Of a DNA stretch of 64,000 bases, positions 1 through 64,000 are shown in pieces. The stretch lies in the NCBI RefSeq assembly GCF_042453785.1, contig NC_091667.1, positions 34,650,001 through 34,714,000 of the forward strand, in the 5' to 3' direction. A model generated the notes under the pieces. It saw nothing but the letters and a program-made list of their open reading frames with translations, did not search any database and was not told where the DNA came from. Made by a program: the position numbers and the translations under genes. Position 1 is the stretch's first letter. The number at the start of each line of letters is the position of its first letter. This stretch comes from Malus domestica. Its lineage: Eukaryota; Streptophyta; Magnoliopsida; Rosales; Rosaceae.

Positions 1-1391
1 ATCTAGCTTGGGTTAATGCAATGAGAATCTTGAAAATAGAGGATATGCTAGTCTACTAGAGGAAGAAGTAGAAACCCAGCAAAATATATAGGCTATCTAG
101 CAGACATTATACCTTCCACTCATGTGACACCAGAGACCCAAGACCTTACCTTAATTATTATATATTTAGACTAAAAAATTCACCATTCACACTATGAGCA
201 CCCCTAACAAAAAAAGAAGGATCTGGATTGTCTGGCCTCTCCCATCTCATACCGTTCACATCCCCTCCTATTTCTGTAGTCACGGTTAAGCTATATTAAC
301 ATTTTATATTGATTTTTTTTATAGAAATAATAAGACAAAAAACAATAGGAATATAAAATGTTGACGTGGCTTAACCGTAATCTCAGAAATAGGAGAGGAT
401 GAGATGGGAATGGCAGACAATCTAAGTCCAAAAAGAAAACCTTCATGTCCAATTGGCCGTATACAATTTAAAAAATAGCCCATGGGACCACGGCTGGGAA
501 TGGAATAAAATGCAGTAAAGTCGAGCTCAGTTTTTATCGAATACAAACGTATGTGACTTCATAGTCACGTAATGCGATAAATAAATTTTTAGAAAGGTTT
601 AAAAAAAAATTATGCGACGTAGAAGGAATCTTGGGTGCGGACAATAGCCATTCACAAAATGAGTGAAAATGCCATGCATTAAGGTCGATACAGTAAGGAG
701 GTGCCAAAAATTTGTATTCTCCATGGTTGGAGTCAATGGCGGTACTACAAGGGGTCAAATTGGGTCATCAGGTGACTCGTGAACACAGGAAAGATGACGG
801 GTGAGCACCTCCGACGAACTTGTGGTCGTCTGTATTGATAACGAATCTATAATACAATATTTTCAAAATATGAAAGATGCCGTGAACAATTATAGCTTTT
901 AATATTACTTTTGCCTTGAATCATGAATGAATATACTACCGTTTAATTCTTTATTGTTATTTTCGTTTAAATTTTATTCAATTATGTTTAGATCATGATC
1001 CTATAAAGTTCTAGATCCGTCACTGGTTGGGAGTGATATGCTGTATCAAACCAAAGTCCCAAGTCAAGTCTTTTTCTACAGTTTCTCACCGGACATGATC
1101 TGAAAAACGCGTAGGATCGTACAAATAAAGGAAAGGTCGCTATGGTGGAGATGTGGAAGGCCTACCAACGACGACGACCCCACAAGAAATTGGAATCCTA
1201 CAAAAAAATTGCTCACGCAAATGCCAAACGGTTCCTTCTTGGAAATTGGATACCAACTCTATGATTGCAAAATACTTTTCAAAAACCCGAACCACTTGTC
1301 AAAAAGTGTAAGAAGCCACTAGGGTGCCGTTTCAGTGGGAGATCCGATCACTGATGATGTAACAAGTTTCATAAGCTTTAATTAGTAATCC
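1..1391. other. Intergenic DNA, no gene seen
   Basis: Apart from the MITE at 219-429, this interval is AT-rich non-coding sequence. The short open frames in it have no recognisable family features and no supporting splice or promoter context. Confidence 0.6.
219..429. mobile_element. Mutator-like MITE, copy 1
   Basis: This is a short non-coding palindromic element. Its ends pair as inverted repeats (GGATCTGGATTGTCTGG at the left, ACAATCTAAGTCC at the right). The inner arms also pair: a cacggttaagc-type arm on the left and a ggcttaaccg arm on the right. Near-identical copies lie at 4488-4646, 6525-6691 and 13007-13213. A-rich flanks (AAAAAGAA on both sides) fit an 8-9 bp target duplication. 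Assignment to Mutator-like elements rests on the clean 9-bp duplications of the other copies. Confidence 0.7.
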
Positions 1392-2039
1392 TAGGGCTGG
1401 AAAAAAATCCCAAAAATCTCAAACTAAATCGAAAAATTCCCAAAACCAAACCGAAAAAATCCCAAACCGAAATTCCCAAAAATTTCGGTACCCAATACCG
1501 AACCGATCCCGAAATTTCGGTACGGGAATCCGTCTCAAGTTTTTGGGATTTCGGTATTCCCAAACCGAACCGAAAAAAATATATATATATTATTTAATTT
1601 TTAAATATATATTTAGATCGACAGAGTCCATAGAAAATGAAGGCTTCAATGGTTGCACATATTTATGTATGAATGATTTAAATCGACAGAGTCTTGCAAT
1701 TGTAGCATCTACATTTGAATCCAGATTGGCAGTCTTGCAATTGTAGCATCTACATTTAAATTGACATAGTCTTGCAATTGGCCCATATTGCAACGGGTTT
1801 CTTAGCAGATTGCAGCCCAAAAGTGTTAAAAGGTTCAATTTTAGCCCAAAAACATAATATTTTAGTCCAAAAGCCCAAAATCATTTCGGGATTCCCGATT
1901 TGTCCCGATATCCCGAAACTATTTCGGGATTCTCGAAAATTTGGTTTGGGATCGGTATTGAAATTGGGATTTCCGAAATTTTTGGTTTGGGAATCGGGAC
2001 AAGGGTTTCGGTATGGGATCCCATACCGAACCACCCCTA
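1392..2039. mobile_element. hAT-type MITE with 8-bp target duplication
   Basis: The terminal inverted repeat is TAGGGCTGG at the left and CCACCCCTA at the right. The element is flanked by perfect 8-bp direct repeats AGTAATCC (1384-1391 and 2040-2047), the size made by hAT transposases. Both halves are made of repeated, mutually inverted 'ccgaaatttcggta'-like units, so the whole element can fold on itself. The centre (about 1680-1790) holds a short direct repeat built on 'cagtcttgcaattgtagc'. No transposase is present, so the element is non-autonomous. Confidence 0.85.
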
Positions 2040-2540
2040 AGTAATCCGAATCTTTTCAAAGTAGGGATCTCTGATTTCCAATTTTGTTTTAAATGCGGAT
2101 TAGTTGTAGAGTTTGCATCACATTAGATTTTAACGATTCGAATGATTTATTTTTTAAGTTATACCTCATAAATCTTTCTTGCAAAATATTAGTTAAATCG
2201 AAAATATTTAAGATATCTAATTGAGTTCTAGGAAATTGACGGACAATAGGTTCTAAGAAACTAGTGCAATTTTATCGTGATAATTAAATAGATAAATAAT
2301 TTCGAATTGAATTGAATTTTTGCAAAAATGATTTATGAATCGATGCTTATAAAATAAACTTTTCGGAATGTTGAAATTTGATGTGAAATGGATCACACGA
2401 CTAATCCACATTTGAAAAAAAAAAGGTAAATCCCTTCTCTTCAAGGTCTGAATTAATACTATTAGATATCTTGATGATGCAAAATACAAATTGAAAGTTA
2501 ATTAAATTTCTCTTGCAGCCAAAAATAGCACATGATTTTG

Positions 2541-2668
2541 TTGACCGTAGACTGCGGTTCTGCTAATCTTGCGTCTTGACTATAACGTCTAGACGGGTTG
2601 ACTCAGCTCCTTCCTTCGTAACTTCCTTCTTTCTCTTTCCTTCCCTCCTCAGTTCTTCAGTATAAATT
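2541..2668 (+). promoter_or_regulatory. HIPP promoter: TATA box and three W-box cores
   Basis: A TATA box (TATAAATT, 2661-2668) lies 129 bases upstream of the HIPP start codon. Three TTGAC[C/T] W-box cores lie just upstream, at 2541-2546, 2576-2581 and 2598-2603. Clustered W-boxes are known WRKY binding sites in defence-induced promoters. That this gene is WRKY-controlled is inference. Confidence 0.5.
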
Positions 2669-2796
2669 ACAGTCCCAGGACTCTTCACTTCACCAACACT
2701 CTCTTTTTATTTTCTTAATCTCTTGGATTCTGCTGAAATATTTGAAGCCTTTTATTCAACTTCTTGCTCTCAGATCTCTCAAGCTCCACAGATAAA

Positions 2797-3561
2797 ATGA
2801 AGGTAATTGGGTTTTTACTTTGCTGCAAAGCTAGTTCTTTTTGCAGACAACTTTTTTAGGTGATTCTTTTTACATAAAAGATATGCATGCATGACTGATG
2901 CTGCTACTTTTGATCTTTGCTTTATTTTTTCTGACTATAATTTGGTGCGAGTCTCAACTATACTATTTTGTTTCATGACAGAAAGTAGTGTTGAAATTGG
3001 AAGTATACAACGAGAAGTCTAAGAAGAAAGCCATGAAGGCCGTGTCGGGGCTTGAAGGTACTAAATCCATGGCCATATTACTCTCTTGTTCAACATTTTA
3101 CTCCGATTTCAATAGTTTTTCGAATTAGCAGACTTATGCGTAGCCAAGTTAGTTACAGCAGTTTGCTAGTCTCTCAAGTTCGAATCCACATCTATTGAGT
3201 GACGAACTTATTTAATTTTATTTGTTAATGGAATTCTCTTTTTGCAGGGCTTGATTCAATTTCCATGGATATGAAGGACAAGAAGTTGACGGTCACAGGG
3301 GACATAGATCCGGTGGAGTTGGTGGCAAGATTAAGGAAGCTTTACCATACTGAGATACTCTCAGTCGGACCGGCAAAGGAGGAGAAGAAGAAGGAGGAGC
3401 CAAAGAAGGAGGAGCCAAAGAAGGAGCAGCCGAAGAAGAAAGATCCAAAGGACGAATTGGCTGAGATTATGAGGGCCTACCAAGCTCAGTATCCTCCAAT
3501 GCCTACATATTACTGCGTAAGAAGTGCAGAAGAGGATCCCAATTCTTGTGTCATTTGCTGA
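2797..3561 (+). CDS. Heavy-metal-associated isoprenylated plant protein (HIPP-like), metal site lost
   Basis: The gene has three coding exons: 2797-2802, 2982-3057 and 3248-3561, all with GT/AG borders. The product is about 131 residues. An HMA (ferredoxin-like) fold covers roughly residues 1-70, with the pattern KKVVLKLEV...[11 protein letters not shown]...KKLTVTGD...[10 protein letters not shown] Lys/Glu/Pro-rich linker follows, with repeated KKEEP units, and the protein ends in CVIC, a CaaX box for farnesylation. The loop that normally carries M-x-C-x-x-C reads VYNEKSKKK, so the two metal-binding cysteines are missing. Such CaaX proteins act at membranes or in the nucleus, and cysteine-less members may work as protein-binding rather than metal-binding modules. 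The tiny first exon (two codons) is typical of this family. It corresponds to the At5g52760-52770 group in Arabidopsis and has W-boxes upstream. Confidence 0.85.
3145..3225 (+). repeat. Possible tRNA-derived SINE fragment in HIPP intron 2
   Basis: The stretch contains GTTCGAATCC, which fits a Pol III B box, preceded at about the expected distance by an A-box-like tract (agttagttacagcagt). It is short and has no clear tail, so it may be a decayed SINE or chance. Confidence 0.25.
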
Positions 3562-3739
3562 ATGGTTGGTAAAATTTTATTGACATGCATGGTGTTTTTC
3601 AAGAGGAGAAATCAGATGTACAGTACTACAGCGGGTAAAATTCGATAGAGTAATATGTGGTTGGTGTTGGTTTTCTATGATCGAGAAGTCTCTGGTATTT
3701 TTGATGTACTATTTTGTATTTTTCTTTTGGTGTGGCCGC

Positions 3740-3838
3740 CAGACTTGTCGTCAGAAAAACTGAAATGTCTTTATGAGTCTTCTCAACTTCTGAAAGAAAT
3801 GAATAACCGTGATTTGCCACCAGTTGTCTCCCTTTAAA
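3740..3838 (+). repeat. SINE-like 3' fragment downstream of HIPP
   Basis: The motif 'aatgaataaccgtgatttgccaccagttgtctcc' (in short pieces: aatgaataaccg, gccaccagttgtc) followed by an A-run recurs at about 5005-5080 and 55065-55105. The copy near 55 kb also has a clear B box, so these look like copies of one SINE family, this one 5'-truncated. Confidence 0.4.
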
Positions 3839-4487
3839 AAAAATGAAAATTAGTAATATTTAAGTGAAAAGTGATTTTCTCACATTTTTTTTTCTGTTAG
3901 TGTAAAATTTTCTGCTGATCGCTTGTTGATTAGGTGCTTCTTTTTTAGTGCACTATTATCTGCTAATCACTTGTTGATTTTGAGAATGCAAAGTTGAGAT
4001 TAATGATTGATACTAAATGTCAACGTTGAGGTTTACATCATGCCACAATCTTTGTAATCGTCATCCACCAAAAAGTTAACGGGCAATATTACGTGTGTGA
4101 TTGCGCGATTGCGAGACGACAATACTTATTCCATATTTGATCACAAATTTGAAAACCTTGTATCATTTTTGATAGATCTCAATGACTCTATCTTTTTAAG
4201 GGTATTTTTATCAATCTAACCCCTTAACTTAATAAGAAAATTGACAAATTTTTACACAGAATTATCAAAATAATTTCCGATGGATAAACTCATGAATTAG
4301 TTTTATTGAAATGATAAAAATGAATGTGAAAAATTATATTAATCACAGTAACAATTTTTATCTAAAAAGCCTGGTTAATTAAATCAAATGCGACGAAGAC
4401 TTCCCTGTGTGCAAACAAAATACAGATGCAAAATGTCTCAATCGGCACGGAAGATTAGGATTCTGTATGATGTAATGATATAAGTAG

Positions 4488-4646
4488 GGACAAGGATTGT
4501 ATTTCCGTGCTCTCCTGTTTTGTGTGATCACAGTTAAATCATGTTAATATTTTATATTACAATTCATTTTTGTCTTATTATCTTTATAAAAAAATAATAT
4601 AAAATGTTAACATAACTTAACCGTGATCACAAGACAATCTTTGTCC
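4488..4646. mobile_element. Mutator-like MITE, copy 2
   Basis: The termini GGACAAGGATTGT and ACAATCTTTGTCC are inverted repeats. Perfect 9-bp direct repeats TATAAGTAG flank the element (4479-4487 and 4647-4655), the duplication size of Mutator-like transposases. The inner arms (gatcacagttaa / ttaaccgtgatc) match copies 1, 3 and 4. The element is 159 bp with no coding capacity. Confidence 0.85.
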
Positions 4647-5071
4647 TATAAGTAGACGTATAACAGTAGGCTTCCTGTTGGTTAGTTAATTATTCTAGTG
4701 ATCTCTCCCCACATCAACATCGAATGGAAAACGTCGCCGTTGGTGGGTAGATGGTTCCATTACGTTGTCATCAATGTCGGTAATAATTAACCATTATTTG
4801 TGCGGTACATATGTGTCGTTACTTAAAATTTCTAACGCAGCTTGGTTAGTGTTTGCAGAGTTTGTTATGTCTAATTAAGTTGTGCATTGATTTGGGGGGT
4901 GATTCAATGGTTAATAACGAATTAGAGGTTCACATTCCACGTAATATATTTTGAATTTAATTCTTGATAATCATGAATGACACAGTAATGATTAGAGGAG
5001 GCTGAAATGTCTTTGTGAGTTTTCTTAACCTCTAAATGAGTGAGCTGCTGTGGTAAAACCACCAACTGCTC

Positions 5072-5240
5072 TTTTTTTTTTTTGAACAAAAGATATTATC
5101 TACACTAAGGGAAGGAGATGAGCTTAGTCTCACAATTGACCAATAATAATGTGGTTCAAATTTGTTTTTTGGCGATAATCGAACCTAAGACTTCTCACTT
5201 GCAAGTAAATAAGAAAATTACTAGACTGTAATACTAAAAG
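5072..5240 (-). repeat. tRNA-derived SINE
   Basis: On the minus strand the element reads from agtattacagtctagtaa through a B box (GGTTCGATTATCGCC) to a 3' end ttagtgtagataatatc and an A-tail, seen as a T-run at 5072-5083 on the plus strand. This architecture (Pol III B box near the 5' end, AT-rich tail) is that of plant SINEs. I believe it is a common Rosaceae family, but that is from memory. Confidence 0.65.
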
Positions 5241-5527
5241 AAAAAAAAAGTTGTGTATTTTGTTTTACTTCTTCTAGCTAGCACATTGAACCACATAAAA
5301 AGAGAATAGAAAACATAATAGTACTTAATTAGAGAAGATAATATGATCACTAAACACTGATTACCACATAACTGTCGTCTAGTTCATTTTAAAATGATTA
5401 ATTAGAAGTTTTTTTTTTATAATTGTTGAGATGACATCAATACATATGTAATACCTCAGATCTAAGCACCTACATGTATTACAACTTGCAGTGACATCTA
5501 CTCATAATTTAATAGTAGGCTTAGCCC

Positions 5528-5830
5528 TGGTTTGGTACTGAGTTGATTATGAAAAAAGTGGCTATCAAAGCTTTTTTTATGTTTGATAAACATTCAGCTT
5601 CAGCTTTTTTTTCACAGTTTTGGGTGAAAAAAAGTAAAAAATACAAAGCTGCAAAACCCAGCTTTGAAAAACCAGTTTTTTTTCACATATGTATTACATA
5701 AAAGTTTATTAAACACTATAATACTGTTTTTTTTTTTCAAAAGTACTTTTACAAAAAAGTTTACCAAACACTCTACTAACGGAAGCAGTTTTTTTTTTCA
5801 AAGCACATCAATGCCCAACCAGTCCTTAGT
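5528..5830. mobile_element. MITE-like palindrome (ends CCTGGTTTGG / CCAACCAG)
   Basis: The left end (ttagccctggtttggtactga) and right end (atgcccaaccagtcctta) are imperfect inverted repeats. The interior has poly-T/poly-A rich arms and repeats of 'accaaacactctaa'-like sequence. The flanks (gtaggctta / gtagctta) could be an imperfect 8-bp target duplication, which would suggest hAT. There is no coding capacity. Confidence 0.5.
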
Positions 5831-6524
5831 AGCTTAAGTTAAATATACCTAGGAACTCTCCAAAAAAAGTTGTAAATTTTTTAAATTAACAAGCGAACAA
5901 TGTTAAAAAAATTATTTTAACTATTTAGTTTAACTTTTTATTTTCAACAACATATTTGAATTCAAACTGGTTGAAGATTCGCACATGACTCTACGCAATT
6001 TCATGATGAGCCAGACTAAGCCCCAAATGAGTAAGGCAACTAGGAAAACTGAAGTCTCAGTTCCTAAGCTCATAGCTCTTGGCCCTGTTTAGCCAATGGA
6101 TACTTGCTGTGTACTTTCTTCGGATGCATCGAACAATATTACTGGTGATTCTTCACTTCTTTCTTCTCTTTGTTCTCTGTTTTTCAAAAAAGGTCCCATC
6201 TTCCTTAAGCTAAGTTACTTTGACCCTTCCTCTCGCTCTCGTACAACCTTACTCTCTGATTGATCAGGTAAACTTAATCTTTCTATTCTTATTAAAAACC
6301 CAACCCAGATTAATCAAATAGGTGGGTTTTCTGTTTTAACAAATTTTGAATATTTTGTTACTAACAATTCAAACTCAACTCACTAAATTTTTAAAACCAT
6401 ATTTGCTCTCTTCTTTTTCTCTTTGATTCACTAGTAAACCATTTAGTTTTGATTCTATAAATTTAAAAAGCAACTTTTCACTTTAATATTATATAAAGTA
6501 TTAAAAATCAACTTTTTCTCTTTG

Positions 6525-6691
6525 ACCCTTCTCATCCCCTATTATATTGTGCGATCACGGTTAAACCACGTTAATATTTTATATTGATTTTTTTTATAGA
6601 AATAATAAGACATGTTGACATGGTGTAACCGTGATCGCATAAATAGCAAAGGATGGGAAGAGTATGATAGGAGGGCAGACAATCTGCCTCC
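6525..6691. mobile_element. Mutator-like MITE, copy 3 (left end worn)
   Basis: The right terminus ACAATCTGCCTCC and the inner arms (gatcacggttaaacc / gtgtaaccgtgatc) match copies 1, 2 and 4. The left terminus is not recognisable, so the boundary is approximate and no target duplication can be shown. Confidence 0.65.
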
Positions 6692-7321
6692 ATTATTGGT
6701 AGAGCAAGTTGATTGAAAGCACTATTCTATAAAAGATGGTGATCGGTGAGTCTGACTATTCTATAAAGAATAAAAGATGGTGACTGGTCAGGTTCTATCA
6801 CATGAAGGTGAGGAGTTTTAAATTTTTTTTAATAACTTGGCTCAAAACGACGTCGTTTGGCCAAGTTATTTAAAAGAAAAATTAGTTTTCTTCTTCTCCT
6901 TCTGTTTTGCACAGCTTGCAGCAACCATGACTGCTGTTCTTCTCCACTACTGCCTAGATTTGGGTGGTCCTTGAAGATCCTCATAGTCATTTATCCAAGC
7001 TTCCGGGTGGTCCTGGAATCACCCTGGTCCCTTAATAGATCCGCCCCTCCACAGCCTTCAATTAAATTGAAGTTAAATGAATAGAAAGAAGAATGTAAAA
7101 ACTGTGCAAACCATCACATACTCACGTTAACATATATACATATGAGAAGTTTAATTTTAGCACAATGCAATGTTAGGGAGATTAAATTTGTAGATAATAC
7201 TTTTGAAAATTAAATGACATGAAAGTTGATGGTTGAATTATTACTTAAACGTTGATTAACATGCTCATTTTTTTTATGACACATCATTTTTTTAGCATTA
7301 AACTTTTTAACATGACTGTCA

Positions 7322-7324
7322 TAT

Positions 7325-7366
<42 letters not shown>
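7322..7366. repeat. (TA)n microsatellite
   Basis: A run of about 20 TA dinucleotides in intergenic DNA, likely length-polymorphic. Confidence 0.9.
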
Positions 7367-7368
<2 letters not shown>

Positions 7369-7585
7369 ACTAAGTTATTTATGTGATAGTACGTGCAAAT
7401 TTATTTTCAAATAATGCATATAAATTTATGGCACATCATTCTAATTTTATAACAAGTGAATCAATAATATCGTGTAATCGACACACTCATAAATTTACGT
7501 TAAGAGAATAAGGGGAAAACAAAAACTAACTAATGGTGCTTGAAGCTATGGTAACCAAAATCTATCAATTTAATTACTTAAACCA

Positions 7586-8080
7586 TCATTTTTTACTGTT
7601 ATTACTCTCGTCTTCCTTTCTCCACATTTCAACCCAATTGCTTTGAGCTTCTTCCAATCCAAGAACTGAACCCTTCTTCTCTGCATCCCAACTTGTAGAC
7701 AATGCCCCATACGCAATCCCAAGGGCCGATGTCCCAAAAGTCAACAAGGTCGTGAAGAATGGTAGCCAAAGCGGCACGTCCCACCAGTGGTTCTCCTTCA
7801 CCGCGTCAAAAATTTTCAAAAACGCAAAGCCCGTGGCCAAAGGCAGCCCCACGGCGGCGATAATTCTCACTAGCATTCTCTCGAAAACGACCTGCGGAAC
7901 TTCCTCGTCGCCATCGTTGTTATCATTTTTGTCGGAGTTTTTGCTTGTCGGCGTTTCTTTTGTGGTGGCTGGTTGCACACTGCCAAAGCCTTTTGCATTT
8001 GCATGTGTTTTGTACGTACTTCTTTTAGGGTGGTGTTTGGACCCGATTTTTGCGTTAAATTTTTTTGGCAAGGCAGACAA
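7586..8080 (-). CDS. PAM68L: PAM68-like chloroplast membrane protein (PAM68L), 3' part of an interrupted gene
   Basis: The open frame codes for 164 residues. An acidic stretch (DGDEE, about 55-60) leads into the family core VPQVVFERML (61-70), a first membrane span (about 71-91), a WDVPLWLPF loop, a second span (about 103-126) and the C-terminal signature STSWDAEKKGSVLGLEEA...NWVEMW (129-153). PAM68-family (DUF3464) proteins are thylakoid assembly factors; PAM68L (At5g52780) is known for NDH complex assembly, and PAM68 itself for photosystem II. This sequence looks closer to PAM68L. Only codons from about residue 16 on are host sequence (7586-8033); the first 15 codons read into LTR sequence. 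The true N-terminus, with a transit-peptide look, is at 10400-10511. The gene is therefore split by the element at 8034-10399 and is probably not expressed as a normal plastid protein, unless the insert is spliced out. Confidence 0.85.
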   Translation of the reverse strand: MSALPKKFNAKIGSKHHPKRSTYKTHANAKGFGSVQPATTKETPTSKNSDKNDNNDGDEEVPQVVFERMLVRIIAAVGLPLATGFAFLKIFDAVKENHWWDVPLWLPFFTTLLTFGTSALGIAYGALSTSWDAEKKGSVLGLEEAQSNWVEMWRKEDESNNSKK

Positions 8081-8584
8081 GTAGGATCATGCTGATCGAG
8101 CAGATTTGACTACTGCGAAAACATTATATGCTGCAAGCATTTTGGCGTGCAGTGTGCAGTCGGCGTCAGGCCAATGCATGTGATTATGCATAAGAATTCG
8201 GCCAAGAACCATTAGGCCGAAGTCGAAGGTAGAAAAGTCGAGGAAAGTGGGTTGAAAATTAAGATCAATAAATACCTTTAACCCTCAAGTTATGGTTCGG
8301 TCGCCATTTGGTTTACCTTTAATCGACCTTTCGATGTAAGAGTAGGTGACTTTTCTCATCTGGCCGAGAAAAGTGGATTGAAACCACTTTCCCTGACAAG
8401 ATTCCACCCTCCCTTTATTTTACAATAGTTGAATCGTGGGCAGTGGTTTGGTGAAGCAGAAAAGATTTGATGTGACTCAAACATGGTACTATCGTGACCC
8501 ATATATATATATGTATAAAGGCATGCCGACGTCATAGACTTTCCTCGGCCACTTTACAAAACTGCATATATAAGCCTTGGCCAA

Positions 8585-8636
<52 letters not shown>

Positions 8637-10399
8637 CTTGGACGTGAAGTTTTGAGTTTTTTGAGGAACTAAGCGGTCGAGGGATTAGATGGTAAACATG
8701 TGGATGTGACTACGAAAAAGTGCCAGTCAACAGAGTATTATCTCAGCGCCATGATGTTCACTGTTGCTGTATTCTTTCTGCTTGCCTTCGTTCTGAGCTT
8801 CTCGACCTCGGCTTAGTGTATATATATCTAGGCAGGACGAGTTGCCAAGAAAAATTCTTCTCGACCCTCTGGTAAAATTGCCGAGCCTGGTATGGAGTTG
8901 TAGTAGTCGAAGGAGGCCGCAACGTTGGCAGAACATACATGTTATTATCGAGGAACAAAGTTTTTTTCGGTGATACGAACAATTAATTTCCTTAACCTTT
9001 CGGCTTACGAGCCGAAGTTCAAGGAAACTGGGGGGGGGGGGCAATGTTTGGACCCGATTTTATACCATCGGCCCAAGCGATCGAGGCCGTTGGGTAAGCA
9101 TGGTTCTTAATCGTCGGATAAAAAGTTAAGATAATTTGCTATTGTTAAGAGATAATATTATGGTTCTTAATCATAATAATTATCTTTTAATAAATTATCT
9201 TAATTTTCTTATACAAGATAAATTATACAAATTCTTGGACTCTTCACATGGCCTAACATGGATCTGCAAGCCGAAGATAATGGTGAATAGGAAATCCAAT
9301 AAGGTTAGGTGATGGATGTCAGCTTGGTATCTAGTTGGCTGCATGGGGTCTATGGTTGAATGGACTCGCGTACAAAGCCATGTGGAACAATGGAAAAGAT
9401 TTTACATGTGGTGGTGATAAGGTGGCAATACAATTGATCAGAATTGTTAGGATACGTGGTCTCCATGTATGCATGGGTAACTTGCAAATGGGATGAATTT
9501 GAATTGCAATTGGATAGGCATCTGCAATGTGTGGGGGATACGGATTCTTGAGAGAAGTAAGGTGATTATTTTGGGAAGTGAACTATCTTTCCAATTAATT
9601 ATCTTTCCAATTAATATGTTAAGATAATGATACAAATTGGAGCACGGCATTGACACTTTGACTAAGGCGAAGTGATATTATCAAAGGGTTTTTATCACAA
9701 TATCCGGATGTAGAAGAGTTAGAGTGGAACTGGGAAAATCTATTTCGGCGACTGAGCATTAAGAACTTTATAAATACAAGGCTTCGAACGCTGAGAAAAG
9801 ACCTCCAATGCAACACACAAAACTGTCATGCGCAAACCCTCTCAACAACTTTGAGATTTTTATTTTCTTTTTTCGCTGACACATCTTCCGTTGGCATCAA
9901 CAGCACTGTGGAAGCAACCGGTGATATCTTAAGTCGGCATAGATAGCTCTGTCACCGTAGAATCAATCGGTCTCACAGTATCTTCCGTTGGCATCAACAG
10001 CACTGCGGCGAGAACGGTTGATTACCTATCCAAGTCTCGGTCGAGAAGGGTTTCTGAATCCTTATTGGTCGAGGTCATCTCATCAGCCTTCTCGGCAAAG
10101 TGAGGTGTTACAAGTTATTACATTCGGCACATTGAAAGCCGAATTTGATATTGAACTTCGTAAGAATAGTAACCTTGTCTTCAGGTTCGAGAGCTCAAGA
10201 GGCCGAGACGTGTTCCTTTCTCGGCCGCAATCGCAAGACGTAGAAGTCAGCCGCGCACCCAACGCAACATCAACAAATTTACTCCTCGGCCGAGCTCGGC
10301 CGACGAGTTGGCACGCCCCGCAATCACCGAAGAACGTAGTTAGCTTATAGATTACTCGGTCTGCACGCCACGTAGGCTTTGTAGTTTCTAGGGTCAACA
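8034..10399 (+). mobile_element. LTR-retrotransposon fossil inside the PAM68-like gene
   Basis: The left end starts TGTTTGGACCCGATTTT, and the same 17 bases recur at 9045 directly after a G-rich polypurine tract (about 9027-9044), where the right LTR begins. The element ends in ...GGTCAACA. Five-base flanks (GGTGG at 8029-8033, TGTGG at 10400-10404) fit an LTR-element target duplication with one mismatch. The interior (about 1 kb) shows no gag or pol, is rich in TCGGCC-like motifs and holds a (TA)n tract at 8590-8632. The element is broken and much reduced, with the left LTR present only in small part. Superfamily is uncertain (Ty3-like is a guess). Confidence 0.75.
9045..10399 (+). repeat. 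Right LTR (about 1.36 kb)
   Basis: The LTR begins TGTTTGG straight after a polypurine tract and ends CAACA at the border with the PAM68-like gene. Inside it a 'cttccgttggcatcaacagcactg' unit is repeated at about 9885 and 9980 (quoted in short form: ttggcatcaacagcact). The open frames it contains (for example 9988-10350) look like LTR sequence and have no family match that I can see. Confidence 0.7.
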
Positions 10400-10511
10400 T
10401 GTGGCTTTGGTTCTGCAAGGTTTTGGGGTGGAAGGTTAGGGTTTTGGGCTTCCATGGCGACGAGCTTGAAGGAGAGAGAGATGGTTGGGAGGAAAAAATC
10501 AGAGTTTTCAT
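10400..10511 (-). pseudogene. PAM68L: Displaced transit-peptide end of the PAM68-like gene
   Basis: From an ATG at 10511 the minus strand reads 37 residues rich in Ser, Thr, Pro and Lys (MKTLIFSSQPSLSP...TLQNQSH), a typical chloroplast transit peptide. At 10400 host sequence stops at the LTR border. Counting one copy of the target duplication, His37 here is followed in frame by Pro18 of the reading frame at 7586-8080, giving a host protein of about 184 residues before insertion, close to the size of Arabidopsis PAM68L as I recall it. This in-frame fit at both borders is the main evidence that the two fragments were one exon. Confidence 0.8.
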
Positions 10512-13500
10512 GGCTTGGGCTAGGTTACTTCTTTATAACGTTAAAGTTAAGTTGTATGGTCTTATTGCTATAAACCTTATCACAAATGAATGGTGGTGAC
10601 ATGGTCTCTGGAGATATTTTGTGATTTATTTTGAGATTTTTAATTAGTCGTACATCTTTTTTACGTCCTAAACATCTTTATTAATTTTAGTCCTTTGTTC
10701 TTGATCAATTTATTCAATCCAACGGTCAAAAATTAAAAAGTGTGTGAAAAACAAAAATGAGTGTGCACTACCTTTTTAATTTTCTGATCACCAAATTAAG
10801 CTAGGATAATTTGTTCTATACTAAACAAGCAAAACTCATAATAAAGTGAGAAAGGAACCAAATTAGTAAATCACAACTTGACCTACTTGTGCTCTTGCAA
10901 ACGACGTACACTAACGGTCGTTTTATAACTATTTCGTTTTTAGATTTTAGTTTTACTTTTTGTGCTTGATATAGGTGACGACAAAAATTTATAAGAAAAA
11001 TGATGGATGAGGAATCGTGATGTGAGGGAGGGGAAGAATGAATGAAAACAAAATCTAAAAAATGAAAAACAACTTAAAATGTCAATCCATAATACTTCTA
11101 CAACTCTGCTTCTGATATGAAGAAACTCAACCTACTTAATTATGATGTCAATCCATAATACTTCCTAGTTTAACTTCATATCGTGTAGTACTACTGGAGA
11201 GAAATGTCTACCTTGAGATGTTTTGTGATTTATATAGTACTAATGTTGTTTCTGTTTTTAAATTTTAGGTTCGGTTTTCACTCTCTCAATTCTAAGACCA
11301 AGTTGATTCGAAAATTATTCGTCAAAACAACCAAGTAAGAAATATATGATATCGGATTGAGAAATGAAGAGGCGAACATAATCCATGTGGGACAGCCAAA
11401 GCGTGCATACGAGCGTATAAGCAAAACTCACAGTGAGTCAAAGCGATTGTGTCCCAAAGGTCCTGATCCACGGCATCACTAGCTCATCAATCAACCAAAG
11501 AGGAGAGAAACTTCCTTACCAAAGTGTCATTTTCCGTTCTTCTTAATTATTTTTCGCCTCATGAGACCAGAATATATAAAAGTATTTTCTTTTGAACTCC
11601 ACAATATATAGAAGTGGTTGGTACTTAAAAATTGTGTATTCGATAAAATGGTATGAACAATATTACATATTAAGATCAATTTCTGGTTGATAAGATCCAA
11701 TTTTGAAGTTGGACCCCTACTCAATCTGTAGAGAAAGTGGTCCCTATAAACCAGATGAGTTGGGATTATAGGTAGTGATAATCAAAACCCTTTTTTTATC
11801 TTCCACACGGAGAAGATATTTCATATATAAAGTAATATTTGGTATAAATTTAGTATATTATATCTAATTATATTTCTTTATACAGCGTATTTTGCTATAT
11901 AGTTCCAATCTATCTTTTTAGTTCACATCATTATCTTTTTAATTTGAGTAATTTTATTCTTACCCCAATTTTATACCACATTTATTTACCATCTTAGGTA
12001 GCAAATGAGTTGGACATACCACATCATTTAATTTCAATTTTCTTATTAATTAAAACACTTAAATAAAGAAAATTGCAGACTTCAAGTCTCCTCCCATTGG
12101 CATTAATAACTTAATTGGGTATGAACCCTAATCTGGTAAACAAATTTGATTTTGACTCCTAATTCTCATGAAAGCTAATATACGTTATTCAATGAAATAA
12201 TAAGATGAAATCCTACTTTTAAACCACAATTTTTTTTTTTGAAAAGAAGACAAAAAAAAAAATCACAAGATGAAGCGGAATGAGGACTGGGCTACGGGGC
12301 ATGAGTCTGAAGATAGAAATCAATATATGGTGATTGTAGTATACGAGTGAATTCTATAAAACTTGATCATAATCATGGAAATCAACATAAATTAATATAA
12401 AAAAACTGGCGTAAAAAAGAAAGGGAAAGGAAGAAGAAGAATTGAAAGGGGAAGGAAGAAGGGGACTCCTCGTATACTATAATCATTATTTAATTAATCA
12501 TCTTTTTATTAGTTATTGATTAATTAAATAGTTTTTAATGGAAATTAAATGTTAATTAATTTAAATAATGTGGTTATTTAGATGTCACCTAAGATAATAT
12601 ACAATTATGGTACAAAAACATGATAAGAATAGCATTTGTAGACCTATCTTGGAGTTTATCCAAACTAAACGGAACATAGCTAAGATACCAAACCCCTTTT
12701 TTGTAGTAAAACGACGTTGTCTCATCGTCAATGTTAGGTAGGTCAGATTGAATCTTTCTTCCATGCGGAGTAATTTGGGCGCTTCTGCAACCAAGCGGCA
12801 GCCGTGACACCATTTTTTTCCGATCAATATTAGCTAATTTACCTTGTGTTTGGGCATCCAAATCATGAAAATTTCGGAAAGCTGCCCAGCCTTCATTCAA
12901 GCATTTTGTCGAACAATTTCCGTGCAGGCCAAGACGGGCGGCCCCTCCTTGTCCTGCTGTAGCTCTGCTTGTGGCCCCATCCTTCAAATAAATTGAAGAT
13001 TACAATGGAGGCTGATTATCTGCCCTCTCACTTTCCGTGCCCTCTTATTTATGTAGTAATGGTTATATTACGTCAACATTTTATATTACTATTTTTTTAT
13101 TTTATTATCTCTATAAAAAATAATATAAAATGTTCATATGACTGAACCTTGATCACACAAAACAAAAGGACACGAGAGGGCACAGGAAGTGGGTGGGCAG
13201 ACAACCTGCTTCCGATTACAATTCCTCGAACGTAACAAAAAATATACAACCTGAACAGGGCTAACATTTGATCGAAATCAGATTAGGTAATTTAGGTATG
13301 TTTTGCCTTCATACATATCTTGAAGTATATTCCGAAGTTTATTTTTGGGCCATCAACAAATTAAAAAGATAATATTCTTGGCATTTTTATGTTTCAAAGT
13401 TCAAACTGAGAGTGATTAATAATTAGGTAGTGTTATTCACACGTTTTTTTAATCTTCTATACACTCTTTGTTAATTTTAGTTAATTAAATAATCATCTTC

Positions 13501-14222
13501 AATTAATTCAATTAGAGACAAAAATTGAGTAGAACGTTGAATAGTAAAAAAAGGAAAGGGGTGTGCGTAGCCACACCCTTTCCCATTTCGGACGCAACTG
13601 AAGACATGATCAAATATGTTTGGTAAGATCTGTCGTCATTAGTGTCCAAAACAAGTGTATTAACTTAAGTCATTAACAATAAACTAAGTACAGAAAGCAA
13701 ACTGCGTTGAATTAATTTTTATTTTAAGTATTAAGCAACTGTTGCGTCAGTAAGTGTGCTCGTTGTTTCTTATATTTTATCAAATACGTACTATTTTATT
13801 TGGTTTAATTAATTAAAACGAAGATGGTCTTCAAGCATGCAGAAGGAAGCATAAACAAATGCAAACAACTCAACTTGATTAACTGTGAATGTATAAAATA
13901 TATCAGCGTGAATATATAAATATATATCATCAACTACTTTTTCTACTGTTGGATGTTGCAAATAGCATGCACGCCATAATATATAATTACAGATTAAGAA
14001 TAAACCTAAAGAAAATTTTGTTACGTTCCATATCTAATTTACTTTAATTAAAATTACCACCTGTAAACTTTATGGCCACTGGGATTTTGCAGCTTCTCAT
14101 CATCCGATTTTCTTGAGGCCTGCCAAGATCAAAATTTTCATATAAACAAGGTGAACGTATTTATGTGACACAATTATTGTTATGTTACATCACGTTTGAT
14201 GTCTAAAATTGGATTGGATATA
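10512..14222. other. Intergenic interval, no gene recognised
   Basis: AT-rich non-coding DNA. It contains a Mutator-like MITE (13007-13213). A minus-strand open frame at 12589-12987 (132 codons) has no recognisable domain. Palindromic sequence at about 13435-13585 (a 'cacactcttt' arm and a 'gtgtgcg' arm) may be a worn MITE. Confidence 0.55.
13007..13213. mobile_element. Mutator-like MITE, copy 4
   Basis: The ends GGAGGCTGATTATCTGCCC and GGGCAGACAACCTGCTTCC are inverted repeats. Perfect 9-bp direct repeats GATTACAAT flank the element (12998-13006 and 13214-13222). The inner stem (acattttatatta / aatataaaatgt) is shared with copies 1 and 2. At 207 bp it is non-coding and non-autonomous. Confidence 0.9.
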
Positions 14223-17063
14223 TTAACTCACTCGATGCGAGGATGGACAGCTGCGAACCGGGCCTGCGGATGCATGCAGGGCAGGTCTTATAAAAGATTG
14301 TTGATTGTATGGATAAATCGGAGACCCGGTTGCAGGAGTGCTGTACGTAGACAGTGGAGACGGCTCTGGAGTTCTCCAATAAATCGGAGACGCAGATTTT
14401 CTTGGAGATTTTGGGGCTGATGATCTTCTTGAATATGGCAGGAGGGGAGACCCGGCTGCAGGAGTGCTGTATGAAGACAGTGGAGACTGCTGTGGAGTTC
14501 TCCAATAAATTAGAGGCGCAGGTTTTCTTGGAGATTTTGAGGGTGATGATCTTCTTGAAAATGGTAGGAGGTTGATTTTGATTCTGTGGATTAAACAAAA
14601 AACAAAGCAAATAGTCAGATCAAATATAATTAATGCTAATTAAAAGTATTAACAATCATTTGGGCTTTAGGGTTTCGCTCTAATTGTCGTAACAGACATG
14701 TGGAGTTTACGTAGAAAACAAGAAAATTGTCACCACTCACTTCTTGTGAACATCGACATATTCATCTGTTTCATCCAGTATATCTTCCTTGAAGACAGAA
14801 TAAATAGACTAGTTAGTTCAACTTTCAAACGTCTATCGACATAAAAAAACAGTTCATCCGTTTATATATTAACTTGGGTACCTGGAGCAGTTCCTCCATA
14901 ACATCCTCCATTGTTATGATACCGATAACCTCCTCGTCCATGCAACTTTGAACAGATTCTATAATTTCAGATGATACATTTTGCGTCCGCAATCCTTGCC
15001 TATATCGCGTATTTTGTGTCTCCAACTCTTGTGCTTCCTCCACAACGTGCTTTGATGCCGGAATACAGTATGCAGTTTCACTTGAACATAGGGGTGATGA
15101 CATGTCCTCGGAAGTGCTCAGACGCTCTTGCTCATGTGGAAAAATTAATCCTGTAGAATCGCACTCAACAACCAAGAATTCTACTAGTCTAAAAACATTT
15201 TTTTTTCCCCAAAAACTTGATTTTCAGTATAATGTAACATTACCTCCACTCCCTGCTAGTTTTGAATTTGATTTTGAATTAATATCCTTGTTACTCTTCA
15301 CCACAGCAACCATATGACTATGACCTTTCTTGAACTGATGCAGTATATCGTATAAAGGCCAATTATCATAGACCCTGTTACAGATTATGTACAGAATTAC
15401 GTTAACAAACACTAGTTTTGGTTTTGCCTAAAACCTGTGTTAGCATTGTAACCGAAAAAAAAGAACCTTGTGTAAGCATGAAGCCAATTGCCAGATTTGA
15501 TAAGGGAACACTCATACACTACCTTGGAATCTTTCTGATAGTCAAGTATTTAATTGGCTTTTCGTCCTCAGGACGGATGAAGACCAAGTTCTTCAACTAA
15601 TACATTCGGAGAAAACGTGAAATTGGTTACACGAGGATGAAGGGCAGCTTTAAGAAAATAGTAAACAATGAGGCCTGCTTACCAGAATGAGGCCAATAAT
15701 GTTTGTTGGGGTTCCGGAGTAGATAGGTATACGACTGTGACCTTTGCTAGCTATTAAACCAAGTGTATTCCTAAAGATCCATGGACAAAAACACATCAAA
15801 ATGACATAGCACTCAAACGTAATTAAAGATAATTTTGGTATGAACAGATTCAATTGACCATCGTAACATACTTGTCGAGTTTTGAATTGATATCAAGAGA
15901 GAAAGTCTGAGATATGGGAGTCATTGCATCTTTAGCAGTCTTGAAAGTCAAATCCAGAGCACCACCAATAATCATCGTTTCGTGATGCGATAACTCTCCA
16001 CCTTTCCCAGCCTAGTGATAAACAAGATCACAGTATTTAGACTTTTGACACGGTATACATAGACGGTTAACATTTAACAAGAATCTCTAGCAAATTTACC
16101 TCATTGGCATGCAGATCCACCAATGTTTTTAGCTCTGCTCGTCTTAAGAGCACCGAATGCCCTTTGCCAAGGAGGCAATCCAGCAGCTGCCATGGTCAAA
16201 TTTCCAAACACAAAAAAGTCTTAATCTGTGCAGTTTATGCTTAGAACGAAAGAGTTGAGTTACGTGAAGCCAGCCAAACTGGACATTTATCTGAGTTATA
16301 CTGAACATGTATTTTACCTTGCTGAACGGATACGATAGGGGGAGGAAAACCACAATAAGCAATCGTACCAAGTGAGTCATTTTCGCACCCAGATGTAGTC
16401 CATATCGAGAACAAACAGCTTGAGGAATGACCTAAGAGAAAAAAGCGAAGGATAAATGATCTTAAGACAACGATAATGTATTATCAACATCTAAAGTGCA
16501 TTAGGCTGGGACAAAAATCAAAGTGAATGGCTTAAAACAAAAATTTTACCTCCGCAAATGCGAGTACAAGGGTGACTGACACAAGAATCGCAGCCCAAAA
16601 GGGAAGAAGCGACTCCAGGAAAATGGGAAGCGCCTTATAGAACAATACATTAGTCAATAGGCCAATTAATTTAGTACTTCAGAACATAAAAACTAGCACA
16701 ATTTACACATGTCGTAGCGGCGTACCTCCATTGCCAGTGATTTTCCTATGAGGAGAGTACATAAAAGTAGATGTTCATTCTTAACAAGCCGCAGAACCTT
16801 CGCTGCAAATATAATAAGCTGATTAAGCTAGTAATTAATATTCACAATGATGTAATTAATGAAATTCGGCGTAGCTAGCAACCTGCATCCTTCTGGTCTT
16901 GAGGCTGACCGGACTTAATGAGGACTTCGAGATCGACTTGGCTGAAGGAGAGTAGTCCTAAGGCAAGGCCTGATGCAATGCCGGCAAATGCCACAAGGAC
17001 CACACATATGACTATGAACACCCAGAAATCGGTCTCACAACACAGTATGTCGTGGTCTCTCAT
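14223..17063 (-). CDS. CBS domain / DUF21 (CNNM-like) membrane protein
   Basis: The gene has twelve coding exons (minus strand): 17063-16883, 16802-16726, 16633-16550, 16431-16318, 16186-16100, 16011-15872, 15770-15683, 15596-15523, 15374-15244, about 15180-14882, 14787-14741 and 14583-14223. They sum in frame to about 560 residues. The N-terminal DUF21 transmembrane domain runs from [13 protein letters not shown] through [30 protein letters not shown] and [13 protein letters not shown]. Then come the [20 protein letters not shown] signature and a CBS pair ([10 protein letters not shown] ... [10 protein letters not shown] ... [26 protein letters not shown] ... [14 protein letters not shown]). 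The family is linked to metal (Mg/Co-type) ion transport or homeostasis, but plant members are poorly characterised. It corresponds to At5g52790 (At5g52780 is its neighbour there as here). The last exon carries a tandem 42-codon duplication. The start at 17063 gives [14 protein letters not shown], in line with the family. Confidence 0.9.
14330..14581 (-). repeat. 126-bp tandem duplication inside the last CBS-DUF21 exon
   Basis: Two adjacent 126-bp units each encode 42 residues of the pattern LLP[F/Y]SRRSS..KSPRK...IYWRTP..SPLS.YSTPA.GSP. The two copies are highly similar at DNA level, so the duplication seems fairly recent. It lengthens the Ser/Pro-rich cytosolic tail without shifting the frame. 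Confidence 0.85.
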
Positions 17064-18833
17064 GGTGGTATAGTTAGTACTAATATTGCAACAATGAACT
17101 ACAATGTATTGATCAAACAGAAGGGTTGGCTTTATGCACTTTCGCTTGAACAAACACGCGAAGGACCATCTTTTTTATCGATCACAAAAAACAAAACAAC
17201 GAAACAAATAGTGTCAAGTGTTGTGAATTTTGGACAAAGACAATCAGAGCACGTAGGAGATGTGAATATATATAGGTACAGTCTTCTCACCAAATCCATA
17301 TATATATATATATAGGTACAGTCTTCTCACCAAATCCAAGTCCCTAATAAAAAAATAGATAATTAATCTGGTAATTTAAAACCAAGAAAGTTGGAAAAAA
17401 AATGGAAGCATCCAATTTTAATCCTAAAAAACGAAACCTAAGCATCAAAACCTCCATTGGATTGTGACAGTTGGAAAGTTAATTACTAAAGCATGCATGT
17501 ATGGAATGGACGTACGTAAGTTAACAAGGGAAGCTCGTATCCGGTGCTCAACTCATCTGGTCTCAGCTTATCCGGTACTCAACTCCAATACATATACATA
17601 AATCCAATCACCAAAAGAAACTCCTTTTGATTCTATTTGTTGAGCACCAAAACCCAAGATTCCAACTCTCATAGAAGCATGCGTTCATATGTTTAGTTGG
17701 AAAACTTGTGAAGCTGTGACGGGATCGTTCATATCGCAACTCTCATAGAAGCACGCGTCTCTCTAGCTGTAAGTATTCATAGTAATTAACAACTCCATTA
17801 ATCAATGTCAGTTCATATGCTTAATACCAAACAGTTGAAACCAATAAGTATTCATAGAAATTAACAACTTGGTGAATCAAACAACCAAAATGTTTGTGTG
17901 TCGGTTAACAACTACAAAAAATTAATTGGCATACTATATATCCTGCCGGTGGAAATCAAAGAGATGAAAAATAGCTTACGGTATCTCAAGGAAATAACAA
18001 CTCCATTAATCGTCACTCAGGTAGCAATTTCCACAGAATTGACCAACTCGGTGATCCAAATCAAACGACTAAACCAACATCTAGAGCAACATAACAAAAC
18101 ATATCATCAGTGTCACCCCTTATCATCCGATAAGTGCATTCACATATTTAAACAGCTTATAAACAACTTGAAGTTACAAAATAAGTAGGCACAATCCAAA
18201 TTGGAGGCTGAATGCTTTTCTGCATTAAGGTCACAGCAAGCTTCGACTTTTGAGGTAAAACACACCAAAATCATCGATAAGTTTTTCAGTGTGCCGGGAA
18301 CACAGCTTCATACACTAAGTGTTATAATGCTATTAGTTGGAAAGCTTTTATTTGTTCAAGTTAATTTCCAATCAATTGTATTATAATACTTTGTGTACCA
18401 AACCGTGTTCTCGGCAAATTGAAAATCTTTTAAAATCATGAGTTCCAGGGCCACTAATTCCAACTGGTCTTATTATACTCCAATCGAAATGTCAAAGTTG
18501 ACATGCATATGCAGGCTAGGCTTCAGATGTCAAAATTGGTGCCATGAAGCATAGGCATCAAATCAGTTTTTTGTTTTTTTTTTCAATGGTATTCAACTTG
18601 CCTTACATTAAATGAATAGCATACTCAAGTGTTTTTTTTAATGGTTTTTAAACCAGTAGTTACACAACTTTTATTATTTTTTCTTTGAAAAAAAATATAA
18701 ATGAAGCAATAAATCTCGGCATATCGGGTGGAAGCAAGATATTGACATTTTATCAAATTGCCAAGTCAGCTATCAAATTGAAATTTAATATTTTAAATTT
18801 GATATCTCCTTTAAAGATGCTCTAATCAAACAC
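17064..18833. other. Intergenic interval upstream of the CBS-DUF21 gene
   Basis: No gene was recognised. A 45-bp unit containing 'taggtacagtcttctcacc' occurs twice (about 17272 and 17312) around a short (TA)n tract. A 96-codon open frame at 17898-18188 has no family features. 'cttggtgaatcaaa'-type sequence here (about 17868) recurs in the duplicated segments further right. Confidence 0.5.
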
Positions 18834-19540
18834 ACTAAATATTTCCAATATTAACTAATCATGTACGAATCAATTTCTACCTGCTTCCACGGAATACAGC
18901 TTGGTGAATCAAATTAAACCACAGAACTCCATGTCACATAAAATGAAATACCAAATCACTTTAAGTTATATGTTTAAAATATACTAAATATCTTAATTTA
19001 ACAACTTGATGTAACAAAGTGAGTATTTTCATTGAAATAATCAGTATTTTAGCCAATTTTCCTAAATTTTTTAGAGAAACTAATTGAACCCATAATTTCG
19101 TTCTAAATTGCAAAATTGTTGTCTGCTAGTCACCAATGGCCTTGAGTCTTTTGTTTTGTAGTCGTTAGATTGAACAATTAAAGTAAAATTAAAGGTTAGA
19201 ATTAACATAAGGTGTGGAAAAAATAAAAAATTAAGTGGCGAAATCGCTACCCCTTAGTAATCCCTCACAAATTAGGATTTAAGAGGATTATTGAGATTTA
19301 TATGGAAATGGCGATTAGCTGGAAGCCTCCATCCATCAAGCATAGGGAACATTTGTAGGGAATTAAACATCAAATATTGTATGGATTTTCTTGTTTCTAT
19401 TGACTTAAAAAGATTTCGAAATGTTTCTAGATACATTGACAACACAACCAATAAGTGCTTTTAAATTATACATTTATAATTTATACTTGTTTGGAAGTAC
19501 TTTAAAGTAACTGAAAACACTTTTAGATAATATTTTAGTT
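18834..19540 (+). repeat. Duplicated segment, copy A
   Basis: This segment ('cactaaatatt...', 'cttggtgaatcaaatt', 'ccttgagtcttttgtttt', 'ggaagcctccatcca') matches 21545-21832 plus 23801-24290 in the same order and orientation. Copy A has no transposon at the point where copy B carries the Harbinger element, so it shows the empty site. It contains no gene. Confidence 0.8.
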
Positions 19541-19622
19541 TTAAAGTAAATCCTTGATCCTGCTGCTTGTGAATGAGTTGTCAAAGATTGCCATGGTCGA
19601 AAAATAAGGTTTATTTTTCATA

Positions 19623-21546
19623 AATGAATTGTCAGAGATTGCCCGGTAATTTTTACGGATTTTGGAACAAGGGCATTTTGGACATTTTGCTGGTGGAAGA
19701 TATTTTGGGATTTCTTTTGGGCCTTATTTTGTGTGCCGTGTGGGGCCACTTGCTTTTGGGTTGTCCCCCGGCCCACTCTCCTTTCTCATCTTCCCTCCGC
19801 GTGACTCACTCTCTCACTCTCTTTCTCTCCCTTACTTTCTCTCTTCTCTCTTTCTCCCTCCCTCGCTACATCTTCCCTTCCCCAAAGACCAACACACACA
19901 CACATACACACCCACCCAAAGAACCACAACGAACGACGACACCACCACCACCAACTATGATGGGCTTCATCTCTCTCCCTCCTTCTCTGTGAGGCACATA
20001 TACACCCATTTGGAACCTAGCACACCCACCTCTTTGGCGAGGTCCAACTGCTTCGAGCCAATTCCTGGCCACGACAGGACCTGAAATTGGTAAAATCCTA
20101 ATCTACTCTTGGTGGTCTTCATTTTGGTGGGTAGATTGCATGCTAGGGTGGAGAATCGGAGTTGAACGGAGCTCGGGAAGCTCCAGCCTCATTTTCCGTT
20201 GAAACCAGTTTGAAACCGGGTCGACTCGACCTGGTAACCCAATGAACCCAGGCCATTGGGCTGTGCAAACCTAAGCATTTGCCCCAATGAACCCAGGTCC
20301 AAACCCATTTGTTAAACCCAGCCCAAAAATCCTTGGGCCAGCCCAAAAATCCTTGGGCCAGCCCAAAAATCCTTGGGCCAGCCCAAAACTAAACCCAAGC
20401 CCAACTGAGAACCAGGCCCAACCTTGCAGCCTAAATCCTCGGCCCAGACTCGGATCCGACCCAAACCTAGTCGGATACCAAAGCCCTGGCCAGCGCGTAG
20501 GTGTACCCGAGGTCCCCCTTTATATTTTTCGACGTCCTGAATCCGTTTATGATGTTTGTTTCCCGAAATTCAATTGTTTAAGTATAGTTTTATTAATTGG
20601 ACCATTTATGTGCTCAGGTGCATTTATGGTGGCGTTTCCATCGTTGTTGGTTGCATGGCTTTTTGATAACGAAGTATCTATAAGTGGACCCCTTCCAAAA
20701 TGCATAATTTTGCTATTAGAAATGCATACATGAAAATCACGATTTAATGGTTATGTTTTAGGAGAAAATTAGATTTTACTTTTTATAAGATATCATGCTT
20801 TACTGAGAGTATTTTGGAATACCATGCTTTATCGATTTCATGTTCTTTGTAGTACATATGATGGATGACTATATACTATGAAGATGTTTTGAGATATGAT
20901 GTTTAAGCTACTGAGCTCCGTTGAGATATATGTACTTATGTTGGAAAGATTATGGTTCAATGATTTTTGTGCTTATCTAGTGGTCATTGTTCTACCTACA
21001 GGGCGTATGTTCTGCCTACGGGCGAATGTCCTGCCTTCGGGCGAGTATGATACCACTATTTAGCACACTATATATGATATATGTTTTATGAAGTTTTATG
21101 GCATGCTAGGGTTTTCGGAAAACCTATTACATATTATACTAATGAGTTTTCATAAACTTTGGGGGTTAGTACATTAAAGATTAACTGTTTTAGTATTACT
21201 TATATAGCAACTTGGTCCACTCACCTTTTTTGTTTTGTGCCCCCTTAGGACTTAGAATCGAGATGTACAATCTCGGCATCAAGGCACTCCAGATCGGCAT
21301 CTTCGGGTCCTCTCGGTGTAGGACCCATTCCTTTGTTCATTCAAATTTATATTATTTATTTTTAGAGTTCTAGATTAGTTGTATGCTCTGAACATGTTCC
21401 TCATTTGCATATTAATTATATTTAAATTTATAAGTCTTATTTATATTCATTGGTTCTCATGCATATTAGTGTGGCTTCGTCACATTCAGGTGTCGGCTAG
21501 CATATGTCTACCCTGATGTTTGGAGGATATCAAGATCGGGCGTGTC
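19623..21546 (+). mobile_element. LTR-like element remnant between the duplicated segments
   Basis: The right end (aggtgtcggctagcatatg ... gggcgtgtca) closely resembles the right end of the solo LTR at 50896-54150 (aggtgtcggccagcatag ... gagtgtgtca), so this looks like a relative of that LTR. It contains a three-fold 20-bp tandem repeat (20321-20380) and a repeated 'cctgcctacgggcga' motif near 21000. The left border is uncertain, and a 21-base unit (aatgaattgtcagagattgc) at 19623 also occurs at 19571. No coding genes are recognisable; it is broken. Confidence 0.5.
20321..20388 (+). repeat. 20-bp tandem repeat, three and a half units
   Basis: The unit gcccaaaaatccttgggcca is repeated exactly three times (20321, 20341, 20361) and starts a fourth time. 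Each unit is itself partly palindromic (cccaa ... ttggg). It lies inside the LTR-like remnant. Confidence 0.9.
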
Positions 21547-22154
21547 ACTAAATATTTTTAATATTAACTAATTATGTATGAATCAATTTCTACGAAATAT
21601 AACTTGGTGAATCAAATTAAATCACAAAACTCCGTCGTCACCTAAAATGAAATACCAAATCTAAAATGTTAAGTTATATGTTTAAAACATACTAAATATC
21701 TTAATTAGACAACTTGAAGTTACAAAGAAATTAACAAACCATGAGTATTTTGGCCAATTTCCCTATATAGAGAAACTAACCGAACCCATAATTTTGTTCT
21801 AGATTGCAAAATTGGTGTGTTCTGGTTACTAAGAGCAAGTCCACCCCTAAGGACTTTGTGCCAGCACCCAGCCCATTTATCCACTTCAGTGAACAGTAAC
21901 AGACTCCAATGAACAGTAATAGGCCAATGCATCTCTACCCCTAAAAAAATGCTCTGACACCCAGTGAAAAAATGCGCTGGCACAAACGATCTACACCCCT
22001 ACAAAATGCGCTGGCACCCAGCCCATTTAAAATATTTTTAAATTTTTTCTAAAAGAATAAAAAAAAATAGTTTTAATTTCGGATAGGATTTTTAACCAAT
22101 CTCGTCACGCCACGTGTCATTATTTGAACGTACTATTTTGTGAATAGATTTCCG

Positions 22155-23145
22155 CTAAGATTTTGTGAATAGATTTTTACCTTGAGGCTTGAGGGAATGA
22201 CGAGTCGGTTGGGTCTCAGGCACTTGTTCAGGCGTCCCTTCCGTGTCTTCAAATGTGTCGGCTTCTTGTTCGGCCATGTCTGGTTCTGGAGAACTATGTA
22301 GACCCATACCGTGCATAACAACTTCTGGACCGGTTGCCACAATTTTGTATTTAGGGCAATCTTTGACAATTTGCCAACATTCCCATTTGGTGAATGATTT
22401 GTTCTGGTTCTTTGAATTGTAGAATGCTTGAGCTTGTAGTGTCTATAAAATGTAGGATAAGATAGTGTTAAAAAATGCGGGTGTAACACAAATAAATAAA
22501 TTCAAAATATTGATAGGGGTGGAATGCATATAAATTACATAAAAATGACATAAGAAATTAAATAAAAATTACATAAGAAATTAAATAAATTCAAAATATT
22601 GATAGGGGTGGAATGCATATAAATTACATAAAAATGACATAAGAAATTAAATAAAAATTGCATAAGAAATTAAATAAATTCAAAATATTGATACGGGTGG
22701 AATGCATATAATTTACATAAAAATGACATAAGAAATTAAATAAATTAAAATTTTGATGCGGGTGGAATGCATATAAAAATTACATAAGAAATAACATAAA
22801 AATTACATACGAAATTAACTAAATCAAAATATTGATGTGCGTGGAATACGTATAAAAAAATAAAAATATTGTCACCTAATCCACTAAACTTGTCCCACTA
22901 CGAAGGTTACCGGAAGCATGAGAGATGGCGTTTTTCCAACAGGTAAAGGATGCGTTGAGTTTTTTCCAACGACCTTGAAGACCTTGACTAGTTCTGGTGT
23001 CTTTTCCATGTACATCGCAAAACGCTTTTGTAATTTTACTCCACATTTCTCGCTTATCCATCTCATTACCCGTAATCGGGTCATGAGTAGTGTGAACCCA
23101 ACATTCACACAACGTAACATCTTCAATGAGCTTCCACGAAGACAT
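22155..23145 (-). pseudogene. Harbinger Myb/SANT-like ORF1 (two exons)
   Basis: Exon 1 starts at 23145 and encodes about 89 residues: a Myb/SANT trihelix with spaced tryptophans (SSWKLIEDVTLCECWV, REMWSKITKAF, LQGRWKKLNASF). Exon 2 (about 22445-22155) begins LQAQAFYNSKNQNKSF and continues TKWECWQIVKDCPKYK, typical of the DNA-binding ORF1 of PIF/Harbinger elements (often misnamed 'glutathione S-transferase T3-like'). A TAG codon sits at the end of exon 1 just before the intron, so the copy is probably dead. The intron is filled by a tandem array (22490-22860). Confidence 0.75.
22490..22860 (+). repeat. Tandem array in the Harbinger intron
   Basis: Units of about 50-100 bp starting 'aattcaaaatattgata' and containing 'ggtggaatgcatataaa' and 'acataagaaattaaataaa' are repeated five times with small length changes. 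Confidence 0.85.
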
Positions 23146-24290
23146 TTTTTCTCTTAAAGTGTAGAAAATATTGAAATGTGGTGTAAAGGTGGAAGATAAG
23201 GGTTAGGTATTTAAATTAAAAAAAAACATTTTTTAAAATTTTCTGTATTTTTTTTTAAAATTTTCTGTATTTTTTAATAATTTTTAATAATTTTTAATAT
23301 AGTTAATTAATCTTGACGGTTGGATTTGAAAAATATTCAAATCCAAGAGCCAAGGAGCTGCCACGTGGCCCATGGTAATAAATCTTACAGTTGGGCCTTT
23401 TTTTAAAATTTTTTATTTATTTTTGGGGGAAAAAAGTGGACCGTTGATCTATGATTGGACGGTCCAGTTTAAAAGTAAAATTTAAATTTTTTTACCGTTG
23501 GAAATCCAATGGTCTAGAAAAATTAGTCGTTGGAAATCCAACGGCTATGAGCATGCCACGTCGCTGATGGGCTCCGGAGCACAAGTGGGCTAACAGCCCT
23601 CTGCAGCCTTGTCGGCTACTCGCGCCCACACGCGATTGTCTTGCACGCGCCAGCCAAATAGGCCGGCTCCTTGGTCTATCAAAATTGGGCTGGTCTATTG
23701 CCTGGCATGGGTTGGGTGCCATGCAACTTTGTGGGTTGGAGCAAATTCACTGAGGGCCAAATTGTTTTTTGGACTGAGGGCTAGGACGGTGGACTTGCTC
23801 TAAAGGCCTTGAGTCTTTTGTTTTATAGTCGTTAGATTGAACAATTAAAGTAAAATTAATAGTCAAAATTAATAGAGGGTGTACAAAAAGTAAACAATGG
23901 TGCGTTGAAATAGCTAATCCTTGTGCAATCCTTCACAAAATAGGATTTAAGATGATTATTGAGATTTGCAGGGAAATAGCGATTAGATTGGAAGCCTCCA
24001 TCCAACAAGCATAGGGAACATTTGTAGGTAATTAATATAAACTAATATGGATTTTTTTTTTTTTTTTTGTCTCTCGACTTCTATAGAGATTTATAATTGA
24101 TTTTGATGAGCTAAAATGGCTTCTCTAATGAAACACGTAGTACTCGTTTACAGACTCCAAAACGTTTATGAATACATTTGACAAAACAACAAATAAGTGC
24201 ATTTACACTTAAGAAGCAATTTCTTAAAAAAAACACATATAATACTCGTTTGAAAGTGTTTTTAAAGTAATTAAAAACACTTCTCGTTTC

Positions 24291-24726
24291 AACAAAAAAA
24301 AAAAAATCATTTTTATGAAAATGCTTTTGGAATCAATTATTAAAAAATTAAAGTGCTTCTAACAAGACGCACCACTTATGTGTTCAAGACGCACCAAATT
24401 ATGTGTTTATTGCAGAAAGCACTTTAAATGCTCTTCGAATTAAAAAAATAATTTATCTTAAAACGCTTTTAGTCATTCTAAAACCACTTTCAAACCGGTA
24501 AAATTATGCTTATAATTAAGAAAAACACTTATAGGTACCAAAGGCCCAAAGTGGGAAGTACCAAAACGTTGGAATTTCAGTTGTAGACGTTACCCTACTT
24601 GTGAGTGCAGAGAATCGTAGCCCAGACTCCAAAGAAAGAACAAACCTCATCCTTTCAGATTTTTGAGAGAAAGAGTTTGTGGATCTCACACTTGCAGTTG
24701 CATTAACTACAAGCAACTCGAAAACG
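24291..24726. promoter_or_regulatory. Upstream region of the At3g49140-like gene
   Basis: Non-coding DNA with 'cacttttaaa/aaagcgc'-type sequence typical of worn MITEs (24360-24500), then a short leader before the ATG at 24727. No clear TATA box was found. Confidence 0.35.
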
Positions 24727-27700
24727 ATGATGATGATCGAGTCAGCCATGGCCGTACGGTTCAACTCCGCCGCCACAAACCTCTGCTCCTCCACCTCCAT
24801 GCCCTGTAACTCCCTTCCTCTCTCTATCTCCGCCGCCTCACTTTAACAGCTCAACTTTCTCTTCACATCTCTTCCCTGCGTTATCTCTGTTCCAACGCAG
24901 AACGCTTCTAATCTAATTTCTTTTGTTTGTTGCAGCTTATCGTCCGACGTGGAGCTCAGACGAGGTGACCGGAGCCGTACACTGCCGCCTTTCTTGCACC
25001 GGCGGGTTCGCCGCGCCGTGGTAAGCAAACTAGTTTGATTTTTGTTGTCGAGCAGCTGAGCATTTTCTTGCTGAATAAAACAACTTGAATTTCGAGGTTC
25101 CGAAAATGCGTAAATTTGATAAGGATTTTCTACAGGAATCGAATTAGACGATCAAAGAATGGTTCAGTTGCAAAAAAGGGGAGTTTTGTTAAGAGTGGGA
25201 TTCGGGCATCCGCCGGGCAGTTAGGGCCCGGTTCGGAGCCTGTAAAGCCAAATGGAAGGCCGCAATACCACCCATTTGAGGATATTGCGGAGTCCACATT
25301 AGATACTAGTGGAGCTGCTAGACTTACAGCTGCAGAATCTGCTAGAACCCTTATTGAGGTAGTACATTGCATTCGATTGTTAATAAGTAGACGGAAGTTC
25401 GGAAATTTGATTACTAAGGGCTCGTTTGGAAGTGCTTTTAATATGACTTAAAGCGCTTTTGAAGAAAATGTTTTTGGGTTCCATATGTGCTTCTTCAACG
25501 AAGCACTTCAAGTGCTTTACCAGGTTCACTTGCGTTTTTACTAAGGATTGGGTCCTAAAACTTTTTCACCAAAAGCGCTTTTAATCATTTTAAAGGCACT
25601 TCCTAATGAGCCATAAATTGGACTAGTTTTGCTCACTTATGGATGCTCCCCATTTCATATCGAGGGCATTGCTAATGTTGCCCATAGTATGCCATTTTCA
25701 GGTTAACAGCAAAGCAACACTCATGTTTACGAGTTTGATCAATGATGAGGTTCATGAAAATATTTTATGTCCGGATTTGCCTTATGTAACAGATGAACAT
25801 GGAAGTAAGTCAAGTGTATGACTTTCTCCTGATATGTTGGAGTTTGGAAATTTTTTTTTTCTTTCAAAGTGAAGATTTTAACCCGCTCGAGCATGTTGCA
25901 GATATCTACTTTCAAGTGAAGGATAGCGAAGACACTTTTCAATCCCTAACTTCAGAAAATAACTTTGTGGTATGCAATTTTTATGAACAAATAGACGATA
26001 ATAATCTTTAGAAATGATTGAATTCTAGCAGCAATTCTATGCTTTGGACTTTTTCTTACGAATTTGTGGGTTATTATAATAATGCAGCAAGTTATTATTG
26101 GGTTAGATGCTATGGAAATGATCAATGAGATGGAGTTACCAGGCATTGATTTTGAAATAGATGGGATTGAAGATGAAGATAGTGATGTTGAAGATGATGA
26201 CGATGATGAGGAGGATGATGATGAAGAAGACGTTGACTACGATTCGGTCTGTTTGTGTTGTCATTTCTTTAGACGTGGAATGCATGGATGCTGTAAGACA
26301 TTTCTAATTATCTAATAGGTTCGTGTTTAGGACTGGGTTGCTGTTCTTGAAGATGAAGACGAAGATGATCTGGATGATTCTGACAAGTCTATTGGAGACT
26401 GGGCAAAATTGGAGACCATGCGTTATTCTCACCCAATGTATTTTGCCAAGAAGCTAAGTGAGGTAATTATCCATTGTAATTTTCTTACCCTACCATGGAG
26501 TGATGTAGAAGTAACTGAAAAAATTAACTCTCGTGTGTTTTGTTTGTAACAACGGGGAATCCTTGATCATTTCTTTTGCTCACTTGTAGTACCTCTTTTT
26601 CATTTGAAGCATCTAGCTGCGGTCGTATCCCATTTCATGGTTTTTCATGAAGTTGTCAATTCTTTTTTCCGTTTCTCGTATTTCCGCTTTTGTTTTTACG
26701 TTTCAGGTTGCTTCTGATGATCCTATAGATTGGGCGGAGCAGGCTCCAGCTAGTTTGGCTATTCAGGGTCTTATAAGGCCTGCACTTGTAGAAGAACATT
26801 CCGTCATCCAAAAGCATCTGTCTGATCATCAGTCTTTTAATGATGGTATTGATGAAGTTGGTAGGACTGTCGAAGATGATTTAGAAGATCCTGTTAAGAT
26901 TAATGGCCATAAATCAGGAACTTCCAAGGATAGTCCAGTCTCGGCAGAGGAATTGGAGAATAAGAAAGATGAAGCACCAGGAAACGGGACTACATTTTAC
27001 AAACTGGAGATGGTTAAAATTCAGCTGTTTTCATCACATGGAACTCAGGTTTGTGTAAGGAAGGATTTTACTTTTATTTTTTTGTTCAAGTGGATGCGAG
27101 CTCCTTTTTAATAGCTAATCTTTTGTTGTAATTCTCCAGACTCTTGTTGAAGTAGAAGACTTTGTAAAAGCTCAACCCGATTGCATTGCACACTCGGCAG
27201 CTAAAATTATATCTCGTTTGAAAGCTGGTGGAGAAAAGACCACGCAAGCTCTCAAGTCCTTGTGTTGGAGACTAAAGGGTCTTCAAGTGGAGGTACAACT
27301 TTTTTTTGGCCAACATATTCAAAGCTGTTATACAAGTTTCCAAATCTATTTCAAAGACGTAGCTGTAGGTTTTGCACAACTTTTTTTTTAGAGTGAAACG
27401 CCCTACTTATATAAGGTCGTCTTTAACACCCACGAAGATGATTGATCTTTGTTGAATTTTATTGCAGGAGGCAGTACTTATTGGTGTAGATTCCCTTGGA
27501 TTTGACTTAAGGGTTTGCTCAGGGACACAAGTCCAGACATTGCGGTTTGCGCACAATACGCGGGTATGTCAATCATCCTTGAGCCATGAGGTTTAACATT
27601 TCGTCTATCGTTGTTACTCTTTGGAACCATTCAATACAATGTGCTTATGTTGAAAGGTAAGGTTGCCTATGATTACCCCGTCTACTCGTGTGTTTTCAGG

Positions 27701-27789
27701 CGACTTCTGAGTACAGTGCGGAGAGACAACTCAATGATCTACTATTCCCAAGGATGCAGCACAAACCACAAACGGTGAAACAAACTTAG
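24727..27789 (+). CDS. At3g49140-like protein with C-terminal DUF2470 / split-barrel domain
   Basis: Eleven coding exons (24727-24805, 24936-25020, 25136-25358, 25702-25804, 25902-25969, 26088-26246, 26331-26462, 26707-27048, 27140-27292, 27468-27563, 27700-27789) sum in frame to 509 residues. Landmarks in order: a Ser/Ala-rich N-terminus with YRPTWSSDEVTGAVHC; the block YHPFEDIAEST...LTAAESARTLIE; a split-barrel-like region (NSKATLMFTSLINDEVHE ... DLPYVTDEHGNIYFQVK); a long Asp/Glu tract (about 225-250); HPMYFAKKLSEVASDDPIDW; and a C-terminal DUF2470-type domain (EVEDFVKAQPDCIAHSAAKIISRLKAGG ... LRFAHNTRA). Relatives of this fold bind FMN or haem and are plastid proteins. Database copies are often misnamed PPR proteins, but no PPR motif is visible. 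The function is unknown. Confidence 0.85.
25418..25612. mobile_element. MITE in intron 3 of the At3g49140-like gene
   Basis: Ends GGGCTCGTTTGGAAGTGC and GCACTTCCTAATGAGCC are imperfect inverted repeats, with further pairing between 'aaagcgcttttg' and 'caaaagcgcttt'. It is non-coding. Superfamily is not resolved, since no clear target duplication is visible. Confidence 0.6.
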
Positions 27790-28495
27790 CAAATTGAGTG
27801 CTAACATTATCAACACCGTCAAGTGTCATCTAGTTTGATTCCAGCTCGTTTCTTCATCGTGCCTCCTTGCAGAGATTTGGATATAGCAGCTTAAGAGGTT
27901 GCCCAAAATTTACACGCACAGTCCACCAGGTCGTTGTATTGTTAATTTCAATTAATGATATATGAAAATTCATTTTTTTTTCCGAAGCCTTGTGATTCTT
28001 GGCCTCGTAAATAATTTTTTGAACTTGCTCATCTTGCTGCTCGGTCTCATGCCGTTGAAATTTGATTCAGAAGTAACTCCGAACTAGAAACACTGCGATT
28101 TAACAAAGATATCGAGAACTTATTGTAGCATTTTTTCTGAATCAGTTTTTATTCTCCTTCCTAGCAATTCATCGCTGTTGTTTCAACTGATCGGATTATA
28201 AGCTCAGGTTATATATATTTTCTCCGGCGGCTGTTTAGCAATGTAGGAGCTGTCTTGCAGAACAGAGTAAGAGATTTTAGCAATGTAGTTTTCATTTTCC
28301 AGGATGAACTGGCTACATTATGTTTTATGATCCGCAATGCTGCGCTTATACAACATTTCGAATCTACAACAAGAAGCAAGCATTTTATTCAGCGATCATG
28401 TTCTCGTACACATTGATGAACAAAGACCGGAAAACTACAACGGGCGCAAAGCCCGGTGGAGGTTGTACAATGTGTTCGATCTGCATTCGATCAAA
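27790..28495. other. Shared 3' region between two convergent genes
   Basis: 3' untranslated and spacer DNA between the At3g49140-like gene (+) and SARD4 (-). No further gene was recognised. Confidence 0.5.
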
Positions 28496-29593
28496 CTAAT
28501 TTTGTTGCTGGATATAGGTTTCATACACCAACTGAGCTGCAAGAATATCCACAACTGCAGAACCAACGGACTTGAACACAGTAATCTCCTCGCAACTTGT
28601 TCTCCCGACCTTGTCTCCGTTGATCAACTCCACCAACATTCCGCAAACATCCGCCTTCTCCATCACCCCTCTCTCGAAAGCACCCACCAGCTCCCCCGCC
28701 TCCTCCAGCGCCGCCTCATTGTCCACGAAAACCCTCCCTCTCCTCACCGCCTCATCGTCACATTCCTTCATGGAATGCTTGAAAGATCCAACCAAGTCCA
28801 AATGTGCCCCCGCCTTCAGCTTCTCCCCCTTCACAAGCGCCGCCTCCGAATTGGTGGCGCAGCTCACAATGTCTCCCATCCCAACCGCCTCATCCAAACA
28901 CCCATCGCTCTCAAAACAAACCCCATCAAACTCCGCACATTCTCTCATTTTCTCAGCCAAAATTTCCGCCTTCTCCGCGTTCCGGTTCCATATGATCACC
29001 CTCTTCAAGCTCGGCCGTGCCACTAAATGAGCTCTGATCAAATGCGGCGCCATAGCGCCCGCACCGATCATAACCAGAATTCCGCTGTCGTTTCGGGATA
29101 AAATCCTCGAAGCTAAGCCTGAAACGCAGGAGGTTCTGTAAAGGGTGAGGGCGGTGCCGTCGATGGTGGCGAGGGTTTGGCCGGTGGCAGAGCTGAAGAG
29201 CACATAACTTGCGTGCACTCCGGGTAAGTTTATGGTGGAGTTTCCGGGGAAGTAGGTGACGAGCTTGACGCCCAAGTAGGGGAGAGAAGGGGAGGAGGAC
29301 CAGGAGGGCATGAGGAGGAGAGAGGAGGAGGGCGAAACGTCGTAGCTTTGGCGGATTGGGGATTGCAGAGAAGCTGAGACGGCGGGTAGGGAAGATTGGA
29401 AATGGTTGATTAGGGTTTGGTGAGAGAGGATGGAGTGTAGAGACTCGGCAGTGACGGTGATTGGGGATGTTATGGTGGTGGTGGTGGTTGATTTGGCGGC
29501 GGAAGCCATTGATAGCAGGGTTGAGAGCTTGGGAGGCTTTGGTGTGAGTCTGAGAGAAGAGGGAAAGATATGAGAAGAATGGTTTGAGATCAT
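28496..29593 (-). CDS. SARD4: SARD4: ornithine cyclodeaminase / mu-crystallin family reductase of pipecolate synthesis
   Basis: A single-exon frame of 365 residues. The core follows SARD4 throughout: SPIRQSYDVSPSSSLLLMPSW (79-99, read in two parts), LGVKLVTYFPGN (107-118), TGQTLATIDGTALTLYRT, the Rossmann motif GAGAMAPH (177-184), IIWNRNAEKA, SCATNSEAALVKG, GSFKHSMKECDDEAV and GRTSCEEITVFKSVGSAVVD. In Arabidopsis SARD4 (At5g52810) reduces the dehydropipecolate made by ALD1 to pipecolic acid in plastids, a step towards N-hydroxypipecolate and systemic acquired resistance. Two starts are possible. The ATG at 29593 adds a Ser/Pro/Lys-rich 28-residue leader that could be a transit peptide. The internal ATG at 29509 (MASAAKS) has the better context. 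No introns, as in the family. Confidence 0.93.
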   Translation of the reverse strand: MISNHSSHIFPSSLRLTPKPPKLSTLLSMASAAKSTTTTTITSPITVTAESLHSILSHQTLINHFQSSLPAVSASLQSPIRQSYDVSPSSSLLLMPSWSSSPSLPYLGVKLVTYFPGNSTINLPGVHASYVLFSSATGQTLATIDGTALTLYRTSCVSGLASRILSRNDSGILVMIGAGAMAPHLIRAHLVARPSLKRVIIWNRNAEKAEILAEKMRECAEFDGVCFESDGCLDEAVGMGDIVSCATNSEAALVKGEKLKAGAHLDLVGSFKHSMKECDDEAVRRGRVFVDNEAALEEAGELVGAFERGVMEKADVCGMLVELINGDKVGRTSCEEITVFKSVGSAVVDILAAQLVYETYIQQQN

Positions 29594-30009
29594 CAGGAAA
29601 TAAATATGCTCTAATTTCTGTGACTGATGGAGTTATCAGAAACTTAGCCGGAGGAGCATATCATATACATATTATATAGCGTTACTTTTAAATAATATTA
29701 ACGGAACGTCACAATAACAGTGCAAAAAATTCTATTTACAAGGTAGGAGGAAGGTGGGCGTGGACCAAGACATACATATTTGTTTGACTATCTAATAGCT
29801 TGATTAGGGAAAAGAGAAATAACATAACGAAAAAAGGGAGATACTTTTCACACATTATTAATTGTTAGATTAAATAAATTAAACAAAAAATAATGAACAT
29901 GATTACATAGGATTGTACATGACGCTTGGTCCAACTAAATTCACGGTGGTTTTATTCAGTGTGAAAAAATTTTCAACTGCGTTTTTCTCATATTTTAGAA
30001 GGTGCATTT
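29594..30009. other. SARD4 upstream spacer
   Basis: AT-rich DNA, no gene. It ends in the left target-site copy of the LINE (AAGGTGCATTT, 29999-30009). Confidence 0.4.
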
Positions 30010-32219
30010 TTGTTGAATGGAAGATGATATCATTAACTTAGGAAAATTACAAAGTGTCTTGGATAAGGAGGTCCAGAATAACAATAGGAGGGTCCTCAAC
30101 CCAAACCACCCTTGTATCAATGGACAATGCTACCTTTGCCAAACAATGAGCAATACTATTATTATTCCTAGAAACAAAAATAAACTTAGAAGCAGTAAAC
30201 AAATATGCACTACGAAGGACATCCCCCGCTAACAAGTCCATAGCCAACGCACGATCCACACAAGTGTTCATAATGGAAATTGCTTGGGAGGAGTCACTAT
30301 GAACTAGAACCTTCTGATAGACAAGCTGTAGGGCGAGGTCCACCCCATGCTTGATCGCAAGCATTTCTGCTTGAAGGGCCGAATACACCATAGGGAGGAA
30401 ACAAGCCTCTGCTGCCAGAAAGGAACCTTGTCCGTCCCTTAGCACTGCCCCGGCCCTACCCACCCTTACCTCTAATTTGGTTGCTCCATCCACATGCAAC
30501 CGTGCCCAGTTCTCATCCACCCCCTCCAGTACCGAAGCACCCCTAACCATATGCTCATCTCGAGTATAACGTTGTGGAACGCCATTGCTAAGATTCGCCA
30601 CACCCTGGAACTCTTGCAACCATGCCACCACACGCTGGGCCACCACGGCTGGCGACCCGAGCTTTCCCTTCCAAGTTCTATCATTTCGCTCCTGCCACAA
30701 CTGCCAGACTACCATGCACATAAAATCAAAGTCCAAATGGTGATTCTGAAGAAGAGTGAAGAACCATTCTTTAACCGATCCACAAGGTATTGAATCAACA
30801 AGAAAACTACACGGAGTTGCGAACCATGTAGCTCTTGCAAAGGGACAATCTTTTAGAACATGCACCACCGTCTCTGATTCTTCATTACAAAGAACACACA
30901 ACAAATCCGAATTAACTCCTTTCTTAGACAAATTATCTTTTGTCGGGAGAATATCTTGACATGTCCGCCATACCATATTCCGCACTTTCAGCTGGACCTT
31001 GGCCTTCCATATTGCTTTCCATAACGGAGTAAATGGATTACCTCCCGAAGTTGAAGACGAAGCACTCAAAGATGATGGTTTGATCAAGTCCCAAACCACC
31101 CCATAAGCGCTATTAACCATAAAATGGCCCATGTCAGTGTAGTGCCATATTAGCTTATCCGGAGGAAGACAAACGCTAATTGGAAGTGTACGAATGTGCT
31201 CCCTGTCCTCATCTTCAAAATACTCCAACAATGCAGCTTCACACCATGTTCTTCTCTCCCCATCAATCAGGTCCTGCACCAACATATCCTCCCCGCGAGG
31301 GAGGCGGCCTAGAGATGGGACGAAAAGTCGATGGTCTAGGTACCCACCGATCCTTCCACACCCGTACTGACGCCCCATCACATATCAGCCATCTCGAACC
31401 CTTCTCCAAGACTAGTCTAGCTTTGAGTATACTAGACCAACAGTAAGATGAAGATGAGGGAATCGGAGCTTCCCAAAACGATGTATGGGGAAAATATTTT
31501 GCCTTAAACAACCTTGCAGTCAATGACTTTGGATACTGAATACGCCAACCCTGCTTCGCCAATATCTCCAAATTAAAGGCATAAAGATTTCGGAACCCCA
31601 TACCACCTTCCAGTTTAGCCAAACACAACCTATCCCATGACTTCCAATGAACTTTCCTTGAGTCCGGATCACTACCCCACCAAAACCGAGCCATGACCTT
31701 ATGGAGATCATCACAAAAAGTCTTCGGAAGCAAGAAACAATTCATAGCATATGTAAGCAAAGCCTGAGCCACCACCTTTACAAGCAACTCCTGTCCTGCT
31801 TCACTCAAACACTTCCCTTTCCACCCACTCAGTCTCTTATGAACTCTTTCCTTAATATAAGCAAAAGTTTGCCGTTTATTCCTACCCACAAAAGTAGGCA
31901 GGCCCAAATATCGTTCATGTCGCTCCACTAATTGAACTCCCAAAAAATTTGCCAACCCGTGCTGCTCTCTGCCATCCACATTAGCACTAAAAGCAATGCT
32001 ACTCTTCCCCAAGTTTATTTGTTGCCTTGACGCTTAGGAGAACACATCCAAAATATGTTGAATCTCAGCACACTTTTCCAACTTGGCCTTACCAAATAAG
32101 AAACTATCATCGGCAAACAACAAATGATGGATACTAGGAGCCCCCTCAGAAACCCGAATCCCACTAATCACTCCTCGTTGCTCTTTATGAGCAATGAGCG
32201 CTGACAAACCCTCAATGCA
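30010..32219 (-). mobile_element. 5'-truncated L1-type LINE
   Basis: An 11-bp target duplication AAGGTGCATTT flanks the copy (29999-30009 and 32220-32230). On the minus strand it reads the C-terminal half of a LINE ORF2: a reverse-transcriptase part with the catalytic-type FADD (32034-32219), an intermediate domain (31263-32012), then a zinc-binding zf-RVT region (CVLCNEESETVVHVLKDC) and a complete RNase H (HVDGATKLEVRVG ... HSDSSQAISI) in 30047-31381. The first two parts share a frame but are separated by a stop (32034-32036). One frameshift lies near 31,300. The 5' end, with endonuclease and ORF1, is absent, so the copy cannot move. Confidence 0.9.
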
Positions 32220-32230
32220 AAGGTGCATTT

Positions 32231-32955
32231 AAATGACTATTTCTTCTATTTGGTCGATTGAAAAATGAGAATTATTTAGTTCATATACCGAATAAGTTGT
32301 TCTTATGAAATAAGACAAAAAAAATTTCCCCTACCCCACCCCCTCTGACTTTGTAAAGTTCACCCGGTCCCATTTGTATCTCATTTTCCTTTCACATAAC
32401 ACCCATGACCTACCATTAACAGTGACCTCACACAAGACCTTCTCCTAAACACCTAACCTACTAATATATGCGTATTTTAAAAATGTCTTCACGTATTTTA
32501 CAATTATGTTTTTGGTTACACTTGACTTTATTTTACAAATTAGGTTTTTGATTATACTCGACTCAAATATTCATAGTGCTCTTAATTTAAATTTATTTTG
32601 TATTATTTTTTATGTAGTTAAAGTCATGCATACAAAATTGTGAAGAATTGTAACGGAATGGAAAATAAAACAAAAAATCCAAAATATCCACACACAAAAA
32701 AAGGTCAAAATTCCCGTTTTACCGATATGCCTTGCAATTAGATTTTTCCCCCGAAACCAATGAAAATCCCAACCCAACCCGCCTAATACGATACACGACA
32801 GCCACCCAACCCACTCCCTACAACCTCCGCGAGAGCTCCTCCGCCGGCGACCTCCTCTCTCTCTGTCTCTCTCATTTTCTCTCCTCCTTCGTCTTTCTTC
32901 TCCTCCCTAGGCTGCCTGAATAAACTGGACATGACATTTTAAATGCTTACTAAGC
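32231..32955. promoter_or_regulatory. Upstream region of the EMB1417-like gene
   Basis: A CT-rich leader-like tract (about 32850-32910: ctctctctctgtctctctc) precedes the start. A 63-codon frame at 32732-32923 has no family match. No TATA box is clear. Confidence 0.4.
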
Positions 32956-34663
32956 ATGCTTACCTTGCAACACTCACTTCCGGCCTTCACTCGGGGACTG
33001 GAATTCATCAAATCTTCCCACAGTAGAAGCAGTGTTGTGGTAAAAGCTGCTGCTGAAAAAAGTGCTTCCTGAATTCTGCATGCTTTGAAATTGCTGTTGC
33101 TGAAAGACAATCACTTTCTTCTCAAATTTATATTTTTCAATGATGTTTTCAGGTATGTGCTCAAAAGGGTCCAAGACCCAGGTACCCAAGAGTCTGGAAA
33201 GCCAATAAACGGATCGGAACCGTTTCCAAATCCCTCAAACTTGTTGAATCTGTGAGCTTTTACTTTTCTTTGGCCTTCTTTTCTTCTCAATTTTCCATAT
33301 TTGTGTTTGGTTTTGATTAATGAAACTTTAACGAAAAGTTTTGATACGGTTCATTTTAACGAAAATTCACATTTTTAAACAAAAAAATCAATCTTGGTAC
33401 TATTCACTTCTTTATTATGTCTTTATTGTTAAAACTCAAAGTTTTCAAGCCATTTTCATTAGTTTTGCTTTGATTAAGGGATTGCTTTTTAATTTTTGTA
33501 GATTAAGGGGTTGTCAAATGTGAAAGAGGAAGTTTATGGAGCCCTTGATTCTTTCATTGCTTGGGAATTAGAATTCCCGTTGATCACAGTGAAGAAGGCA
33601 CTCAAGTCCCTTGAGAATCAAAAGGAATGGAAAAGGATAATTCAGGTTTGTTTTTCACCTTCTTTTAATGCTCAATATGTAACGTAGACATGAGTTAGCC
33701 CGGTTGGTCAGTGTAGCTCAATATGTAATGTTGACATGAGTTAGGCCGGTTGGCTAGGGCAGTGCGCTCGCTCTCTTGTACCAAAGTTCGAATTCCCATA
33801 TGTAGTTTAGATTACTGCTTTGTCAGGATGAAGAAAATGTCAATAAATTATGAATGGGTCCTTAAGTTTTGAATTCTGAGAAATCAGATGTGGGTTTTGT
33901 AGGTGTCAAAGTGGATGCTGAGCAAAGGGCAAGGAAGAACAATGGGGACCTATTTCACACTGTTAACTGCTTTGGCCGAGGATGGGAGGATTGAAGAAGC
34001 TGAAGAGCTCTGGACTAAGTTGTTTTCGCAGTACTTGGAAAGCATGCCTCGCATGTTCTTCGACAAAATGATTTCAATTTACTACCAGCACGGATTGCAC
34101 GATAAGATGTTTGAGGTATTGTAGCCCTGCCACATTTGGAAGTTCCTGTGGATTGTTCCGATTTTGATTGAGAAATGAATTCGTTCTGATGTGCCAGAAA
34201 GGCGAAATGTCATGTAGTTTTTGTGTTGGACCCTTTGTCAATCCTGCTGCGAGGAGTCTTTAACGTGTTGGAAACTCTGTTGTTGTAGATATTTGCTGAT
34301 ATGGAGGAGCTTGGCGTACAACCAAATGTTTCGATTGTTACGAAGGTTGGAAATGTCTTTAAGGAGCTAGGTATGCTGGACAAATACGACAAGTTGAAGA
34401 AGAAATATCCGCCACCGAAATGGGAGTATCGGTACATCAAGGGAAAACGCGTTAAGGTCCGAGCAAACCACCAGAACCAGTCTGATGGTGCTGCAAAAGT
34501 GATTAGTGAGGGGAAGGAAACAGTCCGCAGCTCCGAAGAGTTGTTAGAAGCTGAATCAAATCCAGACGAACACATTGTTGAAGCCGAGGAAGAGGATCAG
34601 AACTCAAATGATTTACCGGAGGAAGCCGAAGCAAGTTCAGATCAACTTAGGGTTCAATCTTGA
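32956..34663 (+). CDS. Short PPR protein, EMB1417 / At4g21190-like
   Basis: Five coding exons (32956-33039, 33153-33251, 33502-33645, 33903-34115, 34289-34663) sum in frame to 304 residues. A short Ser/Arg-rich leader ([14 protein letters not shown]) suggests plastid import. Then come the family blocks [55 protein letters not shown], the PPR-like units [19 protein letters not shown] and [30 protein letters not shown], and [17 protein letters not shown]. The tail is acidic. P-class PPR proteins bind organelle RNA, and EMB1417 loss is embryo-lethal in Arabidopsis, from memory. Its neighbour ERDJ2 is also its neighbour in Arabidopsis (At4g21180). The first exon start was chosen because it is the only one giving a long in-frame leader and a GT donor in phase 0. 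Confidence 0.82.
33323..33470. mobile_element. MITE-like sequence in EMB1417 intron 2
   Basis: Contains 'gaaactttaacgaaaa' and 'ggtactattcac', shared with copies at 40190-40320, 41060-41220 and 41225-41355, and inverted arms. No target duplication is clear. Confidence 0.5.
33670..33850 (+). repeat. SINE-like sequence and short tandem duplication in EMB1417 intron 3
   Basis: A 51-bp unit (ctcaatatgtaa[c/t]g...acatgagtta) is duplicated at about 33670 and 33716. The second unit runs into gttggctagggcagtgcgctc and aagttcgaattcccatatg, an A-box/B-box (GTTCGAATTCC) pair at tRNA-like spacing. It is plausibly a SINE. Confidence 0.5.
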
Positions 34664-35223
34664 AACTGTTCTTGGCCAATCAGATTGCATCAGAGGTTTA
34701 TGATGTTTCACTCATCCCTAACCTCATTTGCCTGACATTACGCAATTGGTAGTCCGGTGAGAAGGGCGTTCGAGGCAAAACGAACTCAGCTGTATTCTCT
34801 TCGACACAGGCCTGGAACAAGAATGTTGGCCATGAGGTCTCTGGAAGGGGTCCAGAGCGTAAACTGTTAGCAAAGTTGTATAATTATATTGTCGATTGAA
34901 CGCATATCTACGGCATGTCTCTCGTTTTCGTATTGTCAAAGTTGTGAGTGGTACAAGGAAATAAAACACATCGTTTCGCTCACAAAAAAAACGAAATTTA
35001 CAGTGCAAATAAGTAAAATTTGGTAACGTAAAATAGGTCTAAAATTTTTGATAACTGAAAGGGCTCAAATGGGTTTAGAACCCACGTTTTGTGGTCAAAT
35101 AAAAGATGGAAACAGGTTAACTATCACTGTGGTGGTTGTTTCAATTTCTCACCAAGTAAACAGTAAATGAACAAACGAAGTCGAAAACTACATAAAATTT
35201 TGTTTGTTTTAGTCCTCTGAACC
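34664..35223. other. Shared 3' region of EMB1417 and ERDJ2
   Basis: Convergent 3' untranslated sequence. No gene recognised. Confidence 0.5.
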
Positions 35224-38200
35224 TCAACCTTCTGATCCCGAGCCTTGCTTATCCACAGTGCCGTTCGTAGCAGGGCCTTTCTTTTTCGTGTCGTGTTGTT
35301 CATCCGCCTCATCTTCACTGTACTCGCTCTCATAATCGTCGTCATAATCCTCATCTTCGTTCTCCTCCTCCTCTTCCATACCATCTTCCGTAATCGGTCC
35401 CTCTTCCGCCACATAACCTCCCCGGGTACCAGCCCGAGTACGCTTCAAAATCTTCATCTTCAAGTTTGTCTTTCTATCACAGCCAATCCAAGAGTCGCAC
35501 AGGCAGTAGCATGTCAAATTGTAATTCCCCTCCGCTGGGGCTGGGGCTGGTAACTTGCCAGTTATCCGTCTAGACCCGCTCTTCACCTTCTCAACTGCTT
35601 CTTTGATATCCCTCTTCACCTTCTCAACTGCTTCTTTGGTAGCAGCACTAGGCTCTTTCATAGTTGCTTCTGAACCCTCCATTGCGTCCTCGATTTCCTT
35701 GGAAGCAGCAGTAATGGCTGCAGCTTCATCCATGAAATTTACCTTCCGCCAAAACCAAACGTTGTTGGAGACGCTGTCTGCAAGCAAAAACCAGAAATTT
35801 TCTTCCTTGTGGAATGGGAAGTAAGGCGCATGGGGAAGGGCACCAATTAGGCCGTTGGCACGCTTCAGTGTCACCCAAGCATTAATGGTGACAACGTCAC
35901 CCTCTTGTATCTCATCTTCGCCTTCAGTCTTACATTCAACTTCAATTGATATCGAAGGCATTGTCTGCAATACCATTTCAACATCCTGGACTTCGGCGGA
36001 TGAGAATCCAGCTATTTGAGAAAGTCGCTCAGCACGATCTTCCACAGACATGTCCTGAAGATCCTGCAACACTCTCAGCTTCTACAAACAAAGATGAAGA
36101 ATAATTGAAGCCAAGACCAAACAGAAAAATACTAGCAGGAGAGGAAAAGAAAGCAGCAGAAAAAAGTGAAAGAAACAAACACGACTAATTATTACAAAAT
36201 TAAGATTTGCTGCTCACTCAGTCGCGAAAAGAGGGATTTCACAGAATATTTTCAATTTTAACTGTCTCAAGTAGCAATACAGTACTAACGCCTGCTGCCT
36301 GCAGCTAGGCAAGAGACAGATTATACAGTTGTGTTCCAGCATGGCATTGTCCAAACCAAGACTGTTTACCTTGCGGGCTATCTTTTTAATAACCGCCTCA
36401 CTAAAATGTGGCAGCTGCAGAAAGGGGGCAATGCCTTCACTGGACCCTCCAATAGCCTTCCTTGCACTAAGAGGAACAGCCTGCATCATGGTGTCAAAAT
36501 AACATGAACTTCAAAAATGAGTACGCATTCGTAAGATACAAATGATAAATGTCGCAGCTATGTGCTTAATGATATTTGCAAACCAAAAGAAAATAAGAAA
36601 TAAGAAATTATTTACTTCCATATTGTTCAACAATCCTTAATTAACAAGAAACTAAATCATACGCAACAAGCTTTCACAAATTTTCCCTTGCGTGATACTT
36701 CAGAATAAGATTTGGGTGAGAGGAAAAAACAGCACGGTAACTAACGTATATATGCCCACACAGTGTGTGATTGTACGAGAGAAATCTTAAATCTTTGCAA
36801 AATTAGGGTTTCACATGATTAGTATATTTTTAAGATCTACATTCTTAACAAAAGTGGATAATGGACCATCACCTGAATTATACACTGAGAAAGTTCAACC
36901 ACACCAATAGCAGGCCTCAGCCATCCCTGCCCCTGAGCATTGCGTGGCGTAACTGCCATCTGCATAGAATAAAGCATAAGTAAAACTAGCACAACATGGC
37001 TTCCAAATTTTGTACAAATGTCATGAGAAATGCTAGCACGTCTTTTGATCAATTGATTTCCAGAAATACTAGAAGCGAGATACCAACTTCTGTACCCCCT
37101 TCTAAATCTGTTAGTCAAATTTTAAGTAGAGTATTGGAACAAGTCTAAACACAAATATGAGTGAATCAATGCAGGCTTACGGAAAGTCTGCAACTTCTAA
37201 GAAGTATAAGCACTTGTTTTAGAGTTTGCTAATAGAATGTAAGATAAGACAGGAAAATGTAGAAATCACCTTCATCAATTCTTCAAGGAGGCGAGGGGCA
37301 AGTTCCAGGACACGTCTAAAATCACCTTGCAGAGATGGAGATAAGGATGCTGACTCACGAGTTAACTGTGCTTGAATCAGCAATTCTGTCTGCGTAGAAA
37401 GTGGCATAAAGGTAAGCATACATCAAGGACCGGGACAAACTTTGCTAATCATATAGTCTGGTCTTGGAGCACAAAATACCTTTACAAGGGCTGGATGCTG
37501 TTTCCAAAACTTTGCCTGCTCTTGCTTGATATTTTTAAGGTCCAGATTCAACTCACTCCTGACTAGCATAAAAAGCTTCTGAAGGGGTTCATCGTCAGTT
37601 CTACGAACTGGAATTTCCATATATTCAGCAGCCCTTATGAAGACATCCATTACTTTGCTGTATAATCAAATTATGTCATAAGATCAGTAAAAGGATTAAC
37701 AAAGAGTACAGCTTAATGTACACCTGATCCATACAAATATCAAGAATATTTATATATGTATGAGAAATTTTTGACTCTTCAGACTTGCAACCAGCTACGG
37801 AAAATAATAAACATATAAAAGCTAACTTCGGCAGTTCCGGTACACAGCATACTCTACTTAATTACCTTTGGAATATAAAATATTACATGAATTCAACTGC
37901 CAATGAACATATCTTTTAAACCAGTTGAGTACCTGGGAGCCAGAGAAGGCTTCATTAAGTAATAGTAAGCGGACAACGTGTGATGCATGACATAGTTGCC
38001 TGTATATTTTGCCGATCTTGAAAGATATACAACAGCTATCACCAATGGCAATAGAATACAAATACCAACTATCCAGAGTAGGAGTATTCCACCAGATGCC
38101 CCATCGATGTCCAGCAGGAATTGAGGAAGAGCTATGCCCATTTGAAATCCCTATTTGAATAAAGCATTGGTTTAATTTCAAAACACGATCAGTTCTACTT

Positions 38201-39182
38201 CATATAATATTGACAAGGGAACACTAAAAGAAAGTTGCTATCTTTTTTCCTTGATTGAAATTGCACACTACCTGCCTGCCATCTGGATGGCCATATTTTT
38301 CAAAATTCTCACGAGATACTGGATCCGTCAGAGCCTGATAAGCCTTTGATATGAACTCCACAAAGTAATTGTGGGCCTCTAGAAAAAGGAAAACAAAATA
38401 AACAGTTAGCGTATACAGAATATCATAAAGGCCCCATCTTTCCTGCTACAGTTTCAGATAATAAGCAATTCATACACTGAACAACTAAAACAATATCAAC
38501 CTGGATCTGGATTTTTATCTGGATGGTATAGTATAGAGAGTCTCCTATATGCCTTCTTTATCTCTGAATCAGAAGCTCCAGGTTCCAGTCCAAGAATACT
38601 GAATGGCTCAAAAACTTGAATCTGAAATTTTAAAGTTTCTCAGAACAAACATCCGACATTAAAACTATAATATGAAGTCCAAATTGAAAAGCCATGGCAA
38701 AGTAAAACAGCAGCTGGAAGACCATATGATAACAGTTTTCATTAATGCCTCAAAATGGTTAAAAAAGGTTTACCTCGCGGCTCATATTTTTGATGTAATA
38801 AACCAGGACGATCATGATAACCCAGAGCAGTATTAGTGTCAAGTTACTCCACGTCGATAAGTTTGAAATCTGCATATGCGACCATAATCACATACATTCA
38901 GATTCTCGTTAGATGGTTTATATAACAAATATTTTGGTTTTCTTCTTGCAGTGACTAAATGAATAAAAGATCTCAGCAACAACCGAAGGAACTAACCCGC
39001 TTTAAAATTGACTTGCGGTACTTTCCTGATCGAAAGCACTCTGAACACTGACAGTGGATGCTCTTTGTTTTCTTGGATGCAGCACGACACAACTTCGTAA
39101 TTGTATAAGGCACTAGAGGCAGTGCCATTATGGTTAGAATGAAAATTGGGAACAAAGCACTAGTCTCTTCCGAAGCAGCCAT
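35224..39182 (-). CDS. ERDJ2: ERDJ2 / Sec63-type ER J-protein
   Basis: Ten coding exons (minus): 39182-38997, 38869-38774, 38621-38501, 38378-38272, 38150-37933, 37657-37480, 37389-37270, 36959-36873, 36480-36370 and 36081-35224. They sum in frame to 693 residues, close to Arabidopsis ERDJ2A. Landmarks: an N-terminal membrane span ([16 protein letters not shown]), a second span ([17 protein letters not shown]), a lumenal J-domain with HPD ([17 protein letters not shown]), a third span ([20 protein letters not shown]), two Sec63 (Brl-type) regions and a long acidic C-terminus ([27 protein letters not shown]). Sec63 couples lumenal BiP to the Sec61 translocon during protein import into the ER. 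A short duplicated motif EAVEKVK lies before the acidic tail. The 5' leader, with (CA)n(TA)n and (GA)n tracts upstream, is probably spliced. Confidence 0.93.
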
Positions 39183-39475
39183 GGCGACCTCCCTAGACTA
39201 GTCCTATGTCCGTATTATGCCTGCAGAATTGACTTTGGTTAGAACCAATCAGTTCACAAAGACCAGAGCCGCGACCAATGCGGCATCACAAATTCCACAA
39301 CATCTCCAATGCAATGACATTAGAATTCACGATTATACCGCTAAAAACATCATTTGCAGCAATTTCATTTCCATAACGGAATTTATAAAAATCCGAATCA
39401 AACTCAAATTAGGCCATTATATGGCTAAAGGCCAATCAAAATCACCGAAGCTCGGTGATTCAGCCAAATTATGAG

Positions 39476-39580
<105 letters not shown>

Positions 39581-40189
39581 GGCCTACAATTGCGAAGTCG
39601 ATCAAATCAATGACTGAGGTAGCGAGCTCAGACTCAGTACAGCCAATTGAATAGTAACACTGATAGCTGATTAACCTAAATACAGGCAAAAATGGAGTGT
39701 CAAAGCTTCAAAAAAATCACACAAATCAATTCGAAATACACGAACACGTACAATAAATTAATAAAATTATCAAAATTTCCACAAAATTAAAAACGCATGC
39801 ACACCTCAATCAAAATTCGACGAACTGAATTTCCAATTAAAACTATCGAAATGAAAAATATGGCAGAAATATGTACAAATATATATATATATATATGCTT
39901 GCCTGGGAAATGGAAAATCCGGAGGTCGCGATCTGATTCGGAGGCCCTCTGCCGCACGATGGCGCGATTACAGAGACGGAGAGAGACGGGAAGCGAGCGC
40001 GTTTTTCAGATGGGAGAAGAGAGAGAGAGAGAGAGAGAGCGGAGAGCTTCGTTTTGGGTTTTATTTGGTGACGTCCCAGCCCATAATTGTTTAAACGACC
40101 TGTCGTTTAGGAAAATTAATCACAGTTTCCGGCGGTGGCTCGTTGGGCAATCAGCCCAAACTTTAAAAGGAAACTAATAAAAAAGGTTT

Positions 40190-41360
40190 GGAAATTTCAA
40201 GTTTTTTTAATAATAAGGATAAAATAAAGGGTAAAGTGAATAGTATCAGGATTTACTTTTTAGTGTAAAAATGTGGTTTTTCGTTAAAGTGAACAGTAAC
40301 ATGTGCTTTTCGTTAAAGTTCCCAACTTTAAAAGATCAGTAACACATCAAAAACGTTTAATCACGAATGGTCTCTTACGTTTTCACAAATTATCATTTTG
40401 GTCCTTTATGTTTTAAATCGATATTGTACTTCTCAACTTTTGCCCACGATTAAGGTTTGGATTTTTTTTTGGGGGGGGAGGGAATTTTAAGTATATTGGT
40501 TGAGATTTAATGAATTATCAACAATCAAAGTTTTTTGGTTGAAATATGCTTACTATCTTATACTTTAATTTCACTTTCCATTTTTTTTTGGGGGGGTGGG
40601 GGGGGGGGGCGGATTTTAAGTATATTGGTTGAGAATTGAGATTTAATGAATTATTAACAATCAAAGTTTATTGGTTGAAATATGCTTACTATCTTATACT
40701 TTAATTTCACTTTCCATCCAATGAACAATTCACGTTTGAATTTATATATAATCTGAACCGGATTAAATTAACGAAATTTTATTGATTTTGAATTGACAAA
40801 TGCTCCTACTCACGACACATGATATCTAACGAGAGTAGAATTTTCACTCTTTGAATTCCATTCCTTCCCCTCCCTTCCCTTCCCACTTTTTATTTTCCCC
40901 TCTCTATAAAATAGTCAACACAAAATGTCGAAGTGCCTTAATCGTAACCTTTTAAAAAAACAAAAAGACTACAGGTAAGAAAATTTGACGGAAAAAATAC
41001 TACACGCTGATGAAAATTAAAATTTCAGCTCTCTCTTGAAAACTTAATGAAAATTAAAATAAAAGAAAACTAATGAAAAAGAGTTTGAAAACATTGAATT
41101 TTAATGATAATGACAAAATAAATGGTAAAATGAATAGTACCAAGATTGACTTTTTAGTGTAAAAATATGATTTTCGTTAAAGTTAACAGTACCAGAAATT
41201 TTTTGTTAAAGTTCCTTAAAAATAAGAGAGTTTTAACAAAACACTAACGAAAAACTACATTTATACATTTCCCTGGTACTATTCATTATACCTTTAAAAA
41301 TAAATTTTCATTAAAAAAGAAGTTTTTTTTAATTTTTCGTTAGTTTTCTCTAAAAATAAA
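40190..41360. mobile_element. Cluster of related MITEs upstream of the Tic22-like gene
   Basis: Three copies (about 40190-40320, 41060-41220, and 41225-41355 in the opposite orientation) share 'gaatagta[c/t]ca', 'actttttagtgtaaaaat' and 'cgttaaagtt'. A fourth lies in EMB1417 intron 2. They are short, non-coding and palindromic. Superfamily is unresolved. Confidence 0.6.
40458..40720 (+). repeat. Direct tandem duplication with G-runs
   Basis: Two units of about 145 bp, both starting at a T-run followed by a G-run (ttttttttggggggg) and containing 'ttaagtatattggttga' and 'gaaatatgcttactatctt'. The second unit has a short insertion. Confidence 0.85.
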
Positions 41361-41529
41361 CGTTTTTGACGACAAAAATTAAATTCCAAATATTGTAGAA
41401 ATTAAAAAATAAAAACGACATCCAAAATTAAGCAGGGTATCTCTCTGCGTCTCTCTCACGAGCCTCATCCTCTTCTCTCACACACACAGTTTGATAAATC
41501 CATCAATAGTCTGCAAAAGTTTCCAATTC

Positions 41530-44377
41530 ATGGCCTCACCATCCGAACCACCCCACACCAGGCAGCAACTCAGACCCTCCATAACCCACCTGGTCCACTC
41601 CACCACATCCAATCTCCTCTCGCTCCTCGCCTCCCCCAAAACGACGCCGTCGCCATCGCTTTCCACGACTCCTCCGGAAATCCGCGTCGCGCTCTTCCTC
41701 CCCAACTTGCCAAAACCACTCGCTTTCCAGCCCGACTCCAAACTCTCCGCCATGAAGGGCGTGGCGTCATCGCCCGAGTCGACCTCCGGGTTCCCGTCAA
41801 CGGTCAGGATTGCAGGGCTGAACTCGAATATCAAGGGCAGCGGTGGGCCGGCGTTTGTGGGCCAGGTCTTCAGTATGTGCGACCTCTCCGGGACTGGTCT
41901 GATGGCCGTCTCCACCCACTTCGACATCCCCTTTATTTCCAAAAGGTACCTTTTTCTACTTTTAATAACATCGGTATTTTATTTTTATAAATAAATTTAA
42001 TTTCTTGCTAGATTTTATCATATATGTAGTTTGGATTTCATTTCGATGTTGAATTTTTGATAAAGATGCTGCCTTTGAATTGAGATTATTAAAATTCAGG
42101 AAATTTTTAGTGTGTTTGAGGGTTTTTTTTTGCTGAATTTTGTTTAATTTTCATGGCATTTACTTGTAGAACTCCCGAGTGGCTGAAGAAGATGTTTAAA
42201 TCAATTACTAACAGTGAGAGAAACGGCCCCGTGTTTCGATTTTTCATGGATTTAGGCGATGCAGGTAGGATTCTACATAAACAACTGGTTGGTTTTAGTG
42301 GTTATTTGGTCCAATTTATTTCTATCTGGAGGTGACCGGAATTCTGACTGAGATTTTGTTCTTAGTTACTTATGTGAAACGGCTGAATATTCCGAGCGGC
42401 GTGGTGGGTGCTTGTCGTCTCGATTTAGCATATGAACATTTCAAGGTAATCCCAGCTTGTACCATATGTAAGCTAGATTTGAGAGTTGTTAAACGTTTCA
42501 CATTGGTGCTCATTTGCACTACTGGAATAGCAATCCTAAGAAAGGTTTATGCATCAAGCTGTTGAAGAGACATGCCTGTTCTGGTTATGAAGTAATGGAT
42601 AGAAAGCGTCCACCCTTGTTGTGTTCTGGATGTGCCACATTATGGATTTATCTATACCGTGTTATGTTTTTGAGAATTTTTTTTTTTATTAGTAATTTCT
42701 GTGGTATGCTATGATGATCTTGGATGAATGAGTAAGTCGTTCTCTGTGTTTTATGCAGGAAAAGCCCCACTTATTCCAGTTTGTTCCGAATGAAAAACAG
42801 GTATAATAGAACAAGTGACAACCGTCTTCACTAATGTTGTTGTATAGCATTTCTCAAAATTTTATGCTCCTACAGGTCAAGGCAGCTAACAAACTTCTCA
42901 AGACAATGCCGCAGAGTGGCAGATGCAAAAGGGTTGATGGAGTTCCAGTTTTTAGTGCTCAAAACTTGGATATTGCAATAGCAAGCTCAGATGGGATCAA
43001 ATGGTGTGTTCTAATGTTTCGTACTTGCTTCTAATCAAGTTTGTTCTTTTGGTGAATTTTAAGTAGAATAGCTGATGCTCTATTGCTATCTTTTGTTCCA
43101 ACAGGTATACTCCCTACTTTTTTGATAAAAACATGCTTGATAACATTCTCGAGGAATCTGTAGATCAGCATTTCCATTCTTTAATTCAAACTCGGCACAC
43201 GCAGCGGCGACATGATGTGATTGATGACAACATACCAGCAGAAGTAATTGAAGAGATGGGCGATAACTTGTGGGAGCCTCCAGAGGTATGGAATCCAATA
43301 CTGAAGTATTATTTTGATGTAGCAAGTAGTTTGGTGGTGAGACATGTACAAGATTTTAAGATGAAGAATCGAGAATTGGATTCCCATTGTCAATGATAAG
43401 CTTAGAATTATTATCATTCGTCTGACATAACTACGTATGTAGATGTATAAGTTGTGAAGTTAAAACAACCCAGTTCACCTTCTTCCGGTTTTCACGTATT
43501 TGTATTTTGTTTGTTGGAATGTATGTTTCTTGACAGGTTCAGGAAGTGATGGATGAGATAGGGAATTCTGGAATACCCTTGAGTGTCATTTCTAAAGCCG
43601 CTGAAATGCAGCTCCTTTATGCTGTTGATAAAGTACTTCTGGGTAATAGGTGGTTACGGAAAGCAACAGGCATTCAACCCAAATTCCCTTATATGGTTGA
43701 CTCTTTCGAGAGAAGGTACATTAAAATTTAGCAGTTGCTTTCTTGGATATCAAATACCTTCTGTTTTCTAATTAAATCTTTCTTTGAATTTTAACATTGG
43801 TGAACTTGCTTATTCTATCTTTTAGGCTTTTCTAACAAAATTATGTTCATTCCGTTGCAGGAGTGCAGCCTCTTTTCTTAGAGCTTCTCAGTCAGCCAGA
43901 TGCCTTACGAATGGGGAAGCAGTAAATGATAACGAAGATTCTCTAGATTGTAGCACTTCGAAGATTAAATCAAAGGATGATATTCACACCAATAAAGGAA
44001 ACAAAACAGATCTACGGTTTCCTTTCAGTGATTGGTTTAGTCATCTGTGGTCGAAACAGAAGGACCAAAATGAAGAGTTGTCAAAGGAACGCATAGAGCA
44101 GAGCACACTGCAAAATCCAAACCTTCCTAAGATTACTATGGTTGGCATTTCAACTGGTGCGGCAGGGCCGATGAGTAAAGCAAATTTAAAGAAGACGATG
44201 GAGGATTTAACAAAAGAATTGGAGCAGACGGATTCGGGAAATGCTTTTGGTAGCGATACAGGTAATGAGTTGAGATTTGAAGATAGAGATCCACTGTTTG
44301 TGGCAAACGTAGGTGATTATTATTCTGGCATGGCAAAGACGGGTTCGGCTAAATGGGTTCGTGGAGGAAACAATTAG
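41530..44377 (+). CDS. Tic22-like family protein
   Basis: Eight coding exons (41530-41945, 42170-42264, 42366-42445, 42759-42800, 42876-43003, 43105-43285, 43537-43715, 43861-44377) sum in frame to 545 residues. The start at 41530 (MASPSEPP) is used because the upstream in-frame ATG at 41491 lies in a stretch without the family pattern. Landmarks: a Ser/Thr/Pro-rich N-terminus (about 1-60); the Tic22-type block SAMKGVASSPE...GGPAFVGQVFSMCDLSGTGLMAV; TPEWLKKMF; GVVGACRLDLAYEHFKEKPHLFQFVP; GVPVFSAQNLDIA; DGIKWYTPYFFDKNMLDNILE; and a less conserved C-terminal half with a Lys/Glu-rich tail. Tic22 is an intermembrane-space chaperone of the plastid import machinery. This longer relative (At5g62650-like) is uncharacterised. 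Confidence 0.85.
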
Positions 44378-45212
44378 GGGGCCTCACCATGGCAACATTT
44401 TTGTGTTCTCTTCGGGTATAATGGAGAATATACTTATGATACATCACTGCCTCTTCCCCCCCCCCCCCCCCCCCATCAAACGGAAATACATTGTTCAGAG
44501 GCCGCGTATTTCTTCTGACGATGGGATGTCGATATCTCTAAATTTCTTGTGCATTTCGAAGTATCATGTATTTTCACGGTATGCCGTTGTTATCGCACCG
44601 TTGTTGTACAAAGGGTAGAAGAGCAGAAATAGAAACTGTAATTTACATCGGTGTTCACGGATGCGAATCGGGTTAACAAGGAGCAGTCAAGGACCGCTCC
44701 GCCTCTTTCTTATTCTCTTCTAGCCACTTCTTTATAATATACAACAATAACCAATGTGGTGGTGGTGGAATAACGAATGGTGGTGGTCGTGGTGGTGGGG
44801 ATGGTTCCCTTGGTGCTTTGGCGTGTGAGTGCCCTCTACAATCTACATCTACCTCCTAGTGTGTGGCACACTTTTCCCACACCATAAAGTGGATTTTAAT
44901 GACCTCGCCCAATCTTGCTCAAAGCCATCCCATCATGGTTGCCCGCAAATGAGTGATTGTCAATCATTAATGCATGCGTGTCCAGCAATATGTATCCATC
45001 AATAGCTTGCAGTGCGTGAACGGCTGATGCTAGCATGATTCAGTACGCAAAAAGTGATGGTAGTACTTCGATACGATAACGAAGTTAAGTTCATGATTCT
45101 AACTAAAATAAATTTTTTGGGTACAACAAAAAATTGTATCCTCAAATGATGTCGTCCGAATACGCAAAATAAGGTGTATAAACAGAAAAATATATAAAAG
45201 ATCGTTTGGCTA

Positions 45213-45311
<99 letters not shown>

Positions 45312-46258
45312 TTATTCTAGATCCATCCCCTGAAAGAACCATACATGATCACTAATATTTCCTCCTGCGCCAAATCCATCTCCCTCTCTCCCTCCCTGTC
45401 TCCATTGACAACAGAGCATCGCATCACTCATCTCCCCAATATTTAATCCTCCACAAAGCCATGAAGCTCTATAGTTTCATCCACAATCCCAAAGTCAACC
45501 TGCTTGAGAACTTGTATGATCAAATCCAAAGTCAACCTGCTCCCCCCTTCATATATAATGCTATGCATTCATAAGCTTCCTATATGTAAAAGAGTTTGAA
45601 CTTGAAAAGGTTCAAATGCCCTTTCAACTTCCAACCAAACAAAAAAGACATGAAGAACTATCAATCACAAATTCTTATTTTGCATACGTAAGTTAGGTCA
45701 ATGTGTTTATTTTGTGGCACTTAAATTTGAGTTATATTTTATAAATAGAGTATTTTAGAGTATGGTACTAGAATGCTAAAGTTTTGTTCCCTCCTAAGCA
45801 CCTTCTGCACATACCTTTTTATCACCAAACGGTCTTATAGGACTATGTTCATTGTGAAAAACACAAGTTATTCGTCTAAAATAACAAAAAAATAATTGTG
45901 CTTTTGCTAATTCAACGTACCATTTTTTAGGACATCTTTTTCCTTCAACTAATTACTTAGACATTGTTTATTAATAAGAATGTCAATTGGTACATCTTTT
46001 TGCGACCATAAGCATTGCTTGTTTATTTAATTGTTTCATGTCTATTCGATTCACTGTAGAGGTACTCTTCATGTCTATTCGATTAACGAAAATTAAAGTT
46101 AAATTGTGAGGTGACAGCGAATTCGTGAAAAGTACAATTATCTCAAAAGTGATATTTTTTATGAACTCGCAGTCGTTGGGTGTGCGTTATACAGAGATTA
46201 AACCCAGCACTCCATATACCCTCCAGTTGTAGGGCATGACAGGGCACTGGTACACACA

Positions 46259-46431
46259 CCTCTCCGAGGTAAATCCTCGAGATCCTCCTGATCCAATAAC
46301 ACGGACCGTTGGATTTTGATTTAACGGCTAAAAACAGGGGCATTTGTAAAATTATAATAATTATAACCGTTTGATCAAAATCTAACAGTCCGTATTAATA
46401 GGTCAAGAGGATCCCAGCCTCGGAGAGGATC
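46259..46431. mobile_element. Palindromic MITE near the WRKY promoter
   Basis: CCTCTCCGAGG at the left is matched by CCTCGGAGAGG at the right, and 'ccgttggattttgat' pairs with 'atcaaaatctaacag'. Non-coding, about 173 bp, some 460 bp upstream of the WRKY start codon. No clear target duplication. Confidence 0.65.
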
Positions 46432-46687
46432 CAAAATGCTCACACACGACGGTTTCGCACTTCGACTTCCAATCAGATTTCGACTGGGACATATGTACCA
46501 ACTACCAACTACCAACTGTCCGTGCCTTTGTCACAGTGTCCGGTCCCGTTTGACATTTTCCAAAAGTCAATCAAAAGCCGCGGTTCAAATCCATCAAAAC
46601 CACTCTCTATTTTTCAATTTTTTTGGGTTAATTAATTAGTACTAAATTCCCGTATAAATAATTAAACAATTTACCAAGTCAGTGCGG

Positions 46688-46806
46688 CATCATCTCCTCT
46701 CACTAGCTACAATCTATGTCCATTTCTGTGTCTGTCTTCCTTCCTCCATCATTTCCTCTCACTAGCTACAATCTATGTCCATTTCTGTGTCTGTCTCCCT
46801 TCCTCC
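46688..46806 (+). repeat. 59-bp tandem duplication in the WRKY 5' leader
   Basis: Two units with the same core (cactagctacaatctatgtcc ... tctgtgtctgtct; short form: ctagctacaatctatg) start at about 46688 and 46747. The duplication lies directly upstream of the start codon at 46896, so it probably lengthens the 5' UTR. Confidence 0.85.
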
Positions 46807-46895
46807 AAGTCAGCGCCGTCCTTTCCACCTCTCTTTCCTTCTAGCTGCAACAAAAAAACCCCACAAACACCGCAGCCGCCGCCACCCTTCTGAAA

Positions 46896-48456
46896 ATGGC
46901 AGACGATTGGGATCTTTACGCTGTGGTAAGGGGTTGCAAATCAACCACCCAAACCACCCGAAACATCACCATAACCGCCGCCTGTATCACACCCACAAAC
47001 CCCATCCACACACCCCTGGATGAGTTCAAAAACGATCCTTTGTGGGATTTGTTGAATTCCGACGAGTTAACCGATCCGTTGTTCTCTTTTACCAATCTAG
47101 ACGACCCAAAAGAAGCCAATGGTTTCCAAGAGCTGCAGCAGTCCTTTTTTCGCAACCCCACCACCACCACCAACAACGACCACAATCCCACCACTAACAA
47201 CACCACCTTTGGACCTAATAATATTATTCCAAATTCCCCCACTATTTCTTACTTTGGAGGATCTAGTGGTAGTGGCCAACATCACCTCCAACATCAACAA
47301 CAACAACAGCACCATCATGCACAACTCCAACAACAGCTGCAGCACCAGCAACATCTTTCGATGCCTACTCATTTCACCCGGGGAATTCCAGCTCCTAGTT
47401 TTCGAGGAATCTATGGCCAACAACAACAACAACAAAAAATTATGCAACCCGGGGATCAAAATCTTCAACCCCGCCAGCTCCAAACTCAGCAGGGATTTAG
47501 GAGGCCCAAGTTCATCAATCCCGCTTATCCTCATCCTCGGCTACCAACTCGCCCACAAAGAAGAATGTATATATACTCAAAATTTGCTGTTCATTAATTG
47601 AACGATAATTAAGACACAGAAATAATAAATAATGTGCAAAAGAAAAAAAAAATATGTACCGAAAACGCTTTTAATTAGTCTTTGTTCTTGTTTTTGCTTT
47701 TTTCACATGGTGTGGATGTGGATTAAACGAATTGACTCACAGGAAAACCCAGCAAAAGAAAAATGTTCATGAAGTGAAAGCGGAGGATCTCATCAGCGCT
47801 GATTTATGGGCGTGGCGGAAGTACGGCCAAAAACCTATCAAGGGTTCTCCACACCCAAGGTACGTAATTAGGTTAATTTTCCACTTTCAATTTCTCTTTC
47901 CTTTTCTTTGCGATTTTCTCTCTGAATCATGGTTCTTTGCAGGAACTACTACAGATGCAGCAGCTCAAAAGGGTGCCCGGCGAGAAGGCAAGTGGAGCAG
48001 AGCACGACAGAACCCAACATCTTCATAGTTACATACACCGGGGACCACACTCACGCTCGCCCGACTCATCGAAACTCCCTTGCCGGGAGCTCCAGGAACA
48101 AGCTGTCAGCTGCATCTACGAGTCAAAAGAAGCCAATCAACAACGACTCCGGTTCGACAGCTGTTCCCAACCCCTCGTCTCCCACCACCGGACTACCCAT
48201 GACAGTCCAAGCTGAGGCTGTGCCTGTAGCCAATAAGGTCAATTCTGACAATTCACTTGACAAAGAAACTGAGGAATCTGATGAGGAGGAGGAGACGGAT
48301 CATGAGAATGAGAACGAGAACGAGGTCGAGGACGATGACGTTATGATCCCGGACATGGACATGTCGGATGAGATATTCTTGGGGCTGAAGGAACTGGGTG
48401 GTACTAGTTCTAATGGCAGTGGGAGTGGAAGTTTCTCTGGTTTCTGCTTCCGGTGA
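46896..48456 (+). CDS. WRKY27: Group IIe WRKY transcription factor, WRKY22/27-like
   Basis: Three coding exons (46896-47566, 47743-47859, 47943-48456) sum in frame to 433 residues. The N-terminus is Asn/Thr-rich, then His/Gln-rich (about 130-185), as in the family. The single WRKY domain holds WRKYGQK at 248-254 and a C-X5-C-X23-H-X-H zinc finger. The intron after GSPHPR splits an Arg codon, the R-type intron of this group. Group IIe factors bind W-boxes and act in immune and senescence signalling; WRKY27 (At5g52830) is the syntenic Arabidopsis gene. An acidic tail ([16 protein letters not shown]) ends in SFSGFCFR and a stop at 48454-48456. Past that stop, another frame continues with a family-like C-terminus, so the end may be frameshifted (see findings). 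Confidence 0.9.
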
Positions 48457-50371
48457 TAATTTTTCGGATAATGGGGCATTGACTTTGGAGTCTTCTTGGG
48501 CTGCTGCTAATTGCTCCTCCGCTGCCGGAGCAACCGTTGGCAGTGGTTCCTAGTAGCCAACAAGTAGGGAAGATGCATAAGTTTTTTATTTAACCTCATG
48601 TTACCGTGTTAGTTCTATTATGAGAGAGAGAGAGAGAGAGAGGTAGGGTTCTTATATTATTAGATTGTATAGAAGAGACATAGAAAATAATCTTTTCCTT
48701 CTTCCCCATAGATTTCTGCTGTATTTATCTCTTCTTTTAAATTGAATATGAATGGTCTCTTGTTTTAGCTAATAGTTCTGGTGTTTAACACTTAATGAGA
48801 AAAATATCTTACATATAACGATCAACGAATTTACCAACCTTGAATTCATCATATTACAAAAAACTAATTCACGTAGAGAAATATGATAGTAATATGGTTA
48901 TCAGATATAATGCTTATAATTGATTTATCGATTTTAAAAGCTTAGATATGCACTTCTTTTTAATAATAAAAACTATTTATAACTGACTAACCAACTTCTA
49001 CCATATTCACGCAAGTTAATCAGAGTAGAAGGATATGATTGTGCAAATCTGGATAGGGTAATTCACATCAACAATTCACATCAATAACTGTCATAAGTTC
49101 AACTGTAAATTCACATCAATAATTGATATCAAACTCACTATCTATGAGAGTTGAACTTAAAACATTTTACTTAAAAAATAAAAAAATAAAAAAAAATTGA
49201 TTATTAAATCATTTGAAAGTTATTTTTGTAATTGTATGCAATCCACATTTGTTTTTGGCATCTTTGTTTTTTTCTCTCCTTTTTAAGTTTATGGTATTTA
49301 TGACAATATCCAATTAATAAAAAAAAGCATTCCATAAACTGAGTTTCAATACTTTCTCAAGAAGATGTGTAAAATTCGAGTAGATTATGTATCAATGCTG
49401 TTTTTAGACCACATTAAAACTTCGATACATAGATGCATAGCAGCCACATATATTAATGAAGTGGTCAATAATGTCTAATTTATAAGGTAATAATTTTATT
49501 TGAGAAATTGTTCATGCTTTTAGAAGTTTTTTATATCCTTATATAAATCATGGGATATTAAATATTTGTCATCCCCATGGTTTTAATTTGTCATACCGTG
49601 AACCGCTCCGGTTCAGTCTCCTTTGTCACAGGACAAACACTAGATCCTCTATTTGTCTGTTCATACAATGAGGACAAAATTCGGATTAATTAAATAATCT
49701 CTTTGGGTAATAAGGATTAGAGTTGGTCAAATATATTTACTTGGGAATTTGTCATCAACTTTAATTTAGATAGTATTATTGATTATTTTATGTGAAAGGA
49801 AACATTTAAATATTCAGATTTGAAATCATGCGTTTCAAATTCAAAATCCTCATCTTCCTTAAATTATTGTAATAATTACGAATTTTCACGTTGTCTTTAA
49901 GAATAATAATTTTAAAATATATATATTAATATCCAGTTGCAGAAAATATCAGGAATTTTAATGGTAAAGCAAGTTGTTGGCGGGTTATTATATTCCAGAA
50001 ATATGAGGAAGACCATGTCTAAAACAAGACGTATAAACTAACAAAAATAAGATAAAGAGTCCTTATTTGTTAATGTTGTTTATCTCTTATTAAATAGAAG
50101 ATCTAGTTTATAGTTTTATATTAAAAGAACACAAAAAATTCTCAGTTACTTCGTACTTACAAAATTAATAATGCAAGTGATTAGGTCATCTTCACAGCGT
50201 TTCAAGGTTAAACTTTTACTTTGATTGTAGATAAATATAAAATATCGTTTGTATTAAAATAAAACTAATAATTCAGTCATACTTTTCATAGTGCTGTAAA
50301 ATATTTTAATTTTTGAACCTACTCGCTCTATTAGACTATTGCTCGTAATTTCAATTTTATTATCTCATAAA
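48457..50371. other. WRKY 3' UTR and gene-free DNA
   Basis: Shortly after the WRKY stop there is a (GA)n tract (48624-48642). Beyond about 48700 the DNA is AT-rich with no recognisable gene. Confidence 0.5.
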
Positions 50372-50895
50372 CATTGTTCTAAAAATCGGCTGGAAGCTAG
50401 GCGGGCTAGGCAGGTCTGAGCGGTTTTTTTATATATATTTTTATTAATTGTGTGCTTTTTCTTTTTTTGGTTTCATGGTGGTATACTTATGGAAATTGTG
50501 TACCTAATTTGCAAATGATGGATTTACTACAAGTTCATCCAATAGTGAAATGAATTGGAGTACTTTTGAGGGGATACATACAAATAAAAGAAATAAACTA
50601 TATACAACAAGGTTAAATAATTTAATCCATGTCTAATCCAATACAAGAATCATGATTCTTGAACAAGAAGAATTTAGTCTATCATCCAAATCCCCCTCAT
50701 TATGATTATATGCTTACTATTTTTAAAATATTGAACTTTTTGGATGTATATAATTTGTGTATTCTTCTACTTCTATTTTTGCATTTTATCATTCTTTTAT
50801 TATCCATACAAGTATAGTTTTTTTTTAAAGGTGTAAATAGACACTTATTTACAAAATATATAATAAATTTACATAAATTCGCATAGGGCCACCTA

Positions 50896-52893
50896 TGTGA
50901 CAACCTGTCCCAAATTTTTATGTTTTTACAAATTTTAAAAGTGTGATTTTACGAAAATGCCCTTAGAGGCGAGGGTTTTGACTTTCGTTGACAACGTATA
51001 GCGAGGTGTATGAATTAATCCATTAGCGTTTTCTTGAAGTACTTTTGGTTTGGTCACTATTTATATATTTTTATATATTTTCAAATGTATTTATTTTATA
51101 TATATCATTTTAGTGATTTGAAAAGAGTGGGGGAAAAGGAAAGAAAGAAGAAACAGAGAAAAGGGATTGGGCAGAACTGCCCAATTGGGAAAAGATAGAG
51201 GAAGAGAACATGAGGGACGGGAGAGAGAGTCCAGCGAATCGAGAAGAGAGAGAAGGAGATGATGGCCAATTAGAAAGAAGGAAAGGAGAGGAAAGGAGAG
51301 AGGAAGAAGAAGAAGAAACGGGTTGACCCGCACCCGCGCGACCCGTGGAGATTCCGTCATTTTTCTGGCATTTTTCTGGAAAATCAAAGTAAACCACCAC
51401 CTATAAACAACTTCCTAGCCTTCCCTCTTCCATTTCCATTTAAAATTAGAAGGAATTTGGTGGTAATTTATTCAAAAACCGAAGGTGGGTGTCGTGGGGA
51501 ACATTGCTCGAAATCCACCACTTGTGAAAGGTTTTCCTTCAATTACCACTACCATTAGACTTCCTTAGAACCCAAGAACAAAGCCCAGGCAGTGGTAGAG
51601 GCGTCAAAGCAAGTTTGGAGGTCGAATCAAATCACACCCAATTCTAGGGTTTCATACAGTTTTAGCAAAATTGGAGCCTTTATAGGACAAATTTGACTTG
51701 TCCACAGGTATAAAGTTTACTCTACTCTTTGAGACCTTCAATTATGTAATTTTTGAGAATTTTTAAAAATAGTTGAATTTTTCCGGCGAGTTGGGGTGGC
51801 CGACCGCCACCCGCGGCGGCACATGGCCAGTGGGCCGATGATTTATTTTTAAGTACCATTAGATGCCCTGGGTTCATATTTGATATCTGTATGTCATAAT
51901 TTGATTGTTTGGACTTAGTTTCATTTCGATTCATGAATAGGTCAAAATATGAATTGACGATCCGACCGTTAGATTATCACCAAACTTTAATATATTATAG
52001 TACGTAATATTTGAGGATCATAGGAACTTACGGATCAGGAATCTGAAGAATGGATCTACCCGAATTGGATTTGTAAGTTTATAAAATAAATGTTAACCGC
52101 CACTTGGTTTTGGGCAATTGGCGGATATCTGACTGTTGAATCGTAATGAAATTTTAGTATGTTATTTTAGAAATACAATGTGTATCTTTGGAAGTTACGG
52201 ATCGAAAATCTGAGTTGCGAATCTCCTGGATTGAGTTATGTAGGGTTGTGGACCCCACCGTCTATCTTTGATCGACGGTTGACTTGTGGTCAATGGGTCT
52301 CAAACTATTTTATAATGTCCTTGAGGATGTGCTTTATGTGAATTATGTATTATATTGATAAGAGTTCTGAGATGTGATTCGATAATTGGTCACATGCACC
52401 GATCATTCGTGACGCCTCGATGTTTGTACTAGGAAGTTGTAGCGCGAACTCCAGGTGAGTGGATCTTTCCTTGCTTATCATATTTTTTATGATTGATAAT
52501 TCTATAAATACTTTTAAATAAAAATGAGAAATCTATGCCATGATATATATACATTTATATGTTATAAAATACTATGAGATGGTTGAGTTTAGATTTCATC
52601 GTGATATATCCATTGTGTATTACCATAAATGATTAGTGTGAACTACGAATGGCTTGATCCCTGCTTAGGGTACGTAGGCAGTCTAACGAGACATTAGATG
52701 CAGCCATATAAGAAATTAGATTAAATAATCGAGACCATAGCCTTGTTTACGGAATTGAGCAATAGGTGTGGGCTTTTGGTTTTAGGTATATATGTACACA
52801 CTTGATGTTTTTCCCAAAAAATGCTATTATATGATTTATGCTTTAAAAATGCCATGCCTATTGAATAATACATAAACGATGAGTTGAATTTGT

Positions 52894-52953
<60 letters not shown>

Positions 52954-54150
52954 GGTGCTGTGAACGCTCTGAAGTGTAAAGGTGAATGCAGGACACACAG
53001 GTAAGTTCAGGTAAGTTTAGGTAAACTCAAGTAAGTATACAGTATTAGATGATTAATGAGATATGAATATGTCGTAAAGGTCACTAGAGGTGACTCCGAC
53101 TTATATGCTAGCCATGATTAATGAGATATGTGATGAGATATGAATATGTTGTATAGGTCACTAGAGGTGACTCGGACTTATATGCTAGCCATGATTAATG
53201 AGATATGAATATGTCGGTCACTAGAGTTTACTCCGGCTTATGTGCTAGCAATAATTGATGAACTATGAATATGTAGTATAGGTCACTAGAGGTGACTTTG
53301 ACTTACATGCTAACCATGATTGATGTGATATGTGATGAAATATGAATATGTCGTATAGGTCACTAGAGGTGACTCCAACTTACATGCTAGCCATGATAGA
53401 TGAGATATGTGATGAGATATGAATATGTCGTATAGGTCACTAGAGGTGACTCCGACTTACATGCTAGCCATGATAGATGAGATATATGATGAGATATGAA
53501 TATGTCGTATAGGTCACTAGAGGTGACTCCACTTACATGCTAGCCATGATAGATGAGATATGTGATGAGATATGAATATGTCGTATAGGTCACCAGAGGT
53601 GACTCCGACTTACTAGCATATGTGGTGAATATGTGATGAGCTAGCAGACGTGATGAATATACGATAAATTAACATATGATTATAAATATGTGAAGCATGA
53701 CTTGAATTGATATATGTATATAAAAATGTATAGTTTTATATTCTAAGTCTGGAAATTATATAGGTATTGGAGCGAGGGGTTATACAAATTTATATGAGTT
53801 CTATTAAAATTTTATTTACTAGGCCACTCACCTTTGTCTTGTTTTCACCCTCCAGGTCTTCTTAGATGAGCTTTCTTATCGTCGAGGAATATTGGTGATT
53901 CTTAATATTGGAGATTATTCGAGGGTACGATTCTTAATTCACTCTTCTGTACTTACTTATGCTTTAACGTCACGTGTGAAGTGGGTTTATTCCCACTCAC
54001 TAGTGCACTCTGGTATTTAGGCACTCTTAGGTTTAAATTTATTCACAATATTTCCACATCATCACACTTTATGGCTTCATCACCTTCCAGGTGTCGGCCA
54101 GCATAGCTCGATTCAGAGTCCTAGTAGACATCCCGGGTCAGAGTGTGTCA
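50896..54150 (+). mobile_element. Solo LTR, 3255 bp, nested in the hAT element
   Basis: Starts TGTGACAACC, ends GAGTGTGTCA (TG...CA). Perfect 5-bp direct repeats ACCTA flank it (50891-50895 and 54151-54155). There is no internal coding region on either side, so it fits a solo LTR left after recombination between two LTRs. It contains a (TA)n tract (52899-52950) and a tandem array (53060-53620). Its right end resembles that of the remnant ending at 21546. Confidence 0.85.
53060..53620 (+). repeat. Tandem array of about 65-80 bp units in the solo LTR
   Basis: Eight units share 'gtcactagaggtgactc' and 'atgctagccatgat' and alternate with 'gatatgaatatgtcg', with length changes between units. The array is in the middle-right part of the LTR. 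Regular spacing without conserved spacers rules out a CRISPR-like array. Confidence 0.9.
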
Positions 54151-54744
54151 ACCTAGGTGCCTCCTAGCCGCCTAGGCTCTAGGCCCCTGCCCACCGCTCG
54201 ACTAGCCTCTAGCGATTTTTAGAACCTTGCTCATAAATAATTGTTTTGTGTTAAAATGTTATCTATGAATTAGGAGTAGGATCAAAAAAGAAAAAGGAAG
54301 AGAAAGAAGTAGATCTAATTTGCCCATAGTTCTTATTTGTATTTTCTTGTTTTTATATCCTTTGCATAAGGAGGACTAGCTAGTAGCTTCTGTCACGACA
54401 GTCATCATTTTAGAAGTCGAAAAAATTCACAGAGGCATTTTAATCTTTCCAGAACCACCACCATGTGGCCATACCAAAAAATCACTTTAACTTTGTTTTG
54501 TTTAACCATACAATCACTCATGTTTTTAGCGCATAATGTTGAAATGCAAACTAAAACTTTCTTTTACGTTTGCTTTTCTTTTCGGACGGTAAAAATATGT
54601 ATGATCAAACATAATAAAGATAACATGTAACAAATTTCAAATAAAATTTAGTAGAAAAAAGGTAAATATGAATAAAAATAGACACGCAACCTTAAATTGC
54701 AAAAACAACTTAATTATAAATATGTCAAACTACAGAGATTTTTC

Positions 54745-54945
54745 AGTGTGTGCGGAGCACGGGACCCGTTTATAACCGCGGTTAATACCCATAACCACCC
54801 ATTTAAATTTCACGGGTAAACGATTATACCCATAACTGTTTAATTATCTAAACGGTTACCCATAACCGTAACCGTGAAGTTTAAATTGGCGGGTAACCGC
54901 GGTTATCCATAACCGTGGGTATTTTGCCCATCCCTAATTGCGATT
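54745..54945. mobile_element. MITE-like palindrome of 'accgcggtta' units
   Basis: Repeated and inverted ACCGCGGTTA and CCCATAACC units fill the interval, which ends in 'gcccatccctaa'. This type is common in plants as short hAT-like elements. The left end is unclear. Confidence 0.5.
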
Positions 54946-54954
54946 CCACGATAA

Positions 54955-55110
54955 ACCGAAAAATGTGGAAGGTCGCGGGTTCAATGCTCCGAACTGGTGA
55001 GTTTGCTTGACTGTAGCCACGGATATGATGAAATTCCTCATAGCCTCTCCGGGCCTGGAATGAATGGATAACCGAGACTTACCACCAATTGTCCCATTTT
55101 TTAGAAAGGA
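54955..55110 (+). repeat. tRNA-derived SINE upstream of the complex I gene
   Basis: B box GGTCGCGGGTTCAATGCTCC lies near the left end, and the right end 'gacttaccaccaattgtccc' plus T-run matches SINE-like fragments near 3.8 and 5.0 kb. Likely one family, this copy the most complete. Confidence 0.6.
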
Positions 55111-55364
55111 AATGACATTTTTGATGTGGATTAGAGAAAGCTTCTTGGGTCCGTTATCAGGTTTACGTTTCGTGTTTGGGCTTTTGGCTCAAATAATATT
55201 GCAGGCCTTGATTGCTTTTACATGACTGGGCCTGTGAAGACGTGGCAACAGAAAATTACTTGAAAGCAGAATTCTGAAAGCGAGGGAGAGAAGAGAGGAA
55301 GAACCGATCCGACTCACTCAGAGCTTTCAACTCGCACAGAGAGAGAGAGAGAGTGTTCGAAAAC

Positions 55365-57346
55365 ATGTTCCTACGAGCGATCGGACGGCCGTTGTTGGCC
55401 AGGGTGAAGCAGACGACGGGGATCGTAGGGCTGGACGTGGTCCCCAATGCGAGGGAGGTCCTAATCGAGCTCTACTCCAAAACCCTAAAGGAGATCCAGG
55501 CCGTCCCCGAGGACGAAGGCTACCGCAAGGCCGTCGAGAGCTTCACGCACCACCGCCTCAACGTCTGCCGCGAAGAGGAGGACTGGGAGGCGATCGAGAA
55601 GAAGCTCGGCTGCGGCCAGGTCGAGGAGCTCATCGAGGAGGCGCGCGACGAGCTCACCCTCATCGGCAAGATGATCGGTCCGTACAATTTATTGCTTTTA
55701 TTATTTGATAAACCAGTTTTTTTATTTTTTATTTAGCTTTATACTTTTGAAAATAAATGAAATTGAAAATGTTTATTTGTGTTTTACGATTGACATTTCG
55801 GTCATATAACATTGGAATTGAGCTCAAAGACCTCAAAATAATCAGTGCCTGCTCAGAAATGCTGTTTATGATTTCGAATTTCTGTGCCTTGAATTTGGTT
55901 GATGAGAAATCGAAAACGAAAATTGAATTGGAATTGGAAATTTTGGTGATTAGGTTTGGCCTCCGTAGTTTCGTGATGGTAACTTCAGTTGTCCATTTCT
56001 ATCATGGAATTGGAAATTAGGTAAGAAAAGCAAGTAAAGATTATACATTGTTAGCGATTGTATTTATGTTTACTAAGTCATGAAACGAAAGGCGGGTACT
56101 TGATTTTATCAGTTCCGAAGAAGATTTAATATCCGGAGAATGCCGTGTTGTTAATGCATATCATATGAGGTGGTCAAAGCAGAGTAAGTTGGGAGAGAGT
56201 GGTATTTACATTCAGCCGAAGAAACTGCATTTTCACTTAGCTGACTATGCACAAGTTTTGCAGTTATGGACACAATTGAACGTGAACTCAAGTAGAACAC
56301 ATAATAAGAAAATGCCTTTTTCTTCACTTTGATGCATTTCAAACTCTCGGTCAATACCAAAGTGGGAATCTTTGTTTGTGTGAACAATGATCACTAGCCA
56401 TCGTTATCTCATGCGTGAATTAATTTGGTGTCTCTAGTTCTTTTGTCTCAGTGTTTTATTGTTCTAGCCTGTGTAGTTTTGTGATGGTAACTTCAGTTGT
56501 CCATTTCTATCATGGAAATTAGATGGGAGAAGTGAGTAATGATTGTAAATTGTTAGCGATTGTATTTATGTTTACCAAGTCATGAAACGAAAGGCGGGTA
56601 CTTGATTTTATCAGTTCCGAAGAAGATATAATATCCGGAGAATGCTGTGTTGTTAATGCATATCATATGAGGTGGTCAAAGCGGAGTAAGTTGGGTGAGA
56701 GTGGTATTTACATTCAGCCGAAGAAACTGCATTTTCACTTAGCTGACTGTGCACAAGTTTTGCGGTTGTGGACACAATAGAATGTGAGCTCAAGTAGAAC
56801 ACGTAATAAGAAAATGCCGTTTTCTTCACTTGATGCATTTCAAACTCTCGGTCAATATCCAAAGTAGGAATTTTTGTTTGTGTGAACAATGATTTTCAGT
56901 AGCCATTATTATCTCATGTGTGAATTAATTTGGCGTCTTTGGTTCTTTTGTCTCAGTGTTTTATTGTTCTGACGTTGGAACCGGTAGCTTTATTGTCTTT
57001 ATACGAAGTAGTTGTGTAAACGAAACAGATACAGTAGATTATTTCCTCGAAATTTTTATCTTATCACAAGCTTTTGTTTCGATTGATATACAATATTCTG
57101 TGGATTGTTTGTAACAGTTTGCATTCTGTATTGAGTTGCATTGCAGAATGGGATCCATGGGGTGTTCCTGATGATTACGAATGTGAGGTGATCGAGAATG
57201 ATGCTCCAGTTCCAAAGCATGTTCCTCTGCACAGACCTGGTCCTCTTCCTGAGGAGTTTTACAAAACGCTGGACGGCCTTACTACAAACCAACCAAAATT
57301 GGATGACGCTAAAGTCGCCTCTATTGGGTCGGAAGCAAAGGAGTAA
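55365..57346 (+). CDS. Mitochondrial complex I NDUFA5/B13-type subunit
   Basis: Two coding exons (55365-55677, 57147-57346) sum in frame to 170 residues. Landmarks: MFLRAIGRPLLARVKQTTGIVGLDVVPNAREVLIELY (start of the ETC_C1_NDUFA5 domain), YRKAVESFTHHRLNVC, VEELIEEARDELTLIGKMIEWDPWG and a Pro-rich tail VPKHVPLHRPGPLPEEFY. It is an accessory subunit of the matrix arm of NADH:ubiquinone oxidoreductase. It matches At5g52840. The coding exon is GC-rich. The single intron (1469 bp) splits a Glu codon and contains a 0.5 kb tandem duplication. A (GA)n leader lies just upstream of the start. Confidence 0.92.
55958..56972 (+). repeat. About 505-bp tandem duplication in the complex I intron
   Basis: Two copies, 55958-56465 and 56466-56972, align almost end to end (gatggtaacttcagttgtcc, cgaaaggcgggtacttgatt, catatgaggtggtcaaagc). 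They differ by scattered substitutions and small indels. Matching short minus-strand frames at 56151-56387 and 56653-56889 come from the duplication and are not genes. Confidence 0.9.
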
Positions 57347-57684
57347 ACTATCCGTTGGCATATGCATCTAGGGATATTATGGATTCCAGATTTGAATTGA
57401 AGCCTTCTTTTTCTTGTATTCTTCTGTTGGTGACAGTTTTCCTGTTTGCTGGGCTGTATAAATTCTAATCATGGGAGGAACGCTTTAATTTTTCAATAAT
57501 CTACACTCGAGTGTTGGTACCATTACGATCTTGTTTTCCTAAATTCGGCCCCTGATTTCCGTTGAGATGCTCGATATCTGGTTTTCGATTTTGGTCTCAC
57601 AATTGCATGGTTATGAACTAACGTAAACTCTTTGTTGTGGCTTTCTGAATTCTTATCGTTTTACATGGAAAAGCAACCCGAAAG

Positions 57685-60450
57685 CTACATCGTCAACAGG
57701 CTAACATTTTCGTCCATGCAATCCTTATGCTGCAAATTACCTGCACCCTTACACGAGCACTCACCCTTGTTGAAGATATGCAACCGGTTCCCGTCCCTCA
57801 CAATGATCTCGCGATCAACAAATTGAGTTACAAGCGTTATAAAGCTATGGCATTCGCCGCATATGCGCACATTCTTAGACACGCGTATGGAGGCGTTACG
57901 CGGTGTTTTGAGAAGACCGAATGCAACAGCTAACTTCTCAATGTGATACGATGAATCTTCGTAGTCTTGATATGAGTATCCTCTCTTCTTCAACTCCGTA
58001 ATAAGTGACTTTACCTTCTCATGGATTTCATTTATCTGTGGATGTGATCGATCTCCTGCATCGAAGAGATGAACCCTGTTCCTTATTTCCATCCAGCACT
58101 GCCCGACATTCTTCTTCAATCCCCTCTCCCTCATTGCTTGTCGTGTACTTTTGGCTAAATCCGGCTGACCAGAATCATCATACAAACTTGCAAGCAGCAC
58201 GTAAAAAGCTGGATCAGACGGGTCAAGTTCCATCCCTCGCCTCGCTGTATATTCCCCGAGGGAAATGTTTTTATGTAACTTGCAGGCAGCCAATAGTGTC
58301 TTGTAAATTAAGGCATCTGGCTTAAAGGGCATGGTCATGATCGCTTCCATGGCATCCTCTAGTCGCCCGGCTCTGCCAAGGAGATCAACTAAACAGGAAT
58401 AGTGATCCAGTTGTGGAGCTATATCATACTTTTCTCTCATTGACTGAAAATGCTCAAGACCTAGTTCAACCAAACCGCCATGGCTGCAAGCGAAAAGCAC
58501 CAACAGGAATGTAATGGAATCAGGTTTAAAACCTGCCAACCTCATATTGTCAAAGGAAGAGAGAGCGGATGAAATATATCCACTCGATGCCAATCCAGAA
58601 ATCAAGCAGTTCCATGACACTATATCCGGCTCAGAGATCTCACTGAAAGCTCTGTGTGCATCATCTCTGCACCCACATTTCCCATATAAGTCTACTAAGG
58701 CATTCAAAACTGATATCCCACTGCCTAAACCGGCTTTGATAGAATAGCAATGAAGTTGCTTCCCAGTTTCCATTGATGCCAAGCCAGCTGATGCAGATAA
58801 GAAGCTTGCAAGGCTAAACCGATCCATCATAACGTCATCAGTCTGCATACGGGTGATGAGATCCAGTGCAATTTCATAATTACCTAGCTGATTCATTCGT
58901 GTGGCTAAACCTGTATACGTGATAGCATCTCGATGGATCATGGAGTTAATCACATGCCACGCATCATCCACCATCCCCAGCGCAGCATAAGCATCCACAA
59001 GAGCATTCCCAACAGCTATATCACTGCCCGCTTTGGTTTTAACTATACGTCCATGGATTTTTTGTGTCTGACTAAGAGATTTAACAGTACTGCAGGCACG
59101 AAGAATGCTAGAGAAAGTAAAGGAATTTGGCTCGACTCCTACTGTTCGCATCTCCAGAAAATACTGAAAAGAATCTTGTTCAAAACCGTGTTCAGCAAAA
59201 CCGGCAATCAATGAAGTCCAAGTGATGACACTCGGCGATGTTATCTCCCTAAACGCTCTCAAACCATCTTCTATGAGGTCAGAACATTTCAAGTACATAT
59301 CAACTAGTGCACCTCCTGCACAAGTATCATCCTCCAATCCAGCCTTGAGCACCTGCAAATGGATCTGCTTTCCTAATTCCAGTGACAAAACCGCTGAGCA
59401 AGCTTTCAGCATACTAGAGTATGTAAAATTATTTGGTACAATTCCAGAGAGCTCCATCTTGTGCAATGCAGCAACAGCGTCCGCGACTCTCAAACTTTGA
59501 GTGAAGCCAGAAATAACAGAGGTCCACAACAACACATCATATTCAGGTGTTTGATTCAACACCTTGATAGCATCTTCCATCTTCTGGCATTTCGAGTACA
59601 TATTGACCATGGCCGTCTTCAAGACCAGATTCAGCCTCATTCCGAATCTTATCAAATGGGCATGTAGTAATTTCCCATAGTTCAAACCAAGAGAGCAGGA
59701 TGCAGCGAAAAGTTTTACGAAAGTGAACTCATTTGGATGAACCCTAGCAGCATATATCATATCTATGTAGTAGCCTAGAGCCTGTCTCCATTTCTGAGCT
59801 TGGACCAATGAAGAGATGATTGCAGTCCAAGAAACAGTATCACCACTCTCCATATCCCTAAATATCTTACAAGCCTCTTCGGTTAAACCACACTTGGCAT
59901 ACAAATCAATCATACTGCTGCCAAGAAATTGATTTGGCTCGAATCCAAGCTTGATCACAAATGTATGGATTCGAGTCCCATAATCCAACTCTCCCAACAA
60001 CGAGCACGATTTTAAGACACTTGAGAGTGTAAACTCATTGGGGCACTGACCGGAAACAATCATCGAATCAAAGAATTCAAGCGAGTCATGATAGTGTCCG
60101 TTCCTGACATACGCGGACAGCATCCCTGTCCATGACACAACATCTCTGCGAGGCATTTCATCGAACAAGTGGCGTGCAGACTCAACTCCAGAGCATTTTG
60201 CATAGAGAGACAGCAGGTTGTTGGTTAAGTAGAGGTCATCGTCAAGACCCAGTTTGGTAATTGGGCTGTGCACACAGATGCCCTCCGGCAGGGACTGTGA
60301 GTTGCATGCTGAAAGAACCCGGAGGCAAGTTTCTTTGAAACAGTTAACTTCATTTGTGTTGACAACGAACCTGGTGATTTTTGCTATAGACATCAAATTC
60401 ACAACCTTTTTGTATGGTTGAATTTGAGAGATTAAAAGATTAAACACCAC
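57685..60450 (-). CDS. PLS-class PPR protein with a degenerate DYW-type end (At5g52850-like)
   Basis: A single-exon frame of 921 residues. The start at 60450 is the first ATG; an internal one (MSIAKITRF, residue 20) also gives a plausible organelle leader. About 19 PPR-type units run from residue 55 to 700 (for example LYAKCSGVESARHLFDEM, YLKCSDLIEDGLRAF, LYGKCGCRDDAHRAF), followed by E-type motifs (HYSCLVDLLGRAGRLEDAMEA) and a DYW-like end with HIEKLAVAFGLL and CGECHSFITL. The final motif is GECSCKGAGN... rather than ...CSCxDYW. DYW proteins deaminate cytidines in organelle RNA; At5g52850 is the matching Arabidopsis gene and is predicted plastid-targeted. Whether the altered end retains activity is unknown. 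Neighbour of the complex I gene, as in Arabidopsis. Confidence 0.92.
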   Translation of the reverse strand: MVFNLLISQIQPYKKVVNLMSIAKITRFVVNTNEVNCFKETCLRVLSACNSQSLPEGICVHSPITKLGLDDDLYLTNNLLSLYAKCSGVESARHLFDEMPRRDVVSWTGMLSAYVRNGHYHDSLEFFDSMIVSGQCPNEFTLSSVLKSCSLLGELDYGTRIHTFVIKLGFEPNQFLGSSMIDLYAKCGLTEEACKIFRDMESGDTVSWTAIISSLVQAQKWRQALGYYIDMIYAARVHPNEFTFVKLFAASCSLGLNYGKLLHAHLIRFGMRLNLVLKTAMVNMYSKCQKMEDAIKVLNQTPEYDVLLWTSVISGFTQSLRVADAVAALHKMELSGIVPNNFTYSSMLKACSAVLSLELGKQIHLQVLKAGLEDDTCAGGALVDMYLKCSDLIEDGLRAFREITSPSVITWTSLIAGFAEHGFEQDSFQYFLEMRTVGVEPNSFTFSSILRACSTVKSLSQTQKIHGRIVKTKAGSDIAVGNALVDAYAALGMVDDAWHVINSMIHRDAITYTGLATRMNQLGNYEIALDLITRMQTDDVMMDRFSLASFLSASAGLASMETGKQLHCYSIKAGLGSGISVLNALVDLYGKCGCRDDAHRAFSEISEPDIVSWNCLISGLASSGYISSALSSFDNMRLAGFKPDSITFLLVLFACSHGGLVELGLEHFQSMREKYDIAPQLDHYSCLVDLLGRAGRLEDAMEAIMTMPFKPDALIYKTLLAACKLHKNISLGEYTARRGMELDPSDPAFYVLLASLYDDSGQPDLAKSTRQAMRERGLKKNVGQCWMEIRNRVHLFDAGDRSHPQINEIHEKVKSLITELKKRGYSYQDYEDSSYHIEKLAVAFGLLKTPRNASIRVSKNVRICGECHSFITLVTQFVDREIIVRDGNRLHIFNKGECSCKGAGNLQHKDCMDENVSLLTM

Positions 60451-60609
60451 GTGATATTTTGACTGTCATACTCTAAAAAACTAAGAGTGCTTTCAAGGAA
60501 GATGTTAACATGCTACATTGTAATAGTAAAAAAGACAGCAACAATGCTTTTTAATCGAAAACTAAGTCTGATATGGCATGACATTTGGCAACCCTCACCT
60601 GCAAAAGTT

Positions 60610-60809
60610 TGAAAGAGATCATCTCCGGACCTCTTCCACCAAGACCACTAGATCAAGTGATTTGGACCTTCTAAATTTCATCCAACGGCAAAAAATTATT
60701 ATAGCTTTTAAAAGGTCAAAATAAGTGGACCATTTGATAAAATTTGGAAGGCCTGAATCGTTTGATCGGACGACCTTGGTAGAAGAGATCTAGAGAGGAT
60801 TTCTTTCCA
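60610..60809. mobile_element. MITE with CAAAAGTT target duplication
   Basis: The ends TGAAAGAGATCATCTCC and ...GAGGATTTCTTTCCA are imperfect inverted repeats, with inner pairing around 'ccaccaagacc' and 'accttggtag'. Direct repeats CAAAAGTT flank it (60602-60609 and 60810-60817), 8 or 9 bp. Non-coding. Confidence 0.7.
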
Positions 60810-60904
60810 CAAAAGTTAACTGCAGCATCAACTTTTTTTTTAAATTAATTATTAAATACATTTATTAATTTGTTACTGTTTTTTGTTTTAAAGTATTTAT
60901 TATA

Positions 60905-61049
60905 ACGGTGTGATATATACATACCATTTTTTACTCCTCACACACTCTTTATTAATTTTTCATTTAATATTCTTCAATTCATTTAACCGATGACTGGAAA
61001 TTAAGAAGGTATGTAAGAAGTAAAAATGTGTGTGTGGATAACACACATC
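60905..61049. mobile_element. Mutator-like MITE, second family, copy 1
   Basis: A palindrome with 'ttactcctcacacac' and 'gtaagaagtaaaaatgtgtg' arms. Perfect 9-bp direct repeats TTTATTATA flank it (60896-60904 and 61050-61058). 145 bp, non-coding. Closely related to the element at 61490. Confidence 0.8.
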
Positions 61050-61489
61050 TTTATTATAATAGTTCAATGCAATAAATTACAATAAAATAACAGTTTAATT
61101 TGAAATATCGAGATGAGAGTCAAATTTAAAAAAAAATATTAAAGTGCTACATAGACAGTTAAATTTAAATTTTATATTTAAAATTTGTCGATGTTAGACA
61201 TGTCACATTAGTTATATATAGTCATGGACAAATGGAAGCTTCCTTTCTCAATAGTTGGGTTTCTGGCATGTGAATATGGAAGCTCGCACGAAAACTTATA
61301 TCTAAAAAAAATTATATTCCTTTTTGCATTGCGTTACATATAACATCACATTGATAATTTTTATGTGCTGGGAATAAATAAAAGTGCATACAAACATGGA
61401 AGAAGCTAAGAAAAGTTTGCGAACTTGCCTTCCTTCCTTGGTTATTCTTGGAAACTTACTTTCCTACAAAAAGCAAGAAATATAAAAAT

Positions 61490-61636
61490 GGGATGTACTA
61501 TCCACACATCTTTTTTTACTTCTCACACATCCTTGTTAATTTCTGTCCGCTGATCTTCTTCAATTCATCCGATCCGACGGCCGAAAACCAAGAAAGTGTG
61601 AGAGAAGTAAAAAAATGTGTGTGGATATCACACTCC
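61490..61636. mobile_element. Mutator-like MITE, second family, copy 2
   Basis: Arms GGGATGTACTATCCACAC and GTGTGGATATCACACTCC pair, and 'tacttctcacacat' pairs with 'gtgtgagagaagta'. Perfect 9-bp direct repeats TATAAAAAT flank it (61481-61489 and 61637-61645). 147 bp. Confidence 0.85.
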
Positions 61637-63139
61637 TATAAAAATACCTACGAATATCATCCAATCATAGTTTAGCTAAGCATGTCAAGACTAAAAGTGA
61701 TGATTTAGAATTAAAATAGGTCCATAGCATGATTCCCTCAATCATTTATGATTAGTGTATGATTAGTAATAAATTTTTATGTGAATCAGTAAAATACGCC
61801 GACAACTATAAGTTTTGTATAAGGAACATTTTAGTTGTGAGTTTCATTTAGTGCTATTTTCTAATTACAAAGTCATTAATGTAACGAGGTTGTTTTGATA
61901 TGTCCATCTCATTAGGAATACTTTGTGAGGTCGGATAAGATTAAAATATAGAGAATTTCATACTAATTTGAATATAGATTTTTTAGCATACTTAAATTTA
62001 GCAAAATTAACAAAAACAAAATGGAGCTAACTTAAGTTTGAATCCCTTCTCAACAAATAGATTTTGTTATCTTCTTTAATTATTATTTTTTATAGGATGA
62101 ACTGCTAATTTAGTTCATGAATTATTACCTGAGTGAAAATTGGTCTCTAAACTATTTTTATCAGAAAAATCAGTAATTGAATTATAAAAATTTGTCAATT
62201 ACATCCCTAATATTAGATTCGAAGCTACTATATTCAATTTTTTTTGTCAATTTAAGTCACGTTACTTGCATGTGAGGAGGGTATATTGTAATTTTCCATA
62301 AAGAAATAGTGTATGAAGTTAAATTTAAAGCGTAAATTAGACATTAGATTCGTAACCTTTATGAAATGTTAATGGCTTATATGCGAGAAAAGAATGATAT
62401 TACATTTTAAAGTGTATCAAGTGACTTAAGTTGATGAAAAATTAGATAAAATAGTTTTGAATATAATAGTATGATGAAATTAGTAATTTTTAATGAATTT
62501 AGATAGTTATTTTACCGAAAAAATAATTGAGGGACCTAATTTTCACTAACATGATAGTTTAGGGACTAAATCGACATCTTACCCATATATATATTTTTGG
62601 TAAAGGGGAGCATTTTTTTTTTATCATCATAAACTATGTTGTATGCTCATCATACAATTAATCATTGGACACGTGTTCTTTCACTTAACCTTAGTTAATT
62701 TTTTTTCAAAATTGAAAAGATAACATATGATATGAAAATTAACTTGAGTTAAGTGAGATAACACACGGCAGATATTTAAGTGTATAGTGAGCAAACACTA
62801 TAGTTATGATGATGATACTCACAACTAGCAAGGGACGAAGCCCAAAAGCCCCACCAACACTATTCTCTCTCCCCATTAGATTAAACGAATGAGTAATGTT
62901 AGCTAAATAAAAAATTTAGGCTATATTTACAAATAACGTGACGATAAAAAATAAGTACATTAATATACGATTAATAATCTAATTATAAACAATAAAAGCA
63001 TATAATATTAACTTATAAGTATACGATATTTATCAGCTTACTCTCTCATATTTGCCACCTCAAGTCAATCATATTGTCTCTTTACTTTTTTTCTGGACTC
63101 TTCCATTTCCCTCAGTCCACACAGACGGTTGCTCCGCCA

Positions 63140-64000
63140 ATGGCTTCCGATCTCGAGAAGAGTGCGAAGGAGGCGTTCATTGACGACCACTTCGAGTTGG
63201 CCGTTGACCTCTACACCCAGGCCATCGCTCTTAATCCTCAGAGCGCCGAGCTCTACTCCGACCGCGCGCAGGCCAACATCAAATCCGGCAATCTCACTGG
63301 TACCCCTTTTTCCTCTTGCGATTTCGCGCTAACCCTTTCTTTGTTTCTTGTTTGGTTCCCAAGAAAGCCTGAGAAAATTGAAATAAGTTCAAGAAAATGG
63401 TCAATTGGGTTTTCTGATTCTCTTTTATCTGTTGTGCTTTTTTGTTTGTTTGTTCAGGGGCTGTTGCGGATGCGAACAAGGCAATTGAGTTCGATCCATC
63501 ACTGTACAAAGCGTATTTGCGCAAAGGGTGAGTTCGAATGCACCAACACTGAAAATGGTCAATAGGGTGTTCAATTTTTTCTAAGCTTGTAACCATCAAC
63601 CTAAAAATTAATAAAGGTCATGCTGATCGTTGATATTCGTTGTGGATCTTTCGCCCTTTGTGAAAGGGAAAGGCTTTTAATGCTAATTTGAGTGTTTCAA
63701 AACTTTTGATTTTGTTTTTGGCCAAAATCTTGGAGGGCTCATGACTGAGGTATCGTGGAGTCCATTTGTGAACCTCGTTGTGTACTGCGTGTGGGTTTTG
63801 ATTTGGTATCAGTTATGTTCTGCACTTGCTACATGTGATTGCCAATGTCATCGCTAGTTTTACAATTTTTGTTCTTTGCTGTTGTTGGTTACAGAATTGC
63901 CTGCATCAAGCTCGAGGAATATCAGACTGCAAAGGCAACCCTGGAAATTGGTGCTCCTCTGGCCCCGCATGAGACACGATTCGCTGAATTGATAAAAGAG
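63140..64000 (+). CDS. SGT1: SGT1 co-chaperone, N-terminal TPR part (runs off the window)
   Basis: Three exons are seen: 63140-63299, 63458-63527 and 63895 to beyond 64000. The start at 63140 gives MASDLEKSAKEAFIDDHFELAV, the standard SGT1 start; the upstream in-frame ATG at 63074 adds a leader without family pattern. The TPR block continues with DLYTQAIALNPQSAELYSDRAQANIKSGN, GAVADANKAIEFDPSLYKAYLRKG and IACIKLEEYQTAKATLEIG. The CS and SGS domains should follow outside the window. SGT1 works with HSP90 and RAR1 in stabilising NLR immune receptors and with SCF ubiquitin ligases in auxin and jasmonate signalling. Partial at the 3' end. Confidence 0.92.

Follow-up and report, generated by a model that had tools for sequence, protein, structure and literature searches.

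An interrupted PAM68-family gene and its intact homoeolog

The analyzed window, 64,000 nucleotides of the apple genome (C7:34650001-34714000), contains a PAM68-family gene on the minus strand that is interrupted by a 2,366-base remnant of an LTR element at 8034-10399. Unless a contig is named, positions are those of the window (Table 1). The larger host fragment, the core, matches PF11947 (DUF3464, Photosynthesis affected mutant 68) with an E value of 1.6e-41 and 141.9 bits (frame 7586-8080), against a Pfam gathering cut-off of 25. The gene's stop codon occupies 7586-7588; its ATG lies at 10511, at the start of an N-terminal fragment spanning 10400-10511. Dropping one copy of the 5-base target site places both host fragments in a single frame, as the initial annotation had proposed. 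The first 40 residues of this joined frame include 13 serines or threonines and no aspartate or glutamate, and the N-terminus thus appears transit-peptide-like, as judged from composition only. Two hydrophobic spans in the core are typical of the PAM68 family, and two are present here, with Kyte-Doolittle windows of 19 residues exceeding 1.3 starting at residues 81-96 and 122-125. A PDB search returned no match at E values up to 1, and Rfam gave none at gathering scores across 7000-11000.

Table 1. Features of the interrupted gene and the inserted element (window positions)
Feature	Position	Strand	Basis
3' part of broken coding sequence: rest of N-terminal region and PF11947 membrane core	7586..8033	-	frames, Pfam
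Left target-site duplication copy, GGTGG, same as the C1 empty site	8029..8033	.	sequence
Left LTR remnant, first 17 bases TGTTTGGACCCGATTTT	8034..8050	+	repeat of right LTR start
3' internal part of element, with G-run just before right LTR	8051..9044	+	deletion joins to left LTR remnant
Complete right LTR, 1355 bases, TGTTTGG...TCAACA	9045..10399	+	full-length copies elsewhere
142-aa frame from the gene's ATG into antisense LTR, no Pfam match	10083..10511	-	ORF list, Pfam
Right target-site duplication copy, TGTGG, one mismatch to GGTGG	10400..10404	.	sequence
5' part of broken PAM68L-like coding sequence: ATG and transit-peptide-like N-terminus	10405..10511	-	sequence; C1 comparison

Searches of the same genome covered 651,096,769 bases in 19 contigs. 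With the core as query, two places were retrieved, the core itself and C1:30260605-30261052 at 92% identity. The C1 copy is an uninterrupted frame of 184 amino acids without an intron (L003:4606-5160, minus strand; 137.6 bits to PF11947) and carries an empty site, reading GGTGG, at the position corresponding to the insertion. The joined C7 flanks, with one target-site copy omitted, and the C1 coding sequence are 555 nucleotides each and align without an indel; positions 10401-10631 are 89% identical to C1. Fragments would be expected to meet in frame by chance in one case out of three. This explanation is ruled out because the C1 homoeolog has the identical joined layout. The same copy includes the counterpart of 10400-10511 and so rules out the alternative, raised at the outset, that this fragment belongs to another gene.

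A genome-wide PF11947 search, in which all seven candidates were scored, found three places: C6 (172.4 bits), C7, and C1. The C6 gene, whose ATG region and core are apparently separated by an intron (read by eye), is different from the C7/C1 pair and is probably PAM68 itself. The sole intact PAM68L-like copy found by this search is that on C1, which supplies the second copy that the initial annotation had predicted.

The assignment to PAM68L draws on gene order. According to PMC11589868 and PMC4623695, PAM68L in Arabidopsis corresponds to At5g52780, and NDH is missing from its mutant. By Pfam annotation, the window encodes, in order, an ornithine-cyclodeaminase (OCD)-like protein, a WRKY protein, a complex I NDUFA5-type protein, and a PPR-DYW protein. 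Ranked by locus number, the Arabidopsis genes are At5g52810 (OCD-like), At5g52830 (WRKY27), At5g52840 (complex I B13), and At5g52850; the last is named in the gene table only as a trichome protein, and we take it to be a PPR gene. The PF11947 core and the order of OCD-like, WRKY, B13-type, and PPR neighbors are thus common to the two loci; unlike Arabidopsis PAM68L, the gene on C7 is interrupted by an LTR element, and the likeness rests on family and gene order. The Arabidopsis-like order from At5g52780 to At5g52850 agrees with the split gene being PAM68L rather than PAM68. Judged by titles and the opening of abstracts, articles on PAM68 in apple held nothing on the present locus, and other literature listings, by title, held nothing on it either; a search pairing PAM68 with retrotransposon found no article.

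The window and C1:30.255-30.337 Mb are collinear apart from gaps and some off-diagonal repeat matches. Given this collinear block on another chromosome, the PAM68L-like genes of C7 and C1 are a duplicate pair from whole-genome duplication. Loci on apple Chr01 and Chr07 are named homoeologous in PMC8558331, and the C7 and C1 of this assembly likewise carry collinear genes. When the neighboring proteins were compared by tblastn with C1:30.200-30.366 Mb, those of the WRKY and NDUFA5 genes were found. The OCD-like protein (28496-29593; PF02423, an open frame of 365 amino acids) had no match at 1e-5 in that interval, and the PPR-DYW protein (57685-60450, an open frame of 921 amino acids) matched only in short pieces within 0.9 kb (~30333075-30333940). 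From these matches, the homoeologs seem to have lost different genes, with loss in both directions within the block.

Two further observations concern repeats. A stretch matching 2700-3729 is present three times on C1 (L008, L009, and L003; C1:30245154-30256817), which is a local duplication on the homoeolog. Within the window, 30047-32012 holds two long minus-strand frames of 444 and 249 amino acids that, by eye, look like the remains of a LINE reverse transcriptase/RNase H.

The inserted LTR element and its missing left part

The initial annotation described the element as beginning with the first 17 bases of its right LTR and ending in CA, and both observations hold. The 17-base sequence TGTTTGGACCCGATTTT recurs at 9045-9061, and the right LTR ends in TCAACA at 10399. 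With this LTR as query, the best 40 of 3,400 first-look candidates were scored. Besides the window, five of these copies match all 1,355 bases at 86-95% and share the terminal six bases, so the TG...CA ends recur at other loci. One more copy aligns as two segments (1-280 and 348-1355), and in 33 a good match is confined to the last ~580-660 bases, ten of these having an extra short match at the start. Whole-length matches, which take in 9045-9800, are seen in six of the 40 scored copies, the window included. The division into whole-length and 3'-end matches suggests an LTR subfamily whose 5' part has been exchanged or rearranged. The surroundings of the full-length copies support the LTR ends and a 5-base duplication as read from sequence: one copy (L024) has GATGC at either side, another (L027) lies between CACCC and CACTC, similar, internal-looking sequence follows L025 and L026, and a purine-rich tract precedes L028.

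The 5-base target duplication reported earlier is present, although it is not perfect: four of the five bases match, and the C1 empty site has one copy. This single mismatch counts against the reading, set out below, of a knock-out by insertion. The G-run immediately before 9045 orients the element with the plus strand and hence antisense to the gene. No frame of at least 120 amino acids occurs within 8051-9044, and the gag/pol genes of an autonomous LTR retrotransposon were not found in the element.

That an LTR element separates the host fragments is likewise borne out, with the qualification that only the right LTR is complete; the left is represented by 17 identical bases, and perhaps ~2.9 kb has been deleted. 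The left part and internal region (8034-9044) were used as a second query, for which the best 40 of 274 candidates were scored. Among these, matches were obtained at C1:29767152-29768138 (95%), C6:18267179-18268061 (93%), and C7:2160956-2161942 (87%), and all three internal-region relatives that match from the left side begin at query base 16. The relative at C1:29.77 Mb extends ~1.6 kb farther left before its own left LTR is reached, which ends at L053:1760. Because the three relatives match only from base 16 and the one on C1 continues farther left, the shortness of the left LTR is attributed to a deletion. If the window element was once like the C1 relative, its losses would amount to ~1.3 kb of the left LTR and ~1.6 kb of the internal region. 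The window's deletion junction is absent from all 40 scored relatives of the internal part. The sequence across this point is GATTTTA in the LTR, GATTTGCG in the relative, and GATTTTTGCG in the window. A slip or a short-homology join is possible but not proved, because no more than TT, next to a T run, overlaps strictly. A second, nested or tandem left LTR is excluded, since the left 17 bases enter internal sequence that relatives carry without them. The C1 relative itself (L044/L053, C1:29767149-29769722) has just ~2.6 kb of internal region between its LTRs and from this may be non-autonomous too.

The arrangement shares with other gene disruptions by plant LTR retroelements the TG...CA ends, a 5-base target duplication, a G-run at the right LTR, and membership in a many-copy family. 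It differs from the usual case in that a deletion has reduced the left LTR to 17 bases.

Age of the insertion and fate of the C7 copy

Comparison of left and right LTRs cannot date the insertion with just 17 identical bases, and two other measures were used. Across six aligned LTR copies (1,319 columns), the window LTR has 16 private substitutions, all of them transitions; its terminal branch in FastTree measures 0.024. Over the whole coding sequence, C7 and C1 are separated by 25 synonymous changes (dS 0.238) and 21 nonsynonymous ones (dN 0.051), counted pairwise and unpolarised. From residue 41 onward, there are 24 synonymous and 12 nonsynonymous changes (dS 0.313, dN 0.036, dN/dS 0.116), in contrast to one and nine in the first 40 residues (ratio 2.98, from small counts). 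The core has therefore been under constraint, unlike the start. Halving the dS values gives 0.12-0.16 synonymous changes per lineage since duplication. Set against this figure, the LTR branch would place the insertion at ~15-20% of the age of the C7/C1 pair, which is to be read as a rough maximum, since part of the branch predates the insertion and mutation may be quicker in LTRs than in genes. The dN/dS and undiminished Pfam score of the core, together with the short LTR branch, point to a fairly recent insertion.

Only about the first 37 residues of the 142-aa frame that begins at the gene's ATG lie outside antisense LTR, which is read for ~105 codons before a stop. Past the insert, the core first offers an in-frame ATG at residue 89 of the joined frame, immediately ahead of the first membrane span. 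Because the ATG-side frame stops within the LTR and no in-frame ATG precedes residue 89 in the core, loss of function of the C7 copy is likely, though not proved. An LTR promoter driving the core is unlikely, as the element reads away from the core and antisense to the gene. The core has no stop, frameshift, or loss of Pfam score (141.5 bits, no worse than the 137.6 of the intact C1 protein), an integrity that counts against a knock-out and would also fit a copy in use.

The insertion with its near-perfect target duplication and missing left part is seen directly, as are the intact homoeolog and the collinear block. The most economical history is a PAM68L-type copy from whole-genome duplication that was very probably knocked out by a fairly recent antisense LTR insertion, with a later or concurrent deletion, while the C1 copy stayed intact. 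Under this history, whole-genome duplication would have given two PAM68L-type copies, encoding a chloroplast NDH-complex assembly factor, on C7 and C1. An LTR retroelement would then have inserted antisense after 107 coding bases, counted from the ATG with one target-site copy assigned to the core. A deletion, at insertion or afterwards, would have taken the bulk of the left LTR together with the internal sequence next to it, and the C1 copy would presumably carry the function alone. For the present assembly, the insertion and the intact C1 homoeolog support the original proposal of a natural knock-out backed by a second copy.

One alternative is compatible with this knock-out: the insertion may be one segregating allele, the assembly showing the inserted haplotype. 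The young appearance of the element (from the LTR branch), the undecayed core (dN/dS, Pfam score), and the fact that the insertion is known from one assembly all fit this possibility, which we hold at somewhat below even chances. A different outcome, that the element is spliced out or partly exonised and the gene still yields an altered, working protein, is improbable, although both host fragments are open and in frame. A splice scan found 53 donor/acceptor pairs that keep an open frame into the core. The best, which pairs a donor of moderate strength at 10173 with a weak acceptor at 7979, would give 243 amino acids containing the core minus about its first 18 residues. When the insert was shuffled, the mean was 13.8 pairs; three of 200 shuffles reached 53 (197 fell short), and 11 of 200 reached the score of the best pair. 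The scan is crude, with a rough matrix and shuffles that preserve single-base composition only, and the excess of pairs probably stems from the 142-aa open frame into the LTR. The excess nonetheless counts against a simple knock-out and keeps some spliced product conceivable. Opposing this outcome, splice signals close to the edges of the element are weak: no donor in the gene fragment or in the element's first 150 bases scores above -0.36, and the best pair has an acceptor at -0.63. The C1 gene, moreover, has no intron. Misjoining of element sequence into the gene during assembly is very improbable: a single assembly is the basis here, but the two junctions coincide with LTR family ends, the target duplication agrees in four of five bases, and C1 has the exact empty site, a pattern that a misjoin is not expected to produce.

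Implications for duplicate-gene loss in apple

The knock-out reading describes a clear but ordinary loss of a duplicate gene by transposon, a usual route in duplicated plant genes. It offers a clean example in which a transposon removes one member of a duplicate pair and the empty site is preserved on the partner chromosome. For annotators, the two C7 fragments represent one broken gene. PMC11965797, one section of which names apple/pear in its title, reports unusually high retention of duplicates after four ancient polyploidies, and a recent duplicate loss is of some use because of that reported retention. Since C1 seems to have lost or wrecked its OCD-like and PPR genes in the same block, the two homoeologs may perhaps be mutually dependent. 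More tentatively, the insertion could be young and still segregating, such that some trees have one working PAM68L copy and others two; if so, apple would be a tree crop with naturally graded dosage for chloroplast NDH and for cyclic electron flow.
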